Shown: positions 1-64,000 of the stretch, in pieces
Layout of the letters: the number at the start of each line of letters is the position of its first letter
How positions within the stretch are numbered: position 1 is the first letter of the stretch
From: a virus
Direction: 5' to 3' (one strand)
Length of the DNA: 64,000 nucleotides
Virus record (IMG/VR): IMGVR_UViG_3300002334_000124
Coordinates: 20,765-84,764 of that record
The notes under the pieces: model-generated
The model's input: the letters and a program-made list of their open reading frames with translations, nothing else
Database searches by the model: none
Told to the model about the DNA's origin: nothing
Translations under genes and position numbers: made by a program

Positions 1-1
1 T

Positions 2-859
2 GGTGACATGACGAATCCCTTGTTCGTGCTGCACCGTCTGCTTCGTTGTGTTGATATGGAATCGGAGAGCAATTACAACGTCAATGAGTACTACCGCATA
101 GATATCACCGATGAGTGGATTCAGGATATCGGTGGCAATGTTTTGAATCTGCTTGATCCTCCGACGGCACACAAGAAGTACAAGACTGTATGGATAGGAA
201 TGGATGTTGGTCTCACTAATCATCCTTCAGAGATACTGGTGTTCGCTGAAGAGAAGGTCAAAGGTGAGGAGGACACGTGTCTTAAACTGTTAGCTCGATA
301 TCACCTGGATCGAGTGTCTGCTCCTGATCAAACGAAGATCGTATTGTGGCTGATCGACTTTTACAACACCAGGGCTTTCGCCATGGACAAGACGGGTCTC
401 GGACTGCCTATCTTTCAGGAACTCCAGGCTCAGGCTGCTGAACTAGGTATCAAGAACGTTCTCGATAAGATCAAGGGTTACAACTTCGGCGAAAAGCTGC
501 TTGTTGATTTCGACGAGACAATCGACGTGGAGGAGTTCGGTGGTGACGAGATAGAGGATCGTGCCATCTACAAGAAGGCTCTGGAGTACTCCTCAGACAA
601 GCTTCGTGAATTGGTTGACGATCATCGTCTGTTGCTTCCTGACGACGACATAGTGAAAGAATTTCAGGGGCAGACGTGGACGATCGACAAGAGTGGTATG
701 AACATGTACGGGAAGAAAACCTATTCTCGCGGTTCGTTTCACGCCTTGGATGCCGCACGTATGGCTGCTTGTGCTTGGGCACAGTACAAGATAGAAGCCC
801 TCTTGCGCGAGCATCGTAAGGTAGATAAGCAAGAGCCTGTGTACGACGTGTTCTTTTAA
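2..859 (+). CDS. Terminase large subunit, C-terminal nuclease part (5' truncated)
   Basis: The frame is open to the left edge, so only the C-terminal part of the DNA-packaging motor is present and the ATPase half lies outside. What remains looks like the RNase H-fold nuclease that cuts the genome at the start and end of packaging. Acidic residues sit in the expected order: GMDVG near nt 203, AMDKTG near nt 383 and HALDAA near nt 746. The first ATG (nt 8) is internal to the domain and is not the true start. Position directly before the portal, protease and capsid genes supports the call. Confidence is high for the family, from motif order and context. Confidence 0.85.
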   Translation, partial: GDMTNPLFVLHRLLRCVDMESESNYNVNEYYRIDITDEWIQDIGGNVLNLLDPPTAHKKYKTVWIGMDVGLTNHPSEILVFAEEKVKGEEDTCLKLLARYHLDRVSAPDQTKIVLWLIDFYNTRAFAMDKTGLGLPIFQELQAQAAELGIKNVLDKIKGYNFGEKLLVDFDETIDVEEFGGDEIEDRAIYKKALEYSSDKLRELVDDHRLLLPDDDIVKEFQGQTWTIDKSGMNMYGKKTYSRGSFHALDAARMAACAWAQYKIEALLREHRKVDKQEPVYDVFF

Positions 860-908
860 TAGGTCAAATTAGCCTTGGCGTAGCTCGAATTAGGTCTTGG
901 AGATGCCG

Positions 909-1256
909 ATGAAGATAACAACCATACCGGAGACTCCGGTGCGTTCAGCCCCTCAACCAACAACCGTGAGGACTAAGTTGACTGAGTTTGAAGATGAGAT
1001 CGACAATTATTACGATGTCATGGTCGAATTCAAGAACATGGACAGCTCTGAGATCCTTGAGTCCCTGTCGGCGTTCACTGCCAGGGCAAGTCAAATCAGA
1101 GCAAATCTGATTCGTCAAGACAACAGGTCTGTCCAGGCTTTCAGAACCAAACAGCTTGATCCTTTCATAGCCGAATGTGAGCGTCAATTCAAAGTTTGGT
1201 CCAGAGTCATTTCAGTTCGTCAGTTCGAGTGGGAATCTAGCAGAGGTCAGAGATAA
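909..1256 (+). CDS. Small helical protein between terminase and portal
   Basis: Unrecognised protein of about 115 residues, mostly charged and predicted helical. A TTG at 897 is possible, but the ATG at 909 is preceded by GGAG at 899-902 with 6-nt spacing and is preferred. The stop codon abuts the portal ATG at 1257, so the two are translationally coupled. Its place between terminase and portal suggests a packaging or portal-associated role, which is inference only. Confidence 0.7.
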   Translation: MKITTIPETPVRSAPQPTTVRTKLTEFEDEIDNYYDVMVEFKNMDSSEILESLSAFTARASQIRANLIRQDNRSVQAFRTKQLDPFIAECERQFKVWSRVISVRQFEWESSRGQR

Positions 1257-2936
1257 ATGTCAAGCGAAGAGTGGCACAATACAGACGGGTATAGCGTAAC
1301 GGTTGTTAAAGATCGAGATGTCGAAGTCTCCGATGAAGATCTTCATGCAGCTTTTGCAGGTTCGGCCGAACTTCAAACTATGACTGACTGGATCAAAAGC
1401 ATCCGCCCAGACACAGCAGCGATGGACCCTGAACGTCGGAATCGTGCGGGTCGTTCTGGTGGGATCTTCGAACGTGATCGCTACGCAACGCCTACGGGGA
1501 TATTTTCTCAATTCAAAGTGGCGAAAGACGCATCCGAGAACGACGACATAGTGTCAAATGTTCTCGAAACGACCGAGGCGTTGGTCTTCAATAAGGTGCG
1601 TGTTGAGTGTGGTGATGATGACGAAGAGAATATTTGGGACCAAATCCTTTCAGATATGGAACTGGATCTTCGTTTGCGCGAGATGTGGCGTGACCTGTTT
1701 GTGTTCAGCCAGTACTATGTGACCTCATTTTGGGAACGGCAAACATACCAGATAGAAGGTAAACGCAGGTCTCGTCGTGCTCGCAAGAAGTTTGATCTCA
1801 TTGTGCCAACTTCGTTGTCCATGTTGGACCCTATGAAGATCCTTCCCGTCGGAGACTTTCTTTTCGATAAAGAGAAACTGGTTCTTATTGCTAACGCTGG
1901 GACCGAAGCCCAAACAATTGATGATGTGGTTGCTGGCAAGAACACCACTGATTTAGTAATTCGCGAAATGGTTGTTGGTGCTTACGAACCGACCCCTACT
2001 GAAGAGTCTTTGCTTAGCGATCTAACTGGTGGTCGCGGCGTTGGTCGTAACAATCTGTTCGAGTTAGAGCCTAAACGTGTTTGGCGTCATACGTCGACGC
2101 GTCCTACGTATGAACGTTTTGCTCCTGTTCGAATGAAGTCGATCTTTGAATTGTTAGATCTCAAACATCAGTTACGTCAGATGGATCGCGCTCATCTTTT
2201 AGGCGCAACTAACTTCATAGTCTTGGTTCGAAAGGGGTCGGACAAAAAGCCTGCAACTACGGGTGAACTGGCCAGCCTTTCTGCTTCTGTTCGAACAGTA
2301 GCACGTACTCCGCTGATCGTTGGTGATCATCGTTTGACCGTCGATATCGTTACTCCGAAGATGGATGCCGTGTTGGATCCCAAGCGTTACAACAACATCG
2401 ACAGTCGAATTACTGCTCGTCTGTATCAGATCTTTCACTTGGGTGGATTTTCAGCAGGCGCCAGTGGTGACGACAGTCTCAAATTAGCCAGGGTGATCGC
2501 TCGGGGTCTAGAGTCACGTCGTACGGCCATAGCTCGTAACCTTGAGAAGAATCTCATCTTGCCTATATGGCGTGAGAACAAGTCGTTGACTCGTCGACCT
2601 AAGTTGGTCTTCACCCCTCGTCAAGTGGCTCTCGATTTCGATCCCAACTTTGTGAATCTGATGCGCGACCTCTTCTTGCATGGAGATATCAGCCGAGAGA
2701 CCATGTTGGGGGTTGTGGACATAGAACAAGAAGATGAAGCTCATCGCCGAGAAGTTGAGAAGGATGTGTACGACAAGTTGTTTCCTGAACGTGAAACGAA
2801 CAAGGGTCAGAAGGGTCGCGTCCAGGGAGGTAATCGTGGTGGGGGTGGAGAAAATCCTGATTCTAGAGTTCCGAATCCTGGGGATCGACGTCCTGATTCC
2901 GACATTCCGGAGGACGAGCTTAGGGACCGCACCTGA
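1257..2936 (+). CDS. Portal protein
   Basis: A 559-residue protein in the size range of siphovirus portals, the dodecameric ring through which DNA enters the head and to which the neck attaches. It lies between the terminase and the prohead protease/scaffold/capsid genes, the conserved portal position. The N-terminal third is acidic, the core is mixed alpha/beta, and the C-terminus is a low-complexity Gly/Asn/Arg/Pro tail, as in many actinophage portals. No enzymatic motif is expected or seen. The call rests on length, composition and order and not on a diagnostic motif. Confidence 0.8.
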   Translation: MSSEEWHNTDGYSVTVVKDRDVEVSDEDLHAAFAGSAELQTMTDWIKSIRPDTAAMDPERRNRAGRSGGIFERDRYATPTGIFSQFKVAKDASENDDIVSNVLETTEALVFNKVRVECGDDDEENIWDQILSDMELDLRLREMWRDLFVFSQYYVTSFWERQTYQIEGKRRSRRARKKFDLIVPTSLSMLDPMKILPVGDFLFDKEKLVLIANAGTEAQTIDDVVAGKNTTDLVIREMVVGAYEPTPTEESLLSDLTGGRGVGRNNLFELEPKRVWRHTSTRPTYERFAPVRMKSIFELLDLKHQLRQMDRAHLLGATNFIVLVRKGSDKKPATTGELASLSASVRTVARTPLIVGDHRLTVDIVTPKMDAVLDPKRYNNIDSRITARLYQIFHLGGFSAGASGDDSLKLARVIARGLESRRTAIARNLEKNLILPIWRENKSLTRRPKLVFTPRQVALDFDPNFVNLMRDLFLHGDISRETMLGVVDIEQEDEAHRREVEKDVYDKLFPERETNKGQKGRVQGGNRGGGGENPDSRVPNPGDRRPDSDIPEDELRDRT

Positions 2937-2967
2937 ATAAGAGCTGCGCTTTGACCGAAAGAACATC

Positions 2968-3747
2968 ATGACCGCGATAACCTCAACTCCAACGCACATC
3001 ATGATGACTGATGCTTGCACTTTGCTTCCACAAGACCGTGACATTGCCGGGCATTGGGCGCAGGATTTGGTATCTGGCAATCCTGCGTTTCGGTATATTG
3101 TTGGGAAGTACATTGAAGCAGACAATCCGAACCGCAACATGCAGCAGTGGGTGTTGGCCGATCTTCCGGAAGCTCAGGGAAGCATCAAGAACTCCCCATT
3201 GAATGTGCTCCATCGTCAACAGCACATAGTTGGTTCTTTCTTGGGAAGTGAGTTGCTCTATCCCAAGGGTGGCGATTCCGCGGACGAAATCAATCCTTTC
3301 ATTGAGGCTCTATCTGCATTCTGGGCTGCCTGTTTTCCTGATGAGATGAAAGTCGTCGAGAAGGCTCACAATCAGGGCAGTCTTTTCTACTCGATGGAGT
3401 GCATCGGTGAGAGCATGACTTTCATCCGCCCTGATGGCACCCGCTCAAAAGAGATGCCCTACGTTGGCGCGCATAGCGACAAGTACGGCGAAGACGGAGC
3501 AAACCCGGAGAACATTCGGCAGATCAACAAGCCTCTGTTTCTTGGTGGTGCCCTCATATTCCCACCTAAACGACCTGGGTGGAAAGATGCCAAGATCTAC
3601 CAGGTGGCGGACCTAGTTGAAGCTAATCAACAGGAAGCAGAAGACCTGTACATCACGTTCGAAGCGGGTTCCCCACACCTTGATTCGGACGTTTGGGAGT
3701 CGATGATGCTTGAGGTGTTGACTTCAGCTAAGGGCATTGAAGGTTAA
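2968..3747 (+). CDS. Capsid maturation (prohead) protease
   Basis: A 259-residue protein between portal and scaffold, where the HK97-type prohead serine protease is expected. Candidate catalytic residues are His in NVLHRQQHIVGSF (about residues 79-91) and the Ser-x-Glu of LFYSMECIGE (about 139-148), resembling the His...Ser...Glu pattern of S78-like prohead proteases. It would cleave the scaffold and trim the capsid protein during head maturation. The ATG at 2968 has only a weak ribosome-binding site. The assignment combines motif resemblance and gene order. Confidence 0.7.
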   Translation: MTAITSTPTHIMMTDACTLLPQDRDIAGHWAQDLVSGNPAFRYIVGKYIEADNPNRNMQQWVLADLPEAQGSIKNSPLNVLHRQQHIVGSFLGSELLYPKGGDSADEINPFIEALSAFWAACFPDEMKVVEKAHNQGSLFYSMECIGESMTFIRPDGTRSKEMPYVGAHSDKYGEDGANPENIRQINKPLFLGGALIFPPKRPGWKDAKIYQVADLVEANQQEAEDLYITFEAGSPHLDSDVWESMMLEVLTSAKGIEG

Positions 3748-3786
3748 ATACTACAATACATCGAAACACTGCCGAAGATTACAAGC

Positions 3787-4539
3787 ATGAGTTCCATTAC
3801 AGCAGATGTTAAGAAGAAGCACGACCTTCTTCTGGAACACAAGCCGTCCGATGCGTCACATGATGCTTCGACTTGTCCAGTGTGTGAGTTGGGAGACGGA
3901 CCCCTTTCTCTTGCACACGATGACTCTCCACAAGGAGGTGCAGTACAAATGAGCGAATATACAGAAGAGCAGGTTCAGGCCCGTGTAGCCGAAGCGATCG
4001 CACCAATTCAAGCAAAGTTGGATGAAGTCGTTGCGTCTCAGGACCAAGCCTCAAACGACGCTCGTATCGCAGAGCTGGTCGAAGCCCATGAAGCGGCAGT
4101 AGCCGAACTTCAGGCCGAGGTCGATGCTGCTACCGCTGCTGCTGGATCTGCATCGAAGGCGTACGAGGATCTCGTTGCCTACCTTACAGAAGAGCAGGAG
4201 AAGGCAGACGCAAGCGCTGCGTTCGAAGTTCGGAAGACTGAGGTTGCTGAGGTTATCGGCGATCGATTCTCTGATGAATACGTCGAAGCAAATGTTAGTC
4301 GCTGGGCTTCTCTTGAAGCCGAAGCGTTCGAAGCCCTTATTGCCGACTGGGAAGCAGCATCAGTTGCATCCAAGGCAGCAGCAAAGGCAAAGTCAGCCAC
4401 TTCAGCGTCCGCCCCAGTTACTGCCATGACGGCAGGAGCTGCGTCGAACGATGACGAGGCTCAAGATGTTGCTTCAATCCGCAAGGGATTGCAACTTAAC
4501 CGCCAGGCAGTACGTGCTGTCGGCGCTCGCACATACTAG
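3787..4539 (+). CDS. Scaffolding protein with a possible internal start
   Basis: A 250-residue, Ala/Glu-rich coiled-coil protein directly before the capsid genes, the typical scaffold composition and position. It would direct head assembly and be removed by the protease upstream. The first about 54 residues differ in character and contain a Cys-x2-Cys...His segment (CPVCELGDGPLSLAH). An ATG at 3949 has a strong AAGGAGGT at 3932-3939, whereas the 3787 ATG has no clear Shine-Dalgarno. A short form of about 196 residues (pure coiled coil) may therefore be the main product, with the long form as a minor variant. Confidence 0.7.
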   Translation: MSSITADVKKKHDLLLEHKPSDASHDASTCPVCELGDGPLSLAHDDSPQGGAVQMSEYTEEQVQARVAEAIAPIQAKLDEVVASQDQASNDARIAELVEAHEAAVAELQAEVDAATAAAGSASKAYEDLVAYLTEEQEKADASAAFEVRKTEVAEVIGDRFSDEYVEANVSRWASLEAEAFEALIADWEAASVASKAAAKAKSATSASAPVTAMTAGAASNDDEAQDVASIRKGLQLNRQAVRAVGARTY

Positions 4540-4551
4540 GAGGTATGACAC

Positions 4552-5127
4552 GTGAGTAACTATGGACGCAATTTCGTCCTCACTGTGCCACCTCATGGTC
4601 GCGATCGGAAGGGCCGTTTCTATAACGCACAAGGCGCAGCGATTCCGATCGGTGTTCCAGTTGTAGCAACTGACGGAACGCCAAACGCGTTGGGCCTAGA
4701 GCCTGTCACGTTGGCGACTCTGCCTCAGGCTCCTCCTCTCGCAGGTCGTGGTGGTATCGCAGTCTACGAGTACGGTCCCAACGCATTCGAGGGTACCGAT
4801 CCGGCCTTAACGGTCGGTAGTGATTTGGACACTGTTCCAGATACTAACGCAGTTCAGGTTGTTAGTGGGGCCTATATCAAGGTTCTTCTCATCAACACTG
4901 CAGCATCATCTCTCTTCCTCAACACACGGACTTACACAGGCCGCGTGATGGTAGCAGGGTTGAATGGTGCAACTAGCTCGATTGCAGTAGGGGATTACCT
5001 TACTCCGGGCTCAGGAAACGACACCGACGGATACTGGAATGAAACCACAACTGCTTCTGAAGCATGGATGGTTGTCACGAAGGTAGACGCTGATCGAGAT
5101 GAGCTTGAAGCTCAGCTCACTTTCTAA
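4552..5127 (+). CDS. Head decoration/stabilisation candidate
   Basis: A 191-residue, beta-rich, Gly/Thr/Ala-rich protein between the scaffold and the major capsid protein, where decoration proteins are often found. It starts with GTG at 4552 behind TAGGAGGT at 4537-4544, a strong ribosome-binding site suggesting abundant synthesis. Its end comes 16 nt before the capsid ATG. I recognise no diagnostic motif, so the role follows from position and composition. Confidence 0.55.
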   Translation: MSNYGRNFVLTVPPHGRDRKGRFYNAQGAAIPIGVPVVATDGTPNALGLEPVTLATLPQAPPLAGRGGIAVYEYGPNAFEGTDPALTVGSDLDTVPDTNAVQVVSGAYIKVLLINTAASSLFLNTRTYTGRVMVAGLNGATSSIAVGDYLTPGSGNDTDGYWNETTTASEAWMVVTKVDADRDELEAQLTF

Positions 5128-5143
5128 GGAGGAGGTGAACAAA

Positions 5144-6100
5144 ATGGGAACATCCACATACATCGATAACCTCGGTCGCAACAGCGAAGAGCGTGCAAAG
5201 ATTCAGGCAGAGATCGCAATGGTCAACGCCGATGCAGAAGAGAACTGGGACGATCCTGCATGGCGTAAGACCATGGCTCAGGAAATGTCAGAGACAATTC
5301 TGCAAGGATTCGAGCACGAAAACCTCCTCCAGATTATGAGCCAGGTTGAGAATGCACCGTTCAACGGTCGGATTCTGATTAAGGAAGTCCGTGGTCTCCG
5401 CGCTCATTGGGTTGCGCGTGGCGGTTACATCGAAGTTAGCACGTTGCGTTCAAACGTAATGGAGCTTCCTCGGGACACCATCGGATTCCACGTGATGGAC
5501 TTCGAAGACAAGATTCGGACTAACTTCGCTGAGACTCAGAGTGACTTGATTACTCTTGGTCAGGAGCGAATGGATGCTGAGGTAAACCTCCGGGTTCTAG
5601 CTCTCTTCCAGTCTGCAATCGGTACTGGTTCTGACTTCTACGTCAGCGGCGCAGGTCTTAGCCTGTCTGCATTGAACACAGCACTTCGTGAGGTTCGTGA
5701 CGAAAGCAAGGTCAACGAAGTTGTCATTGTTGGTCGGTCGACTATGACCGATCAGATTATGGACAACCTCCTCGGCGGCTCTTTCAATGGTTCTGGCTTC
5801 CTGCCAGAAACTAACGAACAGCTTGTCAAGCGTGGTGTCTTGGGCGTTTATCGTAACGCTAGGATCCTCACTCTTGTCAACCACAAGGATGACGCTGACA
5901 TCAGCTTCTTCCCTGCAAACGAACTTTATGTCGTCGCTCGCGATGCCAGCAAGTTTGCTTTCTGGGGCGGTCTGATGTTCAAGGAGTACAGCGAACTCGA
6001 CGCTTGGTACTGGCACTACATTGCCCGCCGTGATTTCGGTGGCGTAGTTCATCGTCCTGAGCGTATGCGCCGGATGGTCGACACTAGCATCTCAGCTTAG
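5144..6100 (+). CDS. Major capsid protein
   Basis: A 318-residue protein with the HK97-fold character: a charged helical N-terminus, an alpha/beta core, and a C-terminal domain with YWHYIARRDFGG near residues 285-296. The ATG at 5144 follows AAGGAGGAGGT, the strongest ribosome-binding site in the region; an upstream ATG at 5099 lies inside the preceding gene and is rejected. A stable terminator hairpin follows at 6127, as expected after a highly expressed capsid gene. Family assignment comes from length, order and expression signals. Confidence 0.85.
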   Translation: MGTSTYIDNLGRNSEERAKIQAEIAMVNADAEENWDDPAWRKTMAQEMSETILQGFEHENLLQIMSQVENAPFNGRILIKEVRGLRAHWVARGGYIEVSTLRSNVMELPRDTIGFHVMDFEDKIRTNFAETQSDLITLGQERMDAEVNLRVLALFQSAIGTGSDFYVSGAGLSLSALNTALREVRDESKVNEVVIVGRSTMTDQIMDNLLGGSFNGSGFLPETNEQLVKRGVLGVYRNARILTLVNHKDDADISFFPANELYVVARDASKFAFWGGLMFKEYSELDAWYWHYIARRDFGGVVHRPERMRRMVDTSISA

Positions 6101-6126
6101 TCGATTGATCTAGCGAAATAGCGCTA

Positions 6127-6158
6127 AAAGGGCCCTCGGTTTCGACCGGGGGTTCTTT
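6127..6158 (+). terminator. Intrinsic terminator after the capsid gene
   Basis: A 14-bp stem (including G-U pairs) closed by a TTCG tetraloop and ending in TTCTTT lies 26 nt after the capsid stop codon. Confidence 0.85.
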
Positions 6159-6257
6159 CGTCGTGCCCCGAACTTTATTCGAATTGCCATGTATTGTCTG
6201 GTTAAGCAAGCTACAGTACTGTTTGCATGCAATCTACGTAGATCAGGAGAGAGCAGT

Positions 6258-6818
6258 ATGGCAAGCCAATCGAAAGAACAGTGGAAGAATGTGAGCCGTG
6301 GCATCGCATTGGTTAACGTGTACGACTCCACCGGGAATCGCGTCGACCAGGAAATAGTCCGCTCCGGTCGCACTGTTGTCTTGTCACCCGAAGAGCGACG
6401 TCTTCTCAACCAGGATCGCACAGCTAGTGATTCTTTGGATATTTTCTCTAATGGGGTTTTGAGGCCTCTGTCTTTGGCAGACGACAGCGAAGACCTTTCT
6501 GAGAATCCAAATCACATGACCGAGGGTGACATGCGAGACATTTTCAGCCTCCGTAACCATCTCAAATTTAAGTCTGCTCTGTCTGAAATAGAGTCGGTAC
6601 CCGTCCTGCAGCGGCTTTTGTTTCTTGTGGATAACGACGACGACGAGGGTGATGAGAGTCTAAACCCGACAGTGAAGCAACGTGAGAGCATCGTCACTCG
6701 TCTTGACAAACTTCAGGTTCGTGCTGTGGATGTAGTCGAGGTCACCAATGTTGGCCATGTGAGTGGGAGCTTCGGCGAAGACGAACGCAGTCAGGTGCAA
6801 CCTTTCCGCTCCGAATAG
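6258..6818 (+). CDS. Conserved-position protein after the capsid gene, function unknown
   Basis: A 186-residue acidic protein, flanked by terminators on both sides and so probably its own transcription unit. The ATG at 6258 follows AGGAGA at 6245-6250; the longer reading from 6189 would run through the leader and is rejected. A TTGTCT...TACTGT pair with a 17-nt gap upstream (about 6197-6226) could be its promoter. The stretch NDDDEGDES near residue 125 is strongly acidic. No motif is recognised. A head or neck role is only suggested by position. Confidence 0.65.
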   Translation: MASQSKEQWKNVSRGIALVNVYDSTGNRVDQEIVRSGRTVVLSPEERRLLNQDRTASDSLDIFSNGVLRPLSLADDSEDLSENPNHMTEGDMRDIFSLRNHLKFKSALSEIESVPVLQRLLFLVDNDDDEGDESLNPTVKQRESIVTRLDKLQVRAVDVVEVTNVGHVSGSFGEDERSQVQPFRSE

Positions 6819-6867
6819 GACGCTGACAGTAATAGATCAAATACCTGTGCGGTAGTTGACGAAGGAC

Positions 6868-6890
6868 GCCCCTCAAAGAGGGGCTCTTTC
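6868..6890 (+). terminator. Intrinsic terminator
   Basis: Perfect 7-bp stem GCCCCTC/GAGGGGC with an AAA loop followed by TCTTTC, between the 6258 gene and the large fibre gene. Confidence 0.8.
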
Positions 6891-6907
6891 GCGTCGATAA
6901 GAGGTAG

Positions 6908-9900
6908 ATGAATACTGATATTCCACCAGTACTTAAAGAGATCACTATCTACGAAGCGGCCACTTACTTTAAGGAGTTTGCTGTCGTTGACGTCGACGGC
7001 GCCGTCGTAGACATTTCAGGCTGGACAGGTGAAGCTCTTGCCGTCACTGCTATAGGTGGAGTCCTTCAGGGTACTTTCGAAGTCCACATCGTTGATGGAT
7101 CAGCTGGCACCTTCTCTTTGTACATGAGCGAGTCACAGACAGCTAACATGTCTGTGGGTGTTTACGACGTCATCTTGACCAGCGATGAAGCTACACCTGG
7201 TTTGTACGCTGTCAGGCACGGTCCTCTTGATTTCGTGAGAGAGGCATCCTATAGCAGCGTTGTTGAGGGTGTCCCTCTCCCCGACGTGGAGAGCCTCAAC
7301 GATCTCACAGACGTAGTACTCGTCACTCCTCTTAGCGGGCAGGTGTTGTCGTACAATGGCACCACGTGGGTCAATTCTGCAGCCTCAGGCTTGGGTGACA
7401 TGCTGGCGTCCACTTACGACCCAGCGACAATTGCGGAGCAACTGGTTGGTCTCACGGCGACTCAGACGTTAACCAACAAGACGCTGACTGCGCCTGTCAT
7501 CTCCGGGAACCTGACTACTGACGGTCTGATTGACGGCGTCGATGTCGCTACAGATGTGGCAGCCAACACCGCGAAGGTGACTTACCCTTCAGCTGATAGC
7601 ACCAAGCTAGCTGGCATCGAAACAGCCGCCGACGTGACGGACGAAACTAATGTGGCAGCGACGGCATCAGTCATAGCTAATACCGCGAAAGTCACGAATG
7701 CCAATCACACAGGTGAAGTTACTGGTAGTACCGCTCTGACGGTTGACAAGACGGTTATCTCGGGACAGACTTTGGTCACGGCTGTAGGAGCTGACCATGT
7801 ACTCATCGGCGACGCATCTAATGCAGACAATCTGAAGAGGGCACTTGTTTCTGATTTGACTGGTGGTGGTATCGCCAACATTGTCGAGGACGCAACGCCT
7901 CAGCTTGGCGGCAACTTGGATGTCAACGGCTTCACTGTGGACGGCCGCGATCCATCAGTCGACGGAACCAAGCTCGACGCCATTGAAGACAACGCAACAA
8001 TAGACCAGACGAATGCTGAGATTCGTACCGCCGTAGAGGCGGCTACAGACAGCAATGTTTTCACCGATAACGACCACACGAAACTGAACGCGATTGAAGC
8101 GCTAGCTGATGTAACTGATGTCGCAAACGTCGGAACAGCTGGTGCGCCGATAATTTCAGCTGGCGCTGGTGCGCCCTCGTCCACACCCACTAAAGTCGGC
8201 GACGTATACGTTGATACGACTGGTGACAACGTATATGCGGCAGCTGGTACTGCGTCCTCAGCCGATTGGAAGCAAGCCACTGGAGCGGGCGGTGGAGACT
8301 TGCTCGCTGCAAACAACCTGTCCGACGTTGCTAGCGCTCCGACGTCACGGACCAACCTAGGTTTGGCAATCGGATCTGACGTACAAGCTCACGACGCCGT
8401 GCTTGACGCTACGACAGCGTCGTTCCTTATCGCTGACGAGACCAAGCTAGATGCCATCGAAGCTCTGGCGGACGTCACGGATACAACCAACGTCACTGCT
8501 GCTGGCGCACTGATGGATTCAGAAGTTGATGCTGACATAAAGACTCTGGCATTGCCAGCCAACACAACAATTACCGCTGCTGCTGCCACCGTTCTGGACG
8601 ATGCCACTACGGGGGCCATGCTGACTACCTTGGGTGGTGCCACAGCAGCTCAGGGCACTACGGCCGATTCGGCGATGCAGGACCTGGTTGATGACGTCAC
8701 TCCGCAATTGGGTGGCGCTCTAGATGTCAGCGGACAGTCCATTGTGTCTGTGTCGGCTGGTGACATACCACTAACGCCCGACACTACTGGCAATGTAATC
8801 ATCGACGGAGTCAAGCATCCACAAGCGGACGGATCAGCAAATCAGTTGATGAAGACTGATGGCGCAGCACAGCTTGCGTTTGCTGACGTCAACAGTCTTC
8901 CGGTTTCCCGTATCTCCGGTAGCACATACAGCACGATTCAGCACCTCCAAGACATTTTCCATTCTGTAGGTCTTACTTCAGGTGGTGTGATCACCGACGA
9001 CGGCGACGGGACCATTACTGTAGCTACTGGTACTGGAGTAATCAGGGCGACTAACTCAGCTGTAGCGGAAATCCTCTTCTTTGACTGGGCAGCCGAGTCG
9101 GGTGTGGCTGTCGCTGTAACTGATAATGCGATGAACTACGTTTACGCCGAGTACAACTCGGGGTCTCCACAGGCTGTAGCTACGATCTCAAAGCGCACCG
9201 ATTTGATGACCAACGTTCTTCTCGGTACTGTTTACCGAGAGGGCACCGACCTTCATATCACTCTGTCTACAGCTCCTGGGGTAGGCAACCATGCCGCTCA
9301 GATGGTACAGAGAATGCACGAGACGTTGCCATTCGCTCGGGCCTCTGGTGGTGTGCTATCTGAAATTGGCACCCGCAACATTGCGATTTCTGCCGGGTCT
9401 TGGTGGGATGGATTAACGAACTTTGCAACCAGCGCTCTAGACACGAGTGTTGCCGGAACATTCAGATATTTCTACTCTGATGGCTCTGGCGGGTTCACTG
9501 AGATCACTGCTCAAACGCAGATCAACAACACTCAGTATGATGATGGCTCAGGCAGCTTGGCTACGCTTTCAAATAACAGGTATGGGGCTCACTGGGTCTA
9601 CGTTTCACAGAATGATGCCTATCTGGTAGTGTTCGGAACCGTTGATGGGACGCTGTCTGTTGCCGAAGATGCCCCTGAACCTTCGTCATTGCCTCCATTC
9701 TTTGCAGAAACACATGCTCGTCTCATTGGCAAGATTATCATCCTGAAATCAGCGTCAACGTTCCACTCTACACAGTCGGCGTTTGACCTAACATTCAGCC
9801 TACAGACAGCCTCAGATCATGGGGGCCTTGTCGGGCTCGGTGATGATGATCATTCACAATACATTCTGGTTGATGGTACTCGTGCACTAACAGGCGACCT

Positions 9901-11884
9901 CGCTACGTCGGGGACGTTCGATGGTCGCGATGTGGCGGCTGACGGATCAAAGCTAGACGGCATCGAGACCTCTGCGACTGCCGATCAGACAAATGCTGAG
10001 ATTCGTACGGCGGTGGAAGCCGCTACTGACAGCAACATCTTCACCGATGCTGAGAATACGAAACTCGGTGCCATCGAAGCTAGCGCTGATGTAACGGATG
10101 CTACTAATGTAGCGGCAGCTGGTGCTCCGATTATCACAGCCCAGGCAGGAGCGCCTTCGTCGACCCCAGCTACTGAGGGTGATATCAACATAGACACCAC
10201 AGGTGACCGGGTATACATCGCGACTGGCACCGTGTCATCTGCAGATTGGGACCTAGTCCCTATCACTGGTGCGCAGATAAAGGCTCTGTACGAAGCTGAA
10301 TCTAACGCATTTACGGATACTAAGAACACCAAGCTGGCAGGTATCGAGACGGCTGCAGACGTAACCGACGAAACCAACGTTGCGGCCACTGCATCGGTAA
10401 TAGCTAACTCGGCAAAGGTGACCAACGCCAATCATACGGGTGACGTCACGGGTTCCACAGCTTTGACTGTTGACAAGACTGCCATTTCTGGGCAGGTTCT
10501 TGTTACTGCAGTTGGCACAGACCACGTACTGATTGGAGATGCGTCTGATACAGATAATCTGAAGAAAGCCTTGGTGTCTGATCTAACGGGTAGTGGTATC
10601 GCTAACGTCGTAGAAGACACTTCACCTCAGCTTGGTGGTCATCTTGACGTTAACGGTCAGGTGATTGGTGACGGTACCCGCGAACTTCTGACTTTCGTCG
10701 AAGATGGTTCCGCCGTCAATCACGTGGAGATTGAGAATCAAGCAACGGGTAGCGGTCCTATCGTCAGAGCTACGGGTGACGATGCCAATGTCGATCTTCA
10801 TTTGGACACAAAGGGTACAGGCAACATCAAAGCCGACGACGACCTTGATGTCACTGGCAACGTTACGGTCACCGGCACCGTCGATGCACGTGATATCGCG
10901 ACCGACGGATCAAAGCTAGATGGCATCGAGACTTCGGCAACGGCCGATCAAACTGACGCCGAAATTCGTACCGCGGTTGAAGCAGCAACTGATAGCAACG
11001 TCTTCACAGACAACGACCATACGAAACTGAACGCCGTAGAAGCGTTAGCGGACGTCACTGACACAACTAACGTGACCTCTGCAGGCGCTCTGATGGATTC
11101 TGAAGTCGACGTCGACATCAAGACCCTTGTGCTGCCAGCGAGTACAACAATTACGGCTGCAGCGGCTACCGTCCTAGACGACGCAACAGTAGCGGCAATG
11201 GTTGACACCCTTGGCGGGGCGAGCAGCGGAGGCACAGGAGGCCTCGCACGTCTTGTGTCTCCGAGCTTCACCACACCGGCCTTGGGGACCCCCAGTGCTG
11301 CTGTGTTGACGAACGCAACTGGCACAGCCGCTAGTCTAACAGTAGGAGCCACTACAGGGGTCGAAGCCGGTGCGGATGTAACAGATACAACCAATGTGAC
11401 TGCAGCAGGCGCTCTGATGGATTCAGAGGTTGATGCTGATATCAAGACTTTGGCACTTCCGGCTAATACGACCATCTCGACATTTGGCGCGACGGTAATT
11501 GATGACGCCAGTGCCGCAGCAGCTCGCGTGACGCTAGGTACTGATATCACCTCGGCTAGCGATGTTGATGATCTAACCAAGATCGCTGCTGTCAACTACA
11601 CCGGCACTACCGACACTCTGGCGCTCACTGACGCTTTTGCGCTGCTGTACTACAGCAACGCTTCGCAGGTGACGGTCACGATACCAACCAATGCTTCGGT
11701 AGCGTTCGCTGTGGGTACCAGGATTTGCTTGATGTCCACAGGAGCGGGTGGAATCACGCTAACAACTACATCTTTGACTCTGTTGGGATCTTCTCCGAAC
11801 AAGACAGTCGTTCAGAATGAAGCGTTCTACATTGAGAAGGTCGCTACGGATACCTGGGCGATCATCGGAGGCACAGCAGCATGA
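6908..11884 (+). CDS. Large tail-fibre/baseplate-like protein with internal repeats
   Basis: A 1,658-residue protein. Residues 1 to about 120 resemble the N-terminal domain of BppU-type baseplate upper proteins (start MNTDIPPVLKEI, then a beta sandwich). The rest consists of repeated modules built on DGSKLDGIE, DQTNAEIRTAVEAATDSN, TKLAGIETAADVTD and QLGGNLDVNG, typical of long phage fibres; these recur at about nt 7600-8110, 9930-10640 and 10890-11500. A non-repeated beta-rich block lies at about nt 8900-9800, and the C-terminus is a small beta domain. It would contact the host surface. Its position between capsid and neck genes is odd, since fibres normally follow the tape measure. It overlaps the next gene by 4 nt. 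Confidence 0.75.
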   Translation: MNTDIPPVLKEITIYEAATYFKEFAVVDVDGAVVDISGWTGEALAVTAIGGVLQGTFEVHIVDGSAGTFSLYMSESQTANMSVGVYDVILTSDEATPGLYAVRHGPLDFVREASYSSVVEGVPLPDVESLNDLTDVVLVTPLSGQVLSYNGTTWVNSAASGLGDMLASTYDPATIAEQLVGLTATQTLTNKTLTAPVISGNLTTDGLIDGVDVATDVAANTAKVTYPSADSTKLAGIETAADVTDETNVAATASVIANTAKVTNANHTGEVTGSTALTVDKTVISGQTLVTAVGADHVLIGDASNADNLKRALVSDLTGGGIANIVEDATPQLGGNLDVNGFTVDGRDPSVDGTKLDAIEDNATIDQTNAEIRTAVEAATDSNVFTDNDHTKLNAIEALADVTDVANVGTAGAPIISAGAGAPSSTPTKVGDVYVDTTGDNVYAAAGTASSADWKQATGAGGGDLLAANNLSDVASAPTSRTNLGLAIGSDVQAHDAVLDATTASFLIADETKLDAIEALADVTDTTNVTAAGALMDSEVDADIKTLALPANTTITAAAATVLDDATTGAMLTTLGGATAAQGTTADSAMQDLVDDVTPQLGGALDVSGQSIVSVSAGDIPLTPDTTGNVIIDGVKHPQADGSANQLMKTDGAAQLAFADVNSLPVSRISGSTYSTIQHLQDIFHSVGLTSGGVITDDGDGTITVATGTGVIRATNSAVAEILFFDWAAESGVAVAVTDNAMNYVYAEYNSGSPQAVATISKRTDLMTNVLLGTVYREGTDLHITLSTAPGVGNHAAQMVQRMHETLPFARASGGVLSEIGTRNIAISAGSWWDGLTNFATSALDTSVAGTFRYFYSDGSGGFTEITAQTQINNTQYDDGSGSLATLSNNRYGAHWVYVSQNDAYLVVFGTVDGTLSVAEDAPEPSSLPPFFAETHARLIGKIIILKSASTFHSTQSAFDLTFSLQTASDHGGLVGLGDDDHSQYILVDGTRALTGDLATSGTFDGRDVAADGSKLDGIETSATADQTNAEIRTAVEAATDSNIFTDAENTKLGAIEASADVTDATNVAAAGAPIITAQAGAPSSTPATEGDINIDTTGDRVYIATGTVSSADWDLVPITGAQIKALYEAESNAFTDTKNTKLAGIETAADVTDETNVAATASVIANSAKVTNANHTGDVTGSTALTVDKTAISGQVLVTAVGTDHVLIGDASDTDNLKKALVSDLTGSGIANVVEDTSPQLGGHLDVNGQVIGDGTRELLTFVEDGSAVNHVEIENQATGSGPIVRATGDDANVDLHLDTKGTGNIKADDDLDVTGNVTVTGTVDARDIATDGSKLDGIETSATADQTDAEIRTAVEAATDSNVFTDNDHTKLNAVEALADVTDTTNVTSAGALMDSEVDVDIKTLVLPASTTITAAAATVLDDATVAAMVDTLGGASSGGTGGLARLVSPSFTTPALGTPSAAVLTNATGTAASLTVGATTGVEAGADVTDTTNVTAAGALMDSEVDADIKTLALPANTTISTFGATVIDDASAAAARVTLGTDITSASDVDDLTKIAAVNYTGTTDTLALTDAFALLYYSNASQVTVTIPTNASVAFAVGTRICLMSTGAGGITLTTTSLTLLGSSPNKTVVQNEAFYIEKVATDTWAIIGGTAA
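7606..10655 (+). repeat. Diverged internal repeat pair in the fibre gene
   Basis: About 330 nt starting near 7606 recur starting near 10330 and encode nearly the same protein (TKLAGIETAADVTDETNV through the LTVDK and LGG segments), but many third codon positions differ. Shorter copies of other modules occur at about 7960, 9950 and 10910, and at about 8450, 11040 and 11360. The span given runs from the first long copy to the end of the second. Confidence 0.75.
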
Positions 11885-12558
11885 CTCTACTGATCCCTCT
11901 TGGAGGGATACTCCAACAGCAGGGCGCCGCTGAGGCGGACCCACCTGACTTTCGATCTGTTGCAACAGCACAGATTGACAACTCGGAGACCATTACGATC
12001 GGGAAACCCGCAGGCACAGTTCAGAATGACGTTATGATTTGCCTCATTGGGACTTCATCTGTTACAGCGACACAGCCGACCCTGGCAGGCTGGACTGAAG
12101 TGGGCTCGGGTCTATCGGGTTCTAGTATGTCAGGAGCTTCTTGGTGCTACTATAGAGTAGCGGGTGCGTCTGAGGGCTCTGATTACACATTTGACGGTTT
12201 GAGGTCCACCGACGATTCGTCAGGGTTTATCGCTTCTCTCACGGGTATAGATACCAGTACTCCGTTTGACGCATTTGGCGCCAGTCAGGGGGGTTCCCCA
12301 AACACCACCTCTGTCACTACTGTTGTGAATAACGCCTATATTGTTGGTCTTACGCATTCAGATAGTTCGGGTGCCCAGTCGTATTCTTCTAGTAGTTTCG
12401 ATGCCGAACGCCTAGATTTTCGCTTCACGAACAAGGATCACATAATGGCTATGTACACGGAAGACGATGCAGGAGCGGCCGGGCTAAAGAACCGGACTGT
12501 TGCCTTTACAGGGGGTGGGGCCGGACTTTGGGTGGTTAGTTTCCAGCCAGCATCATGA
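11881..12558 (+). CDS. Beta-sandwich adhesin-like protein
   Basis: A 225-residue Ser/Thr/Gly-rich beta protein, coupled to the fibre gene by an ATGA overlap. Its order of features (GWTEVGSG, then a YYRVAG strand, YTFDGL, and a Gly-Ile-Asp-x-x-x-Pro-Phe/Ile-Asp turn) recurs in the protein at 26955, so the two look like relatives of one receptor-binding or tip-decoration module. There is no catalytic motif. Function as a fibre satellite is inferred. Confidence 0.6.
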   Translation: MTLLIPLGGILQQQGAAEADPPDFRSVATAQIDNSETITIGKPAGTVQNDVMICLIGTSSVTATQPTLAGWTEVGSGLSGSSMSGASWCYYRVAGASEGSDYTFDGLRSTDDSSGFIASLTGIDTSTPFDAFGASQGGSPNTTSVTTVVNNAYIVGLTHSDSSGAQSYSSSSFDAERLDFRFTNKDHIMAMYTEDDAGAAGLKNRTVAFTGGGAGLWVVSFQPAS

Positions 12559-12944
12559 GTTACGCATTTAGTCTCGATGGAACTACGATCGACAAGGTCT
12601 CTGACTCTTTGCCTAGAGAGACCTGGGTGGATACCACTACTCCTGGCGGGGTTTCCAAAGGAACCTTTGTTGATCTCACGGAAGCGAACAAGAACAGTTA
12701 CAACTGGTACTTCTTTGACGATACCGTTGTTCAACCATCTCTAGATCATGTGTCCAGAGGTGCGGAACGCGTGGGCAATGAGTTCTCTATTGTTTGGGTG
12801 TTTGACCAAGGACTGCAAGACAATCGTTTAGCGAATGAGGCGAGGAATACTAAACGACTGTCTGACATATCAGACCTTAGAGCGGGAAGGACAAGTGCTG
12901 CCGATTTGAGAGATCTAATGGCGGAGATTCTAGAGGAACTATGA
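12555..12944 (+). CDS. Small fibre-cluster protein, possible fibre chaperone
   Basis: A 129-residue protein with an ATGA overlap to the upstream adhesin-like gene. The N-terminal half is beta-rich with aromatic residues (YNWYFFDD). The C-terminal third is helical and charged (LSDISDLRAGRTSAADLRDLMAEI). A mixed structure like this after a fibre gene is common for fibre assembly proteins, but I recognise no specific family. Confidence 0.55.
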   Translation: MSYAFSLDGTTIDKVSDSLPRETWVDTTTPGGVSKGTFVDLTEANKNSYNWYFFDDTVVQPSLDHVSRGAERVGNEFSIVWVFDQGLQDNRLANEARNTKRLSDISDLRAGRTSAADLRDLMAEILEEL

Positions 12945-12999
12945 GCTACCTCTGTTTGATTTATGCTTCCTGATTGCCGATCTAATAACAGGAGGAATA

Positions 13000-13512
13000 A
13001 TGACTGTCTTTCTTTCGGATCTGGTGTCGTCTCTAAAACGTGAAGTTCAATCGCCGGGAACAAACACGTATCCGTTAGCCACGGTTGAGGATTGGCAGGG
13101 CTATCTGGCCGATGCATTTTGGGAAGTAGCCCTCCTGGGAATAATCAACATTACCGTCTTCACTGAAGCTGATTACGAGGTCTCCCCTGTTACTAGTGGT
13201 GGCGCAGATTTGGGTCGTGACTATCAACAGCTTCTCGTTCTTTGGGCGGGCGCTAGAGTGGTGTCTGCGAAGATCCTGGAGTACAACTCGACTTTCCGTG
13301 CCGTAGCTGGCCCAGTGGAGTTTGAACAGCAGAAGGCCGCGTCGGTCATGACGGCCGTCCTTGAAGGCATCCAAAAGCGTCTTGCTGCTGTTCTAGAACA
13401 TCTACCCAACAGCGTGAACACTAATACGATCCAGTATTTTGATGTAATCACAGAGCGCACGCTCTACAACCATTCTCCGGCTGACTTTTATAACGGCTTT
13501 GTGGGGTACTAG
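13000..13512 (+). CDS. Head-tail adaptor (connector) candidate
   Basis: A 170-residue mostly helical protein that starts the neck gene block, with AGGAGG 4 nt before the ATG. Size and helical character fit the adaptor proteins that bind beneath the portal. The Trp/Tyr-rich N-terminus and long central helix (LLVLWAGARVVSAKILEY) are typical of this class. Position at the start of a set of four to five small genes before the major tail protein supports it. Confidence 0.6.
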   Translation: MTVFLSDLVSSLKREVQSPGTNTYPLATVEDWQGYLADAFWEVALLGIINITVFTEADYEVSPVTSGGADLGRDYQQLLVLWAGARVVSAKILEYNSTFRAVAGPVEFEQQKAASVMTAVLEGIQKRLAAVLEHLPNSVNTNTIQYFDVITERTLYNHSPADFYNGFVGY

Positions 13513-13515
13513 GTC

Positions 13516-13998
13516 ATGGAGACTGGCAACCCCCTACAAGATGGCTTCGATCCTACCGAGTTTCGCACCGCGATCGAATTTGCCATGGCTATGGGTCTTC
13601 CTGGAACTCAGAGTGAACGGATCACTTTTCAGTGGGATGATGAGAAAACTTTCGCTGACGCTGATGAACGTGGTAGTCCGTATACCTGGACAGATTCCCC
13701 AACATCTACTGTTTCGGCGGTTGATATTCCGTCATCTTTGACTGTGCCTTGTGCTGTCGAGTTCTCGGCTCGTCGCTCGTCTTCGGGTGATACGATCATA
13801 GGTTCTTTTGACGCTTCGGCTATCACCCTCACCCTTCTGGATACTCAGTATGCGTTGATACGGGACGTTAATCTGCAGCTTCCTAACAAGGTCATTGTGG
13901 ATGGCAATACTTACGACATCAGTTTCTGGGGTCCTCCTGTTGGTCTCTTCACTGTGACTGTATATCAGGCTCACGCGCAGGCGCGCGACGAGTCTTAG
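13516..13998 (+). CDS. Head-tail stopper candidate
   Basis: A 160-residue protein, 3 nt after the adaptor candidate. A helical N-terminus is followed by a beta barrel-like C-terminal half with alternating hydrophobic strands, as in head-closure (stopper) proteins. No diagnostic motif is present; the call is from order and composition. Confidence 0.5.
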   Translation: METGNPLQDGFDPTEFRTAIEFAMAMGLPGTQSERITFQWDDEKTFADADERGSPYTWTDSPTSTVSAVDIPSSLTVPCAVEFSARRSSSGDTIIGSFDASAITLTLLDTQYALIRDVNLQLPNKVIVDGNTYDISFWGPPVGLFTVTVYQAHAQARDES

Positions 13999-14006
13999 GA
14001 GTAAGG

Positions 14007-14534
14007 ATGACTATTGTAGGCGGTCTTAGGACCAGACTTCTTTTCGACTCGTTGTACAACGAGATAGAGAGAGCGTTGACAGCCCTCGGATGGTTCGACT
14101 CTGGTCGTCAGCATCTTCCAATCAATTTCATCAACGAACCGGTGGATGAGAAAGAAGAAGTTGCTTTTAACACGCTTGTTCTTTATGCGGAAGATGGAGA
14201 CACCCGCCAGGAAGAGATGGGTAGCGACCTGTCCGAGCACAGACGTACGTTCTACTTAGACTTCTACGCCGAGAACATCTCGGTGGGGGAGCATTTGATC
14301 TTTGATTGTCAGGCGATTCTCGAAGGTCGTATGAGTTCGGTCGGTCGTTCCTCTCATTTCTTTGACATCTTCGATTATCAGCAGGCTACACCTCCTGTAA
14401 TCGCTAGTGCAGAGATTGGCGAGGACGTAATCATCGATCGAGCCATCACGTACAGTTTTCCGTGGCAGAAGCATTGGTATAGCTGCCAGTTCACTGTTTC
14501 GGATTTCTATGGAACGGAAGACGATGACGCATAG
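14007..14534 (+). CDS. Tail terminator/completion candidate
   Basis: A 175-residue alpha/beta protein. Size, the RRTFYLDFYAENISVGE strand region and placement between stopper and major tail protein match tail terminator proteins that cap the tail tube. TTAGGAGTAAGG lies just before the ATG. The family call is an inference from position. Confidence 0.5.
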   Translation: MTIVGGLRTRLLFDSLYNEIERALTALGWFDSGRQHLPINFINEPVDEKEEVAFNTLVLYAEDGDTRQEEMGSDLSEHRRTFYLDFYAENISVGEHLIFDCQAILEGRMSSVGRSSHFFDIFDYQQATPPVIASAEIGEDVIIDRAITYSFPWQKHWYSCQFTVSDFYGTEDDDA

Positions 14535-14545
14535 GAGCGTGGGTA

Positions 14546-14833
14546 ATGCAGGATGCTGTGAGGGACTTAATCCAGAGCAGATGTAAGAGGACTTGTCGGA
14601 TCATTTTGGATGCCAAGGAGGAGTTATGTGATGTACACATGAGTCCCGAAGCCTCTGATCGGTTCAGGGAAGTGGTGTTGGATCAGATCAACGACTTCAA
14701 GAGTCTGTTTCTGACTTTGCTGGAATCGCTTGACGGGAGCGACATTCAGCTCAACCAGTTGTGGTTGGATCGTCTTGAGGAAATGTATGAGGTGATTCAA
14801 TCCATTGCCCCGGATGACGACATTACTGTATGA
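14546..14833 (+). CDS. Small helical neck-region protein
   Basis: A 95-residue acidic helical protein of unknown role, preceded by TAGGAG and overlapping the next gene by 4 nt. It has four Cys in the first 33 residues without a clear zinc pattern. Placement between tail terminator and neck genes suggests a virion assembly function. Confidence 0.6.
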   Translation: MQDAVRDLIQSRCKRTCRIILDAKEELCDVHMSPEASDRFREVVLDQINDFKSLFLTLLESLDGSDIQLNQLWLDRLEEMYEVIQSIAPDDDITV

Positions 14834-15927
14834 GCAGTCTTGACGCCATAGCTAGGGGCCATGTCACCCGTCGTGCTGGTTTCGCGCATACGAATCGCGT
14901 TATGGCGAAGCTGTATGAGGATGCCGTTGAGGGTTTGGGTTTCTCTAGCACGTTGTTTGCTAGGGACATCATCAACCAGGCAACTGAAAAGATTACCAGC
15001 GAACTAGCTGAAGAGATGCAGCTGTTTGCTATTGCCATGTCAGATAGGTCAGCTCGTAACCGTGATGGTCGCGTTACTAGGATCCATCAATTAGCTGGTG
15101 AGCGAGCAGTAGAGGCGACCGTACGGTCATACAATCGCACTAGGGCCAAGAGACGTAAGACTGCTGCCTCGTTCGAGGTTGGATTCATTCGTGATGATGG
15201 AGAGGTCGGGGTTCGCAAGGCTAGAGAGTCTATTGGTGCTTCGGTTAGACGCAAGGATCGTTTTGCCAATGGAAAATTACTTCGTGCTTTAGCCAGTCCT
15301 CAGATGTTTGATGCTCGTTGGGACGGCGTGAGCTTCATCAACAAGGCATGGTTGGATCGTAATGCGGCCCAATGGTATCGGTTGGCTTTCGGAGCTGGGC
15401 CGCGTGGTGCTGGCACTCCTTTACACAAGAATCACAGTATCCAGTTCTTTGGTCAGACCGCATTCTCGATGAGTTTGCAAGGCTTCGGTCCGTCAGCTGG
15501 TTTCTCTATGCCTGCCGGTCTTTGGTTTGGATTTGGTGGCTCTAATCTTTCTCCTGCCGACAATGACGGACAGTCAGTCAATTACGCACGCGGTGGTGCC
15601 CCCAATCCGGCACGTCGTGGTCTTGACCAGTTCATCCCAGGAGCCGGATCCTTTGCAGGGAGATCATTTCGTGGCCGTCGCACTAAAGGTATCAAGGGTA
15701 CGGCGTATCTTGATGCTGGTGTATTTGCCCTTACTCGTGAGTTGGGGCGTGGTTGGTCTGTGATTATGACGGAATGGTTCGAAGAGGCGGCTACTCAGGA
15801 TACGGGTCCGATTGCTACGATCGGTGTTTCGCCTGAAGCAGCTGCCACCTCATCGGCGAAACTCAAGAGTGAGCTAGCTTCGATGAAAATTGTCGCGGCT
15901 CGATACAGGTCTTCGTTAGCTCTGTAA
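14830..15927 (+). CDS. Neck/tail-joining protein, function unknown
   Basis: A 365-residue basic protein, Arg/Gly-rich in the middle, with helical N-terminal residues 1-110 and a C-terminal segment (YLDAGVFALTRELGRGW) resembling the end of HK97 gp10-like tail components. It overlaps the previous gene by ATGA. The role at the head-tail junction is inferred from its place just before the major tail protein. Confidence 0.5.
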   Translation: MSSLDAIARGHVTRRAGFAHTNRVMAKLYEDAVEGLGFSSTLFARDIINQATEKITSELAEEMQLFAIAMSDRSARNRDGRVTRIHQLAGERAVEATVRSYNRTRAKRRKTAASFEVGFIRDDGEVGVRKARESIGASVRRKDRFANGKLLRALASPQMFDARWDGVSFINKAWLDRNAAQWYRLAFGAGPRGAGTPLHKNHSIQFFGQTAFSMSLQGFGPSAGFSMPAGLWFGFGGSNLSPADNDGQSVNYARGGAPNPARRGLDQFIPGAGSFAGRSFRGRRTKGIKGTAYLDAGVFALTRELGRGWSVIMTEWFEEAATQDTGPIATIGVSPEAAATSSAKLKSELASMKIVAARYRSSLAL

Positions 15928-15974
15928 CGCTAAAAGAACCAGGCGTGTTGACCGATAGTCCTGATACGTAGATC

Positions 15975-16002
15975 TTGAAGTTTGTGACGTACCCGATAAT
16001 AC
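15975..16002 (+). promoter_or_regulatory. Possible promoter for the major tail protein
   Basis: TTGAAG (15975-15980) and TAATAC (15997-16002) with a 16-nt gap lie in the 127-nt gene-free leader before the major tail gene. No experimental or repeat support. Confidence 0.35.
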
Positions 16003-16054
16003 ACGTTCGGGCAGAAACGGGCTTTATTTGAAGTATTCCTAACAGGAGGCAATA

Positions 16055-17263
16055 ATGGCCATTAAGGCAGGGCAAATCCTTCACGACGTGAATGGTTATG
16101 TCATCAACCGTATCCAGTCTGCTGGTCCGGGCAACGTCAACGTCCCCGAAGAGAAGGTATTCGAGCTTGGTAACTTCGAGTCTGTATGTACGATTCGTGA
16201 CATCCCCGACCTGAGTTTCGACATGGAGTCTCTCTCTACCTCAACCGAGGTGGAAGCTCTGCTAACTAACTTGGATCCGGAATTGACTCTCGACGGTCAG
16301 GAGTTCGATCTTTCGGATTCTCAGCCCATCGATGTTCTCTCGCCGTTCAAGTCTGCGACCAATCAGTTCGACATTGTTAACGGCATCATCGTTCCGCACC
16401 TCACTCTTGAGCGTGCGAGCTACAGGTTCGGCCTGCGTCAGAACGCTACGCAGCAATTCACGTTGCGCGGCGATTCGATCTACTACGTTCCGGGAACTCC
16501 GTATAAGGAAACTCACGCCCACATCGGCGCGACGACTTACACGTTCTCGACTCTACCTACGATCACCTACAGCGAGGCTGGCGATACGTTCTTCGCTTAC
16601 AACATTACGTTGAAGAGCGGTGCTACGAACCTATTCAAGCGTCTCTTCCTTGGTACCGACTACACCAACACTTCCACAGGTTTCACTCTGTTGGCTGACG
16701 AGTCGGGCACCTACGATCAGATCCACGTGGTTTACGGTTCGACTACCCCTACGACATATCCTTCTTCAGTCCACAAGGATGCCACTGTGCAGCCTTGTGC
16801 CATTCGTGGTAAGGACATTGACGTGTATGTCGGCGACGGTGCCGCTACTCAGCTCTTGGTTCGCTGGACAGGCGTTCAGAGTTTCGAGACCACATGGTCA
16901 GTGACTTTGGAAAACGATGAGGAATTCGGCAACAGCAAGCTTGTGTCTACCGACTTCGATGTCCCTGAAGTAACGGGCTCTCTTGGTCTTAAGCCACTTG
17001 ATGCTGCTGAGCTGTTCACACGTATCGCAAACATCGCTGGTGTTGCCACCAACGTAACTGCGGGCGCTCTAACCACAGACCCTCTCCCAGTAGAGGTTCG
17101 CTTGAGCGATCCGGATACCGGTTCCGTTGTGAAGACCTTCTACATCTCGGATGCCCGTTTCACCGTTCCTTCAATCTCAGGTCGGATCCAGACGAAGTTG
17201 GAGACAACATTCAACTTCACTTCGGATTCGGGCTCTCTGAAGATTTACCAGGGTAGCCGATAG
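16055..17263 (+). CDS. Major tail protein (tail tube)
   Basis: A 402-residue, beta-rich protein with a strong AGGAGG before its ATG, its own leader, and a terminator-like hairpin after it, all signs of high expression. It lies directly before the frameshifted chaperone pair and the tape measure, the conserved tail-tube position. It is longer than the usual 200-300 residues. The extra C-terminal part may be an added domain exposed on the tube (inference). Confidence 0.8.
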   Translation: MAIKAGQILHDVNGYVINRIQSAGPGNVNVPEEKVFELGNFESVCTIRDIPDLSFDMESLSTSTEVEALLTNLDPELTLDGQEFDLSDSQPIDVLSPFKSATNQFDIVNGIIVPHLTLERASYRFGLRQNATQQFTLRGDSIYYVPGTPYKETHAHIGATTYTFSTLPTITYSEAGDTFFAYNITLKSGATNLFKRLFLGTDYTNTSTGFTLLADESGTYDQIHVVYGSTTPTTYPSSVHKDATVQPCAIRGKDIDVYVGDGAATQLLVRWTGVQSFETTWSVTLENDEEFGNSKLVSTDFDVPEVTGSLGLKPLDAAELFTRIANIAGVATNVTAGALTTDPLPVEVRLSDPDTGSVVKTFYISDARFTVPSISGRIQTKLETTFNFTSDSGSLKIYQGSR

Positions 17264-17276
17264 TAAGTTCTGATAG

Positions 17277-17300
17277 GAGAGGGGCCTTTGGGTCCCTCTC
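17277..17300 (+). terminator. Terminator-like hairpin after the major tail gene
   Basis: A 10-bp stem GAGAGGGGCC/GGTCCCTCTC (one G-U) with a TTTG loop but no following T-run. It could give partial termination between tail tube and downstream tail genes. Confidence 0.55.
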
Positions 17301-17379
17301 TGGATCGCCCTCTAAGGCATGAGGCGATATGGTAAGGTAGTGTCATACAAAGCAGTACAGGCAAAGAGGAGAAAGAAGA

Positions 17380-18189
17380 ATGAGTTTCGCACGTGCTCTA
17401 TTGCAGGATCTCTACATCAAGGAAGCCCTTGTTGAGATCCCTAGACCCGCAGAACCCGAACTGGACGAAGAGGGTAGTCCGGTTTTGGATGACGACGGTA
17501 ATGCCGTCATGGTCGACCAGGACCCGATTGTCTTCTATGCACGGAAGATGAACCCTCTCCAGCAGGAGTCTGCTGCACGTAGGGCGTCAGCGGCTCAGAT
17601 TCATATGCGTCGTCTTGTTTTTCGTCCTGATGATCCCGATTATTCAATCATGGAATCGGCCGTCGACGAAATCGAAGATCTGTCAATGTTTGTTGCCAGA
17701 GTCGAAAGCAATAACGACACCGACAAGATGCAACAAGAGCTCTCGGAAGAAGACGAATGGGCGAAAGACAACTACTACCAGTCGTTGATTGATGCGTGGA
17801 CTCCCAAGATGAAGAGGGACTGGACCGAAAATACCGAAGAGGAACGTGATCCAGAGTCGAAAAGGATCTGGGCCGAGCTGAAGCGTTTCGATGACATTCT
17901 AGAAGACAAGATGAAGTCGCGTCGTACGAATCGTGCAGCTGAAGTTGAAGCTAAGCCCGAAGAAGAGCAACGAAAATTGGTCTTCAAGATCCTCTTGGAA
18001 CAGCAATGCAACGGGGAGTGGATGCGTGTATTCAATCTGTGGCGTCAGATTTATGGCATCGTGGACAAGAACAAGGATCGGGTCTTCGAGGATGAAGACG
18101 ATGCTATGTCGTCACCAATTGAAGCTCAACGGATCTTCCGCCAGGCCCTTGACCGCATCACCCTTAGCGTCACAGATGTAAAATCCTAG
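17380..18189 (+). CDS. Tail assembly chaperone (G-like, pre-frameshift)
   Basis: A 269-residue acidic, helical protein between the major tail protein and the tape measure, equivalent in position to lambda gpG. It would bind the tape measure during tail assembly. The gene ends in the codons GTA AAA TCC TAG, and A-AAA at 18180-18183 allows a -1 slip into the frame of the downstream ORF, which is open from 18168. AAGAGGAG lies before the ATG. Confidence 0.8.
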   Translation: MSFARALLQDLYIKEALVEIPRPAEPELDEEGSPVLDDDGNAVMVDQDPIVFYARKMNPLQQESAARRASAAQIHMRRLVFRPDDPDYSIMESAVDEIEDLSMFVARVESNNDTDKMQQELSEEDEWAKDNYYQSLIDAWTPKMKRDWTENTEEERDPESKRIWAELKRFDDILEDKMKSRRTNRAAEVEAKPEEEQRKLVFKILLEQQCNGEWMRVFNLWRQIYGIVDKNKDRVFEDEDDAMSSPIEAQRIFRQALDRITLSVTDVKS

Positions 18190-18518
18190 CGGGTAGCGCC
18201 TCTTTCCTTAGCATGGCTAGGGCTGCTCGCGACACTGGCCATGGGGCCATGCTTTTCCCTGCTGGAATAGATTCAGTGGAAGATATCCATTGGGATCTTG
18301 CCTTTGCGATTGAACACGCTAACACGGTAATCAGTTGGCAACGGAACCTGTCTAAGAAAGAGATGCCTCCACGTTGGATGTGGCCTTTCCCCGACGAGCT
18401 AGAGATCTGGTTTGAAGAAGTTGAGATGATCCGCGACAAGGAGAGTGGCGGAAGCTCAGATGACGAGTCTATGGATTCGAATGTTTTGGCTAAAGAGGGA
18501 GTGAGACAGCAGCTCTAG
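18168..18518 (+). CDS. Tail assembly chaperone extension (T-like), reached by -1 frameshift
   Basis: This frame is open from 18168 (after a stop at 18165) to 18518. Its only early ATG (18213) has no ribosome-binding site, which favours synthesis as a fusion to the upstream chaperone through a -1 slip at the A-AAA of 18180-18183. It encodes about 115 residues, aromatic-rich then acidic. Such G/GT pairs are a conserved feature of siphovirus tails. The slippery site is a single-tRNA slip and not the classical XXXYYYZ heptamer. Confidence 0.7.
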   Translation, partial: RHRCKILAGSASFLSMARAARDTGHGAMLFPAGIDSVEDIHWDLAFAIEHANTVISWQRNLSKKEMPPRWMWPFPDELEIWFEEVEMIRDKESGGSSDDESMDSNVLAKEGVRQQL

Positions 18519-18574
18519 CTTGAACAAATGGTCATAGATCCCGATGATTTAGAGAGGATGAGGAGGGAAAAGAA

Positions 18575-21500
18575 ATGGTAGCAGGCACACAACAGTTTGT
18601 ACTTCAGTTCACAGCTGATACTACGGGAATGCAAACTTCTCTGCGCGGGTTTGCAGGCACGGCCAAGACTTTGCTTGCCGAGATCCAGACTATTGCCTCT
18701 CGTCCTATTAAGCCTGGCGGTATTTCTCCTGCTGCCAGTGCTGGCCTGGGAGACATTGGTCCTTTGGCGGGGGTCTCAGCTCCTCTGCTCGGTGGTTTCC
18801 AACAGGACATCACTAGTCAGGCCAGGGCTGGTGGCGCATCTTCGATTGGGGCACGTAGGGCTGGTCAGGAAGCACTTCGTCAAGCTGAAATAGCATTGGC
18901 ACAGCAGTACAATCTGACTAAATCTGAACAGATCCTCCTGTCTCGTTCTATTGAGAGGCACATCGGCGCCGAAAACAATGCTGTACGAGCAACCGAGACT
19001 CGCGCGCTTCGTGAATTTCAGGCTGCGGAATCTCTTCGTGGAGATACAGCTCGTGAGCGTGTTGCTTCAGAGAGCGCACTACGCGCCAAGGCTCAGCGTA
19101 TCGTTGCCGAGCAGCAGGAAGCTGAGGTTCTTCGACGTCTGACTCGACAAGAGGCTCGTCTTGCTGGCCTCCGTGGAGCAGAGGCTCGTGCTGCCATATC
19201 TCGTGCTTCGCAGTCGGGTGCTGCTGGTGCTGTTGGTCAACGTCCAGGCGAGTTCTTGGGAGGCGGCTTCAGACAAACGCTTCGTTTTGCTATCCCTTCT
19301 GCTTTGTTGTTCGGTGCTGCTGCTGGCATTCGGTCGATCGTCCAGGAAGCCGAAGAACTGGAACAGATCAATGTTCGTCTCACTTCACAATTTGAGAACC
19401 TTGGTAGTCTAAATGTCTTCGATGACCTGATCAAATCTTTCGGCCAGATCCCGGATGAAGCAAATCGTGCTGCTGTCGCCACTGAAGAGCTTAACTCTTT
19501 CCGCGAAGCCACTGCTGGAATTGCTCTTGATACGGGCGTTGCCGCTGATCAGGTGCTGGCTCTCGGTAGTTCATTTGTCGGTTTGTTCGCTTCGTTCGAT
19601 GGTTCTGACGACAACTTCCGTCGACTGGCTCAAGAGGCCACAAAGATAACTTCAGAGTTCAGCGTCATTACTGGTCTGAATCCTGAAGAAGCCTTCAATG
19701 ATCTGGTAGGTGCTGTTCGTACCTTTGCAAATGAAGCTCCAGATGTCAACGTATTGCTGAAGAATCTGTCTGACGACTTGGTGTCGGTGGCAGACGTTTC
19801 TGGTGTTGCTGCTGAAGAGCTTGCTGATTTCGTTGGCCGTATAGCACCTGTTTCCGAGACAGCTGGGTTCCTCATTGAGGAAGTCGCGGCTATCGGTGGT
19901 GCTTTGCTCCAGGCTTCTGGTCTCGGTGGTGCTGTACTTGCCGAGCAGTTTGGTCGTATTGTTTCTACCTTCGGTGACGGACTTGACGAAGAGCTTGCCG
20001 ACCTGGCCATTAACGTCCCTGAAATTGGTCTGAACCTTGAAGACATCTTCTCGGGCAACACTAAAGATGTCCTCTTTCAGCTGATTGAGGGCTTTGAAGG
20101 ACTATCCGAGGCACAACAGCGTCAGATCATTTCCAGTGTAGGTAGTCGTCGTGAAGGTAACACCCTTGCTACTTTGCTTCAGAACAACACTGCGGTCTTC
20201 ACGGCTTTAGCAGCCCAGCAAGACAATGCGGGCGCAGCTACGGAACGTTTTGGAAAGATATCCGAAACTCTGACTGTTAGCTTCAATCAGCTCAAGGTCG
20301 AACTCGAACTGCTTGGTCAGGAATTGTTGCAAGGTGGACTTGGCGACATCCTTCAAGATCTCATCGCTGTTGCTAGTACTTTCGCCGACATCCTTGACAA
20401 AGGTCTCGGCCCCGCGATTGCCGGGATTTCCAGTATTGTTGGAGTCTTCCCTCCTGAACTTCTGGCTCTCAGTGTCGCCATGGCTCTTGGCTCTCGTTCG
20501 GCTATAGCTTTGGGTAAGGGCCTCCTTTCTGCACGTAGTGCAACTACCGGTATCACTACTGAGTTCAGCAAACTTGGAGGATCTGCAGCGGGAGCCTCAA
20601 CCGCGACAAGTGGTCTAAGAACTGCTGCCCGTGGGCTCACAGGTGCCCTTGCGGCGGCAATTATCGTTTCTGCCGCATGGAGTGCGGGTTCTGCTCTGTA
20701 CTCCGCCAATACCGAGAGGGCAAAACGTCAGACAGAAGAGTTCACGTCTGTTCTTCGTGATTCTGGTTCAGAATTTGTGGCTATCGCTGATCGTGCCCGT
20801 GAATTGAATGTAGAACTGGAAGAGACTATTCGTCTCGAAGGGGCCGCTTCGGCAGGAAGAGGAGGAGGAGGCTCTGTTGATCCAACTGGGTTTGGAGCAG
20901 GTCTTGTTAGTTTGGCTCGTGGACGTGATGATCTCGAAGATATCAACAAGCTTCTTGATTTTGCTGGATTAAACGCTAGTCAATTAGTTGCTGAGTTGAT
21001 CAAAGTTGAACAAGAGACAGGTCGCCTAAATTCACCACAGGTTGCGTCTGTACTCACTAGCGAGAGCGGAAGTTTTGAGCAACTTCTCGGGGACGAACCG
21101 TCAAAGAGCCGCGTTGCATTAGTGAATGCTCTTGATCGTCTGGCTAAAGATGAAGGTCTGTCACAGGGTCAGATCATTGATGTATTCGACACTCTGTTTG
21201 ACGCTACCGATGCTGCTGAAGGCACCGCAGCGGCGCAAGCTGATGCCGTTTCTGATTTCTTAGACACATTACAATCTGCCAACTCACAGAATGATGACAT
21301 TCGTGCCCAGATTAGTGAACTGAAGTCGATTCGTGATGACACTACTGAAGGTGAAATTGATTTTGTAATTGCCGCTGCTCTTGCTTTTCCTGATCTTGCG
21401 GAAGCTGCCAATAAAGCTGCTGCTGAAGTACAAGGTATTCGTAATGAGATAAATCAAGGTGCTACTGACCTTGCTGTGGTTCGCGCCCAGCTTGAAGCTG

Positions 21501-23752
21501 GGCTCGCCACACAGCAAGAATTTGCTTCCGCCGCAGGTGAACAGGTTGAGAATTTACGTACACAACTTCAGGCTGCGGCGGCGGTGGGCAGTCAAGAACA
21601 GGTTCTCCGAATCATTGAGAGTATGACAGCTATCGAACAAGAGGTCGCAAAGTTTGCTTTGGACCGCTTTGAGAAGGACCAAAGAATCCTTGCCCTTCTC
21701 GGTCAGCCAACCGACGATATCGCTGATCTGCAGGCACTCGCTTTAGATCCAGCTATTCAGAAAGATGCTGAGAGATTTCTTGATACTGTCGAGAAATTGG
21801 TTGAGGCTGAAAAAGCATTGGTATTTGAAGCAGCCGAGCGTGTCGGTTCAGCAGAAGAAGCTCGTGTGATCCTCGATGGATTTTCTTTATCCATAGAGAC
21901 TGGGGATTTATTTGTTGAGGCTCAATTGGGTGCTGAATCGGCTTTCCTTGAGGATCTCCTGTCTTTGCAAGGGGCAAGCGAAGAAGAGATTGAGAGCACT
22001 TTTGCATTCATCGCGGAACAAATCAATTTAGGACGAGATCTCGAAAACATCCTGTTCCAGCTTCTGACACAACAAATTGCTGATCTGGAAGTCGTTCTTT
22101 CTGAAGGTTCTGAATTTGGTCATATTGTCCAGGATATTAGTGCACAAATTGCGGCTATCAAGTCGACGCGAGGATCGTTAGAAACGGCTGACCTTCCTAG
22201 CATTGCGCCTGGTTCTGAGGTTGGTCTTGACACCGACAAGGTCGCCGATGCAGTTGAAAATCTGAATGATCAGTACGAGCGTGTTCTTGAGGGAATCGAA
22301 CGTGACTCCAAGATTCTTCGTGCGTTCGGGATTGACAACACTCCAGAACAGTTGGCCGACGAAGCTGCTCAGCTCGCCACAATTCTGTCTGACCCAAACT
22401 TCACAGATTCCGATGCCCGTTTCGAAGCAGCTGTTCAACTTGCTGGTGTGTTGCAAGCGATAGCGCTACTTGAGGGTGCAGAACTTATTGCGGCTAGTCA
22501 GGCTTTAGAATTGCTGACAAATGCAGCAGACTTGGAGCAACTGGTTACGGCTGAAGCTGTGTTCGCATCTATTAGCGCTGCTGGTAGTGCGTTTCAGAAT
22601 TTCCTAAACCAGTATTTAGATGTTGGCGAGGAGACCCTCAATGCCTTGCTCCGTTCAATCGCCGAGTTTGTGGCTGCGGGTGCAAGTTCAGCGGAGGCCC
22701 TGGCCAAGGCTTCTAGCATTGTGTTTGGCGCACAGATTGACAGCCTTAGAGGAAACGCGCGACTCCTAAACGAATTGGGTCTCAGTTCAACCATAATTGA
22801 CAACCAGATCAGTGAACTTTCCACACAGAGCCAGGCTCTTAATGCCAACTCTGCTGATATTCCGAAGATCAACATTGGTGGAGTCGACATTGCAGATATT
22901 GGACCTATTGGGGGGGGTAGTGGAGGAGGAGGCGGAAAGGATGTTGAAGACGTTGCTTCGGCATTGGCCCAGGCCCGATTCGAAAGACTTCGTGCCCGGT
23001 TTGCTCTGGATCCCGTACGTCTAGCTCGTATCGCCCAGAGAGAAGCTGACCAGGCTCTGGCGGACGCGAAGAATAAGGCCGAACGGATTAGCGCGAAGGC
23101 ACAGCGGTTGAACGCCGATCGTGAATTCGCGACAGCTATCCGGGATGTATTCGACGCTCAAACTGAACTTGCTATCTCTCTTGCAGAGATCGCTGGTGAC
23201 ACAGAAGAGGCTCTCTCACTCGGAGTCCAGCAGGCTATAGATGCATTGGCGTTCTTGAGGTCTCAAGGGGCAGGTGACGCTTCTGTCGCGAATGCAAAGC
23301 AGCAACTGGCCGAAGCACAGGAAAGAGAATTCGAGGGTCTGATCCAGGATCAGCTGGGAGACCTTGACTTCTTGTTCAATCTGGGAGACCTGACTTCGCA
23401 GCAGTACGTAGCTCAGCTGCAGACCGTTCTTGCTGGTTTGGATCCTATAGCTGACGAGGATCTGTTCAGAGATTTGACTCTACAGATTAAGGATTTGCGT
23501 GGACGCACGAACGACCTCTCATCCAATCTAGGTGACTTTGACTTCCCTAGCTTGTTCGAGGTTCGACGTCTAGCCCAGACAGGTTTCGGTGGTACCCCAG
23601 ATCAGGCGGGTCCGGGTGGACGAGTAGACAATAGGCAGATCAGTGTGGTCTTCAATATTTCTGATGGTGTGAGTTGGGAAGACGCGGTTGACGTGATCAA
23701 TGACGCTATAGGAACGGACACGCCCGTATCGTTCGAGACTAGGATTTACTAG
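18575..23752 (+). CDS. Tape measure protein
   Basis: A 1,725-residue protein, the second longest in the window, following the chaperone pair. It is rich in Ala, Gln, Glu and Leu with long helical stretches. Hydrophobic segments lie at about residues 235-257, 625-650 and 685-710, as expected for the part that enters the host membrane. A Gly-rich linker near residue 1450 contains an 8-G run at the DNA level. At about 0.15 nm per residue the tail would be about 260 nm long (estimate). The ATG follows AGGAGGGA. No peptidase motif was recognised. Confidence 0.9.
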   Translation: MVAGTQQFVLQFTADTTGMQTSLRGFAGTAKTLLAEIQTIASRPIKPGGISPAASAGLGDIGPLAGVSAPLLGGFQQDITSQARAGGASSIGARRAGQEALRQAEIALAQQYNLTKSEQILLSRSIERHIGAENNAVRATETRALREFQAAESLRGDTARERVASESALRAKAQRIVAEQQEAEVLRRLTRQEARLAGLRGAEARAAISRASQSGAAGAVGQRPGEFLGGGFRQTLRFAIPSALLFGAAAGIRSIVQEAEELEQINVRLTSQFENLGSLNVFDDLIKSFGQIPDEANRAAVATEELNSFREATAGIALDTGVAADQVLALGSSFVGLFASFDGSDDNFRRLAQEATKITSEFSVITGLNPEEAFNDLVGAVRTFANEAPDVNVLLKNLSDDLVSVADVSGVAAEELADFVGRIAPVSETAGFLIEEVAAIGGALLQASGLGGAVLAEQFGRIVSTFGDGLDEELADLAINVPEIGLNLEDIFSGNTKDVLFQLIEGFEGLSEAQQRQIISSVGSRREGNTLATLLQNNTAVFTALAAQQDNAGAATERFGKISETLTVSFNQLKVELELLGQELLQGGLGDILQDLIAVASTFADILDKGLGPAIAGISSIVGVFPPELLALSVAMALGSRSAIALGKGLLSARSATTGITTEFSKLGGSAAGASTATSGLRTAARGLTGALAAAIIVSAAWSAGSALYSANTERAKRQTEEFTSVLRDSGSEFVAIADRARELNVELEETIRLEGAASAGRGGGGSVDPTGFGAGLVSLARGRDDLEDINKLLDFAGLNASQLVAELIKVEQETGRLNSPQVASVLTSESGSFEQLLGDEPSKSRVALVNALDRLAKDEGLSQGQIIDVFDTLFDATDAAEGTAAAQADAVSDFLDTLQSANSQNDDIRAQISELKSIRDDTTEGEIDFVIAAALAFPDLAEAANKAAAEVQGIRNEINQGATDLAVVRAQLEAGLATQQEFASAAGEQVENLRTQLQAAAAVGSQEQVLRIIESMTAIEQEVAKFALDRFEKDQRILALLGQPTDDIADLQALALDPAIQKDAERFLDTVEKLVEAEKALVFEAAERVGSAEEARVILDGFSLSIETGDLFVEAQLGAESAFLEDLLSLQGASEEEIESTFAFIAEQINLGRDLENILFQLLTQQIADLEVVLSEGSEFGHIVQDISAQIAAIKSTRGSLETADLPSIAPGSEVGLDTDKVADAVENLNDQYERVLEGIERDSKILRAFGIDNTPEQLADEAAQLATILSDPNFTDSDARFEAAVQLAGVLQAIALLEGAELIAASQALELLTNAADLEQLVTAEAVFASISAAGSAFQNFLNQYLDVGEETLNALLRSIAEFVAAGASSAEALAKASSIVFGAQIDSLRGNARLLNELGLSSTIIDNQISELSTQSQALNANSADIPKINIGGVDIADIGPIGGGSGGGGGKDVEDVASALAQARFERLRARFALDPVRLARIAQREADQALADAKNKAERISAKAQRLNADREFATAIRDVFDAQTELAISLAEIAGDTEEALSLGVQQAIDALAFLRSQGAGDASVANAKQQLAEAQEREFEGLIQDQLGDLDFLFNLGDLTSQQYVAQLQTVLAGLDPIADEDLFRDLTLQIKDLRGRTNDLSSNLGDFDFPSLFEVRRLAQTGFGGTPDQAGPGGRVDNRQISVVFNISDGVSWEDAVDVINDAIGTDTPVSFETRIY

Positions 23753-23761
23753 GAGGTAATC

Positions 23762-24151
23762 ATGCCAGTAGGAGTAACCCGATGGACGTTCTTCGACCCG
23801 ACTGACAGCAGCACGTATGAGTTTGCTATCAACCCTAACGAAGGCGGTTCCCCTGACTACAGGAAGAACATCACTTACACAAACACGGCGGGCCAGAACG
23901 GAAACGTACTAGCTTTCGAGGGTAGGGACGCGCCGAAACAACATACAATCTCGGGAACTATCTTGACTCAGGTGCATTTGGAAGCGTTTGTCACGTGGTT
24001 TGAGAAACGTCATGCCATCACGGTTACTGACGACCTTCTGCGTACCTTTTCGATATACATTACAGGCTTTGCGCCCCGACGTCAGCGTTCTGCCCTGCAT
24101 CCGTACAAGCATACATATACGATGACATACGTCGAACTAGACTGGCCATAA
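23762..24151 (+). CDS. Distal-tail/minor tail protein candidate
   Basis: A 129-residue beta-rich protein right after the tape measure, the place of distal tail (Dit-like) proteins, though short for that family. It contains KQHTISGTILTQVHLEAFVTWF, in part typical of the tail-tube-like domain of small distal tail proteins. AGGAGG lies 5-6 nt before the ATG. Confidence 0.6.
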   Translation: MPVGVTRWTFFDPTDSSTYEFAINPNEGGSPDYRKNITYTNTAGQNGNVLAFEGRDAPKQHTISGTILTQVHLEAFVTWFEKRHAITVTDDLLRTFSIYITGFAPRRQRSALHPYKHTYTMTYVELDWP

Positions 24152-24163
24152 GGATTTGGAACT

Positions 24164-26449
24164 GTGAGAACGCTCACTACTATTCGAGGACTCTGGGAGT
24201 CCAACGACGGAAAAATGATCGGCGACAAGCGACCTCATTGTCGCGTCACGGTAGAGGCCAACTGGCAACTGAATCTAACAGGGGCCAGCTACGGGACCTC
24301 TGAGAAAGGTCCGTTCCGTTACTGGTTCTTTGCAGACCAATCACAGGTTGAGACAGAGGTTCCCCACATCAGGAATGTGGTCATGAACAGCGGTCTTGAC
24401 AAGGACACGGCAGACTGCACGATCACTATCTTCAACACCTCTCATGAAGACAATGCCAATGCAGAAAATGAACAGCCTGGCGTGCTTGGAAACCCTGGTT
24501 ATCTCGGTTTCAATTACGGGCAGAGCGACGAGGCCGCGGCAATATACGGTCAGACAGCTAATTCTTGGGCAGGCGTGCTTGTCCCCAATGCCTTAATTCG
24601 TACCTATCAGGGCTACGGTGGTTTTGAGGCTGATGGTGTCACTCCGAAGTCTATTGTTGATGCGGTGGCTGATGGCAATCTTGCTATTACTGGCACTTGG
24701 ATGATCGACACGGCGAGGACTGGCACGAGTGGATTAATGACCCTCAAATGCAGAGACATGGGTAAGCTGCTCATCGATCAATCCGTTTACCTGCCTCTTG
24801 TTCCTGACCGCTATTACCCTCTCAGATATTGTCGTTTCCTTTACGAACTTGTTCCTGGCTCACCAGCCGTAGATCCGGTTCCGGGGACTCAGAACTCTAC
24901 GAATACGGAACCGGTGACCCTCACCCATTTCGACAGCAACGTACAAAGATGGTATCCAAGTCTGGCCGACAATGATCTATATCACGGCCGCAGGGTCAAC
25001 GCGTGGGTTGATGGTGACAGGAAGACCGAGACGTGGTCCGTTGGTACTGTCCATCCTTCACGTATCTTCTCTCGCGTTTGGTGGGAAGCAAGAGCACATG
25101 GAGCTAGTGTCAGTGAAGTTTACATCAAATCAAGTTACAATTCGTTTGGTACCACCTGGATCTCGATCAGAGAAGGTGGTGTTTGGCAAGGGGCTCGGGT
25201 TATCCCGTGGGATGACGCAAATGGGGACGGTAAATCCGACTCGCTCAATGCTTCTCAGAACACAGCAGTAGAAGACACAGACATCAATTACGTGAGACGC
25301 GCCTCCGTGTCAAATGCGGGCAGGTGGTACAAGTTGGATCGGACTTACACGGCGCAGCGGATTCGAATCACCACAATTGAGAATTGGATTTCTCCGATTG
25401 GTCCATTCTTCTATCGTGCGGTCCTAAGAGAAGTGCAGGCTCGCCATGTCAGCGAAAGCATAGATGGTACTCCTGGCACTCCGGGCGTGGATGAGATCCC
25501 AGATTCCACGTTGCGTACGGATGGAAACATTCAGGACTGGACCGATCCCGTGAAAGACATCTTGTTGTGGTCTGGATTCTTGTTTTATGAAGGAGTTGCT
25601 CCTGCTGGAGGGGCTGAGGTGCATGGCCTGATTGAAACTGCTGGCAATGCACCTACTGAATGCATGGAAGAAGACTTCTTTGACAAGAAAAGTCCGATGG
25701 AGGTCATTACAGCCGTCAAGGAAATATTGGGCTACATCTTCTTCATTGATGAACAGGGTGCCGTCAGGTTTCATTCTCCTAACTGGTGGTCGGCAGGCAA
25801 CACCACTGAACTAGGAGAGCGCACCTCATACATTCCCGAGTTGTTAGACAGTCAAGTTATTGTTGATTACACATCTGAGCATTCCGACAAGTCTATGCGT
25901 TCGGAGATCATTGTAGGGTCAAATGTTCCTAGCGAAACAGATGATCGCACACAGTTTGTGCGTCATATTCCTGAGCAGGTGTCTCTACTGAGAGGCATGG
26001 TGAAGCCAGCCATGTTGATCAACGAGATATATCAGCTTGAGATAGAGCAGAGATTGACTGCCGCTCTGATTGGATTGCACATTATGTTCCAGTCGCGGAG
26101 TGGTCGCGTGACTATTCTTGCTAATCCAGAGATCCAGATCAACGACCAGATTCGCATTACAGAACGTAATACTTCTGAGTCTTACATTCACTATGTTCGC
26201 AGTATCTCTTCGAACCACAATTTGGACACTAACGAGTGGACCATGACTCTCGAAACGAACTGGCTAGGAGAAGAAGACGACTGGGTTTTCAATCGTGATT
26301 TCTTCATCAGTACGTATTTCCCTGATACTGAGATTCCACCTCTAGATGGCTTCGATAGCGGAATTCAGAATGTACTACTGGACATCAACACTCCCATCCC
26401 AATCGCTTTTGTTCCGGATCCAGGCGGAGACGGAGCAGGGTCAATCTAA
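24164..26449 (+). CDS. Minor tail protein, baseplate-hub/tip candidate
   Basis: A 761-residue protein starting with GTG at 24164. Its placement after the distal tail candidate and its size fit the tail-tip hub or tail-associated proteins of actinophages. The N-terminal part (YWFFADQSQVETEVPHI and onward) has the layout of a hub. A middle segment at about residues 255-430, with GRRVNAWVDGD and RVWWEARAHGA, resembles a discoidin-like sugar-binding beta sandwich. The C-terminal part returns to hub-like beta structure. No peptidase motif is seen. Confidence 0.6.
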   Translation: MRTLTTIRGLWESNDGKMIGDKRPHCRVTVEANWQLNLTGASYGTSEKGPFRYWFFADQSQVETEVPHIRNVVMNSGLDKDTADCTITIFNTSHEDNANAENEQPGVLGNPGYLGFNYGQSDEAAAIYGQTANSWAGVLVPNALIRTYQGYGGFEADGVTPKSIVDAVADGNLAITGTWMIDTARTGTSGLMTLKCRDMGKLLIDQSVYLPLVPDRYYPLRYCRFLYELVPGSPAVDPVPGTQNSTNTEPVTLTHFDSNVQRWYPSLADNDLYHGRRVNAWVDGDRKTETWSVGTVHPSRIFSRVWWEARAHGASVSEVYIKSSYNSFGTTWISIREGGVWQGARVIPWDDANGDGKSDSLNASQNTAVEDTDINYVRRASVSNAGRWYKLDRTYTAQRIRITTIENWISPIGPFFYRAVLREVQARHVSESIDGTPGTPGVDEIPDSTLRTDGNIQDWTDPVKDILLWSGFLFYEGVAPAGGAEVHGLIETAGNAPTECMEEDFFDKKSPMEVITAVKEILGYIFFIDEQGAVRFHSPNWWSAGNTTELGERTSYIPELLDSQVIVDYTSEHSDKSMRSEIIVGSNVPSETDDRTQFVRHIPEQVSLLRGMVKPAMLINEIYQLEIEQRLTAALIGLHIMFQSRSGRVTILANPEIQINDQIRITERNTSESYIHYVRSISSNHNLDTNEWTMTLETNWLGEEDDWVFNRDFFISTYFPDTEIPPLDGFDSGIQNVLLDINTPIPIAFVPDPGGDGAGSI

Positions 26450-26952
26450 TGCCTAGCATTCCCACATTTCCAGGTCCTAGAGACGGATCTGTTGGTAGTA
26501 GCACCTCACGTGCTCGTGCGACATCTCTGCCTGCTGCTACTGCTAGGGGCAAGCAGAACCTACAACGCAATCGTGATGTTCTTCCTGCCGAATACGTTAT
26601 CAAGGGCAGAACAAGAGTTCTTGGCTTGGGAGAGGCCACAGTCGATATTAGGTTCCCTGTCATATACATTGAGCCTCCGATCTTCCAATTTGGTGGAGAA
26701 CTAGCTGAGGGCTCGTCGTTGGTTCAGGGTACGTTTCCCACAATCAGCGCTATTGTCTCACAGTGGGAGATAGACGAGCCAGACCTTGATTTGTTTGGTC
26801 AGTCTCTGCGTATCTGGTATAGGGGTGCAACTCTTGCAATAGTGACCACAGGCCCACCAGATACAGATGTGTATTTGCATTGGACCTTTACGGGGAGGGC
26901 CGTCTCTAATCCAGTGGCAGGGTCGGAGACTGTCCCGCCGATCACTATCTAA
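26449..26952 (+). CDS. Minor tail protein
   Basis: A 167-residue protein with a TAATG junction to the upstream gene. The basic, flexible first 50 residues are followed by a beta domain with alternating hydrophobic strands. Membership of the tail-tip cluster is from context; function is unknown. Confidence 0.55.
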   Translation: MPSIPTFPGPRDGSVGSSTSRARATSLPAATARGKQNLQRNRDVLPAEYVIKGRTRVLGLGEATVDIRFPVIYIEPPIFQFGGELAEGSSLVQGTFPTISAIVSQWEIDEPDLDLFGQSLRIWYRGATLAIVTTGPPDTDVYLHWTFTGRAVSNPVAGSETVPPITI

Positions 26953-26954
26953 TC

Positions 26955-27749
26955 ATGCCGAGCCGACTTGTATACGTACGCAATCGAAACACCGAAACGG
27001 TTTCGGCGAATCGTCGTGTCGTCGCGGCTGGAGATACCGACCTTTACAGTGCCGTTTTTACGGAAGTAACTGGATCGATTCTTGCTTACAACTCTGACGG
27101 AGTGTCTACAGACACCCAGACTTTTACCGTCCCGACAGACTTGGAAGACGGGGACTTTTGTTACCACCTGAATCACAAGACAGACAACCTTGACATCCTC
27201 TACGCTCGCACAGGTTGGACTGAACATCGTTCGACATCTGGATCTGGCGGTTCCCCTGATCGTGGCATCTCGACCCGTTACATGACAGTTACGGATGCAG
27301 CTGCAGAGATAGCGGGTGGCACATGGGAGTTTACTACGCCTGGTGCAGACGTGAACGTAGGGTTTGTTTGGATAATTAAAGGGGTCAGAGCTACCGGCAA
27401 CCCCATAGATTCGTCGTTCCTCATCAATACCAGTTTCAAGAGGAACCCCTTCAGGACTCGGTCTAACACGGTCATCAATGACAATACGATCCTTCTTAGC
27501 GCTTCTACGGCAGGTGGCCTGGTTGCGAACACGCCCGGTGTGAGGACAACTGCACCTCCACCACATGTGTCTGTAGGTAACTATCTTGACAGTCCTGCTG
27601 TTGATGGGATCAGCGAAAGGGCTTGGGGGGCGGCAGTGTTCTGGACTCAAGACTTGAGTGGTGCATCGACACAAGATGACTACACTATGGCAAACACTGG
27701 TGTGGACTGGGGCGTCGGCGAATTCACCGTGGCATTGAGGAAAGCATAA
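26955..27749 (+). CDS. Beta-sandwich adhesin-like minor tail protein
   Basis: A 264-residue Thr/Ser/Gly-rich beta protein beginning MPSRLVYVRNRNTETVSANR. The pattern GWTEHRS, RYMTVTDA, TWEFTTPGAD and GVRATGNPIDSSF parallels the protein at 11881. The N-terminal segment resembles those at 28082 and 29539. It is probably one of a family of receptor-binding or decoration proteins on the tail tip. It ends in a TAATG overlap with the next gene. Confidence 0.6.
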   Translation: MPSRLVYVRNRNTETVSANRRVVAAGDTDLYSAVFTEVTGSILAYNSDGVSTDTQTFTVPTDLEDGDFCYHLNHKTDNLDILYARTGWTEHRSTSGSGGSPDRGISTRYMTVTDAAAEIAGGTWEFTTPGADVNVGFVWIIKGVRATGNPIDSSFLINTSFKRNPFRTRSNTVINDNTILLSASTAGGLVANTPGVRTTAPPPHVSVGNYLDSPAVDGISERAWGAAVFWTQDLSGASTQDDYTMANTGVDWGVGEFTVALRKA

Positions 27750-28066
27750 TGGCTCTAGTAAGTCGCACCATCACTCTCCAGGAACAAAGCACCATCTTGC
27801 TCGTGGGATATGCAAACAACACAACATCTACTTCGCTCACCTTTGTCATCAATGGAGTGGAGGCGTCCTTGGGTCCTGTCGTTACTTCTCCATCGGGCGC
27901 TACGGGTGCGGAACCCGTCATCTTTGGTGTCACTACTCTTGCTGCAGGCTGCCACGAAATCGTTATGAGTAGCATCAATGATGACTTGGTAAGTGGATGG
28001 CTGTGGGTCGTGGTGGGCCAGGACACCGACAACACCGATGACAACACTACGTTGAGTTTCCCTTAG
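27749..28066 (+). CDS. Small beta-rich tail-tip protein
   Basis: A 105-residue, Thr/Val-rich beta protein starting in a TAATG overlap. No motif. By composition and position it belongs to the adhesin-like set of 26.4-31.5 kb. Confidence 0.55.
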   Translation: MALVSRTITLQEQSTILLVGYANNTTSTSLTFVINGVEASLGPVVTSPSGATGAEPVIFGVTTLAAGCHEIVMSSINDDLVSGWLWVVVGQDTDNTDDNTTLSFP

Positions 28067-28081
28067 TAGAATCGATGAATC

Positions 28082-29542
28082 ATGCCTAACGTTATTCGCA
28101 ACAGAGACGGAGAAGCCGCTCCTTCCGGAAGTCATGCTTCCGAGGCTGGTGGGGCCATATATGCCATCACGGGTTTGATAAGGGACGGCACGGTCTGGAG
28201 GAGCGATCCTGTTAACATCTTTGTGTCTGACGATGCTGACCTAACTGCTACTGTTTTCATGGTCGCATGCATCACGCCCGAGGTCGATTCGGGTACGCCG
28301 GTGAATGCCTACACGCTCTATTTCAATATGGATGGCGTTCGTTTGACGGACTTTCCACACAGCGGCATTGGCGTTACAGAGAGAATAGGCACGCGTCACG
28401 TAACAGGGATGAGGATTCCGGGTGCTGGTTCTCATACGATATATGCCGAACTGGATGATCCAGGGTCAGAAATCACTACGTTTCACGGAGAATGGTCAGG
28501 GTTCCTCATGTTGGGGACAGACGGAACGTTCATCCCGGAAGATTGCCCAACTCCGATAGTTTTGCACGACCCAACTTTCTCTACTGACTTCACTATTGGT
28601 GGCTCCGTCGGCCTAAGTAGCACTGGCGACCTATTGAGCTATTCCCGGTCTCTCAGTTCGACTACGAAAGAGCTACGCACACTAGATCTGGTTTCTGGAG
28701 TGGATTCTTTGATCGCTTCGATCGGATTTACCAACCCATTCAACGGCGCTAATAGCGCTGGGATGACCCATGATGGAGTCCCGTACTGGGTAATAGATGG
28801 TCATTGGGATGGCAATAGCTCCAACTCGGAATGGGGTTACGGTTTAGGGGCCTCACCGATAGCAACGTTTGACAGCAACACCTATGGCACTGGACCCGAA
28901 ATAATGTGGGACGCAACACAGGGTCACTGGTGGGTTGGGACGTGGGGAGACACAAACAACACCACATGGGGAGATGATGCAACTGCCAGAAACGAAGGCG
29001 CGCTGTGGTCGATGACTCTCGGTGGTTCAGCATCGGAACTCTTCTCGGAGGCAAGTCATGGTGACGAATCATCACCAGCAGCGTGCTTCCTGTCTATGAA
29101 ACCCGTTGCTCCTGACGGGCAAGGCGGCGTTTATTTCTCGGTCGGGCATCTCCATCTTAACGAAGTGAGTGGGTCATTCATTTCGTGGGATCATGACCTC
29201 AGACACTATTCGCCCACTGATGGCATTACGACTGGCCTGGGCCACGGTGTTGGCTTCAGATTTAACAACATCCCATTGCTTGTCACCCCTGCAGGCGGTC
29301 TCTATGTTTGGAGTGAGACACATCAATGTGTCGCTTTCATTTCTCCATCACCAGATCTTGTGACCACTATTGTTAAGTGCCTAGGACCAGAGACTTCACC
29401 AATCGGCAACAACCAGAACAACAATGCGACTGGGTTTGCTTTTACTGACACGAGCGGAGAGACATCGATCGCTGCCTTTCCTCAGAGTGACTCAGATCGT
29501 GGACCTTGGGGTGTTGAGTCTAGGGTGGAGGTTTCAACGTGA
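28082..29542 (+). CDS. Tail-tip protein with beta-propeller-like C-terminal region
   Basis: A 486-residue protein. Residues 1 to about 155 form a beta domain like the protein at 29539. The remainder has repeated Trp/Gly-Asp strands (GVPYWVIDGHWDG, GHWWVGTWGD, GGVYFSVGHLHL, GGLYVWSETH) spaced like the blades of a propeller. Such domains bind glycans or proteins, so a receptor-binding role is plausible. The stop overlaps the next GTG start. Confidence 0.55.
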   Translation: MPNVIRNRDGEAAPSGSHASEAGGAIYAITGLIRDGTVWRSDPVNIFVSDDADLTATVFMVACITPEVDSGTPVNAYTLYFNMDGVRLTDFPHSGIGVTERIGTRHVTGMRIPGAGSHTIYAELDDPGSEITTFHGEWSGFLMLGTDGTFIPEDCPTPIVLHDPTFSTDFTIGGSVGLSSTGDLLSYSRSLSSTTKELRTLDLVSGVDSLIASIGFTNPFNGANSAGMTHDGVPYWVIDGHWDGNSSNSEWGYGLGASPIATFDSNTYGTGPEIMWDATQGHWWVGTWGDTNNTTWGDDATARNEGALWSMTLGGSASELFSEASHGDESSPAACFLSMKPVAPDGQGGVYFSVGHLHLNEVSGSFISWDHDLRHYSPTDGITTGLGHGVGFRFNNIPLLVTPAGGLYVWSETHQCVAFISPSPDLVTTIVKCLGPETSPIGNNQNNNATGFAFTDTSGETSIAAFPQSDSDRGPWGVESRVEVST

Positions 29543-30039
29543 GAGACATAGTCGTTCTTCGTACCCGTCAAACTGAAGGGGTGTCCTCTGCACGTGCTAT
29601 AGGTGGTGGCACTCCCATCATCAGGGGTTTCTTCACGGACATCTCGGGAGATCCTTCTGAAGATACTCTCATTGGGGAGGACGTAGAAATAGTCCTTGAG
29701 AATTCTGCTTCTGTAGTCCTCATTTTCCATGGACAGCTAACACACAGTGGCGGCTCGGGGAGCGTCTTTACCGCCCAGGCTTATTTCGTAGTGAATGGTA
29801 CGACCTATTGGGGAGGGCCTGTGGGAGGTCAGAAGTACGACGCTTCCGGCGCTGATCATTTCAATCTAGACATGACCGCGACACACTCATTGGGCGCAGG
29901 CACTCACACCTTCAACGTCTGGGTACAGACCGACAGGACCAACTGGACTGCTTCGTATTTGTCGTTTCTTGTCGTTGAAGGTGGGTTTACGGGAACATCA
30001 AGTCTAATCACCGGTAGCTCAGCCTTGATATCGGAATGA
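29539..30039 (+). CDS. Beta-sandwich minor tail protein
   Basis: A 166-residue protein with a GTG start that overlaps the upstream TGA. Its body (LIFHGQLTHSGGSG, AYFVVNGTTYWGG, LGAGTHTFNVWV) looks like the N-terminal domain of the 28082 protein, suggesting duplication of a module. Function is inferred from the cluster. Confidence 0.55.
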   Translation: MRDIVVLRTRQTEGVSSARAIGGGTPIIRGFFTDISGDPSEDTLIGEDVEIVLENSASVVLIFHGQLTHSGGSGSVFTAQAYFVVNGTTYWGGPVGGQKYDASGADHFNLDMTATHSLGAGTHTFNVWVQTDRTNWTASYLSFLVVEGGFTGTSSLITGSSALISE

Positions 30040-30078
30040 TATGGACCGACATAGTTAGAAGGACCAGAGGATAGGAAG

Positions 30079-31476
30079 ATGGCTTCAAAAACACTGAACT
30101 ACGGACTCACTAAGCTCGCTCCTGGTGACAGCCTAAGCGCGAACGGATACGCATTTGTTGACAGCGATCGTGATCGTATCGATGGATTGCTTGCTCTTGG
30201 TAGGGAACACGAGCATACGGGCTCCGCTGTAAGTATCGCCGATCCGACATTGGCGCCTACGCTTGTCCTCGACACGGCTTCAGGTGCGTTGACTGCTGGT
30301 CAAACCTGGCGATACAGATACAGCTATGTAGACCAGTTCGGGTCTGAGACGACCGCCTCTCCTGAGGCCACCCTTGCCACAGCTGCTCCTGTAGTGTCTC
30401 CTGGTGGCGTTTCGTTGTCATCTGTCACTACAGGGGGTTCTCTGGCTGGTGGCCTCTACAACTACGCCCTGACGGCTTACGTGGACACTTCGTCTAGGGA
30501 GACGCGTCGCGGTACGGTTACGGCTATTTCTATGGCCTTTGCGACAATCACCAACATAATAACACTCGCTCTACCGTCGTTGCCTTCTGGTGCGACCGGT
30601 TTCAACGTCTACCGCAGGGCTCCTGGAGAGGCGAACTACAACTTCCTCGCTTCCGTCGACATGTCGGTTGCGACTCCTCCAACCGAATACATTGATAATG
30701 GAACGATCAATCCAAACTGTGATCGTCATCCACCGATCAGCAACAGCACGAACTCTCAGAACAATATCACCGTCACCCTCCCAGGTGCCACTCCAGTAGT
30801 GCCAGCAGGAGCTACGTGGAGGATCTATCGTTCGAAAACTGCTGGTGTTTGGGAAGCCACCGATCTGGTATCAGTCACCGAAACGGTATCAGACCTGGAT
30901 CCGACAGTAGTTACCTCATACATCGACGTTGGCACTCCGACAGGATTCAAAACAGCCCCTGAGGTATCTCAGATCGTTGGACAGCCAGACAAGATAACTC
31001 TCACCAATGCTGCGAACGTCGACGGGTACCTCCCTCCCGGTTTGCTCACGATTCCTTACACCATCACGTGGCAGCAGAAAGGGACCGTGATCATCGATCA
31101 GGCTCTTGACATGTGGCGTTGCCCATTTGACAATGCAGAGATTCAGGAGATAGCAATCACTCTCGGAGATCCGAGCTACGCAGCGGCTAGTCAGTACATC
31201 ATCACAGATGTGAACTACTACAGCACCAATCAGGCCACCCCCGGCTGGACTACGGTGTTCACGACGCAAGCTAATCGTCCTGAGATTCCTATCACGGAGT
31301 GGTTCGGATTGGTGACAACGCCTGACGTTATTGCTCTCACAAAGGGTGACTTGCTCAATTGGGACATAGATCAGGACGGTGGTGGTGCGACTCCAACCGA
31401 CTTTGATTTGACCATCACGATTTTGCTGCATGTAAAACAGGGTTCCGAAACAGTGACCAATGACCTAACAGATTGA
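30079..31476 (+). CDS. Minor tail protein with fibronectin-III-like domains
   Basis: A 465-residue protein. Residues about 60-260 carry two segments with the signature of type III fibronectin-like folds (GQTWRYRYSYVDQFGSE, GGLYNYALTAYVDT, GATGFNVYRRAPGE, GATWRIYRS). The C-terminal third is a separate beta domain. Such domains are common in tail tips and help binding to surface carbohydrates. It has AGAGGATAGGAAG before the ATG and closes the structural block. Confidence 0.6.
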   Translation: MASKTLNYGLTKLAPGDSLSANGYAFVDSDRDRIDGLLALGREHEHTGSAVSIADPTLAPTLVLDTASGALTAGQTWRYRYSYVDQFGSETTASPEATLATAAPVVSPGGVSLSSVTTGGSLAGGLYNYALTAYVDTSSRETRRGTVTAISMAFATITNIITLALPSLPSGATGFNVYRRAPGEANYNFLASVDMSVATPPTEYIDNGTINPNCDRHPPISNSTNSQNNITVTLPGATPVVPAGATWRIYRSKTAGVWEATDLVSVTETVSDLDPTVVTSYIDVGTPTGFKTAPEVSQIVGQPDKITLTNAANVDGYLPPGLLTIPYTITWQQKGTVIIDQALDMWRCPFDNAEIQEIAITLGDPSYAAASQYIITDVNYYSTNQATPGWTTVFTTQANRPEIPITEWFGLVTTPDVIALTKGDLLNWDIDQDGGGATPTDFDLTITILLHVKQGSETVTNDLTD

Positions 31477-31506
31477 TCTCTTGGGTCGCAATGCCGATGA
31501 TGAGGT

Positions 31507-31908
31507 GTGGATAAATCAGCGGATGTCTTGTCAGCCTCTCTACCAGAGAGTGCTGTCCACGACTTATTTGAGGGGGAACAAGTGATTCCATTTCTAGCTT
31601 TGATGAAGATCACTGCATTCCAGAAAGTCATTGCTTATGGAATGTATATTTGGGGGATGATGGTGGGGGGTTTGTACACGCTTGCCTCCTCTAACGACCT
31701 AGACGCAGTCTTCCTGGGGATGATCGGTGCTGTCGCTGTGTCGGTCATGTTCGCATTGCGTCGGTTGGTTCTACTGTTGATTCAAATCGGTGAGGCGGCA
31801 GCAGAGAAGAAGTTGCGCGACTTCGCAGTCAAGACAGGCCTGACTGAAGAAGAGATTCATAACATCGTTGCTACGAAGATAGAGGATTACAAATCTGAAC
31901 TGGACTGA
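31507..31908 (+). CDS. Two-segment membrane protein (holin-like candidate)
   Basis: A 133-residue protein with a GTG start at 31507 (an alternative later start is possible). Hydrophobic segments lie at about residues 40-62 and 67-93, followed by a charged helical C-terminus (AAAEKKLRDFAVKTGLTEEEI). Two spans and a charged tail fit a holin. However, the lysis enzymes are 15 kb away and another membrane protein lies between them, so this may have another membrane role. Confidence 0.55.
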   Translation: MDKSADVLSASLPESAVHDLFEGEQVIPFLALMKITAFQKVIAYGMYIWGMMVGGLYTLASSNDLDAVFLGMIGAVAVSVMFALRRLVLLLIQIGEAAAEKKLRDFAVKTGLTEEEIHNIVATKIEDYKSELD

Positions 31909-31947
31909 TAGTCGCAGTTTGCCTCGCATCATGTAGTCCGTCTGGCC

Positions 31948-31953
31948 TATACT
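31948..31953 (+). promoter_or_regulatory. -10 element TATACT, near-leaderless start
   Basis: TATACT ends 6 nt before the GTG of the next gene, so a transcript would start at or next to that start codon. TTGCCT lies 23 nt upstream, too far for a normal -35, so only the -10 is supported. The same hexamer lies just before the primase-helicase gene. Confidence 0.5.
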
Positions 31954-31959
31954 CTGGCC

Positions 31960-32517
31960 GTGGACATAGACAAGGTTCTAAACCTAGCCCAAAGCATCCA
32001 TAAGCGTCGAGTATTTGTAGCCCCTGAGGCTCCTCGTTCTCTGTCGACAGCTGAAGCTGTGATGGACAGCATGTATGGTCTGGAGCTGGATCTGGATAGC
32101 TACGACGACAGGATGGTGCTGAATGTGCGGGATGAGCGCAACCGTAAGGTGTGTGTTGTCGCGTACAAACGCCCTCCGTTCAGAGTGGATCCTCTGTACG
32201 AACAGGATTACGATGTCATTGTCTTCGTTGAGGGTGACAGTCTCGATGAAGTAGACATCTTGGGATGGCTTCCTGCAAGCAGGCTTCTTGGTGCCCCTCG
32301 GCATCCAATCACTGCGATACAATGGGAATTCGAAGTTGATCCGGACTTCTTGTTTCCTATGCCTGAGACCTTCGACTTCGGCGAACCTCCTATTGATGAG
32401 ATTCCTCGTTTGTGGGACTACGATAAGGGTGGGTGGTGGACTCCGATGGGGTTCTACGTTTATGACGCCGCCGCAATGCTCGAAGTCGCGAGGCTAGACG
32501 ATGAACTTGCTAGGTGA
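31960..32517 (+). CDS. Unknown protein opening the early/middle block
   Basis: A 185-residue alpha/beta protein with GTG at 31960 and no ribosome-binding site; it probably has a leaderless message from the TATACT just upstream. The segment YDVIVFVEGDSLDEVDILGW (about residues 83-102) resembles the core strands of some restriction-endonuclease-like folds, but no complete catalytic set is visible. It overlaps the Xre regulator gene by 17 nt. Confidence 0.6.
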   Translation: MDIDKVLNLAQSIHKRRVFVAPEAPRSLSTAEAVMDSMYGLELDLDSYDDRMVLNVRDERNRKVCVVAYKRPPFRVDPLYEQDYDVIVFVEGDSLDEVDILGWLPASRLLGAPRHPITAIQWEFEVDPDFLFPMPETFDFGEPPIDEIPRLWDYDKGGWWTPMGFYVYDAAAMLEVARLDDELAR

Positions 32518-32740
32518 GACGATTAGATACCACCGACAGTTAATGGGCATGTCGGCTGCTGCTCTGTCACGTGAGGTCGACATGTCGTCCAGTTACGTGG
32601 CCAAGGTCGAGTCAGGGAAGATTGATCCTTCGGTAAAGGCTTTCTCTAAGATCGCTTTGGTTCTGGGGTTGAAAGATATTGAGATTGCATGGCTGGTCAG
32701 AGCGATCGCCGTGGAGAAGGAGACCGATGCAGTATCGTAA
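32501..32740 (+). CDS. Xre-family helix-turn-helix regulator
   Basis: A 79-residue protein that is almost entirely one HTH_3 domain (LSREVDMSSSYVAKVESGKI is the helix-turn-helix core, about residues 21-40). As the second gene of the early/middle block, it is a candidate transcriptional switch for the phage. Both ends overlap neighbouring genes. Confidence 0.85.
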   Translation: MNLLGETIRYHRQLMGMSAAALSREVDMSSSYVAKVESGKIDPSVKAFSKIALVLGLKDIEIAWLVRAIAVEKETDAVS

Positions 32741-33017
32741 GAAGCCATTACCAGTGGATGCCTGGCGTGTGAGCGAATTGAATTATGCAGCAGAACATGA
32801 TTGGCTTGCGCTTCCGAAAGCAGTCAGGGATGCCTACGAAAAAGGGGGCTGGGTTTTTGGTGCGCTCAAAGATGACAATACTCGGAGCATCTTCTTACCC
32901 ACTCTTGAGGGCACTATGGAGGCCAGACACAATGACTGGATCATCAAGGGTCTGGTGGGTGAGTTCTACCCATGCAAACCTGATGCATTCGCGGCCGGAT
33001 TTGAGGCAGTGGTGTGA
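32727..33017 (+). CDS. PGDYG-like small protein
   Basis: A 96-residue protein starting at ATG 32727 (GAAGGAG upstream); an ATG at 32679 lies deep inside the Xre gene. The start MQYRKKPLPVDAW and the segment HNDWIIKGLVGEFYPCKPDAF match the small phage family carrying the PGDYG motif, whose function is unknown. It overlaps its neighbours at both ends. Confidence 0.65.
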   Translation: MQYRKKPLPVDAWRVSELNYAAEHDWLALPKAVRDAYEKGGWVFGALKDDNTRSIFLPTLEGTMEARHNDWIIKGLVGEFYPCKPDAFAAGFEAVV

Positions 33018-33847
33018 AATTCTCAGCCAGCATGATCAAGAACTGGATGGCCTGCCCTTTGCAGAGCCACTTCAAGGATGTCCTCAAGATTGACGAACCG
33101 GTTCACGCGAAGACGGTGTTTGGTTCTTGCATTCACGAAGCTCTAGAGCTGTACAATATCACGGGTGACATCAAAGAAGCTAAGGAACATTTCCGTGAGG
33201 TTTGGGTAAACCCAAGCAAGCTCAAGCATCCTGCTGAGATTGGGATGTGGCCACCCAAGATGTCTTGGGGTGAACTAGAAGTCAAAGGCTATGAGTTCCT
33301 AGAGAAGTTTCATGAGGAGTGTCGTTGGGAGAAGCGAAAGATCGTCGCAGCAGAGCACCGTTTCGTCGTTCCTTTCGGCGAACATATCCTAAAGGGCTTC
33401 GTGGACTGCATAGAGATCGTCGGCTCGGGTTCAAACAAAGAGCTGAGAATAATTGACTACAAGACCTCAAGCTACAGACCCACACATCTTGAGCTTCGTT
33501 TTGATATGCAGTTCACTGTTTACCTGTATGCGTCTATGCAGCCTGAGTTCTGGGATTCGTTCCCCAATGGTGAAGAGCTGTACGAGCGTTTCAAGAATTA
33601 CAAACGTCGTGGTGTGTGGCATGCGATTTGGCACAACAAGACTTTAGATGTTGGCCCTCGTGAAGAGTTAGACTTCATGCGTATGGCGCGTGTGATCAAA
33701 GAGATCGCTCACGCTGAAGAGATGGACGTGCACGTTCCTGACATCTCTGGGAAATCTTGTATTTGGTGTTCATACACCGATTTGTGTGCAACTACACTAC
33801 CACTAGAGCATGTAGTTCTTGAGGCCAGGGCTGAGAGAATCAGATGA
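33014..33847 (+). CDS. PD-(D/E)XK exonuclease (RecB/Cas4-like)
   Basis: A 277-residue nuclease with GTG start overlapping the upstream stop. It has GFVDCIEI (about residues 129-136) and RIIDYKTSS (about 145-153), the GxxD...DYK core, a downstream QFTVYLYA helix, and a C-terminal Cys cluster CIWCSYTDLC that, with an upstream Cys, could hold an Fe-S or zinc site. Likely a DNA end-processing exonuclease for recombination, next to a RecA-fold ATPase and an ssDNA-binding candidate. Confidence 0.85.
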   Translation: MKFSASMIKNWMACPLQSHFKDVLKIDEPVHAKTVFGSCIHEALELYNITGDIKEAKEHFREVWVNPSKLKHPAEIGMWPPKMSWGELEVKGYEFLEKFHEECRWEKRKIVAAEHRFVVPFGEHILKGFVDCIEIVGSGSNKELRIIDYKTSSYRPTHLELRFDMQFTVYLYASMQPEFWDSFPNGEELYERFKNYKRRGVWHAIWHNKTLDVGPREELDFMRMARVIKEIAHAEEMDVHVPDISGKSCIWCSYTDLCATTLPLEHVVLEARAERIR

Positions 33848-34089
33848 TCGATGAAGGTCAGATTCTTGAAGAGGGGATTGCCTTAGCCAAGGCGTGTGCT
33901 TCTGCAATAATGATGGGCGACCCTAACGTGGTTTACGATTTGCTTGACGCTGTTGATGAACCGGAGGTTCTGCATACCGCCTTCATATATTCGGTCACGC
34001 AGTGGTCACACGCACTGGAAGTATTCATGGAAGAAGGAGAGTGGGCACAATGGCTACTAAGCAAGGAGCTGGAAGATGATCAGAGTTAG
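33844..34089 (+). CDS. Small acidic protein in the recombination operon
   Basis: An 81-residue acidic helical protein overlapping the nuclease (ATGA) and the ATPase gene (14 nt). No motif is recognised. It is likely co-translated with the recombination genes. Confidence 0.65.
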   Translation: MIDEGQILEEGIALAKACASAIMMGDPNVVYDLLDAVDEPEVLHTAFIYSVTQWSHALEVFMEEGEWAQWLLSKELEDDQS

Positions 34090-35503
34090 CAGAACCGGGT
34101 CCGTTGATTATGGGCCTTGGTGGAATTTCTTGCTTTCGGGTAGGCCAGGTGTCGGAAAGACTCCTTTTGCTACTACGGCTCCGAATCCGTTGTTGTTGAA
34201 TGTGGATGCCGGTCTCACATCTATTGCAGACAGGGGGATACTCGTCTATCCCGCACGTGATGACGATCCAGAGACGCCCAATCGTATCGAGAATTCTGAT
34301 CAGCTCGAAGAGATTGTCGCGTTCTTATCCAATGGTCCTGAATTCGTGGAGGAACAGTTCGGTACGCCAGTCAACACCATCATTGTTGACACAATCGATG
34401 AAGTGGCGCGGATCCTACAGAATGAGCGCAAGGAATCAAAACGCCGTGATGAGATGCAGGCTGGCGACTGGGATTGGCTGGCTACTCAACTCAATGTTTT
34501 CACTCGTGCTCTGTGCTCTATGGACTACAACGTCATATTCATCAGTCACATTAAGGATGTTCATGATGGCGAAACAGGAGCGACCAGCTACAAGCTAGAC
34601 ATTTCTGGTGCAGGGGCTCATCAGATACCACAGGCCGTTGACGTCGCCCTGTTCATGGATGACAGGTCCATAGCTCTGGTGGAGCACCGCGACGAGGACG
34701 AAGAGGCCGAATACGAGAAGATCTCTAACGTCTACACCCAGAAGCTCGACAAGTTTGAGTGGATCAAGGACCGTACTGAGACTTTGCCAGCATTGATTGA
34801 ATGCGATTTCGAGACTGGGTTCGTCGACATCATCGTTCGCATCAATGAACGCATTTCTGAGATGGAAGAGCGAGAAATTATCGATGTAGACTTCGAAGCT
34901 GAGGCACCCACGGCTCCACCTCTAGAGCCAACCACTCAGAGAAGGTCTAAGCCTGAGACAAGCATCCCGACCGTTGAGGATGTCGTAGAGAAAACCGCCG
35001 CCGCCGCCGCCAGACTGGCTGCCGCGAAACAGGCTGCGCTGGAACGTGCGAAAAAGGATGCTCCCACTCCAGCGCCTGCAGCTAAACCCAAACCGGGCGA
35101 CACTGTGGAACGTGCCACAGTAGTCACAGAAGACGACCCTTCTCGATCTTCAGATCAGGCTAAGGTTGATTTAGAGACGCTTAACGATGGTGCGTCTGTC
35201 ACTGTTGATGAGGGCATGGGTTTCCAATTCTCGAAGGCCGGTGTTGTCATGCAAATAATGGGTATGCGTTACGTATATGAGGTGGATGGCACCAAGATCC
35301 TTAGTAGAGTTAAGCTCCCTGATAGAAGTGTCCGACCCATACCAAATGAGTCTATGGATACTGGACTATTCTGTCAAGTCACAGGTGTGGAGATCACACC
35401 TAGAGAAGCAAACTTGTCTAGATTGAGGGTACGCAAGTTCCTCTGTGAAGACGAGTACACCAAAGAAATCAGCCAAGCCAAGAAAAACATGAGTAGGACA
35501 TAA
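34076..35503 (+). CDS. RecA-fold ATPase, Sak4-like recombination protein
   Basis: A 475-residue protein. Residues about 15-270 form an AAA_24/Sak4-type ATPase: Walker A GRPGVGKT (22-29), Walker B NTIIVDTID (about 102-110) and VIFISHIKD (about 160). A disordered Ala/Pro/Lys linker (about 285-355) leads to a small C-terminal beta domain. It probably loads on ssDNA to promote annealing or strand exchange, with the nuclease upstream and the OB-fold candidate downstream. The C-terminal extension is longer than in a minimal Sak4. Confidence 0.8.
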   Translation: MIRVSRTGSVDYGPWWNFLLSGRPGVGKTPFATTAPNPLLLNVDAGLTSIADRGILVYPARDDDPETPNRIENSDQLEEIVAFLSNGPEFVEEQFGTPVNTIIVDTIDEVARILQNERKESKRRDEMQAGDWDWLATQLNVFTRALCSMDYNVIFISHIKDVHDGETGATSYKLDISGAGAHQIPQAVDVALFMDDRSIALVEHRDEDEEAEYEKISNVYTQKLDKFEWIKDRTETLPALIECDFETGFVDIIVRINERISEMEEREIIDVDFEAEAPTAPPLEPTTQRRSKPETSIPTVEDVVEKTAAAAARLAAAKQAALERAKKDAPTPAPAAKPKPGDTVERATVVTEDDPSRSSDQAKVDLETLNDGASVTVDEGMGFQFSKAGVVMQIMGMRYVYEVDGTKILSRVKLPDRSVRPIPNESMDTGLFCQVTGVEITPREANLSRLRVRKFLCEDEYTKEISQAKKNMSRT

Positions 35504-35504
35504 C

Positions 35505-36074
35505 ATGACAGTCATAAAACTGAAGAGTGGAAATAACGACGACGATGATCGTACGCAGATCTCGGAAGAGTCTGTATTTGAAGTGACGGTTCTCGACGTC
35601 GCTGAACGAGAGACTCAATGGTACGCCACCGATCGTGACACCCAGAAACAGCTCCTGAATGCCGACGGTAATCCCTACAAGAATCGCGAATTCAATTTCA
35701 AGTTCAAGATCATTGACCCCGACGGACCATACAACAACAGATTTGTGTGGGGGACTACAGGCCTGCTGTTGGGAACGTGGCCGACCTGCAAGCTGTCGAA
35801 CTGGATCAGGGCGATCCTGGACGAACCGGTACTGCCTGAAGGCTTCGCAATCGACCTCGACGGTTCGGAGAACGATGACAAAGTTGGTGGCCTTGACGGT
35901 CTTCGATGCCGTGTTGTCGTGAAGGCCAAGAAACGCGACAATGGATCCTTCAGCAACTGGGTTTCTGATGTCTATCCCGCCAAAGCCGACCAGACAGTTC
36001 AGGAACGAGTTCAGGAACATCTCGCTCCGAACGAGAATGCTGGATACGACCCCAACGAAGAGCCTTTTGGCTAG
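35505..36074 (+). CDS. ssDNA-binding protein candidate
   Basis: A 189-residue beta-rich protein immediately after the ATPase and before a terminator. An acidic Asp-rich N-terminus, a central strand-rich region with aromatic residues (FNFKFKIIDPDGPYNNRFVW) and an acidic C-terminal tail (YDPNEEPFG) fit phage OB-fold ssDNA-binding proteins. Family identity is not proven by motif; the operon context is the main support. Confidence 0.65.
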   Translation: MTVIKLKSGNNDDDDRTQISEESVFEVTVLDVAERETQWYATDRDTQKQLLNADGNPYKNREFNFKFKIIDPDGPYNNRFVWGTTGLLLGTWPTCKLSNWIRAILDEPVLPEGFAIDLDGSENDDKVGGLDGLRCRVVVKAKKRDNGSFSNWVSDVYPAKADQTVQERVQEHLAPNENAGYDPNEEPFG

Positions 36075-36088
36075 ACCCTTTGAGGCCC

Positions 36089-36120
36089 AAGAGGGGTGAG
36101 TTAGACCACCCCTCTTCTTT
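36089..36120 (+). terminator. Intrinsic terminator
   Basis: Perfect 10-bp stem AAGAGGGGTG/CACCCCTCTT with an 8-nt loop followed by CTTT. It separates the recombination genes from the primase-helicase unit. Confidence 0.9.
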
Positions 36121-36121
36121 G

Positions 36122-36150
36122 TTGACCTGTCAAGACGTTTCGGATATACT
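36122..36150 (+). promoter_or_regulatory. Vegetative-type promoter for the replication block
   Basis: TTGACC (36122-36127), 17-nt gap, TATACT (36145-36150): near-consensus for the main sigma factor. The expected start of transcription is about 36156-36158, and the ATG is at 36159, so the message is leaderless or nearly so. It lies directly after a terminator. Confidence 0.85.
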
Positions 36151-36158
36151 AGGACCTA

Positions 36159-38150
36159 ATGAGCAACGTAGTCTCATACCTTGAATCTAAAAACATCGAA
36201 CTTCATCCAGCTTCGAACGGCAATGTTCGGACTCTGTGTTGGTTCCATGGTGAAGATGGCGAGGCTAAAACTGGACGGCTATACATCCAGGCCGACTCAG
36301 AACACCCCCACTTCGGGCAGTTCTTCTGTCACAGGTGTGACGAGCGCGGCACGTTCAACAAGATCCGCCATCATTTTGGTGACGCCCCAGACGGTGAAGT
36401 CACTCCTGTAGAGAAGTCCAAACGTCTACAGATACTGTCTCAGGCTGCTCAATACTACCATGAACGTCTGATCTACGGAGAAGGCACTGAGAGTGACCCT
36501 CAGCCGAACCTGGAAGCCTTAGAGTACCTGCAGCAAGAGCGCGGTCTGTCTATGGACGTGATCTTGCGTTTCAAACTGGGCGTGGCAGATGGTCAGCTTG
36601 GCGATTACTTATTGATGAACGGGCATCAAAGAGACCACATAAGTAGTACTGGTTTGGTGTGGGATACGGGCAAGGACTTCTTCACGCCCGGCATGATCAT
36701 GATTCCGTACTTCGTGCAGGGTACGTGTGCTCAGATCCGCGGTCGAGACCTCGGTGCAGTCAAGAACAAGTACAAGACCCCTCCTGGTCAGCTACCTATT
36801 CCTTTCAATATCGACATAGTGCTCGAAGAAAACTCTTTCATAGTCTTCACTGAAGGTGAGTTTGATGCCATCTTGCTTGAAGATCTGGGCTACTCAGCGA
36901 TAGGTATACCCGGAGCTAGAAGTTTCCAAGAAGAATGGCTGCGTTCGTTCGCCGATGTGCGAAAGGTCTTCATCTGTTTCGACAACGATGAGCCTGGATG
37001 TGAGGGGGCAGAGAAGATTGCTGGTTGGCTTGGTGGTAAATCTCGCATCGTGGAGATGCCCACCCCTCCACTCGGGGAGAAGAAGATAGATGTCACAGAC
37101 TATTTCATCAAGTACGGCTACAAAGTCGAAGATTTCGATCAACTCCTCCGACGCGCTTCTTCTGGACAGCTCGTGTCCGTTATGGACGCATTCGAAATGT
37201 GGAGAGAGCGAGAAGGAAATCCAACACTCACAGGTGTTGAGTTGGGCTTTGACCTCCTTGACACTGCCATTCGTCCGGGGCTCTTGCCAGGACAGGTGAT
37301 GGTAATGCTTGCCCGCACAGGGACAGGAAAGACGATAGCTGCGATTAACGTCATACAGCGCCAGGTGAAGATGTACCCCGACCGCACCAAGATTCTGTTT
37401 GTGTCTCTGGAGCAGACTCAGAATGAATGGTTCGAGCGTGCGCGTCGTATCCACGGATTCTACAATCCTCATCTCATTCCGAGTGCGGCAATCGAAGGTG
37501 AAGCAAAGGGGAAAACCCTGGAGGATTCAACTGTAGATTTCTATCGCAACAACTTCATGATGATCGACAAGAATCGGTTGTCTCCTGATGATCTGCGCAC
37601 CAATATTCGTCAGGCCGAAGATGAATTGCAAGGCGACATCACTATGGTGGTCGTCGATTATCTTGGATACTGGGCACGTGCTTTTAAGGGCGAGCCGTAT
37701 GTTCGTACATCTGAGGCAATCATGGCCATGAAGGAGATTGCCAAGGACATGCAGGTCCCGATCTACGCTCCTCATCAGGTGAATCGCGGATCAGAACCTG
37801 GGAAGCCAATCAAGTTGAACGACGCTCGTGAGTCAGGCGTGATCGAAGAAACAGCAGACTTTGTGATCTCCTTGATGAACGACATGAACGATCCAGGAGT
37901 TGGTCCTGCTGAAACTAACGGTTCTTGGGAGATAGAGTATTTGAAATCTCGTCACGGTGGAGTTGGGGTGAGTGCTGCACTGCGATTCGCTCCGGTTTCC
38001 CTTGCGCTTGTGCCGTTGCATGATACTGTGTATGGCGACGACGATCTTCGAAGGGCCAAAGATGAGTTGCACTTGTGGAAGAAGAGTCATTTTGACTACA
38101 CGGAAGTCCTGCGTAGGCACAGAGAAGGCGATAGGAGTTTTGTGCGATGA
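36159..38150 (+). CDS. Primase-helicase (T7 gp4/DnaB-like)
   Basis: A 663-residue fusion of primase and replicative helicase. The N-terminal zinc ribbon has C27, H30, C57 and C60. The TOPRIM core is TEGEFDAI (about residue 231) and FDNDEPG (about 273). The helicase has Walker A ARTGTGKT (about 385-392) and Walker B ITMVVVDYLGY (about 491-501). It would unwind the fork and lay primers for the DnaE-type polymerase on the other strand. It starts a transcription unit with a near-leaderless message and overlaps the deaminase gene by 4 nt. Confidence 0.9.
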   Translation: MSNVVSYLESKNIELHPASNGNVRTLCWFHGEDGEAKTGRLYIQADSEHPHFGQFFCHRCDERGTFNKIRHHFGDAPDGEVTPVEKSKRLQILSQAAQYYHERLIYGEGTESDPQPNLEALEYLQQERGLSMDVILRFKLGVADGQLGDYLLMNGHQRDHISSTGLVWDTGKDFFTPGMIMIPYFVQGTCAQIRGRDLGAVKNKYKTPPGQLPIPFNIDIVLEENSFIVFTEGEFDAILLEDLGYSAIGIPGARSFQEEWLRSFADVRKVFICFDNDEPGCEGAEKIAGWLGGKSRIVEMPTPPLGEKKIDVTDYFIKYGYKVEDFDQLLRRASSGQLVSVMDAFEMWREREGNPTLTGVELGFDLLDTAIRPGLLPGQVMVMLARTGTGKTIAAINVIQRQVKMYPDRTKILFVSLEQTQNEWFERARRIHGFYNPHLIPSAAIEGEAKGKTLEDSTVDFYRNNFMMIDKNRLSPDDLRTNIRQAEDELQGDITMVVVDYLGYWARAFKGEPYVRTSEAIMAMKEIAKDMQVPIYAPHQVNRGSEPGKPIKLNDARESGVIEETADFVISLMNDMNDPGVGPAETNGSWEIEYLKSRHGGVGVSAALRFAPVSLALVPLHDTVYGDDDLRRAKDELHLWKKSHFDYTEVLRRHREGDRSFVR

Positions 38151-38662
38151 ATGTAGATGAAGCGATGAGATTGGCGTACATGCAGGCTCGGATGTCTCCC
38201 GATCCGTCGACCCAAACGGGAGCAGTGATCCTCAGTGCTTACGGTCATCTAATCTCAGCATGTCGAAATGATTACCCATGGGGGGTTCGTCAAAGTCCGG
38301 AACGTCTGATTCGTCCGCTTAAGTATCAGGTGATCGAACACGCTGAACGCAATGCCGTGTACAGTGCAGGAGTTAGCGGAGCTTCGTGTGCAGAAGGGAC
38401 TATGGTTGCCTTGTGGGCAGCTTGCCCTGACTGTGCACGCGCTATTATCCAGTCGGGTATCGCCCGTCTTGTTTCCCATTCGTATTACCGTACAGTTGAT
38501 CTTGATCAGTCAGAAAGCAATCGTCGTAACTGGGCCGAGTCGATCGACATCGCCTTCATGATGCTCGAAGAGTCTGGCGTGCAAGTCGAATTCACTGATA
38601 CCCAAGTCATGGGGGAAGACGACCCTCCGCTTCTTTTCAATGGCGAGTACGTAAGATTTTGA
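38147..38662 (+). CDS. dCMP/cytidine deaminase-family enzyme
   Basis: A 171-residue zinc deaminase: HAERNAVYSAG (His-Ala-Glu, about residues 65-75) supplies one zinc ligand and the catalytic Glu, and ACPDCARAII (about 91-100) the two Cys ligands. Likely converts dCMP to dUMP to feed dTMP synthesis. AGGAG lies 9 nt before the ATG, which overlaps the helicase stop. The residue before the first ligand Cys is Ala instead of the usual Pro. Confidence 0.8.
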   Translation: MNVDEAMRLAYMQARMSPDPSTQTGAVILSAYGHLISACRNDYPWGVRQSPERLIRPLKYQVIEHAERNAVYSAGVSGASCAEGTMVALWAACPDCARAIIQSGIARLVSHSYYRTVDLDQSESNRRNWAESIDIAFMMLEESGVQVEFTDTQVMGEDDPPLLFNGEYVRF

Positions 38663-38663
38663 C

Positions 38664-39344
38664 GTGCCGCGCCTAAACAACAACAGGCAGAAATTTATCA
38701 AGATGATAACACCAGAGGACGTTGTAGATCTCAATTCGTGGGCTGATTACGCCCATCAGAAGTTAGGCGTCGCTCATCCGACAGCGAAGCTACTTCCAGC
38801 TTTGCATAAGATCGCCAATGGTTTCTTTGAAGAATACCCTGATGCCACATGGTTAGCTCTGGTTGATGTGGTCAGGTGGGCCAAGCACACTCGTAAGGTG
38901 AAGCATTTCGATATTGAGAAGCTGTTGGGTTCCTGGAAGTATGCCCATCAGGATGGGTACATGAGGATCCTCGCTAGGTTAGGCACCAACGATGAAGAAA
39001 CCTTACGAGAAATGCTGAAGTCGGTGCATGACAACCACTATGCAGATAGGATGAAGATAGCACGGACCGCAACTGAACGCGATGAGGTTTATCAGGAATA
39101 CCTGACTGCCACGGACGGTGGTGATCTCCCAACGTATGAGGATACATCTCCGGTGTTCACCTCTCCCTTGTTGCGAGGCGGGATGGTTGTTCGGTATCGA
39201 TTGACCGTTGCTGACTATCCAAGAATGGGAACCCTCTTGCGCCAGGACAATGAGAAGCTGGTGATCTATACTGGTGACAGAGAGGTCGCGCTAGAGGTTA
39301 AGCTGCTTCAGGTCAAGATTGATGGGAGTTGGGAACCGCTATGA
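38664..39344 (+). CDS. Unknown replication-block protein
   Basis: A 226-residue protein, GTG at 38664 or ATG at 38703. The first 110 residues are helical (WLALVDVVRWAKHTRKVKHF), and the last 60 are beta-rich. It follows primase-helicase and deaminase genes, so a helicase loader or DNA-metabolism role is possible, but there is no motif to support it. The stop overlaps the next ATG. Confidence 0.6.
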   Translation: MPRLNNNRQKFIKMITPEDVVDLNSWADYAHQKLGVAHPTAKLLPALHKIANGFFEEYPDATWLALVDVVRWAKHTRKVKHFDIEKLLGSWKYAHQDGYMRILARLGTNDEETLREMLKSVHDNHYADRMKIARTATERDEVYQEYLTATDGGDLPTYEDTSPVFTSPLLRGGMVVRYRLTVADYPRMGTLLRQDNEKLVIYTGDREVALEVKLLQVKIDGSWEPL

Positions 39345-39679
39345 CAGTCATGTTCGGGCCTTTTGAGCCTTTTGAACCAGAGCTGGGACCACCTATGCCG
39401 CTCTGTCCTGTTGGTCCGATCGGGCATAACTGGATACTTACGATCGAAGAGGGCCAGGTCCAGTTAGATCCGGACTGCGAACGTTGTCGTGATGAGGTTT
39501 TATCCCCGGTTGGCGGAGAAGATATCTTCATGGATATTGAAGTTAGAGGTAAGCTTGAGTCTCATCTTGAGACTTATGGGTGGGAAACCCCTGAGTACGA
39601 CCATTGGTGGAAATTCCAACCAGAGAGTATCAAAGGACTAGATCACGAACAGGAGAAGGAGCTAGATAATGGATGCTAA
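39341..39679 (+). CDS. Small protein, function unknown
   Basis: A 112-residue protein with Pro-rich N-terminus (FGPFEPFEPELGPPMP) and a Cys-x2-Cys (CERC) near residue 50. It starts at ATG 39341, overlapping the upstream TGA; a TTG at 39329 is less likely. It overlaps the next small ORF. Confidence 0.6.
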   Translation: MTVMFGPFEPFEPELGPPMPLCPVGPIGHNWILTIEEGQVQLDPDCERCRDEVLSPVGGEDIFMDIEVRGKLESHLETYGWETPEYDHWWKFQPESIKGLDHEQEKELDNGC

Positions 39680-39803
39680 TCAGGATATCCGAATGAGAGC
39701 AGTGGAACAGGCCGTTCAGAGTTTCATAGGGAGGGAGGAGGACAGGTCAAACGAGGATCTCGTTCGTAGGGCAGCCGCACTGGCGCAGTTCGTTATGGGA
39801 TGA
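39669..39803 (+). CDS. 44-residue helical protein
   Basis: ATG at 39669 with AAGGAG 8-9 nt upstream encodes 44 residues (starts MDANQDIRMRAVEQAV, ends AAALAQFVMG), charged and helical. It overlaps the genes on both sides, the last by ATGA with the methyltransferase gene, so the tiling supports a real small gene. Function is unknown. Confidence 0.65.
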   Translation: MDANQDIRMRAVEQAVQSFIGREEDRSNEDLVRRAAALAQFVMG

Positions 39804-40414
39804 CCTCTAAGCCAGTGATGGCTATATCCGAGGCTAAGAACAACGCACAGCTGATAGCTCAGTGTGCACAGCTCGGGTATCTTCGAAAGAACTGGACGAT
39901 TCTGGACCCTACGTATGGCAAGGGCAGGTTCTGGAACGATTGGCAACCGAACCGTCTTGTGATTTCTGATCTGGATCCCAATAGCGATGCCACGATCCAT
40001 CACGATTTCACTGCCTTGCCACATATGGATAGGGTCTTTGACGCGGTGGTGTTCGATCCTCCCTACAAGCTAAACGGCACCCCGACTAGCAAAGGTCCTG
40101 CTTCTGGAGACGAGAGCTACGGTGTCAATAAATACGTGCCGATTGACGAACGTCATCAACTGATATACGATGGCCTCGACGAGTGTCTACGTGTCCTGAA
40201 ACCTAAGGGCATGCTGCTCGCCAAGTGTCAGGATCAGGTGTCTTCTGGTCGAGTTCATTGGCAGACGATGTTGATTACACAACATCTAGCTGATGATGCG
40301 ACTCTAGTTGATATGCTGCACCTACCTGGCTACAGACGTCAGCCTCTGGGTCGTCGACAGATTCATGCTAGACGCAACTACTCGACTCTCTTGATCTTTA
40401 GGAAGGACAGATGA
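39800..40414 (+). CDS. DNA methyltransferase-like protein (DPPY)
   Basis: A 204-residue class I methyltransferase fold: ILDPTYGKGRFW (about residues 34-45) resembles the S-adenosylmethionine loop, ISDLDPNSD the second strand, and VVFDPPYKLNG (about 83-93) is the catalytic DPPY of amino-methyltransferases (N6-adenine or N4-cytosine). No target-recognition domain is evident. Probably protects phage DNA or marks it. No matching restriction nuclease is adjacent. Confidence 0.75.
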   Translation: MTSKPVMAISEAKNNAQLIAQCAQLGYLRKNWTILDPTYGKGRFWNDWQPNRLVISDLDPNSDATIHHDFTALPHMDRVFDAVVFDPPYKLNGTPTSKGPASGDESYGVNKYVPIDERHQLIYDGLDECLRVLKPKGMLLAKCQDQVSSGRVHWQTMLITQHLADDATLVDMLHLPGYRRQPLGRRQIHARRNYSTLLIFRKDR

Positions 40415-40581
40415 AATACTTAGCACGGGTTTGGATGACCGTCTTGGTCTTGATAATTTTGTCGACTATCGCTATTGGTCTGGGCGCAGATTCTTTTGAA
40501 TCATTCGCACTTTTTGTGGCTGCAGAGGTAGCCGTATGTGCTGTGGCGGGGATTACGGTATGGGCTTTGGAGGCGATGTGA
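40411..40581 (+). CDS. 56-residue membrane protein
   Basis: ATG at 40411 preceded by GGAAGGACAG. It encodes 56 residues with two hydrophobic segments (MTVLVLIILSTIAIG and FALFVAAEVAVCAVAGITVW), and no charged tail. Overlaps at both ends support it. It could be a superinfection or lysis-related inner-membrane protein; this is inference. Confidence 0.65.
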   Translation: MKYLARVWMTVLVLIILSTIAIGLGADSFESFALFVAAEVAVCAVAGITVWALEAM

Positions 40582-41255
40582 TAGGAACCCCCGTACTCGA
40601 AGGCATTGTCGGTTCGACCGCGTATGGCCTTGCAACACCTGAGTCTGACATTGATAAGTTGGGGGTCTTTGCTGCCCCCCTCGACACGCTGTTGGGGATG
40701 CCGTTCTTCAAGGCGTCCGTGTCTTGTAACGACCCAGACGTGACGTATCACGAACTCAAGAAGTACATGTACCTCGCAGGAAGAAGTAACCCAGCGGTGT
40801 TGGAGTTGTTGTACCTCAACGACTACACGGTCGCGACCGATGATATTGGTAAGGTGCTGGTCGAGAATCGTGACATGTTCATCTCTCAGAGGATCCGTGA
40901 CTCTTATGGAGGCTACGCCCTGCAACAGGTGAGACGTCTAGAACGTAGAGGTGACGGTTCGTTCAAGTCTAAGCTGCGCAAACGTAAGAATAAACACAAA
41001 CGCCACATCGCACGATTGGTGGTCCAGTGTGAGCAAGCCCTAGACGAAGGTTTTCTGCAAGTGCGACTCACTCCCAGTCAGATCGAAGAGGTGCGATTCG
41101 TAGAGCAAATGGACGATGATCAACTTTCGATTTGGTTTGAAATGAAGCTTGTCCGCATCGACAGTACGCCCTCAGGCCTACCAGAAAGCGCAGACTGGGA
41201 TAAGATCAACGATCTACTTCTTGAATTCAGGAGAACACAATGGCAATCCCAGTAA
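40578..41255 (+). CDS. Nucleotidyltransferase-family protein
   Basis: About 225 residues from GTG 40578, GGAGG upstream and overlapping the previous stop. An ATG at 40536 is inside the membrane-protein gene. EGIVGSTAYGLATPESDIDKLGVF contains GS-x-AYGL and S-D-x-D, the nucleotide-binding and metal-binding core of the predicted nucleotidyltransferase family PF10127 (YcgL/RlaP type). A basic linker KLRKRKNKHKR follows. It may modify an RNA, nucleotide or protein. The partner is unknown. Confidence 0.7.
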   Translation: MIGTPVLEGIVGSTAYGLATPESDIDKLGVFAAPLDTLLGMPFFKASVSCNDPDVTYHELKKYMYLAGRSNPAVLELLYLNDYTVATDDIGKVLVENRDMFISQRIRDSYGGYALQQVRRLERRGDGSFKSKLRKRKNKHKRHIARLVVQCEQALDEGFLQVRLTPSQIEEVRFVEQMDDDQLSIWFEMKLVRIDSTPSGLPESADWDKINDLLLEFRRTQWQSQ

Positions 41256-41701
41256 ATATCACCATAGTTGCCAAAGTAGGTGCCGCGTCGTTCGAGATTA
41301 ATTCGGTGGAAGGTGACGTTTTGCATCACATCACTGGTCCTGACTTTATGAAGCAGCTCATGGACCTTGCTGGTTTTGTGGCTGCTCCTGATGCAGAGGT
41401 CGAACCGCCGAATGCACATAAAGTGACCGAACTGAACTCTGCCGCGGTCACAGGAGGTGGGGTTGAGGATGACTCAGCGAGTATGGGTAGTGTTGAAAGT
41501 TTCACCCAGCGAGGAGTCCGCACGACTCCACTTGACGGAGATGGGGTAATGGAAGAGGAACCAATCTTCTCTCCTGGCTCAAGTAATGCTGAGAAGCCGT
41601 TGAAAACATTCGGTGCTGATTACGACAACACCGAAGAGGGTCGAAAAAAGAGAGAGGCGATGGCAAGCATTCGAGATGAAGGAGGATGGACCAAGACATG
41701 A
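41240..41701 (+). CDS. Unknown acidic protein
   Basis: A 153-residue protein with AGGAG 6 nt before the ATG. The first 60 residues form a small alpha/beta domain and the rest is Gly/Ser/Glu-rich and probably disordered. No motif. Confidence 0.6.
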   Translation: MAIPVNITIVAKVGAASFEINSVEGDVLHHITGPDFMKQLMDLAGFVAAPDAEVEPPNAHKVTELNSAAVTGGGVEDDSASMGSVESFTQRGVRTTPLDGDGVMEEEPIFSPGSSNAEKPLKTFGADYDNTEEGRKKREAMASIRDEGGWTKT

Positions 41702-42000
41702 GCATCCTTGGAGACTACATCATCACCAACATATCGTTTGGGAAGGAAGGTATACGGATCGATTACATGGAGCAGCGCTTCCAGACTGACGGCGCAGGTC
41801 TTGAATCCGGATTGACTTTGGTTGACCTGGATGACACTAAGACTGCTGTGATTGTTGAGATCCAAGCAGTCTTGAGTGATTTCATTGACGAGTACAAAGA
41901 GAACCTTCCCGACCGTAACCGTCCAGATACTCTTCCTGATAATCGTTTCCAAAGAATTCGAAAGGGTGATGATGGGAACAAAACCGTTGATGAGGCCTGA
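41698..42000 (+). CDS. Small protein, function unknown
   Basis: About 100 residues from ATG 41698, overlapping the upstream TGA; an ATG at 41686 sits directly against AAGGAGG and is too close to it. Beta-rich N-terminal half, then helical, ending in a charged tail. No motif. Confidence 0.55.
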   Translation: MSILGDYIITNISFGKEGIRIDYMEQRFQTDGAGLESGLTLVDLDDTKTAVIVEIQAVLSDFIDEYKENLPDRNRPDTLPDNRFQRIRKGDDGNKTVDEA

Positions 42001-42148
42001 CTGTCAGAATTGTAAGATTCCTACCGTTCATCATTGTCCTGAGACTCAGATCTGTGACTGGTGGAAGTGCCCTAGGTGTAATTCGTTCGGCAATCTGAAA
42101 TGCTGGTACGACACCCAGTCTAAGAAACTAATCAATGACCCGGCGTAG
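41969..42148 (+). CDS. Small Cys-rich zinc-ribbon-like protein
   Basis: About 59 residues from ATG 41969 or 41972. Cysteines form CQNC...C...C...CPRC, suggesting one or two zinc-binding knuckles. It overlaps genes on both sides. Function is unknown. Confidence 0.6.
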   Translation: MMGTKPLMRPDCQNCKIPTVHHCPETQICDWWKCPRCNSFGNLKCWYDTQSKKLINDPA

Positions 42149-42578
42149 GTGTAGTGGATGTCGAGATTATTTCGAGGAGATGTGGCATGTGTCAACCATT
42201 GAGGCATTCTGTTCCGAACGTTGCGCGTTGGCGAAGAGTGATCAGCGTAGGAAAGTTCTTCATGCGCCGAATAAGGACGACATTCCACAGGATGTGCGCG
42301 CCGCGGTTCTAAAGCGGGACTCTGTTTGTCAGATGTGTGAGGAGACATCGAAACTGAATGTTCATCACATATTCTTTCGTAGTGAAGCCCCGATCGAGTG
42401 GCGTCACGACCCGTCCAACCTGATTGTTCTATGCAGGGGGGATCATGATTTGGTTCATTCTGACAAAGAGAAATATCAACGTGTATTGCTAGACAAGATG
42501 ACTCGTTTGGGTTATGCTGTCGATTACGACACGGCCATCGATAATGGTTGCCCCATGCCAGTAGGAGTAAGCTCTTGA
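42135..42578 (+). CDS. HNH endonuclease
   Basis: A 147-residue protein. An N-terminal zinc knuckle (CSGC...CSERC) is followed by the HNH core: RDSVCQMCEE, LNVHHIFF, then SNLIVLCRGDHDLVH (about residues 94-108). The Cys pairs and His residues needed for the beta-beta-metal fold are present. It may be a free-standing homing nuclease or act in packaging or host DNA cleavage. It overlaps the genes on both sides. Confidence 0.8.
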   Translation: MTRRRCSGCRDYFEEMWHVSTIEAFCSERCALAKSDQRRKVLHAPNKDDIPQDVRAAVLKRDSVCQMCEETSKLNVHHIFFRSEAPIEWRHDPSNLIVLCRGDHDLVHSDKEKYQRVLLDKMTRLGYAVDYDTAIDNGCPMPVGVSS

Positions 42579-42991
42579 AGATACGACTAAGCAATCCCGA
42601 CAATCTCTATGCCTCCACTCTGTACACTGAGGGATGCGATGTAGAGATCACCGAAGCTTTCATAGGACCGATGCTGACTACCGTGGACGGTGAGAAGATT
42701 GGCATCTCGATGCGTGATTCGGGTTTTGAGGTGTGCTACACCTCACATGATGGAGCGGAACCTCAATGGTTCTCGTTTCAAGGTGGGGCTGTCAAACCCA
42801 ATCCCAAGAACTACGGAAATGATGATGCAATGATGGCTGCTTGGCTGTTGATTGCCAACGCATGGGGTGGGAACTGGGACGCTGCTCCTAACGAGTGGAG
42901 TGACGCCGCTACCAGATGGCGCGACGAACATCTCAATTCGTATTTGGCAGCAACAAAAGAACAACGTCCGATGGAAGATGAAATCAAATGA
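42575..42991 (+). CDS. Unknown protein
   Basis: A 138-residue protein, probably from TTG 42575, with AGGAG at 42563-42567 (7-nt spacing), and overlapping the HNH stop. It has a beta-rich N-terminal half and a Trp-rich segment (AAWLLIANAWGGNWDAAPNEW). No motif recognised. Confidence 0.55.
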   Translation: MKIRLSNPDNLYASTLYTEGCDVEITEAFIGPMLTTVDGEKIGISMRDSGFEVCYTSHDGAEPQWFSFQGGAVKPNPKNYGNDDAMMAAWLLIANAWGGNWDAAPNEWSDAATRWRDEHLNSYLAATKEQRPMEDEIK

Positions 42992-43860
42992 AGACACATA
43001 TAATCAGTCATGGCGGCTGTCCCGACGGATTCACTAGCGCATGGCTACTGAATCGACATTACGAAGGCCAAGACGTTGTTCATCATTTTGCATACGACCG
43101 TCTGAATTCGCCCAAAGAAATTGAGCCAGGAGATCGGGTTCTCATCGCGGACTGGAGTTACCCACGCCAGGTACTTCTTGATCTGTCTGAGACGACCTAT
43201 GTGACTTTGCTTGATCATCACAAAACGGCTGAAGCAGACCTTGAAGGGTTGGACTGCCCTGGCCTTGACATCATCTTTGACATGAACAAGAGCGGTGCCA
43301 TGCTGGTGTGGGACTGGATAGGTCAGCCCGACGGGGCAGAAGCCTTGGTGTATTATGTCCAGGACTACGACCTGTGGACCAAAGAGAAGCCAGACACTGA
43401 AGAGATCAACGCTATTGTCCAGAGTACCCCGATGAAGTTCGAGGACTGGGACAATCTAGCATACGACTTGGCTTTCAATCGTAAGGACGTGGTCAGAGAA
43501 GGCACGGCAGTACGCCGGTATCAACGTAAGATCATCGATGCGGCAAAGAAGGACGCCAGACGTATGAACATCGGAGGGTACTCTGTTTGGGTCACTCAGG
43601 CTCCTTACGCGTTGGGTTCCATGATCGCAGGTGAACTTGCAGAAGAGTATCCTGACGATGCGTTCGCGGCCTATTACATAGCTCTACCCGGAGAGTTTCA
43701 GTTTGGTCTGCGTTCGCGCAATGACGATGGTCCCGGCTTTGACGTGTCTGAAGTCGCACAAATTTTCGGCGGTGGAGGTCATCACAACGCATCTGGTTTC
43801 AAGATAAAATGGTCTGAGTCTATGGACCCATTGCAGGTTCTGCTTGATGTGCAAAGTTGA
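42988..43860 (+). CDS. DHH-family phosphoesterase
   Basis: A 290-residue enzyme of the DHH/DHHA1 superfamily: SHGGCPDGFTSAW (about residues 7-19), LIADWSYP, LLDHHKT (about 74-80) for the two metals, and GGGGHHNASGF (about 263-273) from the DHHA1 domain. Such proteins degrade short oligoribonucleotides or pAp, or open cyclic dinucleotides. In a phage it may recycle nanoRNA or remove a signalling nucleotide. It overlaps the upstream gene. Confidence 0.85.
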   Translation: MKTHIISHGGCPDGFTSAWLLNRHYEGQDVVHHFAYDRLNSPKEIEPGDRVLIADWSYPRQVLLDLSETTYVTLLDHHKTAEADLEGLDCPGLDIIFDMNKSGAMLVWDWIGQPDGAEALVYYVQDYDLWTKEKPDTEEINAIVQSTPMKFEDWDNLAYDLAFNRKDVVREGTAVRRYQRKIIDAAKKDARRMNIGGYSVWVTQAPYALGSMIAGELAEEYPDDAFAAYYIALPGEFQFGLRSRNDDGPGFDVSEVAQIFGGGGHHNASGFKIKWSESMDPLQVLLDVQS

Positions 43861-44269
43861 GGACTGCGAGTCAGTCAAGATTATGGCTAGAGGGATGTGC
43901 AATAGTCACTATCTCAGGTGGTACAGGTATGGAAGCGCTCTTGCTGGAGGTACTCCCAATGGAGCCCCTATGACATTTCTGCAAGATGCCATGACCAGTT
44001 CAACGGATGAATGTATCCTGTGGCCTTACGGGGCTTCTAATGGATATGGGGAAGTACTCATTGAAGGGAAGCCGACTTACGCTCATCGTCAAGTTCTCGC
44101 GATGACAACAAAGACTAACCCTTCTGATATGTATGCTTGTCACAAACCGATTGTGTGTCATACTCCACTATGTGTCAATCCTCGTCATCTTAAATGGTGC
44201 ACCCCCACGGAGAATGCAGCCGACATGGTTACAGATGGAACAAGAGCCAATGGGACCGGACTGGTATGA
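43847..44269 (+). CDS. HNH homing endonuclease-like protein
   Basis: A 140-residue protein. The core YAHRQVLAM, followed by VCHTPLCVNPRHLKWCTPTEN, is the HNH_3-type nuclease signature with two Cys and His. An N-terminal Cys-rich knuckle (CKVEDC...CNSHY) precedes it. Likely a mobile, free-standing homing nuclease inserted in the small-gene block. It overlaps both neighbours. No strong ribosome-binding site. Confidence 0.75.
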   Translation: MCKVEDCESVKIMARGMCNSHYLRWYRYGSALAGGTPNGAPMTFLQDAMTSSTDECILWPYGASNGYGEVLIEGKPTYAHRQVLAMTTKTNPSDMYACHKPIVCHTPLCVNPRHLKWCTPTENAADMVTDGTRANGTGLV

Positions 44270-44640
44270 GTATCACAGATACAAAGGGAAAGACGTTAAT
44301 GAACGACTTCGAAGTTACGCTAGAAGGAGTTAGAGATTCTCCGGACACTTGGGACGACACTCCGATGACAGGTCGGATCATTGCTGTTCGGCATGAGATA
44401 GGGTTTGATCCGGTTGTGATCTTTTTAGATACCGATAAGGAAGAACACGAAATCAATTTGGGTTCGTACGGTGCGCTGCTGCAGATAAGGTTCTTGCGTC
44501 AGCATGAATCTGACGGCCTGGTCTACACGAGCAACCCACCTCAACGTAAATGCTTGAACTGTGGACTCTTCTACTGGACATCAGGAAACGAAGGTGAATG
44601 TGTCCCAACTAATTCGAATCTTCAAAATCCCCCCATTTAA
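44266..44640 (+). CDS. Small protein with C-terminal Cys motif
   Basis: About 124 residues from ATG 44266 (ATGA overlap with the HNH gene). Mostly beta-rich, with CLNCGLFYWTSGNEGEC at the end forming a possible zinc site. Function unknown. Confidence 0.55.
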   Translation: MSITDTKGKTLMNDFEVTLEGVRDSPDTWDDTPMTGRIIAVRHEIGFDPVVIFLDTDKEEHEINLGSYGALLQIRFLRQHESDGLVYTSNPPQRKCLNCGLFYWTSGNEGECVPTNSNLQNPPI

Positions 44641-44866
44641 GTGCCCAACGTGTGAGAATGAAATCATTATCGACGTTCTTAAACCAGAAGGCGATCAGCA
44701 TGTAGTTCGTCGTGTTCTCCGTGGGTGTCCGGATAAAGAAAAGATCATGCATCCGAGCTATCCTGGACTGTATCAACTGTCAAGAGATGAACTCATAGGC
44801 GACTACCTGAAGTTGAGGGCGAAATTGAAAACCGCACAAAACAGACGATTTTGGAAACGAGATTAA
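44600..44866 (+). CDS. Small zinc-knuckle protein
   Basis: About 88 residues from GTG 44600 (another GTG at 44561 is possible). It contains FKCPTCENEI and a later Cys, and a basic C-terminus (KLKTAQNRRFWKRD). It overlaps the upstream gene. Function unknown. Confidence 0.5.
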   Translation: MSQLIRIFKIPPFKCPTCENEIIIDVLKPEGDQHVVRRVLRGCPDKEKIMHPSYPGLYQLSRDELIGDYLKLRAKLKTAQNRRFWKRD

Positions 44867-44869
44867 CAC

Positions 44870-45283
44870 ATGTTCCATCGACAGACGATACTTCACGATG
44901 ATGATCAAGGTCAGGCAGGGAACTGTCTTCAAGCTGCAGTTGCTTCTTACCTAGACTGGGACTCGATGGACGCGGTGCCCCATTTTCTGCGTTATTCCAA
45001 GCATGAAAATGATGATCCAGATGATCTATGGTGGCTTGCTTATGCAGGGTTCGCTGCGTTGTTGACTCCAAGTCACGTCCTTATGTTTGAAGACGTGACC
45101 GAAGTTCCTTCTGAGGGCAAGTTTATAGTGACGGGAAAGAGTCCGCGAGGAGAGTTCTGTCACGTTGTGGTCTATGAAAATGGTAAGCTTCTTTGGGATC
45201 CCCATCCTAGCGACGACGGGATAGACGACGTGCGAAGGATCGAATGGTTCGCACCTGTTGCTCCGACGGCTAATGTTTCCTGA
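44870..45283 (+). CDS. Papain-like/C39-like fold protein
   Basis: A 137-residue protein with the layout of small cysteine-peptidase folds: QGQAGNCLQAAVASYLDW (Cys about residue 19 at the start of a helix), GEFCHVVVYENGKLLWDPHP (His about 98, Asp about 109). The order Cys, His, Asp with DP-H-P recalls the C39/papain-like superfamily. It could cleave a host or phage protein or be an inactive binder. No secretion signal. The call is from motif resemblance only. Confidence 0.5.
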   Translation: MFHRQTILHDDDQGQAGNCLQAAVASYLDWDSMDAVPHFLRYSKHENDDPDDLWWLAYAGFAALLTPSHVLMFEDVTEVPSEGKFIVTGKSPRGEFCHVVVYENGKLLWDPHPSDDGIDDVRRIEWFAPVAPTANVS

Positions 45284-45491
45284 GGGAGATAACCCACTGT
45301 ACCTGGAGGACGGGAGCGTTTGCTATCAAGAGCACTGCGCCCAGTTTCTTCCAGCTGACAACACTTACGTATTTTGTGGCTGTCCTGTCAGTGACATACC
45401 CAACAATGAGAAAGAGGTAATTTGTGAACACACTCTTGGCATGGACTTCGATTCGTACGACTTCGTCGCGGGTTCCGAACCTGGACACTGA
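45273..45491 (+). CDS. Small Cys-containing protein
   Basis: About 72 residues from ATG 45273. It has several Cys (VCYQEHC, FCGC, CEH) and an acidic C-terminus, and overlaps the genes on both sides. A possible zinc binder; function unknown. Confidence 0.5.
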   Translation: MFPEGDNPLYLEDGSVCYQEHCAQFLPADNTYVFCGCPVSDIPNNEKEVICEHTLGMDFDSYDFVAGSEPGH

Positions 45492-46041
45492 TGCAGGTAT
45501 TGGTGATCGCCTACTTGAGGTGGGCATCTGGGTAACTGATGCTGATCATCCATGGAAATTCCGTGGCGCCGTCAATCATGTGCTTGAGCCTTGGCCTAGT
45601 TTGGAACTGGTTAAGGTTCGCTGTGACGAAGAGGCCATCGTTCAGAACGAAGCACTTGGTGTCTTCCAGCTCATGGAAATGAACGTGATGCAAGATGCCG
45701 AAACTATCCAGCATGAGGTCATAGATCTGTTGGGTCGTTATGGTGATCCAGGTGAGTTTATCCTGGCCGGACGTGGAGTTGCGATAATCGAACGACCCAT
45801 GATCGCGGAGTGGCTTCCTGAAGTATCTAGCTGGTTCAACCCGGATTTGGTTCTGGACGTTTCGGGGATCAGCTACGCAATGGCAATGGCTGGGCTGTCT
45901 GAGGAGCTAGAGCCACACTACGAGCCGAGCGGCACAAGAGCAATGCATGCTGCGCAGTTGTCATTTCTGGAATTTGAGCACTACACTAGGGTTCTCCAAA
46001 CGGTGCCCCTAGTAGAGCCATCCGATACGCCCGAGGAGTAG
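45424..46041 (+). CDS. Oligoribonuclease-like protein lacking the catalytic residues
   Basis: A 205-residue protein whose whole length follows the DEDDh exonuclease oligoribonuclease (Orn): LLAWTSIRTT for the first motif, LLEVGIWVTD, ILAGRGVAIIERPMIAEWLPEV for the middle motif, LVLDVSGI, and TRAMHAAQLSFLEFEHY for the last. The catalytic positions are changed: D to S9, E to R11, D to E123, H to R172, and the last D to Ala. The fold and anchoring residues are kept, so it is probably an inactive relative used for binding. GTG start; overlaps the upstream gene. Confidence 0.6.
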   Translation: MNTLLAWTSIRTTSSRVPNLDTDAGIGDRLLEVGIWVTDADHPWKFRGAVNHVLEPWPSLELVKVRCDEEAIVQNEALGVFQLMEMNVMQDAETIQHEVIDLLGRYGDPGEFILAGRGVAIIERPMIAEWLPEVSSWFNPDLVLDVSGISYAMAMAGLSEELEPHYEPSGTRAMHAAQLSFLEFEHYTRVLQTVPLVEPSDTPEE

Positions 46042-46042
46042 C

Positions 46043-47026
46043 ATGCCAATCGACATTCCCAGGTCAGAGTGGGGCCTGAAAGAACCTAACGAAGTAGTGG
46101 CGCATCCGGTAACCTCCAAAGGCCAGGCCGTCTCGCTTGTGGTCCTGCATCACAGCGTGACCAACGAGACGCCTTTTGTTCGGACGATGCAAGCCATTGA
46201 GAGAGCCCACATCAGTGGGGACTTCTTTGACTACGCTTACAACGCTTCGGCTTCTAACGTGTCAGCCCACACGGCTGAAGGACGTGGTGCCTTGGTGAGA
46301 GGCGGAGCGACCGGTAACGGGGTAGATTCGTATTCGTTGTCTATTGTTCTTATCGGTTCGTTCCACAAGCCAAGCGACAAGCGGTACCACATCGTGCGTG
46401 ACGTGGCAGTCGATAACGTTGCCCACAAGATCGTTAGTTGGATTCGGGCAGGCTACGTATCCCGCAACTTCAAACTAGACCCTCACCATGATCACTACCA
46501 GACTGCATGTTGCGGAGATGCTCTGTCTGTTCGCATACCAGACATCATGACCCGCGTCAACCAATTACTTGATGGAGATTCAGGAGAAACTATGATCGTT
46601 ATTCGGATGTCGCAGTGGGACAACCACTTCAACGAACTTGAAGACTACAACCTGCCTGACGGCGTCGTTGAGTGGTACCAGGAGGGTCTCACCACTCTGG
46701 GGTTCTATTCGGGTGCCATTGATGGAGTGAAGGGTCCCAAGACTCGTGCTGCTTGGTTCGCATTTGAGCAGTCCCAAGGCTACCCCAACGCGAACGATCG
46801 TCCTGGTAATTCCAGCACTGCAGCGTTCCGTCGTCGTCTAGCTGAGATAGGAGATACGGTTGAGACCATTACCAAAGTAGAGGTCGAAGTCGAACGCATT
46901 GTTGAGGTTAAAGTCGAAGTGCCGGTAGTCCCAGCAGGTCTCCAAGCCTCAGTTGACGCGGCCTTGGTGTCGATAAAGGCTGCCAAGCGAATTGTCGACA
47001 CGACAATTATTACCGGGAGTGCATAG
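46043..47026 (+). CDS. Endolysin: N-acetylmuramoyl-L-alanine amidase with peptidoglycan-binding domain
   Basis: A 327-residue lysis enzyme. The amidase_2 domain (about residues 1-180) has zinc ligands in VVLHHSVTNET (about 33-43) and DPHHDHYQTACCGD (about 146-159, His and Cys). A PG_binding_1-like domain follows (about 195-275, EWYQEGLTTLGFYSGAIDG and KGPKTRAAW). A Val/Glu-rich coiled stretch and a short C-terminus end the protein. It cuts the amide bond between muramic acid and the stem peptide. GAGGAG lies 4 nt before the ATG. Confidence 0.9.
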   Translation: MPIDIPRSEWGLKEPNEVVAHPVTSKGQAVSLVVLHHSVTNETPFVRTMQAIERAHISGDFFDYAYNASASNVSAHTAEGRGALVRGGATGNGVDSYSLSIVLIGSFHKPSDKRYHIVRDVAVDNVAHKIVSWIRAGYVSRNFKLDPHHDHYQTACCGDALSVRIPDIMTRVNQLLDGDSGETMIVIRMSQWDNHFNELEDYNLPDGVVEWYQEGLTTLGFYSGAIDGVKGPKTRAAWFAFEQSQGYPNANDRPGNSSTAAFRRRLAEIGDTVETITKVEVEVERIVEVKVEVPVVPAGLQASVDAALVSIKAAKRIVDTTIITGSA

Positions 47027-47473
47027 ATGAATGCCCAACGAATAATGAAACTGAGAGATGCGATCATCCTCGGGATGACATTTCTCCTCATCACGTTGGG
47101 GAACAAGCACGACGTTAATGTTCCGGATTGGGCAGGAGAATTCTTCGGCGCCTCAGATGGGACCATGCGTAATGCGATCATTGTCACTGTGCTGTTCTCT
47201 CTTCGTGTGGCCTCAAGGAAATCTCCTTCAGTCGATAAGGTCCTCCATCTGGGTAACGTCTTCCCAGCTCGTGAGATAGAACATACGGGGGCCGAGAAGC
47301 TACTTCATCTACATGACGCGTTGGAAATCGAAGAAGTGATCATTGAAATCCAGGAACAGGTTCCATCTGTCAAATGGCGGGCTACTGAAGACAGTGCATG
47401 GCTCGGAGAAGCAGAAGATGAGGGTTACGTTGATTGGGCCACTGACGTGTTGAGATCTTTGGGGGAGAAATGA
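47027..47473 (+). CDS. Membrane protein in the lysis cassette (holin candidate)
   Basis: A 148-residue protein between the two cell-wall hydrolases. Hydrophobic segments at about residues 9-25 (LRDAIILGMTFLLITLG) and 46-62 (RNAIIVTVLFSLRVA) are followed by a long acidic cytoplasmic-type tail. Position favours a holin or holin-like role. It overlaps the next gene (ATGA). Confidence 0.65.
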   Translation: MNAQRIMKLRDAIILGMTFLLITLGNKHDVNVPDWAGEFFGASDGTMRNAIIVTVLFSLRVASRKSPSVDKVLHLGNVFPAREIEHTGAEKLLHLHDALEIEEVIIEIQEQVPSVKWRATEDSAWLGEAEDEGYVDWATDVLRSLGEK

Positions 47474-48351
47474 ACGTTTTTGAACGGTATAGCCCAGAAG
47501 AGGCTGAAAAGTTTCTGAAGAAGCGGACAACAGCTCCTTCCGTCAACGTATCCAAGCTTCATCCTGTCATGCAAGGACGTTTAGTCGCTGGCTACGAGAA
47601 ATGGGAAGAGAACTATCCAGGCGTTCGTCTTCGCATGCTGTCGGGGACGCGTACCTACAAACAACAGGCCTATTTATACAAGAAGTATGGTTCGCCAAGA
47701 GCTGCTCATCCGAAGTATTCTCGTGGAAGAGACTTCGAAAAGATCAAGGTTGTTGGTTCTCTTCATCAAAAGAAGGGTCGTCGAGGTCAAAAGAAGTACG
47801 GTTGGGCCGTAGATTTCGAACGTCCTTCTGTTGGGTGGCAGCCAGTGTGGGACATCTTCGAGTCGAAAGGCATTGTCTTTGTACTGAGAAAGCTGCCAGG
47901 ACGGCAACGTGAACAGTGGCATGCGACTGTGCGCGCTCAGCGTGGCTGGTTCAGTGGACCTTTCCCGAAGGTGCCTGGGGTGTGGCGCAAGCTGTTCCTC
48001 AACGACATTGGGGCAGACGTCAAGGTCCTGCAGAAGCAATTGGGTGGCCTGTCTATTGATGGCCACTTCGGACGCACCACGAGAACCCGTGTAGTCGCCG
48101 TACAGGCGTCTCTTGGCGTTAAGAGGGACGGCAACTGGGGTTCGACCGATCAGAGGCGCTACGAGGCCGTACACGAGACCAAGCTACGCATTGTGATCCC
48201 CGACAGCGAAGCCATCAAGGCTGTGGTTTCGGAAGCGAAACGCGATGTGGTCGCCATCGTAGCGAACGCACATAGCAAGTCCTTGGTCTTAGAGACCGCC
48301 GCTCAACTGAATAGACGTCTCGATCAGATCAGCACAATCGTTTCAGACTAA
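47470..48351 (+). CDS. M15-type peptidase with peptidoglycan-binding domain (second endolysin)
   Basis: A 293-residue protein. The peptidase has RMLSGTRTYKQQAYLY (about residues 56-71), SLHQKKG then YGWAVDFERP (His and Asp zinc ligands, about 98-120) and EQWHAT (about 151-156), the order expected for VanY/L-alanyl-D-glutamate peptidases. A PG_binding_1-like repeat (LFLNDIGADVKVLQKQLGGL to STDQRRYEAV) follows. It would cut peptide cross-links while the amidase cuts stem attachment. GGGGGAG lies before the ATG. Confidence 0.85.
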   Translation: MNVFERYSPEEAEKFLKKRTTAPSVNVSKLHPVMQGRLVAGYEKWEENYPGVRLRMLSGTRTYKQQAYLYKKYGSPRAAHPKYSRGRDFEKIKVVGSLHQKKGRRGQKKYGWAVDFERPSVGWQPVWDIFESKGIVFVLRKLPGRQREQWHATVRAQRGWFSGPFPKVPGVWRKLFLNDIGADVKVLQKQLGGLSIDGHFGRTTRTRVVAVQASLGVKRDGNWGSTDQRRYEAVHETKLRIVIPDSEAIKAVVSEAKRDVVAIVANAHSKSLVLETAAQLNRRLDQISTIVSD

Positions 48352-48527
48352 TGGGTAATTGAAAGGGTTGCGGATCACGCCGTGAGCGTATCTTCTTGTT
48401 AGACGGTCGAGTATTCGCACATCCTCAACATGCGCGGACGTATGCTCATGCGAATGACGTACCCGCTACCGGAATCACTCGATGGTTCAGAGACCCTGAC
48501 GGAACCTTGTCACTAAAGGCAGGCTAG
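48351..48527 (+). pseudogene. Small ORF with in-frame TGA at codon 4
   Basis: From the TAATG junction at 48351 the frame reads M-G-N-stop-K-G-C-G and then stays open for 54 codons of protein-like sequence (RERIFLLDGRVFAHPQH to DPDGTLSLKAG) ending at TAG 48525-48527, which itself overlaps the next GTG. The tiling at both ends is that of a real gene. If the TGA were TGC or TGT, the start would be a Cys-x2-Cys knuckle common in small actinophage proteins. So either a nonsense mutation, an error, or readthrough; TGA is a normal stop elsewhere here. Confidence 0.5.
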
Positions 48528-48733
48528 TGCCAGTTACAGCTGAAGCGAAAGCGCAGTTCATTGCGACCCTTAAAGACATCGGAGCCGACCAGGCCACGAT
48601 AGATGCAGCTGAACGTGTGAAGATCGAGAGTCCAGAAGATATAGCGCAACGCCCTTCACTCCCAATTCGCCGTTTTCCTGGACTGCGCTCGCGAGCTTCC
48701 AGGATACAAGCGTGGTTGCGTCCCAAGCTTTAG
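48527..48733 (+). CDS. Small protein after the lysis cassette
   Basis: A 68-residue protein, GTG start overlapping the upstream TAG. Helical N-terminal half and basic Arg/Pro-rich C-terminus (RRFPGLRSRASRIQAWLRPKL). Function unknown. Confidence 0.5.
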   Translation: MPVTAEAKAQFIATLKDIGADQATIDAAERVKIESPEDIAQRPSLPIRRFPGLRSRASRIQAWLRPKL

Positions 48734-48782
48734 GATTGAATTGCCATCGGCTTTGTCCGATAGTATCTGAGGAGGGACGACC

Positions 48783-49061
48783 ATGGCATTTGCTGGTACT
48801 CAAATTAGGGCTGACGGGGTCAGGTACACGACAGGGACTGGCCCGACGGTTAATCCTGTTCCTACTGAAGGAGATCATCTCATCTATGATGAGACATCAG
48901 GTAAGTATGAACCTACTGCCGTCTCTGCTGGTGGGGTGACTGATCACGGGGCTCTGACTGGTCTCGCTGACGACGACCACACCATCTATCAGCCTGTCCA
49001 TGTGGGCACCACGGCGCCTTCTACTCCTGCAACTGGCGACCTTTGGGTGGATACAAACTAA
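48783..49061 (+). CDS. Small fibre-like protein
   Basis: A 92-residue protein with GAGGAGGG before the ATG. The segment DHGALTGLADDDHTIYQ matches the DHGGLVGLGDDDHSQY of the large fibre gene, and PSTPATGDLWVDTN matches its repeats. It opens the third adhesin cluster, downstream of lysis. The end joins the next gene by TAATG. Confidence 0.65.
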   Translation: MAFAGTQIRADGVRYTTGTGPTVNPVPTEGDHLIYDETSGKYEPTAVSAGGVTDHGALTGLADDDHTIYQPVHVGTTAPSTPATGDLWVDTN

Positions 49062-50098
49062 TGACTCTCTCAATCAAGTTCGCGACTGGCTTCGAGAACG
49101 GCCTCGCTACAGGTAACGCCGAAGGTTCCCTCAGTGGTCCCAACGGTATTCTAGCTGCAGCGAAACGTACGGGTGATTACGGTCTTGACATTGACGCGTC
49201 CGACGACTTCACAGTTACGCCTTTCCCATTTGATTTCACTAAGGCGTTCCATGTTGGATTTGCCATACGTCACGTTGGGTCGTTCTCGGCCGCTGTAGCG
49301 CTGTTGGATATTCTGGAGTCTACGACTACCAACTATTTCAACTTCTATATGGATGCCTCTGGCAGTCTTACGGTAGGCAAGGATAATACTCAGACCGGAG
49401 CGCCCACTCCCGCATATTCATGTGGATCATTCACTGTAGATACCTGGCATTATGTCGAAATAACCGCTCTAATCCATAACTCTGCGGGTGCGATCAAAAT
49501 TAAGATTGACGGCGTCCAAACACTTGATGTGTCCGGGATAGATACCCAGAATAGTGCTACTGCGCCGACGGCTGGTAATAACGCTATCCTTAAATTCGAA
49601 GCTACTGTATCAAAAGATCTCTGGATTGATGACCTAGTTATGGCCGAGGCCTCAAGCACTACTCTAGAATTCTTGGGCGAAGTAGCCATACTCCCTGGTC
49701 GTCCGGACTCTTCCGTGACTTCCGACATGACAGGTAGCGACGGCAACCAGGTCAACAACCATCTACTTGTTGATGAGGACCCACCTGATACCGCTGACTA
49801 TGTAGAGTCGGCAACGGTCGGACATAAAGATACCTACGGCACGGATCTGGCTATTGCGTCGGGAACCACAATTCTCGGCGTAGCCGTTAAGTCGTATGCC
49901 CTCAAGGATGATGGTGGTGCCCGTACCATGGGTCTCTACATTAAAGAGAATGCCACCGCGGACACTTCTGCCGGGAAGGGTCTATCAACAAGCCCTGCGA
50001 TCATCTCTGAGATATGGGAGGTCAACCCTGATACTTCTTCAGCTTGGACCGTGACTGCAGTTAATGCCGCAGAAATCGGCGTAGAGATTGTAAGCTAA
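49061..50098 (+). CDS. Lectin-like (concanavalin A/LamG-type) tail protein
   Basis: A 345-residue protein. Residues about 1-205 show a LamG/concanavalin-like jelly roll (FATGFENG, FHVGFAIRHVG, WHYVEITALIHNSAGAIKIKIDG, WIDDLVM), common in receptor-binding proteins. The C-terminal part is another beta domain (NNHLLVDEDPPDTADYVE onward) often fused to it in actinophages. The ATG at 49061 is in a TAATG overlap; an ATG at 49043 lies within the upstream gene. Confidence 0.65.
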   Translation: MTLSIKFATGFENGLATGNAEGSLSGPNGILAAAKRTGDYGLDIDASDDFTVTPFPFDFTKAFHVGFAIRHVGSFSAAVALLDILESTTTNYFNFYMDASGSLTVGKDNTQTGAPTPAYSCGSFTVDTWHYVEITALIHNSAGAIKIKIDGVQTLDVSGIDTQNSATAPTAGNNAILKFEATVSKDLWIDDLVMAEASSTTLEFLGEVAILPGRPDSSVTSDMTGSDGNQVNNHLLVDEDPPDTADYVESATVGHKDTYGTDLAIASGTTILGVAVKSYALKDDGGARTMGLYIKENATADTSAGKGLSTSPAIISEIWEVNPDTSSAWTVTAVNAAEIGVEIVS

Positions 50099-50102
50099 TC
50101 CC

Positions 50103-50387
50103 ATGACGGTAGGTAGAGCGACCCAGGTCTATACCGAGGTCATAGCGCAACCCGATCCTACGGGTCGTGCCACTCAGGTATATGCAGAAGTAATCGCACA
50201 GCCTTCTCCGAACGGTCGCGCCACTCAGGTGTACATCGAAGTAATCACTTTGGTGACGACTACTTCCCAAGTGAAGTACTGGACCGGCGCCGCGTGGGAA
50301 TTAAAAGATCTCAAGCGTTGGGATGGGGCGGAGTGGGCAGACACGACGCTGAAGCGTTGGAACGGTTCCTCTTGGGTGACTGTCTAA
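50103..50387 (+). CDS. Small tail-tip protein with triple repeat
   Basis: A 94-residue protein. Its first half is GRATQVYxEVIAQP in three tandem copies, the second half two copies of a KRWDGAEW-type strand. Repetitive beta structure like this is common for tail-tip decorations. Last plus-strand gene before the terminator. Confidence 0.65.
   Translation: MTVGRATQVYTEVIAQPDPTGRATQVYAEVIAQPSPNGRATQVYIEVITLVTTTSQVKYWTGAAWELKDLKRWDGAEWADTTLKRWNGSSWVTV
50112..50250 (+). repeat. Tandem 51-nt coding repeat
   Basis: About 2.7 copies of a 51-nt unit encoding GRATQVY-EVIAQP; third positions differ between copies. Confidence 0.75.
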
Positions 50388-50394
50388 ACTAGAA

Positions 50395-50418
50395 GAGACC
50401 CCCTCGAAAGGGGGCCTC
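50395..50418. terminator. Terminator between converging gene blocks
   Basis: CCCCCT/AGGGGG stem with CGAA loop, extended by GAG/CTC across one mismatch. It separates the plus block from the converging minus block. The 50420-50550 stretch after it holds a short GTCCCC/GGGGAC hairpin and no gene that I can support. Confidence 0.75.
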
Positions 50419-50552
50419 CTCGCTTTGAGTCGAAGAATCTCCATGCGTCCCCAAGGGGACTGTCACATGATTGGTCCTCCTCTCACCCACCTGCAACGGG
50501 GTTCGATGTCAGCATCATTATTCTATCGGTATTTGGGGCCACAAATCAAGAG

Positions 50553-50774
50553 CTAATTGGATTTACGTCGCGCTCTACGTGCAAGTCGTTCCCGTTTCCT
50601 GACAGCGATACAGATCTTGCACGCACTACGAAGGTCTGATGCGTGAGGTAGTCCACATCTATTCTTCGGGATGGGACAGCCACCTAAGCTACGTAGCGCA
50701 GTCTGATACGCGAGTTCGTAGTCGGGGTCTATTCGTCGTTCTCTGAAGTAACGCTCAGCACCAGTGGGAGACAT
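50553..50774 (-). CDS. Small basic Cys-containing protein
   Basis: A 73-residue protein at the end of the minus operon, 16 nt after the polymerase stop. It has Cys residues (GGCPIPKNRC, ACKIC) and a basic C-terminus (RKRERLARRARRKSN), suggesting nucleic-acid or zinc binding. No ribosome-binding site is visible, so the start is uncertain. Confidence 0.5.
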   Translation of the reverse strand: MSPTGAERYFRERRIDPDYELAYQTALRSLGGCPIPKNRCGLPHASDLRSACKICIAVRKRERLARRARRKSN

Positions 50775-50790
50775 GCAACTACCATACAGG

Positions 50791-53352
50791 TTAAGACGCT
50801 TCAGTCATCGCCTTGCGAAGAGCGACGACGCTGGTGGAGTACTCGTCGGGGAGTCGCATGGTTCTACCCATGTAACGTACGGTAACGGGTCCGTCGCCTT
50901 TGCTTTTGAGAATCAGTTCTTTGAGCATCTCGGGTGAGTAGCTATCGGGTAGCCAGACGTGCACGTTGCGGCAGGTAGAGAGAGCACGCTGGAAGAGTTT
51001 GCAGGTCTCAACCAGGATCTTGGTGCCGTTGCGGTCGTCTTCGGGTCTGCCATTCACGTATACGACTGCGTCTTCTTCGATGAACTGGCCGAACAACTTA
51101 GTCTGACGAGGAAATAAGACGCAGCTAATGGTGCCTGTCATGTCTTCGATGTCAAATATCTTCATTAGGTCACCTTTCTTGGTCCACTTGTTGTCGACCT
51201 TGGTGATGATCCCTGCGATGGTGCCCTTGTACCAACTATCTTCTTCCATCTCGTTGAGTTCAGCGATGGTGTACGAGATGTCCTCATCCAGTATTTCCTG
51301 TATGTCAGCGAGGGGATGGCCCGAGATGTATGCGCCTAGGTACTCTTTCTCTAGAGAGAGGAGCTCTGCCTGGTCGTAGTGCAGGTCAGGGATGCCTACC
51401 TTGGCGACCTCGGGTTCGACACTGAACAGCTGCAGGTCACCTAGTTTCTCGATTCGTTTGGAGTCTTTCTTCATCTGCGCCTGGATCTGAGGGTAGATCT
51501 GTACCAGGCCGCGACGTGGATGACCGAGAGCATCGAACGCACCTGATGACACTAGGGCATTGACGACGCTCTTGTTAAGGGCTTTCGCTCCGACACGTTC
51601 GGTGTAGTCAAAGAAGTCTTTGTAGTCCCCTTCGGCTTCGCGTTGCTCCACGATTTCCTGTGCCGGACCTTCACCTACGTCACGGATCCCGAGGAACCCG
51701 CATATCAGCGTAGTGTCATCCAACGGGCGGAAGTTTCGTTCGCTCCGGTTGATCTGTGGCCCCATCACAGTCAGACCCATGCGTTTACATTCGGACAGGT
51801 AGATGCTCAGCTTGTCTTGCTTCCTCTGAGCGCTGGTAAGGAGGGCAGCCATGAACTCTATTGGGTAGTTAGACTTCAGGTAGGCAGCCCAGTACGTAAT
51901 GAGGCCGTAACCCACAGAGTGGGATTTATTGAAGGCATAATTTGAAAACTCAGCTACCGTGCTGAACAGTTTGTCGGCTAGTTCTTGACCAAAGCCGCGA
52001 TCTACCATGCCTCCTACGAACTTGTCTTCTTCTTCCGCCATGGCTTCGGGTAGTTTCTTGGCACAGGTCTTGAGCAGTAGGTATGCCTCACCGAGGGAGT
52101 AGCCAGCGAAGTGCTGTGCTACGTCCATTAGTTGCTCCTGATATATCATCAGACCGTAGGTCTCTTTGAGCATCTTCCTGGCATCTTCGTGGAACACTTC
52201 GATCGATGCGCGTCCATTCTTGCGGTCTGCGTAGTCGATGTGCATGTTCGCAGCGAGAGGACCGGGACGATAGAGCGCCAGCACGGCAGCGATGTGTTCG
52301 AACTCGGTGGGTATTAGATCACGCAACAACGCACGCATCTGTGTGCCTTCGAGCTGGAACACTCCAATGGTTTCGCCTGCCTGGAGTGTCTCGAATGTCT
52401 TCTCGTCGCCTAGAGGCAGAGCGTTCAGGTCGATGTCTACTTGGTGACGTTCGAAGATCAATTTGAGCGCGTCAGAGAGCACGTCTAGAGTGGTTAGTCC
52501 GAGGAAGTCTTCCTTCAGCAGGCCGAGATCTTCGATCGCATGCATCTCGTACTGGGTGGTGATGGGACCATCCGGTTTCTTCTGGATCGGAGTGTAGTTG
52601 ATCAGTGGTTTGGGGGCTATCACCACAGCAGCAGCATGAATGCCATAGGATCGTCGCAGACCCTCTAATCCCATGGCTACATCTACGACTTCACGCACGT
52701 TGGAGTCCGCCGAGTACATGGAGCGTAGAGTCCCGGCTTGGTCGTATCCGTCTTTGTACCTCTCGGATTCGACAAGGCATGCCTTCAGCGGAGTGTCCCG
52801 ACCGAACAACAGAGGGGGCAGGGCTTTGGCGATGAGATCTCCTGTACTGTACGGCTTGTCGAGCACTCGGGCAGCATCTCGTACGGCTTGACGGCTCTTG
52901 ATCGTGCCGAAGGTGATGATCTGTGCCACATGGTCTTCGCCGTAGGTCTTAGCACAGTAGTTGATCATGTGTTCCCGGTAGCGTGAGTCGATGTCGATGT
53001 CGATATCACATAGAGAAGCTGCTTTGCCATACTGAACTGACAACCCCTCAGGGATCTTCATTGGCTTTTCGTTGGTTAGTCCTATAACGTACAATACGGT
53101 TGAGCTTTGCGGATTCGAATATGTGGACTCAGATGTATCGAACATCTCCACGATAGCGTCGACCATGCCTGGCGTCGCGAAGATAGCTGCGGCCTCGTCA
53201 TCTAGCCATTGTTTGTTCGCTGAATCCTTCCTCGGAGAGAAAGTGATCATGTTGCGAAATCTAGAAGAGTTGCTTAGCTCGTTCATATTTCCTATCCAGG
53301 CTAATGTTCGAATCTTTGTATAGCCAGATGATGGTATCTCTATGAGCTTCAA
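50791..53352 (-). CDS. dnaE: DNA polymerase III alpha, C-terminal part (palm to OB domain)
   Basis: About 853 residues in this frame. The catalytic palm begins with CDIDIDIDSRYREHM (plus-strand position near 53000), where DnaE proteins have PDIDIDF. AQIITFGTIKSRQAVRDAARVL, GVFQLEGTQMRALLRDL, LYRPGPL and a C-terminal OB domain (YKGTIAGIITKVDNKW) follow. The first about 80 codons overlap the homing endonuclease ORF and may not all be coding. If translated alone it probably starts at ATG 53280 or 53242; if spliced it continues from the N-terminal part. Replicative polymerase. Confidence 0.8.
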   Translation of the reverse strand: MKLIEIPSSGYTKIRTLAWIGNMNELSNSSRFRNMITFSPRKDSANKQWLDDEAAAIFATPGMVDAIVEMFDTSESTYSNPQSSTVLYVIGLTNEKPMKIPEGLSVQYGKAASLCDIDIDIDSRYREHMINYCAKTYGEDHVAQIITFGTIKSRQAVRDAARVLDKPYSTGDLIAKALPPLLFGRDTPLKACLVESERYKDGYDQAGTLRSMYSADSNVREVVDVAMGLEGLRRSYGIHAAAVVIAPKPLINYTPIQKKPDGPITTQYEMHAIEDLGLLKEDFLGLTTLDVLSDALKLIFERHQVDIDLNALPLGDEKTFETLQAGETIGVFQLEGTQMRALLRDLIPTEFEHIAAVLALYRPGPLAANMHIDYADRKNGRASIEVFHEDARKMLKETYGLMIYQEQLMDVAQHFAGYSLGEAYLLLKTCAKKLPEAMAEEEDKFVGGMVDRGFGQELADKLFSTVAEFSNYAFNKSHSVGYGLITYWAAYLKSNYPIEFMAALLTSAQRKQDKLSIYLSECKRMGLTVMGPQINRSERNFRPLDDTTLICGFLGIRDVGEGPAQEIVEQREAEGDYKDFFDYTERVGAKALNKSVVNALVSSGAFDALGHPRRGLVQIYPQIQAQMKKDSKRIEKLGDLQLFSVEPEVAKVGIPDLHYDQAELLSLEKEYLGAYISGHPLADIQEILDEDISYTIAELNEMEEDSWYKGTIAGIITKVDNKWTKKGDLMKIFDIEDMTGTISCVLFPRQTKLFGQFIEEDAVVYVNGRPEDDRNGTKILVETCKLFQRALSTCRNVHVWLPDSYSPEMLKELILKSKGDGPVTVRYMGRTMRLPDEYSTSVVALRKAMTEAS

Positions 53353-54013
53353 GTGCCCATATGGATTTGTGTTTCATTATGGACCCAGATCGTGGCAGTT
53401 CTTGTTTTAGCCAGGACATCATCGCATGCGTCCCAACCACTTTCAGCCTAAAAGTTTTGCCCGATATGGCCACGCTCCCATCACCGTCGACAAAACCACG
53501 AATGAAATGTCGAATCAATTCTTCGTCGTCTATGTTCGGCGGATTGAGATCGTGTGTTTTGTTTGGATGACAACCATGACTCCAAAGATCTGTGACCATC
53601 TGATGACTGGTTATCGCTAAGCGCGCTACTTTTGCTTTGCCATAAGACGTGACTTGTGAGAATAGGTGAACTGGATATGTAGACGAAAGATCTTTAGCCA
53701 GCCTTACGAGATGTGTTTGGTCTTTGTCGCTGAGGTCGACCTTGAGCACGTATTGACCGTCGTAACAACCTGAGGAACTGTCAGCATAGAGAAAGCCTAG
53801 CCAATAGGCTTTCTTTTCGTTGTTGATTTCGGAGAAGAAGGAGTGATTGACCTCATACCTCCTACTGTTCACCTTGTTTGATCGACATTCGATGCCTTCG
53901 CGCTTGAGTATCCAGTAAACTTGATGGGCCTTGAGCCCAATTTCGTGCCCGACGATCGCGGCTGACTTGCCTTCATCGTACAATTCCAAGATTCTCTGAG
54001 TATGATTTTCCAT
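53261..54013 (-). CDS. LAGLIDADG homing endonuclease within the dnaE locus
   Basis: A 250-residue protein with two LAGLIDADG helices: [12 protein letters not shown] (about residues 70-81) and [16 protein letters not shown] (about 166-181). An N-terminal helix-turn-helix ([20 protein letters not shown]) precedes them. AGGGAGGT lies 9 nt before its ATG, inside the end of the upstream polymerase ORF. All three ORFs are in different frames, so it is not an in-frame intein. It interrupts dnaE at the boundary before the palm motif, as an intron ORF or a free homing gene. Confidence 0.85.
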
Positions 54014-55319
54014 TATACGTGACCTCCCTACTGTTGCTATCGACTTCGAGAGCCGTCAATTCAACTTGGTACTTGAAAACATCGTCCATAGCACCACGGG
54101 CAGGATTCAGGAAACGTTCGAAGAGTAGCCCGTACTTGAGGGGGTCTACGTCTGTGATCCCGAGACAGTAAGCCACGGCGCAGCCACCTGCTGAGCCACG
54201 ACCAGGACCTACCATGATGCCTACGCTTTTGGCGTGACGAATCAGGTCCCATGTGATAAGGAAGTAGCCAGGGAATCCCATCTGACATATGACGTCAAGC
54301 TCATATTCGAGCCGGTTCACAACCTCGCTGGTTAGTGTCCCGTATCTACGTTCTGCACCATCTATGACGAGGGCGCGCAGATAGTCTTCTTCGTCCGCGT
54401 ACCCGTCGGGGATATCGAAGTGTGGCATGTGGACCGTGTCGAAGTCGATGTCGATGTCAGCCCGTTCAGCGATCAGCAACGTATTGTCGCACGCCACTTC
54501 TACTTCACGGAACAGATGCCTCATTTCGTAGGCTGACTTGAGGTAATGCTCGTGTCCGTGGAACTTGAACCGGTTCGGGTCGGACATCTTCGACCCTGTC
54601 TGTACGCAAAGTAACGCAGAATGGGCCATAGAGTCAGATGACAAGGTGTAGTGCGAATCGTTGGTGGCTACTAGGGGCGCGCCTATAGCTTTAGAGATCT
54701 CGATGAGCTGCGGGTTTGTCTGTGTCTGTTCAGGAATCCCGTGGTCTTGTATCTCGATGAAGAAGTTTTCTTTACCAACGATGTCCTGGAACCTGCTGGC
54801 TGCTTCTGTGGCTGCTCCCACGTCGCCGCGTAGCAATTCCTGAAGGACGATGCCCCCCAGACAGCCCGACGTCACTATGAGGCCCTCAGCGTGGTCTGAG
54901 AGGATGTCCCAATCAATGCGAGGCTTACGCCAGAACCCCTTGAGGAACGCATCTGACGACAGCTTCATCAGATTCTGATAGCCCTCGTTGTTGTGGGCGA
55001 TGACAGTTAGATGATGAAATGCCTTCTGACCGTCTTCGGTCTCGCCCCCGAAGTCGTCTATGGTTTTCTTCTTCGGCTTCGGACGGTCGGCCACACTGTG
55101 TCGCGCCATGTAAAGCTCGTTGCCGATGAGAGGTTTGATGCCCTGCTTCTTGCATTCCTTGTAGAAAGGGATCGCCCCGTACATGTTTCCATGGTCGGTG
55201 CAGGCTATGGCAGGTTGCCCATCAGCAACTGCGGCGCTTACCAGTTCCTCAATTTTCGAAGCCCCGTCAAGCATGCTGTACTCGCTATGGACATGACAGT
55301 GCACAAACGAATCAGTCAT
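53973..55319 (-). CDS. dnaE: DNA polymerase III alpha, N-terminal part (PHP to start of palm)
   Basis: About 449 residues from ATG 55319 (55352 is in the upstream paralogue). The PHP domain begins [15 protein letters not shown] with [30 protein letters not shown] and [16 protein letters not shown] are standard DnaE. The last about 35 residues ([16 protein letters not shown]...) are not standard and may be a lineage-specific insertion or run-on into an intron. The stop at 53973 lies 41 nt inside the endonuclease ORF. Start overlaps the last small paralogue, so polymerase and paralogues are one operon. Confidence 0.85.
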
Positions 55320-55650
55320 CAATCGTTGCCTTTTTCCATGGGATGGCATCACACAGATATTCTAGGTAAGGAGGTAGTAGCACAATTGCAGTCATGGGCG
55401 AACTTGAATACTTGCCGAGGGCACGTTCGAGGGAAGCTAATCTTTCACAGACGTCGCAACTATAAAAATCTAGCCACGCCTGTGGAGTGTTGTTTCTGCC
55501 ACACTGGCAACATCTACCGGGAAAATCGGAGGTTGCTAAGACTGCTGCTCGCATTCGGCCATCATGCAGCAAAATGCCATCTTGATATGGAGCCCAAGAA
55601 AGCGAAACCCCCAGGATCACCAGTCCGCGAGGCGTCATTAAGTTGACCAT
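55312..55650 (-). CDS. Two-CxxC small protein, paralogue 7 of 7
   Basis: About 112 residues from ATG 55650, start [15 protein letters not shown]. It has GRCCQCG, YSCDVC and the C-terminal [10 protein letters not shown]. An upstream ATG at 55686 would add 12 residues, but AAAGGAG precedes 55650. It overlaps dnaE by 8 nt. Family described under the first copy (57283-57678). Confidence 0.75.
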
Positions 55651-55958
55651 TGGGTTGTTGCTCCTTTCCATGATGTGTCGCTGCATAGGTATGCTAGATG
55701 TAAAGGTAACTGCACGATCCGGGTCTTCACGAACGGAACGGAACGTGGGCAGACTTCACAACGATATTCATCTGCCCGTCGCTGCATGAAGTTGGCACGA
55801 CCACATCTGCAGCACCTACCGAGAATATCAGGAGTCGCTAAGACTATCGGAAATATTGATGATAGATGTTCAACGTACAGAACTCCATCTTGATACGGAG
55901 CCCAAGATATCGGGACTCCGAGGATTACCAATCCTTCGTACGTTACGAAGCTAACCAT
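55638..55958 (-). CDS. Two-CxxC small protein, paralogue 6 of 7
   Basis: 106 residues from ATG 55958, start MVSFVTYEGLVILGV. Cys pairs GRCCRCG and YRCEVC; C-terminal LPLHLAYLC. Overlaps the copies before and after it by 8 and 13 nt. Confidence 0.75.
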   Translation of the reverse strand: MVSFVTYEGLVILGVPISWAPYQDGVLYVEHLSSIFPIVLATPDILGRCCRCGRANFMQRRADEYRCEVCPRSVPFVKTRIVQLPLHLAYLCSDTSWKGATTQWST

Positions 55959-56319
55959 ATCTACACCGTGCGTCGCAGAGGTACTCCAGATGGGGGGGCA
56001 CAATCACGACTGAAGTTAAAACATTGAGTCCCAGATATGACGAACGCGTCCCAAGGATATTCAGACAGTGTCCACAACAATAGATATTTCTGTACGGCCA
56101 ATCGATAGGGAGACGTTTACACCAATAACCTGTTCCGATAGATCGATGAGTGTCAGATCGACCACATTCGCAACACCTGCTGCGGTGGCTACCACTGGCT
56201 AAGACTATTGACTGACTCTTCGAACCGTCCCACACAATGCCATCTCGGTGTGGGATCGAATCATGTTTGACTGCGTCCAGCATCACCAATCCTTCTCGGA
56301 TCATGAAGTTAACTGTCAT
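55951..56319 (-). CDS. Two-CxxC small protein, paralogue 5 of 7
   Basis: 122 residues, start MTVNFMIREGLVMLDA. Cys pairs SRCCECG and YCCGHC; C-terminal VPPHLEYLCD. Longer linker between the Cys pairs than in copies 6 and 7. Overlaps copy 4 by 11 nt. Confidence 0.75.
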   Translation of the reverse strand: MTVNFMIREGLVMLDAVKHDSIPHRDGIVWDGSKSQSIVLASGSHRSRCCECGRSDTHRSIGTGYWCKRLPIDWPYRNIYCCGHCLNILGTRSSYLGLNVLTSVVIVPPHLEYLCDARCRYG

Positions 56320-56641
56320 CGCAGAGATACTCCAGATAACGAGGCAGCCTCAGAATGGCAGTTAGCACCACGTTGAGTTTGCGATTGACGCCTCTGCCTT
56401 TGCAATTTACACAACAATGAACATTCGCCCATAGCCACTCAATGCTGAACAGGGTGCAGATGCCTCTGTCCTCATACGCAAAGCCATTTCCACTACCACA
56501 GGTGCCGCATTTGCTTCTGTCTCCGGGTCCGACTAGGACTATCTTCTGACGGTGCGGGCCATTGAATAGGATGCCGTCTTCGCATTTCTCGCCTATCCCG
56601 AGTATGACCAATCCTTGCGGGATCATGATGTTAACGGTCAC
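56309..56641 (-). CDS. Two-CxxC small protein, paralogue 4 of 7
   Basis: 110 residues, start MTVNIMIPQGLVILGI. Cys pairs SKCGTCG and HCCVNC; C-terminal LPRYLEYLCD. Overlaps copy 3 by 11 nt. Confidence 0.75.
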   Translation of the reverse strand: MTVNIMIPQGLVILGIGEKCEDGILFNGPHRQKIVLVGPGDRSKCGTCGSGNGFAYEDRGICTLFSIEWLWANVHCCVNCKGRGVNRKLNVVLTAILRLPRYLEYLCDDS

Positions 56642-56915
56642 GACACAACCATTCTAGATGATGCGGCAGTGTCAGGACTGCAGTGGCTGTCGGACATGTT
56701 GGACAATAGTAGGTTTTAAAGCTAAGCTTCATAGGGATCCCGTCCACGGTCTCCCCACATTGACAACATCTACCGGGGTTGTCGGAAGTTGTAAAGACTA
56801 CTGGGACTCGCCAGCCGCTATCTCTGACTAGGACACCGTCGTGATGTAGTGTCTCGTCATCGAATTCCACGTCCAGTATGATCAACCCTTCTGACGTCAT
56901 CAGGTTAATGGTCAT
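56631..56915 (-). CDS. Two-CxxC small protein, paralogue 3 of 7
   Basis: 94 residues, the shortest copy, start MTINLMTSEGLIILDV. Cys pairs GRCCQCG and YYCPTC; C-terminal LPHHLEWLCRD. Starts 8 nt after copy 2. Confidence 0.75.
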   Translation of the reverse strand: MTINLMTSEGLIILDVEFDDETLHHDGVLVRDSGWRVPVVFTTSDNPGRCCQCGETVDGIPMKLSFKTYYCPTCPTATAVLTLPHHLEWLCRDR

Positions 56916-56923
56916 GGCACAGG

Positions 56924-57286
56924 TTAACAGTCACGACATAGGAACTCCAGGTGAGAGGGCAGAGGTAAAAGTGCCGTTAAGATCATGTCGTACTGTGGTC
57001 CTGACTTACATCCTACACAACGGTAAGTGTCAGCCCATGGCCAGTCGATGGGGAATATCGAGCAAAGCCCTCCAGGATCCACTGCTGGGGCGCTTTCCTT
57101 GCCACAACCCCAACACCTACCCTTGTAGCAGCGGGTTGTTAGAACTATTGGTTGAACCCGGTTGGCGTTCATCAGGATGCCATCCTCGTATCCTTTTAAG
57201 CGAGCGGTGATTTTGGTGTAAACTCCGCCGCGATATACGCCGCCGAGTATCACCAATCCTTTTGGGATCATCAGGTTGACAGTCAT
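56924..57286 (-). CDS. Two-CxxC small protein, paralogue 2 of 7
   Basis: 120 residues from ATG 57286 in an ATGA overlap with copy 1, start MTVNLMIPKGLVILGG. Cys pairs GRCWGCG and YRCVGC; C-terminal LPSHLEFLCRD. A longer reading from 57328 runs inside copy 1 and is rejected. Confidence 0.75.
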   Translation of the reverse strand: MTVNLMIPKGLVILGGVYRGGVYTKITARLKGYEDGILMNANRVQPIVLTTRCYKGRCWGCGKESAPAVDPGGLCSIFPIDWPWADTYRCVGCKSGPQYDMILTALLPLPSHLEFLCRDC

Positions 57287-57678
57287 ATGGGACTCAAATT
57301 GACTGTCCATGATTTGCCACCGCTCCATGGCTCACTGGTGCACAGATACTCCAGGCAAGGAGGGAGGAAGATCAGCAGAGTTGTTTTGGTCCCACTAATG
57401 GGAAGACCCGGACAGTCTATACAGGTATGAGTACCGACGTAGGCGTAGTAGGCGCCGGTCGAGTATTTCTGTTTCTTGTTGTGCGAACCACATCTGGAAC
57501 ACCTACCCCAGTATCGTGACGTTGCCAATACTATTGATCGCATTATCTGATAACGATGATTGAACAGGATGCCATCCTGGTACGGATCCCAATACGATAG
57601 GTCCGACTTTTCCGCGGCACATCGAGCCGATACGCCCAGTAGAACTAGACCTTCTTTGACGGGTATGTTGACAGTCAT
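57283..57678 (-). CDS. Two-CxxC small protein, paralogue 1 of 7 (first in operon)
   Basis: 131 residues, start MTVNIPVKEGLVLLGV behind AGGAGG (5-6 nt spacing), the only copy with a strong ribosome-binding site. Family pattern, seen in all seven copies: a start like MTVNLMIxxGLVILGV, then DGIL, IVLAT, the first Cys pair in GRCxxCG, a second CxxC (here HTCIDC) and a C-terminal LPxxLEYLC. It looks like a small two-pair zinc ribbon with a conserved hydrophobic end. I recognise no family and do not assign a function. It starts the operon that leads into dnaE. Confidence 0.75.
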   Translation of the reverse strand: MTVNIPVKEGLVLLGVSARCAAEKSDLSYWDPYQDGILFNHRYQIMRSIVLATSRYWGRCSRCGSHNKKQKYSTGAYYAYVGTHTCIDCPGLPISGTKTTLLIFLPPCLEYLCTSEPWSGGKSWTVNLSPI

Positions 57679-57712
57679 TCAGGACCTCCTGTCTGGGTTG
57701 TGGACGTAACAG

Positions 57713-57741
57713 AAGCTAGCAGTGTAGTAGAGATGCGTCAA
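57713..57741 (-). promoter_or_regulatory. Promoter for the paralogue-dnaE operon
   Basis: Reading the minus strand: TTGACG (57741-57736), 17-nt gap, TAGCTT (57718-57713). Start expected near 57706, about 28 nt before the first paralogue ATG. Same -35 and spacing as the promoter at 60015-60043. Confidence 0.7.
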
Positions 57742-57750
57742 GCTGAAAGA

Positions 57751-58281
57751 CTTAGGAGAGGCGCGATAGGTATGGGTTTCGTGGTGAGCGTGGCCCCTCC
57801 CTTAGAATCGAAGTTGGCTGGCGCGTGAGTTTTGGGTTCCGACGCTCTTTTGGCCAGACCAACTTCAGAGTTGTCAAGAAATAACCGGAGTGCGGCGTCA
57901 GTTTCATGGGTTTCGCACCTGTCATGGCTGCACCCCGGTAGAGAATGGAACTGGCTGGCGATGCTCGTTTGGGTTCAGACATGTCCTTGGCCAACCAGTT
58001 CCAAGAGGTAACCGAGCGTGACGAAGTATTAAGGGGTTTCGCAGCATCCTGGTCACGCTCGGTAGAAATGAGGATTGCCCTGGTTGACGGTGACACTCTG
58101 GGTTTCGCGAAGTTCAAGATCAACCAGGGTAGAAAAAGTAGGGAAGGTAGAAAGGGTAGAAAATGATCCCCTACCGCGGACTCACAGTGGGTTTCGTCGT
58201 TACTCTGGCAGGTAGGGGATCAGAGAATGGTGGACTGGCGGCTTTTCCGTGGGTTTCGCGTCATGGTTGGCCAGCCCGCCA
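57751..58281 (-). ncRNA. TIGR-like guide array, 8 units (block A)
   Basis: Eight units, each (plus-strand view) left arm, spacer A of 9 nt, loop of 9 nt (TGGGTTTCG), spacer B of 9 nt, right arm pairing with the left. Units: U1 57751-57805 (A CGATAGGTA, B TGGTGAGCG), U2 57810-57866 (CGTGAGTTT, ACGCTCTTT; loop TGGGTTCCG), U3 57884-57939 (TCAGTTTCA, CACCTGTCA), U4 57947-58002 (ATGCTCGTT, ACATGTCCT; loop TGGGTTCAG), U5 58011-58063 (AAGTATTAA, CAGCATCCT; loop GGGGTTTCG), U6 58078-58129 (GTGACACTC, CGAAGTTCA), U7 58166-58220 (GACTCACAG, TCGTTACTC), U8 58228-58281 (GCTTTTCCG, CGTCATGGT). Edges are mostly GGCG and TGGCC, giving a 36-nt core. Linkers are A-rich. Transcription is probably from the minus strand with the neighbouring genes, so the RNA would read the complement. 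No protein gene is supported in this stretch. Confidence 0.85.
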
Positions 58282-58290
58282 GAATAAAAC

Positions 58291-59058
58291 CTATGCGGAG
58301 TCCACAGCGACCCACAGGTCTTTGAGTAGGTTCTTCTTGATGATCCTGAGACCATGATTGTTTACGTGTCCCGGTTTCCAATCTGGATGGGCCAGAGCAG
58401 CTGACGTTTTGGCGTCGTAGTAGTAGTCGCAGTATCTTTCGTTCTTCAACCTCACCATGTTTCCAGCGATGACATGCAGGATTATTCCTGCGTTCTGGTT
58501 GCCTAAAGCCTGAGCGGCTTCCTGTGTCATGCCCGTTTTCCGTCTTTCTTGGCTACCTACACCACAGTACTGCCAAAGCATGCTCACTGAACGGGGTACG
58601 GTTTTGCCTGACACGAGGATCTGTTCAGGCGTATCGTCCCGCTTCTTTTTTCCCGTGGGGTCGTCTTCATGCCACATCGGAGTCTTCCAGCATGGGTGAC
58701 CGATCGCGCCGAGCAAACGGCCGAACGACTTATCGTTCAGTCCACGTGTCTCTTCCATGAATCCGACGAAGACGGGCGGGAGTACTTTGATTTGCGTTCC
58801 AAGTAGCGTTACAAGTTTGGTTTCCTGGTCAAGCATCACCGCGGCGTACTCGAACACTTCAGGGGCTGCGCTCACATTGCGAACAATCAGCTTGTCTTCT
58901 TTACCTTCGCGGATCTTCCTGCTGATGTTTGCCTTGCCTTCGATCCCGAGTCTGTTGTCTAAGGAGATCCGGTACTTCATTGAGCTTTCAAGGAGCAAAG
59001 AGGTCATGGCGACCAGTTTGAAATCTCCGAGTACTTTCTTGGTTGGCTTCTTGGCCAT
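58291..59058 (-). CDS. Tas-like RNA-binding protein: IS110 C-terminal/Nop-type domain without nuclease
   Basis: A 255-residue basic protein. Residues about 60-100 look like a helical coiled segment. Residues 101-121 (MEETRGLNDKSFGRLLGAIG) resemble the helix-hairpin-helix of Transposase_20. LWQYCGVG (161-168), the GNQN turn (186-189) and the Tyr-rich YCDYYYDAK (209-217) follow in the order of the IS110-family C-terminal domain, whose fold is related to Nop of box C/D snoRNPs. The RuvC-like DEDD domain of IS110 is absent. No ribosome-binding site; the array loop motif in complement (CGAAACCCA) abuts the start codon. With the repeat arrays around it, the best reading is a nuclease-less Tas protein; a domesticated IS110 fragment is the alternative. 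Confidence 0.7.
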   Translation of the reverse strand: MAKKPTKKVLGDFKLVAMTSLLLESSMKYRISLDNRLGIEGKANISRKIREGKEDKLIVRNVSAAPEVFEYAAVMLDQETKLVTLLGTQIKVLPPVFVGFMEETRGLNDKSFGRLLGAIGHPCWKTPMWHEDDPTGKKKRDDTPEQILVSGKTVPRSVSMLWQYCGVGSQERRKTGMTQEAAQALGNQNAGIILHVIAGNMVRLKNERYCDYYYDAKTSAALAHPDWKPGHVNNHGLRIIKKNLLKDLWVAVDSA

Positions 59059-59067
59059 TGGGTTTCG
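59059..59067 (-). promoter_or_regulatory. Array loop motif in the leader of the Tas-like gene
   Basis: An exact TGGGTTTCG (plus strand) directly before the start codon, with no paired arms. Could be a binding site for the protein on its own message. The leaders of this gene and the 59823 gene share CACCAACTA and AAAGC near the start codon. Confidence 0.45.
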
Positions 59068-59100
59068 CTTTCTATTTGGGTTTAGTTGGTGTTATTGAAC

Positions 59101-59240
59101 TTAGAGGGCTGGCGCAGCGGCTCTGGGTTTCGAAGCTGTAATGGCCAGCCCTCTAGAAATTAACCCCTGACTGCCAGTCAAGGGAAAGTGCGGGCTGGCG
59201 CCTATTCTGTGGGTTTCGAGCCATTCCTGGCCAGCCCGCT
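59101..59240 (-). ncRNA. TIGR-like guide array, 2 units (block B)
   Basis: U9 59101-59156 (plus-strand spacers A CAGCGGCTC, B AAGCTGTAA) and U10 59188-59240 (A CCTATTCTG, B AGCCATTCC), both with the loop TGGGTTTCG and edges GGCTGGCG/TGGCCAGCC. Between them, 59164-59184 is an arm pair (CCCCTGACTG with CAGTCAAGGG, almost no loop) that looks like a unit from which the core has been lost. Confidence 0.85.
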
Positions 59241-59250
59241 GAGATTGAAC

Positions 59251-59823
59251 TTAGGTGATGTCTGGGACTTCGTATTCGGGACGCTTCTTCAGCACCGCCC
59301 TCAATGACTTGACACCTTCGGCGTTCATGTCGTCGATGGCTTGCTGATGTCCGCTGATCGTCTTCTCGATACCGTTGACATCCTTTTGCAAGAACTTGAT
59401 GCGAGCCTCATGCTGTTCGGGGGTGGCGTCCAGATAGTTGGCACGATGAGCGTTACCTTCATCATCGATCCAGGGGAACTCGACATGAGATAGGTACGCC
59501 CACGGATTCCGCTGCTCTACGACTGTGCCTCCGCCTTTCTTTCCCTTCTTGCCTTTGGCTGCCCTCTGTTGGGTGTCGATGTCCTTGCGTTCCTCGAATA
59601 CAGCCGCGACTATAGGCTGGGTTACACTGTTCCTGACCATGGGGACCACAGCTCCAATGATGCTCGGGATGACAGAGTCTTCTGCCCCGTCGCTCCTGAT
59701 GGAGTTCCAGGCCATCAAACCGTGGTCGTAGTTGGAGAACGTTGGGTTGTTGATCAACGAATCTTTGATGTAGTCCCGATAGGACTTCGTCGCGACCTTG
59801 GTCTTCTTGGTTTTCACTGCCAT
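59251..59823 (-). CDS. Unknown array-associated protein
   Basis: 190 residues from ATG 59823 (AAGGAAAG upstream); a reading from 59970 would cross array units and is rejected. Lys-rich N-terminus (MAVKTKKTKVATKSYRDY), a helical segment with IIGAVVPMVRN, a low-complexity AAKGKKGKKGGG linker near residue 95, and a C-terminal coiled helix. No nuclease or helicase motif. It lies between array blocks B and C and upstream of the Tas-like gene in one transcript, so a partner role is plausible but unproven. Confidence 0.65.
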   Translation of the reverse strand: MAVKTKKTKVATKSYRDYIKDSLINNPTFSNYDHGLMAWNSIRSDGAEDSVIPSIIGAVVPMVRNSVTQPIVAAVFEERKDIDTQQRAAKGKKGKKGGGTVVEQRNPWAYLSHVEFPWIDDEGNAHRANYLDATPEQHEARIKFLQKDVNGIEKTISGHQQAIDDMNAEGVKSLRAVLKKRPEYEVPDIT

Positions 59824-59854
59824 GTTTGCTTTCCTTGTAGTTGGTGGAGAAAGG

Positions 59855-59974
59855 TTGATCGGGCTGACGGGCGCTTGATGGGTTTCGCGTGCAGGATGGC
59901 CAGCCCGATCAAGGGTGTTTCCCTGGCTGGCGAAGCGTAATTGGGTTTCGTTCCGTTTCTGGACAGCCAAGGAA
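59855..59974 (-). ncRNA. TIGR-like guide array, 2 units (block C)
   Basis: U11 59855-59912 (plus-strand A GGCGCTTGA, B CGTGCAGGA) and U12 59919-59974 (A AAGCGTAAT, B TTCCGTTTC), both with the loop TGGGTTTCG. First part of the transcript from the promoter at 60015-60043. Confidence 0.85.
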
Positions 59975-60014
59975 AGAATGTTGACATCCCCTCGAATCTC
60001 GGGAGTCTAGAAAG

Positions 60015-60043
60015 AACTTAGCAGGTTTACGGGTCTGCGTCAA
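60015..60043 (-). promoter_or_regulatory. Promoter for the guide array and Tas-like operon
   Basis: Minus strand: TTGACG (60043-60038), 17-nt gap, TAAGTT (60020-60015). Start expected near 60008, so U12 is the first element of the RNA. A plus-strand TTGACA at 59981-59986 has no convincing -10. Confidence 0.7.
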
Positions 60044-60432
60044 ATGTCGACGTCAACAATCTCCCAGTCCATTGCGTCAGCGAGGCCTCTCATGTGAGCT
60101 GTCCCTCGTCCACCGGGGCACGCCACGAGGATCGTCTTGTTAAACAAAGACTCAAACAACGAGGGATGTGATTCACAAGTGACAGCAGTAGCCAGCATCC
60201 CCATCCGCTTGTTCCTCTGAGGGCCAGCACTACGTCCTTCAGCGTCCCACAGTGCAGGCATCGTGACGAAAGGGATCCCCTTGTCTAAGGCGTACCGAGC
60301 ACCGATAGCATCGGCCCCTTTGGCCCCTCCGTTGATGATGAAGGTGGGTTGGACTTCGTCGAGTGTGGCATACAGGGCTTGCGTCCCATTGTAGTTGCGG
60401 CCACCACAAACTATGACGGTACGTTCAAACAT
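60040..60432 (-). CDS. SLOG-family protein (DUF2493/YspA-like)
   Basis: 130 residues. VIVCGGRNYNG (about 7-17), IINGGAKGADAIGARYA (about 33-49), LWDAEGRSAGPQRNKRM (about 61-77) and LVACPGGRGTAHM (about 101-113) are the Rossmann-like nucleotide-binding motifs of the YspA/DUF2493 SLOG family. Members bind nucleotides or nucleotide-derived signals. The substrate in phages is not known. It overlaps the next gene upstream. Confidence 0.8.
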   Translation of the reverse strand: MFERTVIVCGGRNYNGTQALYATLDEVQPTFIINGGAKGADAIGARYALDKGIPFVTMPALWDAEGRSAGPQRNKRMGMLATAVTCESHPSLFESLFNKTILVACPGGRGTAHMRGLADAMDWEIVDVDI

Positions 60433-60802
60433 AGCTCTTCTTCGTTAGGGTTCGTCTACGCTTCTTTGGTATCTCCAGAATGGGGTTCGGTCGTTTACCT
60501 CCAGTGATGTGAAGCTCGGGGGGTGTGACGTGAGCTTCGAGTTTGACCCACTTCTGATCGCAGAACACTCCTACGAATATGATCCTCGTGATCTTGCGGT
60601 CTGGCTTCTTTTCGTCTTTGAGCCAGCGACGGAGAGAATTCCATCGTACGTATCGCCAGACCTTATGACCGCGTTGGCCTTCTTCCATCGATTCGAGCAG
60701 CAACTGGAACAGACGTTCCTCGAATTTCTTTTCGTCTTCAAAGTACTCGATCTCGCTTGATGAAGAGCCGTTTCTCGACCATGCATAATGGATCTTCCAC
60801 AT
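60425..60802 (-). CDS. Unknown basic protein
   Basis: 125 residues, with an aromatic/basic middle (HKVWRYVRWNSLRRWLKDEKK) and a basic end (PKKRRRTLTKKSYV). It overlaps the SLOG gene by 8 nt. No motif; nucleic-acid binding is possible from charge. Confidence 0.6.
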   Translation of the reverse strand: MWKIHYAWSRNGSSSSEIEYFEDEKKFEERLFQLLLESMEEGQRGHKVWRYVRWNSLRRWLKDEKKPDRKITRIIFVGVFCDQKWVKLEAHVTPPELHITGGKRPNPILEIPKKRRRTLTKKSYV

Positions 60803-60804
60803 GG

Positions 60805-61365
60805 CTATTTACGTCCTGCCCACGAACCATCATCGTTATATCCACACAGTTCGGTGAACTTGTCTATGAAGGCGAAGTAGACCGCCTTGTGGGTAGGGGC
60901 TTCTCTGAGGTGGTTGTCACGAAACATGACTTTCTCCCACGCACAGATGGCGTTGTCGGCTTCCTTGATGATGACGTCGTCGAACGGGATGGAGAGGTTG
61001 AACTTCTTCATGATGACCTCTTCGATCCGTGCTTCAATGTCAAGGAACGACTGCATCTCAGGTGCATGCTTGAGTGGTCGCACCATGTCACCGATGTAAG
61101 CTTCGGCAGCGTCATGCAGTAAAGCAGACAGTGACCATTCACGTATCTGCCGTTCGTCTGCCCCACCTCGGATCGACTTGTGTTCGACGTGTTTCGACAC
61201 GTACAGGCTGTGCTCGCCCACCGAGTAGAACACCTGAAGGTGCCCGTTGTAACGACACTGCATCGCTAACGAATGAGCGATGTCTTTGATGTCGATGTCG
61301 TCGACTACAACGTTGATCGGGTCGACCATCCTGCCCGAGAGGACTCGGATTTCATTACCTGTCAT
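60805..61365 (-). CDS. HD-domain phosphohydrolase (YfbR-like 5'-nucleotidase)
   Basis: 186 residues from ATG 61365 (AAAGGAAAGG upstream; 61437 is inside the next gene). FYSVGEHSLYVSKHV (His about residue 53), ALLHDAAEAYIGDM (His-Asp about 84-85) and a later Asp give the HD metal site as in YfbR/YfdR-type deoxynucleotidases. Could hydrolyse dNMPs and shift the nucleotide pool along with the deaminase of the plus strand. Confidence 0.8.
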   Translation of the reverse strand: MTGNEIRVLSGRMVDPINVVVDDIDIKDIAHSLAMQCRYNGHLQVFYSVGEHSLYVSKHVEHKSIRGGADERQIREWSLSALLHDAAEAYIGDMVRPLKHAPEMQSFLDIEARIEEVIMKKFNLSIPFDDVIIKEADNAICAWEKVMFRDNHLREAPTHKAVYFAFIDKFTELCGYNDDGSWAGRK

Positions 61366-61811
61366 ACCTTTCCTTTCGGTTGCCATTTTTCGCAGTCTTT
61401 GGGTCTGTGAACACGAACAAGTTTGAATCGTTCGCACTCCATGGCACAGTGGGCGGTCTCTGAATCCCAGGTTCCAACTAGATCATCACCGGCTAGGAAT
61501 TTACACGTTGAACATGTCGCTGTCCGCGGATCCTTGTGACACCCGTCGGTGATGTGGTAGAAGCATGCACTTCGCTTAGCCCAGGTTTTACGACAGAATG
61601 GGCAACGATATCGAACGGCGTCGTATTCGATCACGTCATCCATTGCGTTCTCGATCTGGAAAGGAGGTATCGGATCTGCAACTTCGAGAACGTTGCCTAG
61701 TCGGCCTAAGGTTACGGTTGTTGAGGGTGAGTTGGTCAAAGTCGTCAACGTGTTGGTCGAAGTTTTCAAAGTCGCAGAGAAGTTGACAGTAATGTCTTCA
61801 GATTTAGCCAT
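61362..61811 (-). CDS. Zinc-finger protein, function unknown
   Basis: 149 residues from ATG 61811. After a Thr/Ser-rich N-terminus it has YRCPFCRKTWAKRSACFYHI (C2H2-like) and CSTCKFL with further Cys (HCAMEC, DCEKW), so two or more metal sites. Overlaps the HD gene by 4 nt. Confidence 0.65.
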   Translation of the reverse strand: MAKSEDITVNFSATLKTSTNTLTTLTNSPSTTVTLGRLGNVLEVADPIPPFQIENAMDDVIEYDAVRYRCPFCRKTWAKRSACFYHITDGCHKDPRTATCSTCKFLAGDDLVGTWDSETAHCAMECERFKLVRVHRPKDCEKWQPKGKV

Positions 61812-61812
61812 G

Positions 61813-61938
61813 TCAACCACTCGTTGACATGACGGTCAGCTCGTGCAGGCAGTACATACACCTGAGAAGAACAGTGTGGACTGCTTCGCCCTCTGCTGTG
61901 CAACCAGGAGTTGTGCAAATACGACCTACTTCAGGCAT
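61813..61938 (-). CDS. 41-residue zinc-ribbon-like protein
   Basis: ATG 61938 with GGAGG 6 nt upstream encodes 41 residues: MPEVGRICTTPGCTAE then RCMYCLHEL. Two Cys pairs (C-x4-C and C-x2-C) form a small zinc ribbon. Overlaps the upstream gene by 8 nt. Confidence 0.65.
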   Translation of the reverse strand: MPEVGRICTTPGCTAEGEAVHTVLLRCMYCLHELTVMSTSG

Positions 61939-62230
61939 CGCGGCCCTCCACTAAGATCGACAGGTCGATGCCTGGCTCGTGCCGATTCGTGGTGACACAT
62001 TCGTAGTCCTTCAACAGGGTCGATAGCTGCAGGGTGATGGTCTTGGGTTGACGCCTACCCTCAGTCTGGTATCGACGTCTGTACTTCTTGCGAGGAGGCT
62101 CATCCAAGTAGAAGGATCTCAGCTTGACTTCTTTGTTCTCGCATACATCTAGAATGCGTAAGCGACGAAACCTATCACCTTTACCTTTCTTGAACTTCCA
62201 AACGGTGTTCCCGATTACCTCTTCAGCCAT
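61931..62230 (-). CDS. Unknown basic protein
   Basis: 99 residues, highly basic in the first two-thirds (KFKKGKGDRFRRLRI, PPRKKYRRRYQTEGRRQPK). Overlaps the 41-residue gene and the gene upstream. No recognised motif; nucleic-acid binding is possible. Confidence 0.6.
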   Translation of the reverse strand: MAEEVIGNTVWKFKKGKGDRFRRLRILDVCENKEVKLRSFYLDEPPRKKYRRRYQTEGRRQPKTITLQLSTLLKDYECVTTNRHEPGIDLSILVEGRDA

Positions 62231-62400
62231 CTGCTGAGCCTTCCTATCGCCCTCTTCACGAAGTCAACAAGGGGTTGCAACGCCTCTTGTCTCAATTCTT
62301 GTCTCAGTTCGCGTGCATATGAGGCAGAACAACGGATGCAACGCTTCCTGTGCTCCTCATCGTCGTAGTCCCCGAAGCCTTGACCACAGGCTGTCATCAT
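62215..62400 (-). CDS. Small Cys-containing protein
   Basis: 61 residues from ATG 62400 (or 62397), with CIRCSASYARELRQELRQE and an amphipathic basic C-terminus. Overlaps genes on both sides. Function unknown. Confidence 0.55.
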   Translation of the reverse strand: MMTACGQGFGDYDDEEHRKRCIRCSASYARELRQELRQEALQPLVDFVKRAIGRLSRWLKR

Positions 62401-63029
62401 GCTCCATCCTCATGCTTATTGGTGTCCGTAGGGACTTTCCACATGGCCTTCGCGGCTTCGGTCAGGTTGCCGTCGTTGTCTGCGTACAGATCGTATCTGC
62501 CTACGGTCTGAATCAACTGTGACGGGTAGGCATCATTGATGTCGAGGCTTACGTCCGCGATTCGTGTACATTCGTCTGTCCACATCTCGTAAAATGCTTC
62601 TGCCTTTTTACGGGGAGAGCTGGATCGCATCTCACTCTGTTGTGTCGAGTCTATCGGAAAGTTAGATTTCCAGCTCAGAATAAACTCGGGATGGATTTCA
62701 CCCATCTGTTCTCCGAACATTCCGGATCGCAACCACGAAGAGACAACAGCTTCTTGATCACGGTAGACATGAATGATTTTCAGTTTGTGATTGTCCTTCT
62801 TGATCAAATCTAGCCACGGCACAGCCATAAAAGAAACCTCACCGTCAACGCCATCCCAGTCAATGGTGAAGTCACCGACCTGGTGGACGGGGCCTTCAGC
62901 CGACAGGGTCTTGAAGGTGAAGAGTTTCTGGTGTGTGACGTTTAACCCGGCTGCACTTAGAACTTGCTGACAGTACGTGGTCCCACATCTACCTGTCCCA
63001 ACAATCAGGAACTTATCCATCGCGTTCAA
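62397..63029 (-). CDS. Sulfotransferase-like P-loop protein
   Basis: 210 residues. FLIVGTGRCGTTYCQQVL (about 7-24) is the sulfotransferase-type P-loop (G-x-G-R-C/S-G-T) that binds the PAPS donor, and IIHVYRDQEAVVSSWLRSG (about 86-104) matches the second 3'-phosphate-binding segment. Such enzymes sulfate sugars or other small molecules. A phage role could be surface or nucleotide modification. Start ATG 63029; overlaps the neighbour by 17 nt. Confidence 0.7.
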   Translation of the reverse strand: MNAMDKFLIVGTGRCGTTYCQQVLSAAGLNVTHQKLFTFKTLSAEGPVHQVGDFTIDWDGVDGEVSFMAVPWLDLIKKDNHKLKIIHVYRDQEAVVSSWLRSGMFGEQMGEIHPEFILSWKSNFPIDSTQQSEMRSSSPRKKAEAFYEMWTDECTRIADVSLDINDAYPSQLIQTVGRYDLYADNDGNLTEAAKAMWKVPTDTNKHEDGA

Positions 63030-63267
63030 TCCTGCGTGCTATCTGTTCGGTCCGTTCCTCACTGTGGACCACTTCAAACCATTCGCCTGTGTTCTGACTG
63101 ACAACGAACCATTCTTCTCCGGCGTAACGGAATGCAATCTCGAACTCATATTGATCTGCGTGGCTTGATGCGTTGATCTCACCAAGGTCCTCTTCTAGTT
63201 TGTTGGCTGCTTTGAGGGCTGCCACCATAATTTCGGCTATGGCTGTGTCTATGTAGAAATACTTCAT
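63013..63267 (-). CDS. Small protein, function unknown
   Basis: 84 residues, helical first half and beta second half (QYEFEIAFRYAGEEWFVVSQ). Overlaps both neighbours. No motif recognised. Confidence 0.6.
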   Translation of the reverse strand: MKYFYIDTAIAEIMVAALKAANKLEEDLGEINASSHADQYEFEIAFRYAGEEWFVVSQNTGEWFEVVHSEERTEQIARRIERDG

Positions 63268-63983
63268 CGAATTAGGTCTTCTAGTTCAAGTATCACGTAG
63301 CTCTCTTCTATAGAAGCGAATGAATGATGACTCTCAGGATCGCACGAAAGACCGATACAGTCAAGTTCTTCGTCGTTCCCTTCCAAGTCTCTGTATTCCA
63401 TTGAGTAGTCGAGACGGGTGTGGTAGTGGCCGTGGATCAATAGCTTGGGTTTAGTTGCCCGCACTACTTCGAGGAGTTGACGCCTACATCTGCGAGACTC
63501 GTCCTCTAACGTCTTGTTCAGCGTCAAGTTGGTGAGTCTGCCGAGAGGAGCCCCGCTGGGTACGTCGTGAGAGACAAGCACGTCTATGCCGTCGAACCAA
63601 CATGCAGCACTCTTCGCGTCTGCTATCTCGGCGTCGGTGATCATTTCTTCGGGCCACCAACACATGTTGCCTTGTCTGTTCATGCGTTGTCGGTAGGAGA
63701 TGTCGACCGAGAAAGCCCCACCCATGAACTGCATGGTTACACCATCGGTGACATCAACGGCGTTAAATGGGTATCCACGCACAGAACCGCGATGCTGGTA
63801 TTGAATCACAGGTTTCATGTCTCGCGTCACCGACGGCTTCCCTGCGTAATGAGACTTGCTGCGTATCACTGACGCGCCACCGGCATTGTGGTACTTAGAC
63901 CAGAGTAGCGGATGGTTGTCGTGGTTACCGTCAATGAATCGGAGAGCACAAGGAAGGATGTTGGCAAGGACATCTAGATATGC
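63264..63983 (-). CDS. Metallophosphoesterase, 5' truncated
   Basis: The frame stays open beyond the GTG at 63869 to the adapter boundary. Upstream codons read ALRFIDGNHDNHPLLWSKY, giving the GNHD metal motif. LVSHDVPSG and KLLIHGHYHTR (GH-x-H) follow, the order of the calcineurin-like phosphoesterase family. The N-terminal D-x-H part is missing because the contig ends. Could be a nucleotidase, a DNA-repair-type nuclease or a protein phosphatase. Confidence 0.8.
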   Translation of the reverse strand, partial: AYLDVLANILPCALRFIDGNHDNHPLLWSKYHNAGGASVIRSKSHYAGKPSVTRDMKPVIQYQHRGSVRGYPFNAVDVTDGVTMQFMGGAFSVDISYRQRMNRQGNMCWWPEEMITDAEIADAKSAACWFDGIDVLVSHDVPSGAPLGRLTNLTLNKTLEDESRRCRRQLLEVVRATKPKLLIHGHYHTRLDYSMEYRDLEGNDEELDCIGLSCDPESHHSFASIEESYVILELEDLIR

Positions 63984-64000
63984 AGATCGGAAGAGCGTCG
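63984..64000. other. Illumina adapter remnant at the contig end
   Basis: The last 17 bases, AGATCGGAAGAGCGTCG, are the start of the standard TruSeq read-through adapter and not phage sequence. Confidence 0.95.

What the first reader, a model, noticed from the sequence alone, without database searches (positions are those of the whole stretch)
57751..59974. TIGR-Tas-like RNA-guided system: 12 dual-spacer units around a Nop/IS110-type protein
Twelve units share an exact design: edge (mostly GGCG), 9-nt variable spacer, 9-nt conserved loop (TGGGTTTCG; nine of twelve exact), 9-nt variable spacer, edge (mostly TGGCC), a 36-nt core. They flank a 255-residue protein matching the C-terminal domain of IS110 transposases and lacking the RuvC domain. 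TIGR-Tas systems (reported 2025) are, as I recall them, exactly this: arrays giving about 36-nt RNAs with two 9-nt spacers, and Tas proteins with a Nop-type domain related to IS110. The 24 spacers are all different, as guides would be. A phage carrying a nuclease-less form could use it for binding, silencing or inter-phage competition.
Basis: partly seen in the sequence, partly recalled or inferred. Interest (0 to 1): 0.97.

Follow-up and report, generated by a model that had tools for sequence, protein, structure and literature searches.

The report
Stem-loop TIGR-TasA guide system in phage
This phage carries a recently described kind of RNA-guided DNA-binding system, and its relatives, found here in about 75 sequenced mycobacteriophages and in other phages and prophages, usually come with an undescribed second gene, keep changing their guides, and often write guides inside the gene for the guided protein, so the system can be tested in ordinary laboratory strains.

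Summary
Twelve dual-spacer units flank a 255-aa nuclease-less Nop-domain protein. By profile (TasR E 1.7e-28, TasH E 1.7e-18) and predicted fold (best match TasR 9mty) it is a TasA. The RNA is on the minus strand, like tasA: stem-CCA-N9-CGAAACCCA-N9-CG-stem. And each unit has its own variable stem with covarying arms, so this is the stem-loop class of TIGR-TasA array (Faure 2025, PMC12045711), not the 36-nt dual-repeat class.

Relatives add features not in that paper's main text:
(1) A partner gene (PHROG_4604) sits just upstream in 73 of 88 non-duplicate loci. The window's 190-aa gene is probably its diverged homologue.
(2) About 75 Mycobacterium phages (A1 type) carry tasA. In all 12 inspected, five units precede it; spacers are 40% identical between phages whose tasA is 97% identical.
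(3) In at least 28 of 75 loci, guide units lie inside the tasA reading frame, in an insert in the Nop domain, locked in codon phase (46 of 51).

No target was found. Most likely function: RNA-guided DNA binding without cleavage, against competing elements. Function, processing and targets are inferred.

The parts
58291..59058 (-). tasA: 255-aa nuclease-less Nop-domain protein
   Evidence: Profile vs PDB: TasR E 1.7e-28, TasH E 1.7e-18; AF2 pLDDT 90.5, pTM 0.86; Foldseek TasR E 8.9e-6, then TasH, then IS621 recombinase
59251..59823 (-). Probable partner gene: 190-aa diverged homologue of PHROG_4604, just upstream of tasA
   Evidence: C-terminal tblastn matches inside the partner genes of L104 (E 2e-4) and L111 (E 3.5e-4), which carry near relatives of this TasA; direct family HMM and profile comparison not significant
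59918..59975 (-). guide unit U1: spacers GAAACGGAA / ATTACGCTT
59855..59912 (-). guide unit U2: TCCTGCACG / TCAAGCGCC
   Evidence: fold z -4.58
59190..59239 (-). guide unit U3: GGAATGGCT / CAGAATAGG
59101..59156 (-). guide unit U4: TTACAGCTT / GAGCCGCTG
   Evidence: fold z -4.65
59059..59091 (-). degenerate half unit (CTAAACCCA-AATAGAAAG-CGAAACCCA) abutting the tasA start codon, without a stem; possible autoregulatory element or remnant
   Evidence: fold z 0.10
58228..58281 (-). guide unit U5: ACCATGACG / CGGAAAAGC
58164..58222 (-). guide unit U6: GAGTAACGA / CTGTGAGTC
   Evidence: fold z -4.37
58078..58129 (-). guide unit U7: TGAACTTCG / GAGTGTCAC (first box C degenerate)
58011..58063 (-). 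guide unit U8: GGATGCTG (8 nt) / TTAATACTT; loop CGAAACCCC
   Evidence: fold z -4.70
57946..58003 (-). guide unit U9: AGGACATGT / AACGAGCAT; loop CTGAACCCA
   Evidence: fold z -4.51
57884..57939 (-). guide unit U10: TGACAGGTG / TGAAACTGA
57809..57866 (-). guide unit U11: AAAGAGCGT / AAACTCACG; loop CGGAACCCA; stem with a bulge
57749..57806 (-). guide unit U12: CGCTCACCA / TACCTATCG; imperfect stem

Best explanation
This is a stem-loop TIGR-TasA system of a phage: a nuclease-less Nop-domain protein (TasA), a probable partner protein encoded just upstream, and 12 stem-loop guide genes on the same strand. Proposed mechanism, step by step. (1) The array is transcribed with the partner and tasA genes and cut into single stem-loops of about 50-60 nt (inferred from the P. 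leucopus locus tested by Faure 2025). (2) A TasA dimer grips each RNA at two equivalent C/D elements, CG...CCA of the loop and CG...CCA at the foot of the stem (inferred from the TasR and TasH structures; motif placement and loop/edge covariation shown here). (3) The two 9-nt spacers pair with opposite strands of adjacent 9-bp target halves, opening and bending the DNA (inferred). (4) With no nuclease, the complex acts by occupancy, most likely blocking transcription or replication of competing mobile elements (hypothesis, about 50%). (5) The partner is a second subunit or regulator of the complex (association shown, role inferred). The stated confidence is for steps 1-3, membership and general mode of action; step 4 carries its own lower figure.
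For: Protein: profile matches to TasR and TasH; confident model whose top folds are TasR, TasH and IS621 recombinase. RNA: stems covary, fold and are strand-specific: 713 units in tasA orientation against 44 on the reverse strand in 109 loci. Loop and edge box D covary (CG/CG 459, CG/TG 29, TG/CG 23, TG/TG 21; odds ratio 14, P 1.6e-12), as the paper says TIGR arrays do (PMC12045711). Guides: spacers about 40% identical between A1 phages whose tasA is 97% identical and stems 84%; 446 of 447 units outside A1 unique. Linkage: at least two units beside tasA in 83 of 88 loci, partner in 73 of 88. Precedent: a TasA with 13 stem-loops gave processed single stem-loop RNAs (PMC12045711).
Against: No RNA, binding or target data exist for this locus. 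No exact contiguous 18-nt target was found in 50,697 phage records for 23 guides tried (sensitivity shown by a control 18-mer in 102). Nor was there a target with at most one mismatch above control level in 1.6 Mb of array loci or 2.1 Mb of cluster-A phage DNA. In a few A1 units spacer A is kept while B changes (10 of 275 comparisons), which two-half targeting does not obviously predict. Box D here is CG, not the UG of the characterised TasR arrays.
Confidence: 0.85

Rival explanations
1. Same RNA-guided TasA complex, but its job is to regulate the phage's own or host genes, or to bend DNA for its integrase, not to fight rivals.
For: TasA lacks a nuclease; the paper raises integrase aid and gene regulation; one guide (U5) has a 2-mismatch site in its own genome at window 17496.
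Against: The U5 hit is about what chance allows (0.04-0.13 expected for 12 guides, own estimate); spacers turn over between near-identical A1 phages of one host, unlike guides to fixed self sites; no self-target enrichment.
Confidence: 0.25
2. The complex targets RNA (snoRNP-like), each 9-nt spacer acting as an antisense guide on mRNA.
For: Nop/box C/D kinship; targets of stem-loop TasA were not tested in the paper's main text; some units keep A while B changes.
Against: The characterised Tas proteins bind DNA and TasR did not act on RNA; the fold is closest to TasR/TasH.
Confidence: 0.1
3. The hairpins are structural DNA or RNA elements (terminators, protein-binding palindromes, REP-like repeats), not guides.
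For: Perfect palindromes, in the window all in intergenic positions.
Against: Constant 9-9-9 spacing, variable stems and spacers, 713 to 44 strand bias, loop/edge covariation, a Tas-type protein beside nearly every array; no Rfam match.
Confidence: 0.03
4. An IS110-type transposon or its relic with bridge-RNA-like loops.
For: PHROG_4285 is labelled transposase; IS621 recombinase is the next fold after TasR/TasH.
Against: No RuvC (DEDD) domain in the 255 residues; many guides instead of one bridge RNA; same partner-tasA-array layout in many different phages.
Confidence: 0.02

Closest known systems
Stem-loop TIGR array with TasA (Peromyscus leucopus gut contig, 13 stem-loops; Faure et al. 2025, PMC12045711, Fig. 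7)
   Same: Solo Nop protein; subarrays of units with two 8-12-nt spacers between box C and box D; variable palindromic stems instead of edge repeats; a linker that may keep constant length and sequence
   Different: Box D is CG here; a PHROG_4604-type partner gene precedes tasA; relatives place guide units inside the tasA reading frame; the partner and intragenic units are not in the main text of the paper (supplements could not be read)
Dual-repeat TIGR-TasR/TasH (9mty; 21kl, 9w04)
   Same: Nop fold; dual 9-nt spacers; short loop repeat ending CCA; box C/D pairing between loop and edge
   Different: No RuvC or HNH; long stems in place of short edge repeats; irregular unit spacing, so no 36-nt period
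IS110/IS621 recombinase with bridge RNA
   Same: Nop-like RNA-binding fold; guide loops with two half-guides for opposite strands (own knowledge)
   Different: No recombinase domains; many small guides; element ends not seen (not searched for)
TasA-TasParB operons (Faure et al. 2025, fig. S14)
   Same: tasA in an operon with a second gene
   Different: The partner here matches no ParB family in Pfam and its predicted fold has no PDB match

Membership tests
TIGR-Tas, stem-loop class with TasA | Tas-type Nop-domain protein | tested here: met
   Profile vs TasR E 1.7e-28 and TasH E 1.7e-18; Foldseek top hits TasR/TasH
TIGR-Tas, stem-loop class with TasA | No nuclease domain (TasA) | tested here: met
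   255 aa, no Pfam nuclease, one Nop-type fold
[quoted passage not shown]
TIGR-Tas, stem-loop class with TasA | Box motifs covary between loop and edge | tested here: met
   Odds ratio 14, P 1.6e-12 over loci; the units are related, so P is not exact
TIGR-Tas, stem-loop class with TasA | Box D is UG as in TasR arrays | tested here: inconclusive
   CG in both loop and edge here; the paper says motifs diverge but covary
TIGR-Tas, stem-loop class with TasA | Array transcribed, processed and bound by Tas | not testable with these tools
   needs RNA-seq and pulldown
TIGR-Tas, stem-loop class with TasA | Spacers direct binding to both strands of an 18-bp DNA target | not testable with these tools
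   No target found by sequence, which does not test the chemistry
TIGR-Tas, dual-repeat class | Regular tandem edge and loop repeats giving 36-nt RNAs | tested here: not met
   Units irregularly spaced, each in its own long stem
IS110 transposase | N-terminal DEDD RuvC domain | tested here: not met
   No such domain in the protein
IS110 transposase | Mobile element with ends and insertion sites | not tested
   Ends and empty sites were not searched for
Box C/D snoRNP | RNA belonging to a described box C/D family | tested here: not met
   No Rfam match at E 1 or below; fold nearest TasR/TasH

The most novel reading that the evidence does not exclude
A two-gene RNA-guided system, PHROG_4604 partner plus TasA, spread through phages and prophages that mostly belong to actinobacteria. 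Hypervariable guides are written not only between genes but inside the effector's own reading frame, so one transcript is both mRNA and guide precursor and guide maturation competes with making the effector. Guides turn over between sibling phages as weapons against other mobile elements.
Probability: 0.4. Interest if true: 0.88.

Novelty: new variant of a known kind. Interest (0 to 1): 0.76.

Why it matters
The natural targets and purpose of TIGR systems, above all of nuclease-less TasA, are open questions; the discoverers say targets are hard to identify because most systems sit in metagenomes. This work places stem-loop TIGR-TasA in about 75 cultured Mycobacterium phages of one laboratory host, plus Gordonia, Rhodococcus and probably Arthrobacter isolates, under labels such as 'transposase' or 'hypothetical protein'. 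Deletion, RNA sequencing and competition tests become direct. It also points to a partner protein that no paper found here links to TIGR, and shows guides encoded inside the effector's coding sequence, which would be an unusual dual use of one reading frame.

Tried and rejected
Direct search of viral contigs with the window TasA alone found no relatives; relatives came through the A1 phage protein and then alignments. No homologue of L027 TasA in plasmids.

Target search: four pairing geometries, gaps 0-2, up to 2-3 mismatches, against swapped guides or geometry controls, in the own genome, 0.35 Mb (39), 1.6 Mb (62), 0.8 Mb (88) and 2.1 Mb of cluster-A phages (99): no excess. IMG/VR pattern scan for one A1 guide: six hits, all in metagenome contigs, about the chance number (94). 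Phage-collection search for 23 guides: none, with the control 18-mer found at E 9, so only exact contiguous matches were testable (66, 67, 102, 106-108).

Partner fold: no PDB match, so its function is open. The partner HMM and profile comparison do not reach the window's 190-aa gene directly; only the step through L104 and L111 does. Promoter and terminator scans were not informative. Structural or transposon readings were rejected on strand bias, grammar and missing domains.

Full report
WHAT IS THERE. The window is 20765-84764 of an 84,764-base virus record. On its minus strand, in order: units U1-U2, a 190-aa gene, U3-U4, tasA (255 aa), U5-U12. Each unit reads stem - CCA - N9 - CGAAACCCA - N9 - CG - stem. 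Nine loops are exact, and U8, U9 and U11 vary by one or two bases. The stems differ between units but their arms match each other: 8.6 of 10 Watson-Crick pairs for own arms, 5.7 for swapped arms, 0 of 20,000 permutations as good. Five units folded as RNA have z-scores of -4.4 to -4.7. On both strands of the whole record the strict unit grammar finds only this array plus one other place.

THE PROTEIN. Alone it has no Pfam or PDB sequence hit. It matches PHROG_4285 'transposase' at 1.6e-21. A profile of 55 homologues matches the TasR of the published structure (9mty, E 1.7e-28) and TasH (21kl, E 1.7e-18). AlphaFold2 gives pLDDT 90.5 and pTM 0.86. Foldseek ranks TasR first (E 8.9e-6, TM 0.62), then TasH, then IS621 recombinase, all with probability 1.00. 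There is no nuclease domain, so it is a TasA.

WHICH CLASS. Faure et al. 2025 (PMC12045711, read) describe dual-repeat arrays giving 36-nt RNAs and, in two other clades, stem-loop arrays: two 8-12-nt spacers between box C (CCA in TasR) and box D (UG in TasR), variable palindromic stems instead of edge repeats, and a linker that may keep constant length and sequence. One such TasA locus with 13 stem-loops gave processed single stem-loop RNAs. The window fits this second class. Box D is CG in both loop and edge. Across relatives loop and edge box D covary (odds ratio 14), as the paper says such motifs do.

RELATIVES. tblastn finds the protein in 78 phage records, 75 of them Mycobacterium phages; the ones inspected are of subcluster A1 type (named from general knowledge and from PMC11984116, listed, which describes Sorpresa as A1). 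In BPBiebs31 five units sit between gp75 and gp74. Scans of viral and bacterial genome collections gave 109 loci with a TasA core, 88 after removing duplicates: 83 have at least two units, 73 have the partner gene upstream. Units are in tasA orientation 713 times and on the reverse strand 44 times. Named hosts are nearly all actinobacteria (Mycobacterium, Gordonia, Rhodococcus, Arthrobacter, Parafrankia, Actinomadura, Nocardia); one Microcystis phage has a distant homologue in which no array was recognised.

PARTNER. PHROG_4604, about 150-190 aa, no Pfam family; pairwise matches inside the set reach E 1e-4 to 1e-26. Its AlphaFold2 model is confident locally (pLDDT 92.7, pTM 0.51), helical with a small beta hairpin, without a PDB match. 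The window's 190-aa gene is too diverged for the family model or for profile comparison, but its C-terminal part matches the partner genes of L104 and L111 at E 2e-4 and 3.5e-4, and these loci carry near relatives of the window TasA in the tree. So the window probably has the partner; this step is inferred through intermediates.

GUIDES DIVERSIFY. Among 11 A1 phages, tasA is 97% identical, stems 84%, spacers 40%. Outside A1, 446 of 447 units are unique. That is what guides do and what fixed structural elements do not.

GUIDES INSIDE THE EFFECTOR GENE. In Gordonia phages Spooky and BENtherdunthat, Parafrankia, Actinomadura and many viral contigs, units lie in an insert between the conserved 'ELWAYCG' and 'APKRxRG' stretches of TasA. 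At least 28 of 75 loci have this. The core is 807 nt with the insert and 700 nt without (medians), and 46 of 51 such units start spacer A in the same codon phase (shared ancestry accounts for part). In 34 of 52 loci outside A1 the whole unit-bearing stretch between partner and TasA core is stop-free in the tasA frame, against 12 and 2 in the other frames, so those units probably encode an N-terminal extension; that start sites lie upstream is not shown. On the tree this arrangement needs at least 12 gains or losses. In the window itself the units are outside the genes; instead a degenerate half unit abuts the tasA start codon.

TARGETS. None found; see Tried and rejected. Sensitivity is limited to exact contiguous 18-mers in the phage collection and to a few Mb for mismatched sites. 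M. smegmatis itself was not searched.

HOW IT MOST LIKELY WORKS. Shown: Tas-type Nop protein, stem-loop units with two spacers and covarying boxes, same-strand linkage, guide turnover, partner linkage. Inferred from TasR, TasH and the tested stem-loop locus: processing to single stem-loops, dimer binding, pairing of the two spacers with opposite DNA strands. Hypothesis: occupancy of foreign DNA to block it. Main rival: regulation of own or host genes, or integration.

NOVELTY. The window locus is a diverged member (longest branch in the tree) of a described class. The partner, the CG box, the spread in cultured phages and the intragenic guides make it a new variant. Neither the partner nor the intragenic guides is in the main text of the paper, and no other paper in the library linking them was found, but the paper's supplements could not be read.

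Noticed in passing
L033:3560-4816, L034:3557-4831, L025:10363-10418, L026:4275-4330 and at least 28 of 75 loci: Guide stem-loops lie inside the tasA reading frame, in an insert of the Nop domain and often in an N-terminal extension, locked in codon phase in 46 of 51 cases.
   Followed up: yes
window 59251-59823; PHROG_4604 in 73 of 88 loci: A conserved small helical protein of unknown function is encoded just upstream of tasA and seems to be a standing partner.
   Followed up: partly
about 75 Mycobacterium phages, e.g. NC_042327.1 gp74 (L002:4666-5711): tasA with a five-unit array in A1-type phages is annotated as transposase, DNA-binding protein or hypothetical protein; many other cluster-A phages fetched by their exonuclease gene were not among the tasA hits.
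   Followed up: yes
window 55312-57678: Seven overlapping tandem paralogous ORFs of about 95-134 aa (MTVN-MI--GLVILG start, CxxCG and C--C pairs), next to the array, without Pfam or PHROG family in those tested and without homologues in the fetched loci.
   Followed up: partly
window 50791-55352: The DNA polymerase III alpha gene is split into two ORFs covering adjacent parts of PHROG_405 (35-445 and 441-1135), with a 250-aa ORF with a weak LAGLIDADG match between them: intron or intein with homing endonuclease, or frameshifts.
   Followed up: no
window 59059-59091: Degenerate half guide unit directly before the tasA start codon; could let TasA bind and repress its own mRNA.
   Followed up: no
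L013, L015, L016, fourth unit: Three A1 phages share spacer A (TATCTCCGG) but have different spacer B, suggesting recombination within units at the loop.
   Followed up: no
L105:2967-3476, L102:1633-1934: Arrays of two viral contigs have very long (24-bp), nearly constant stems between units, unlike the variable stems elsewhere.
   Followed up: no
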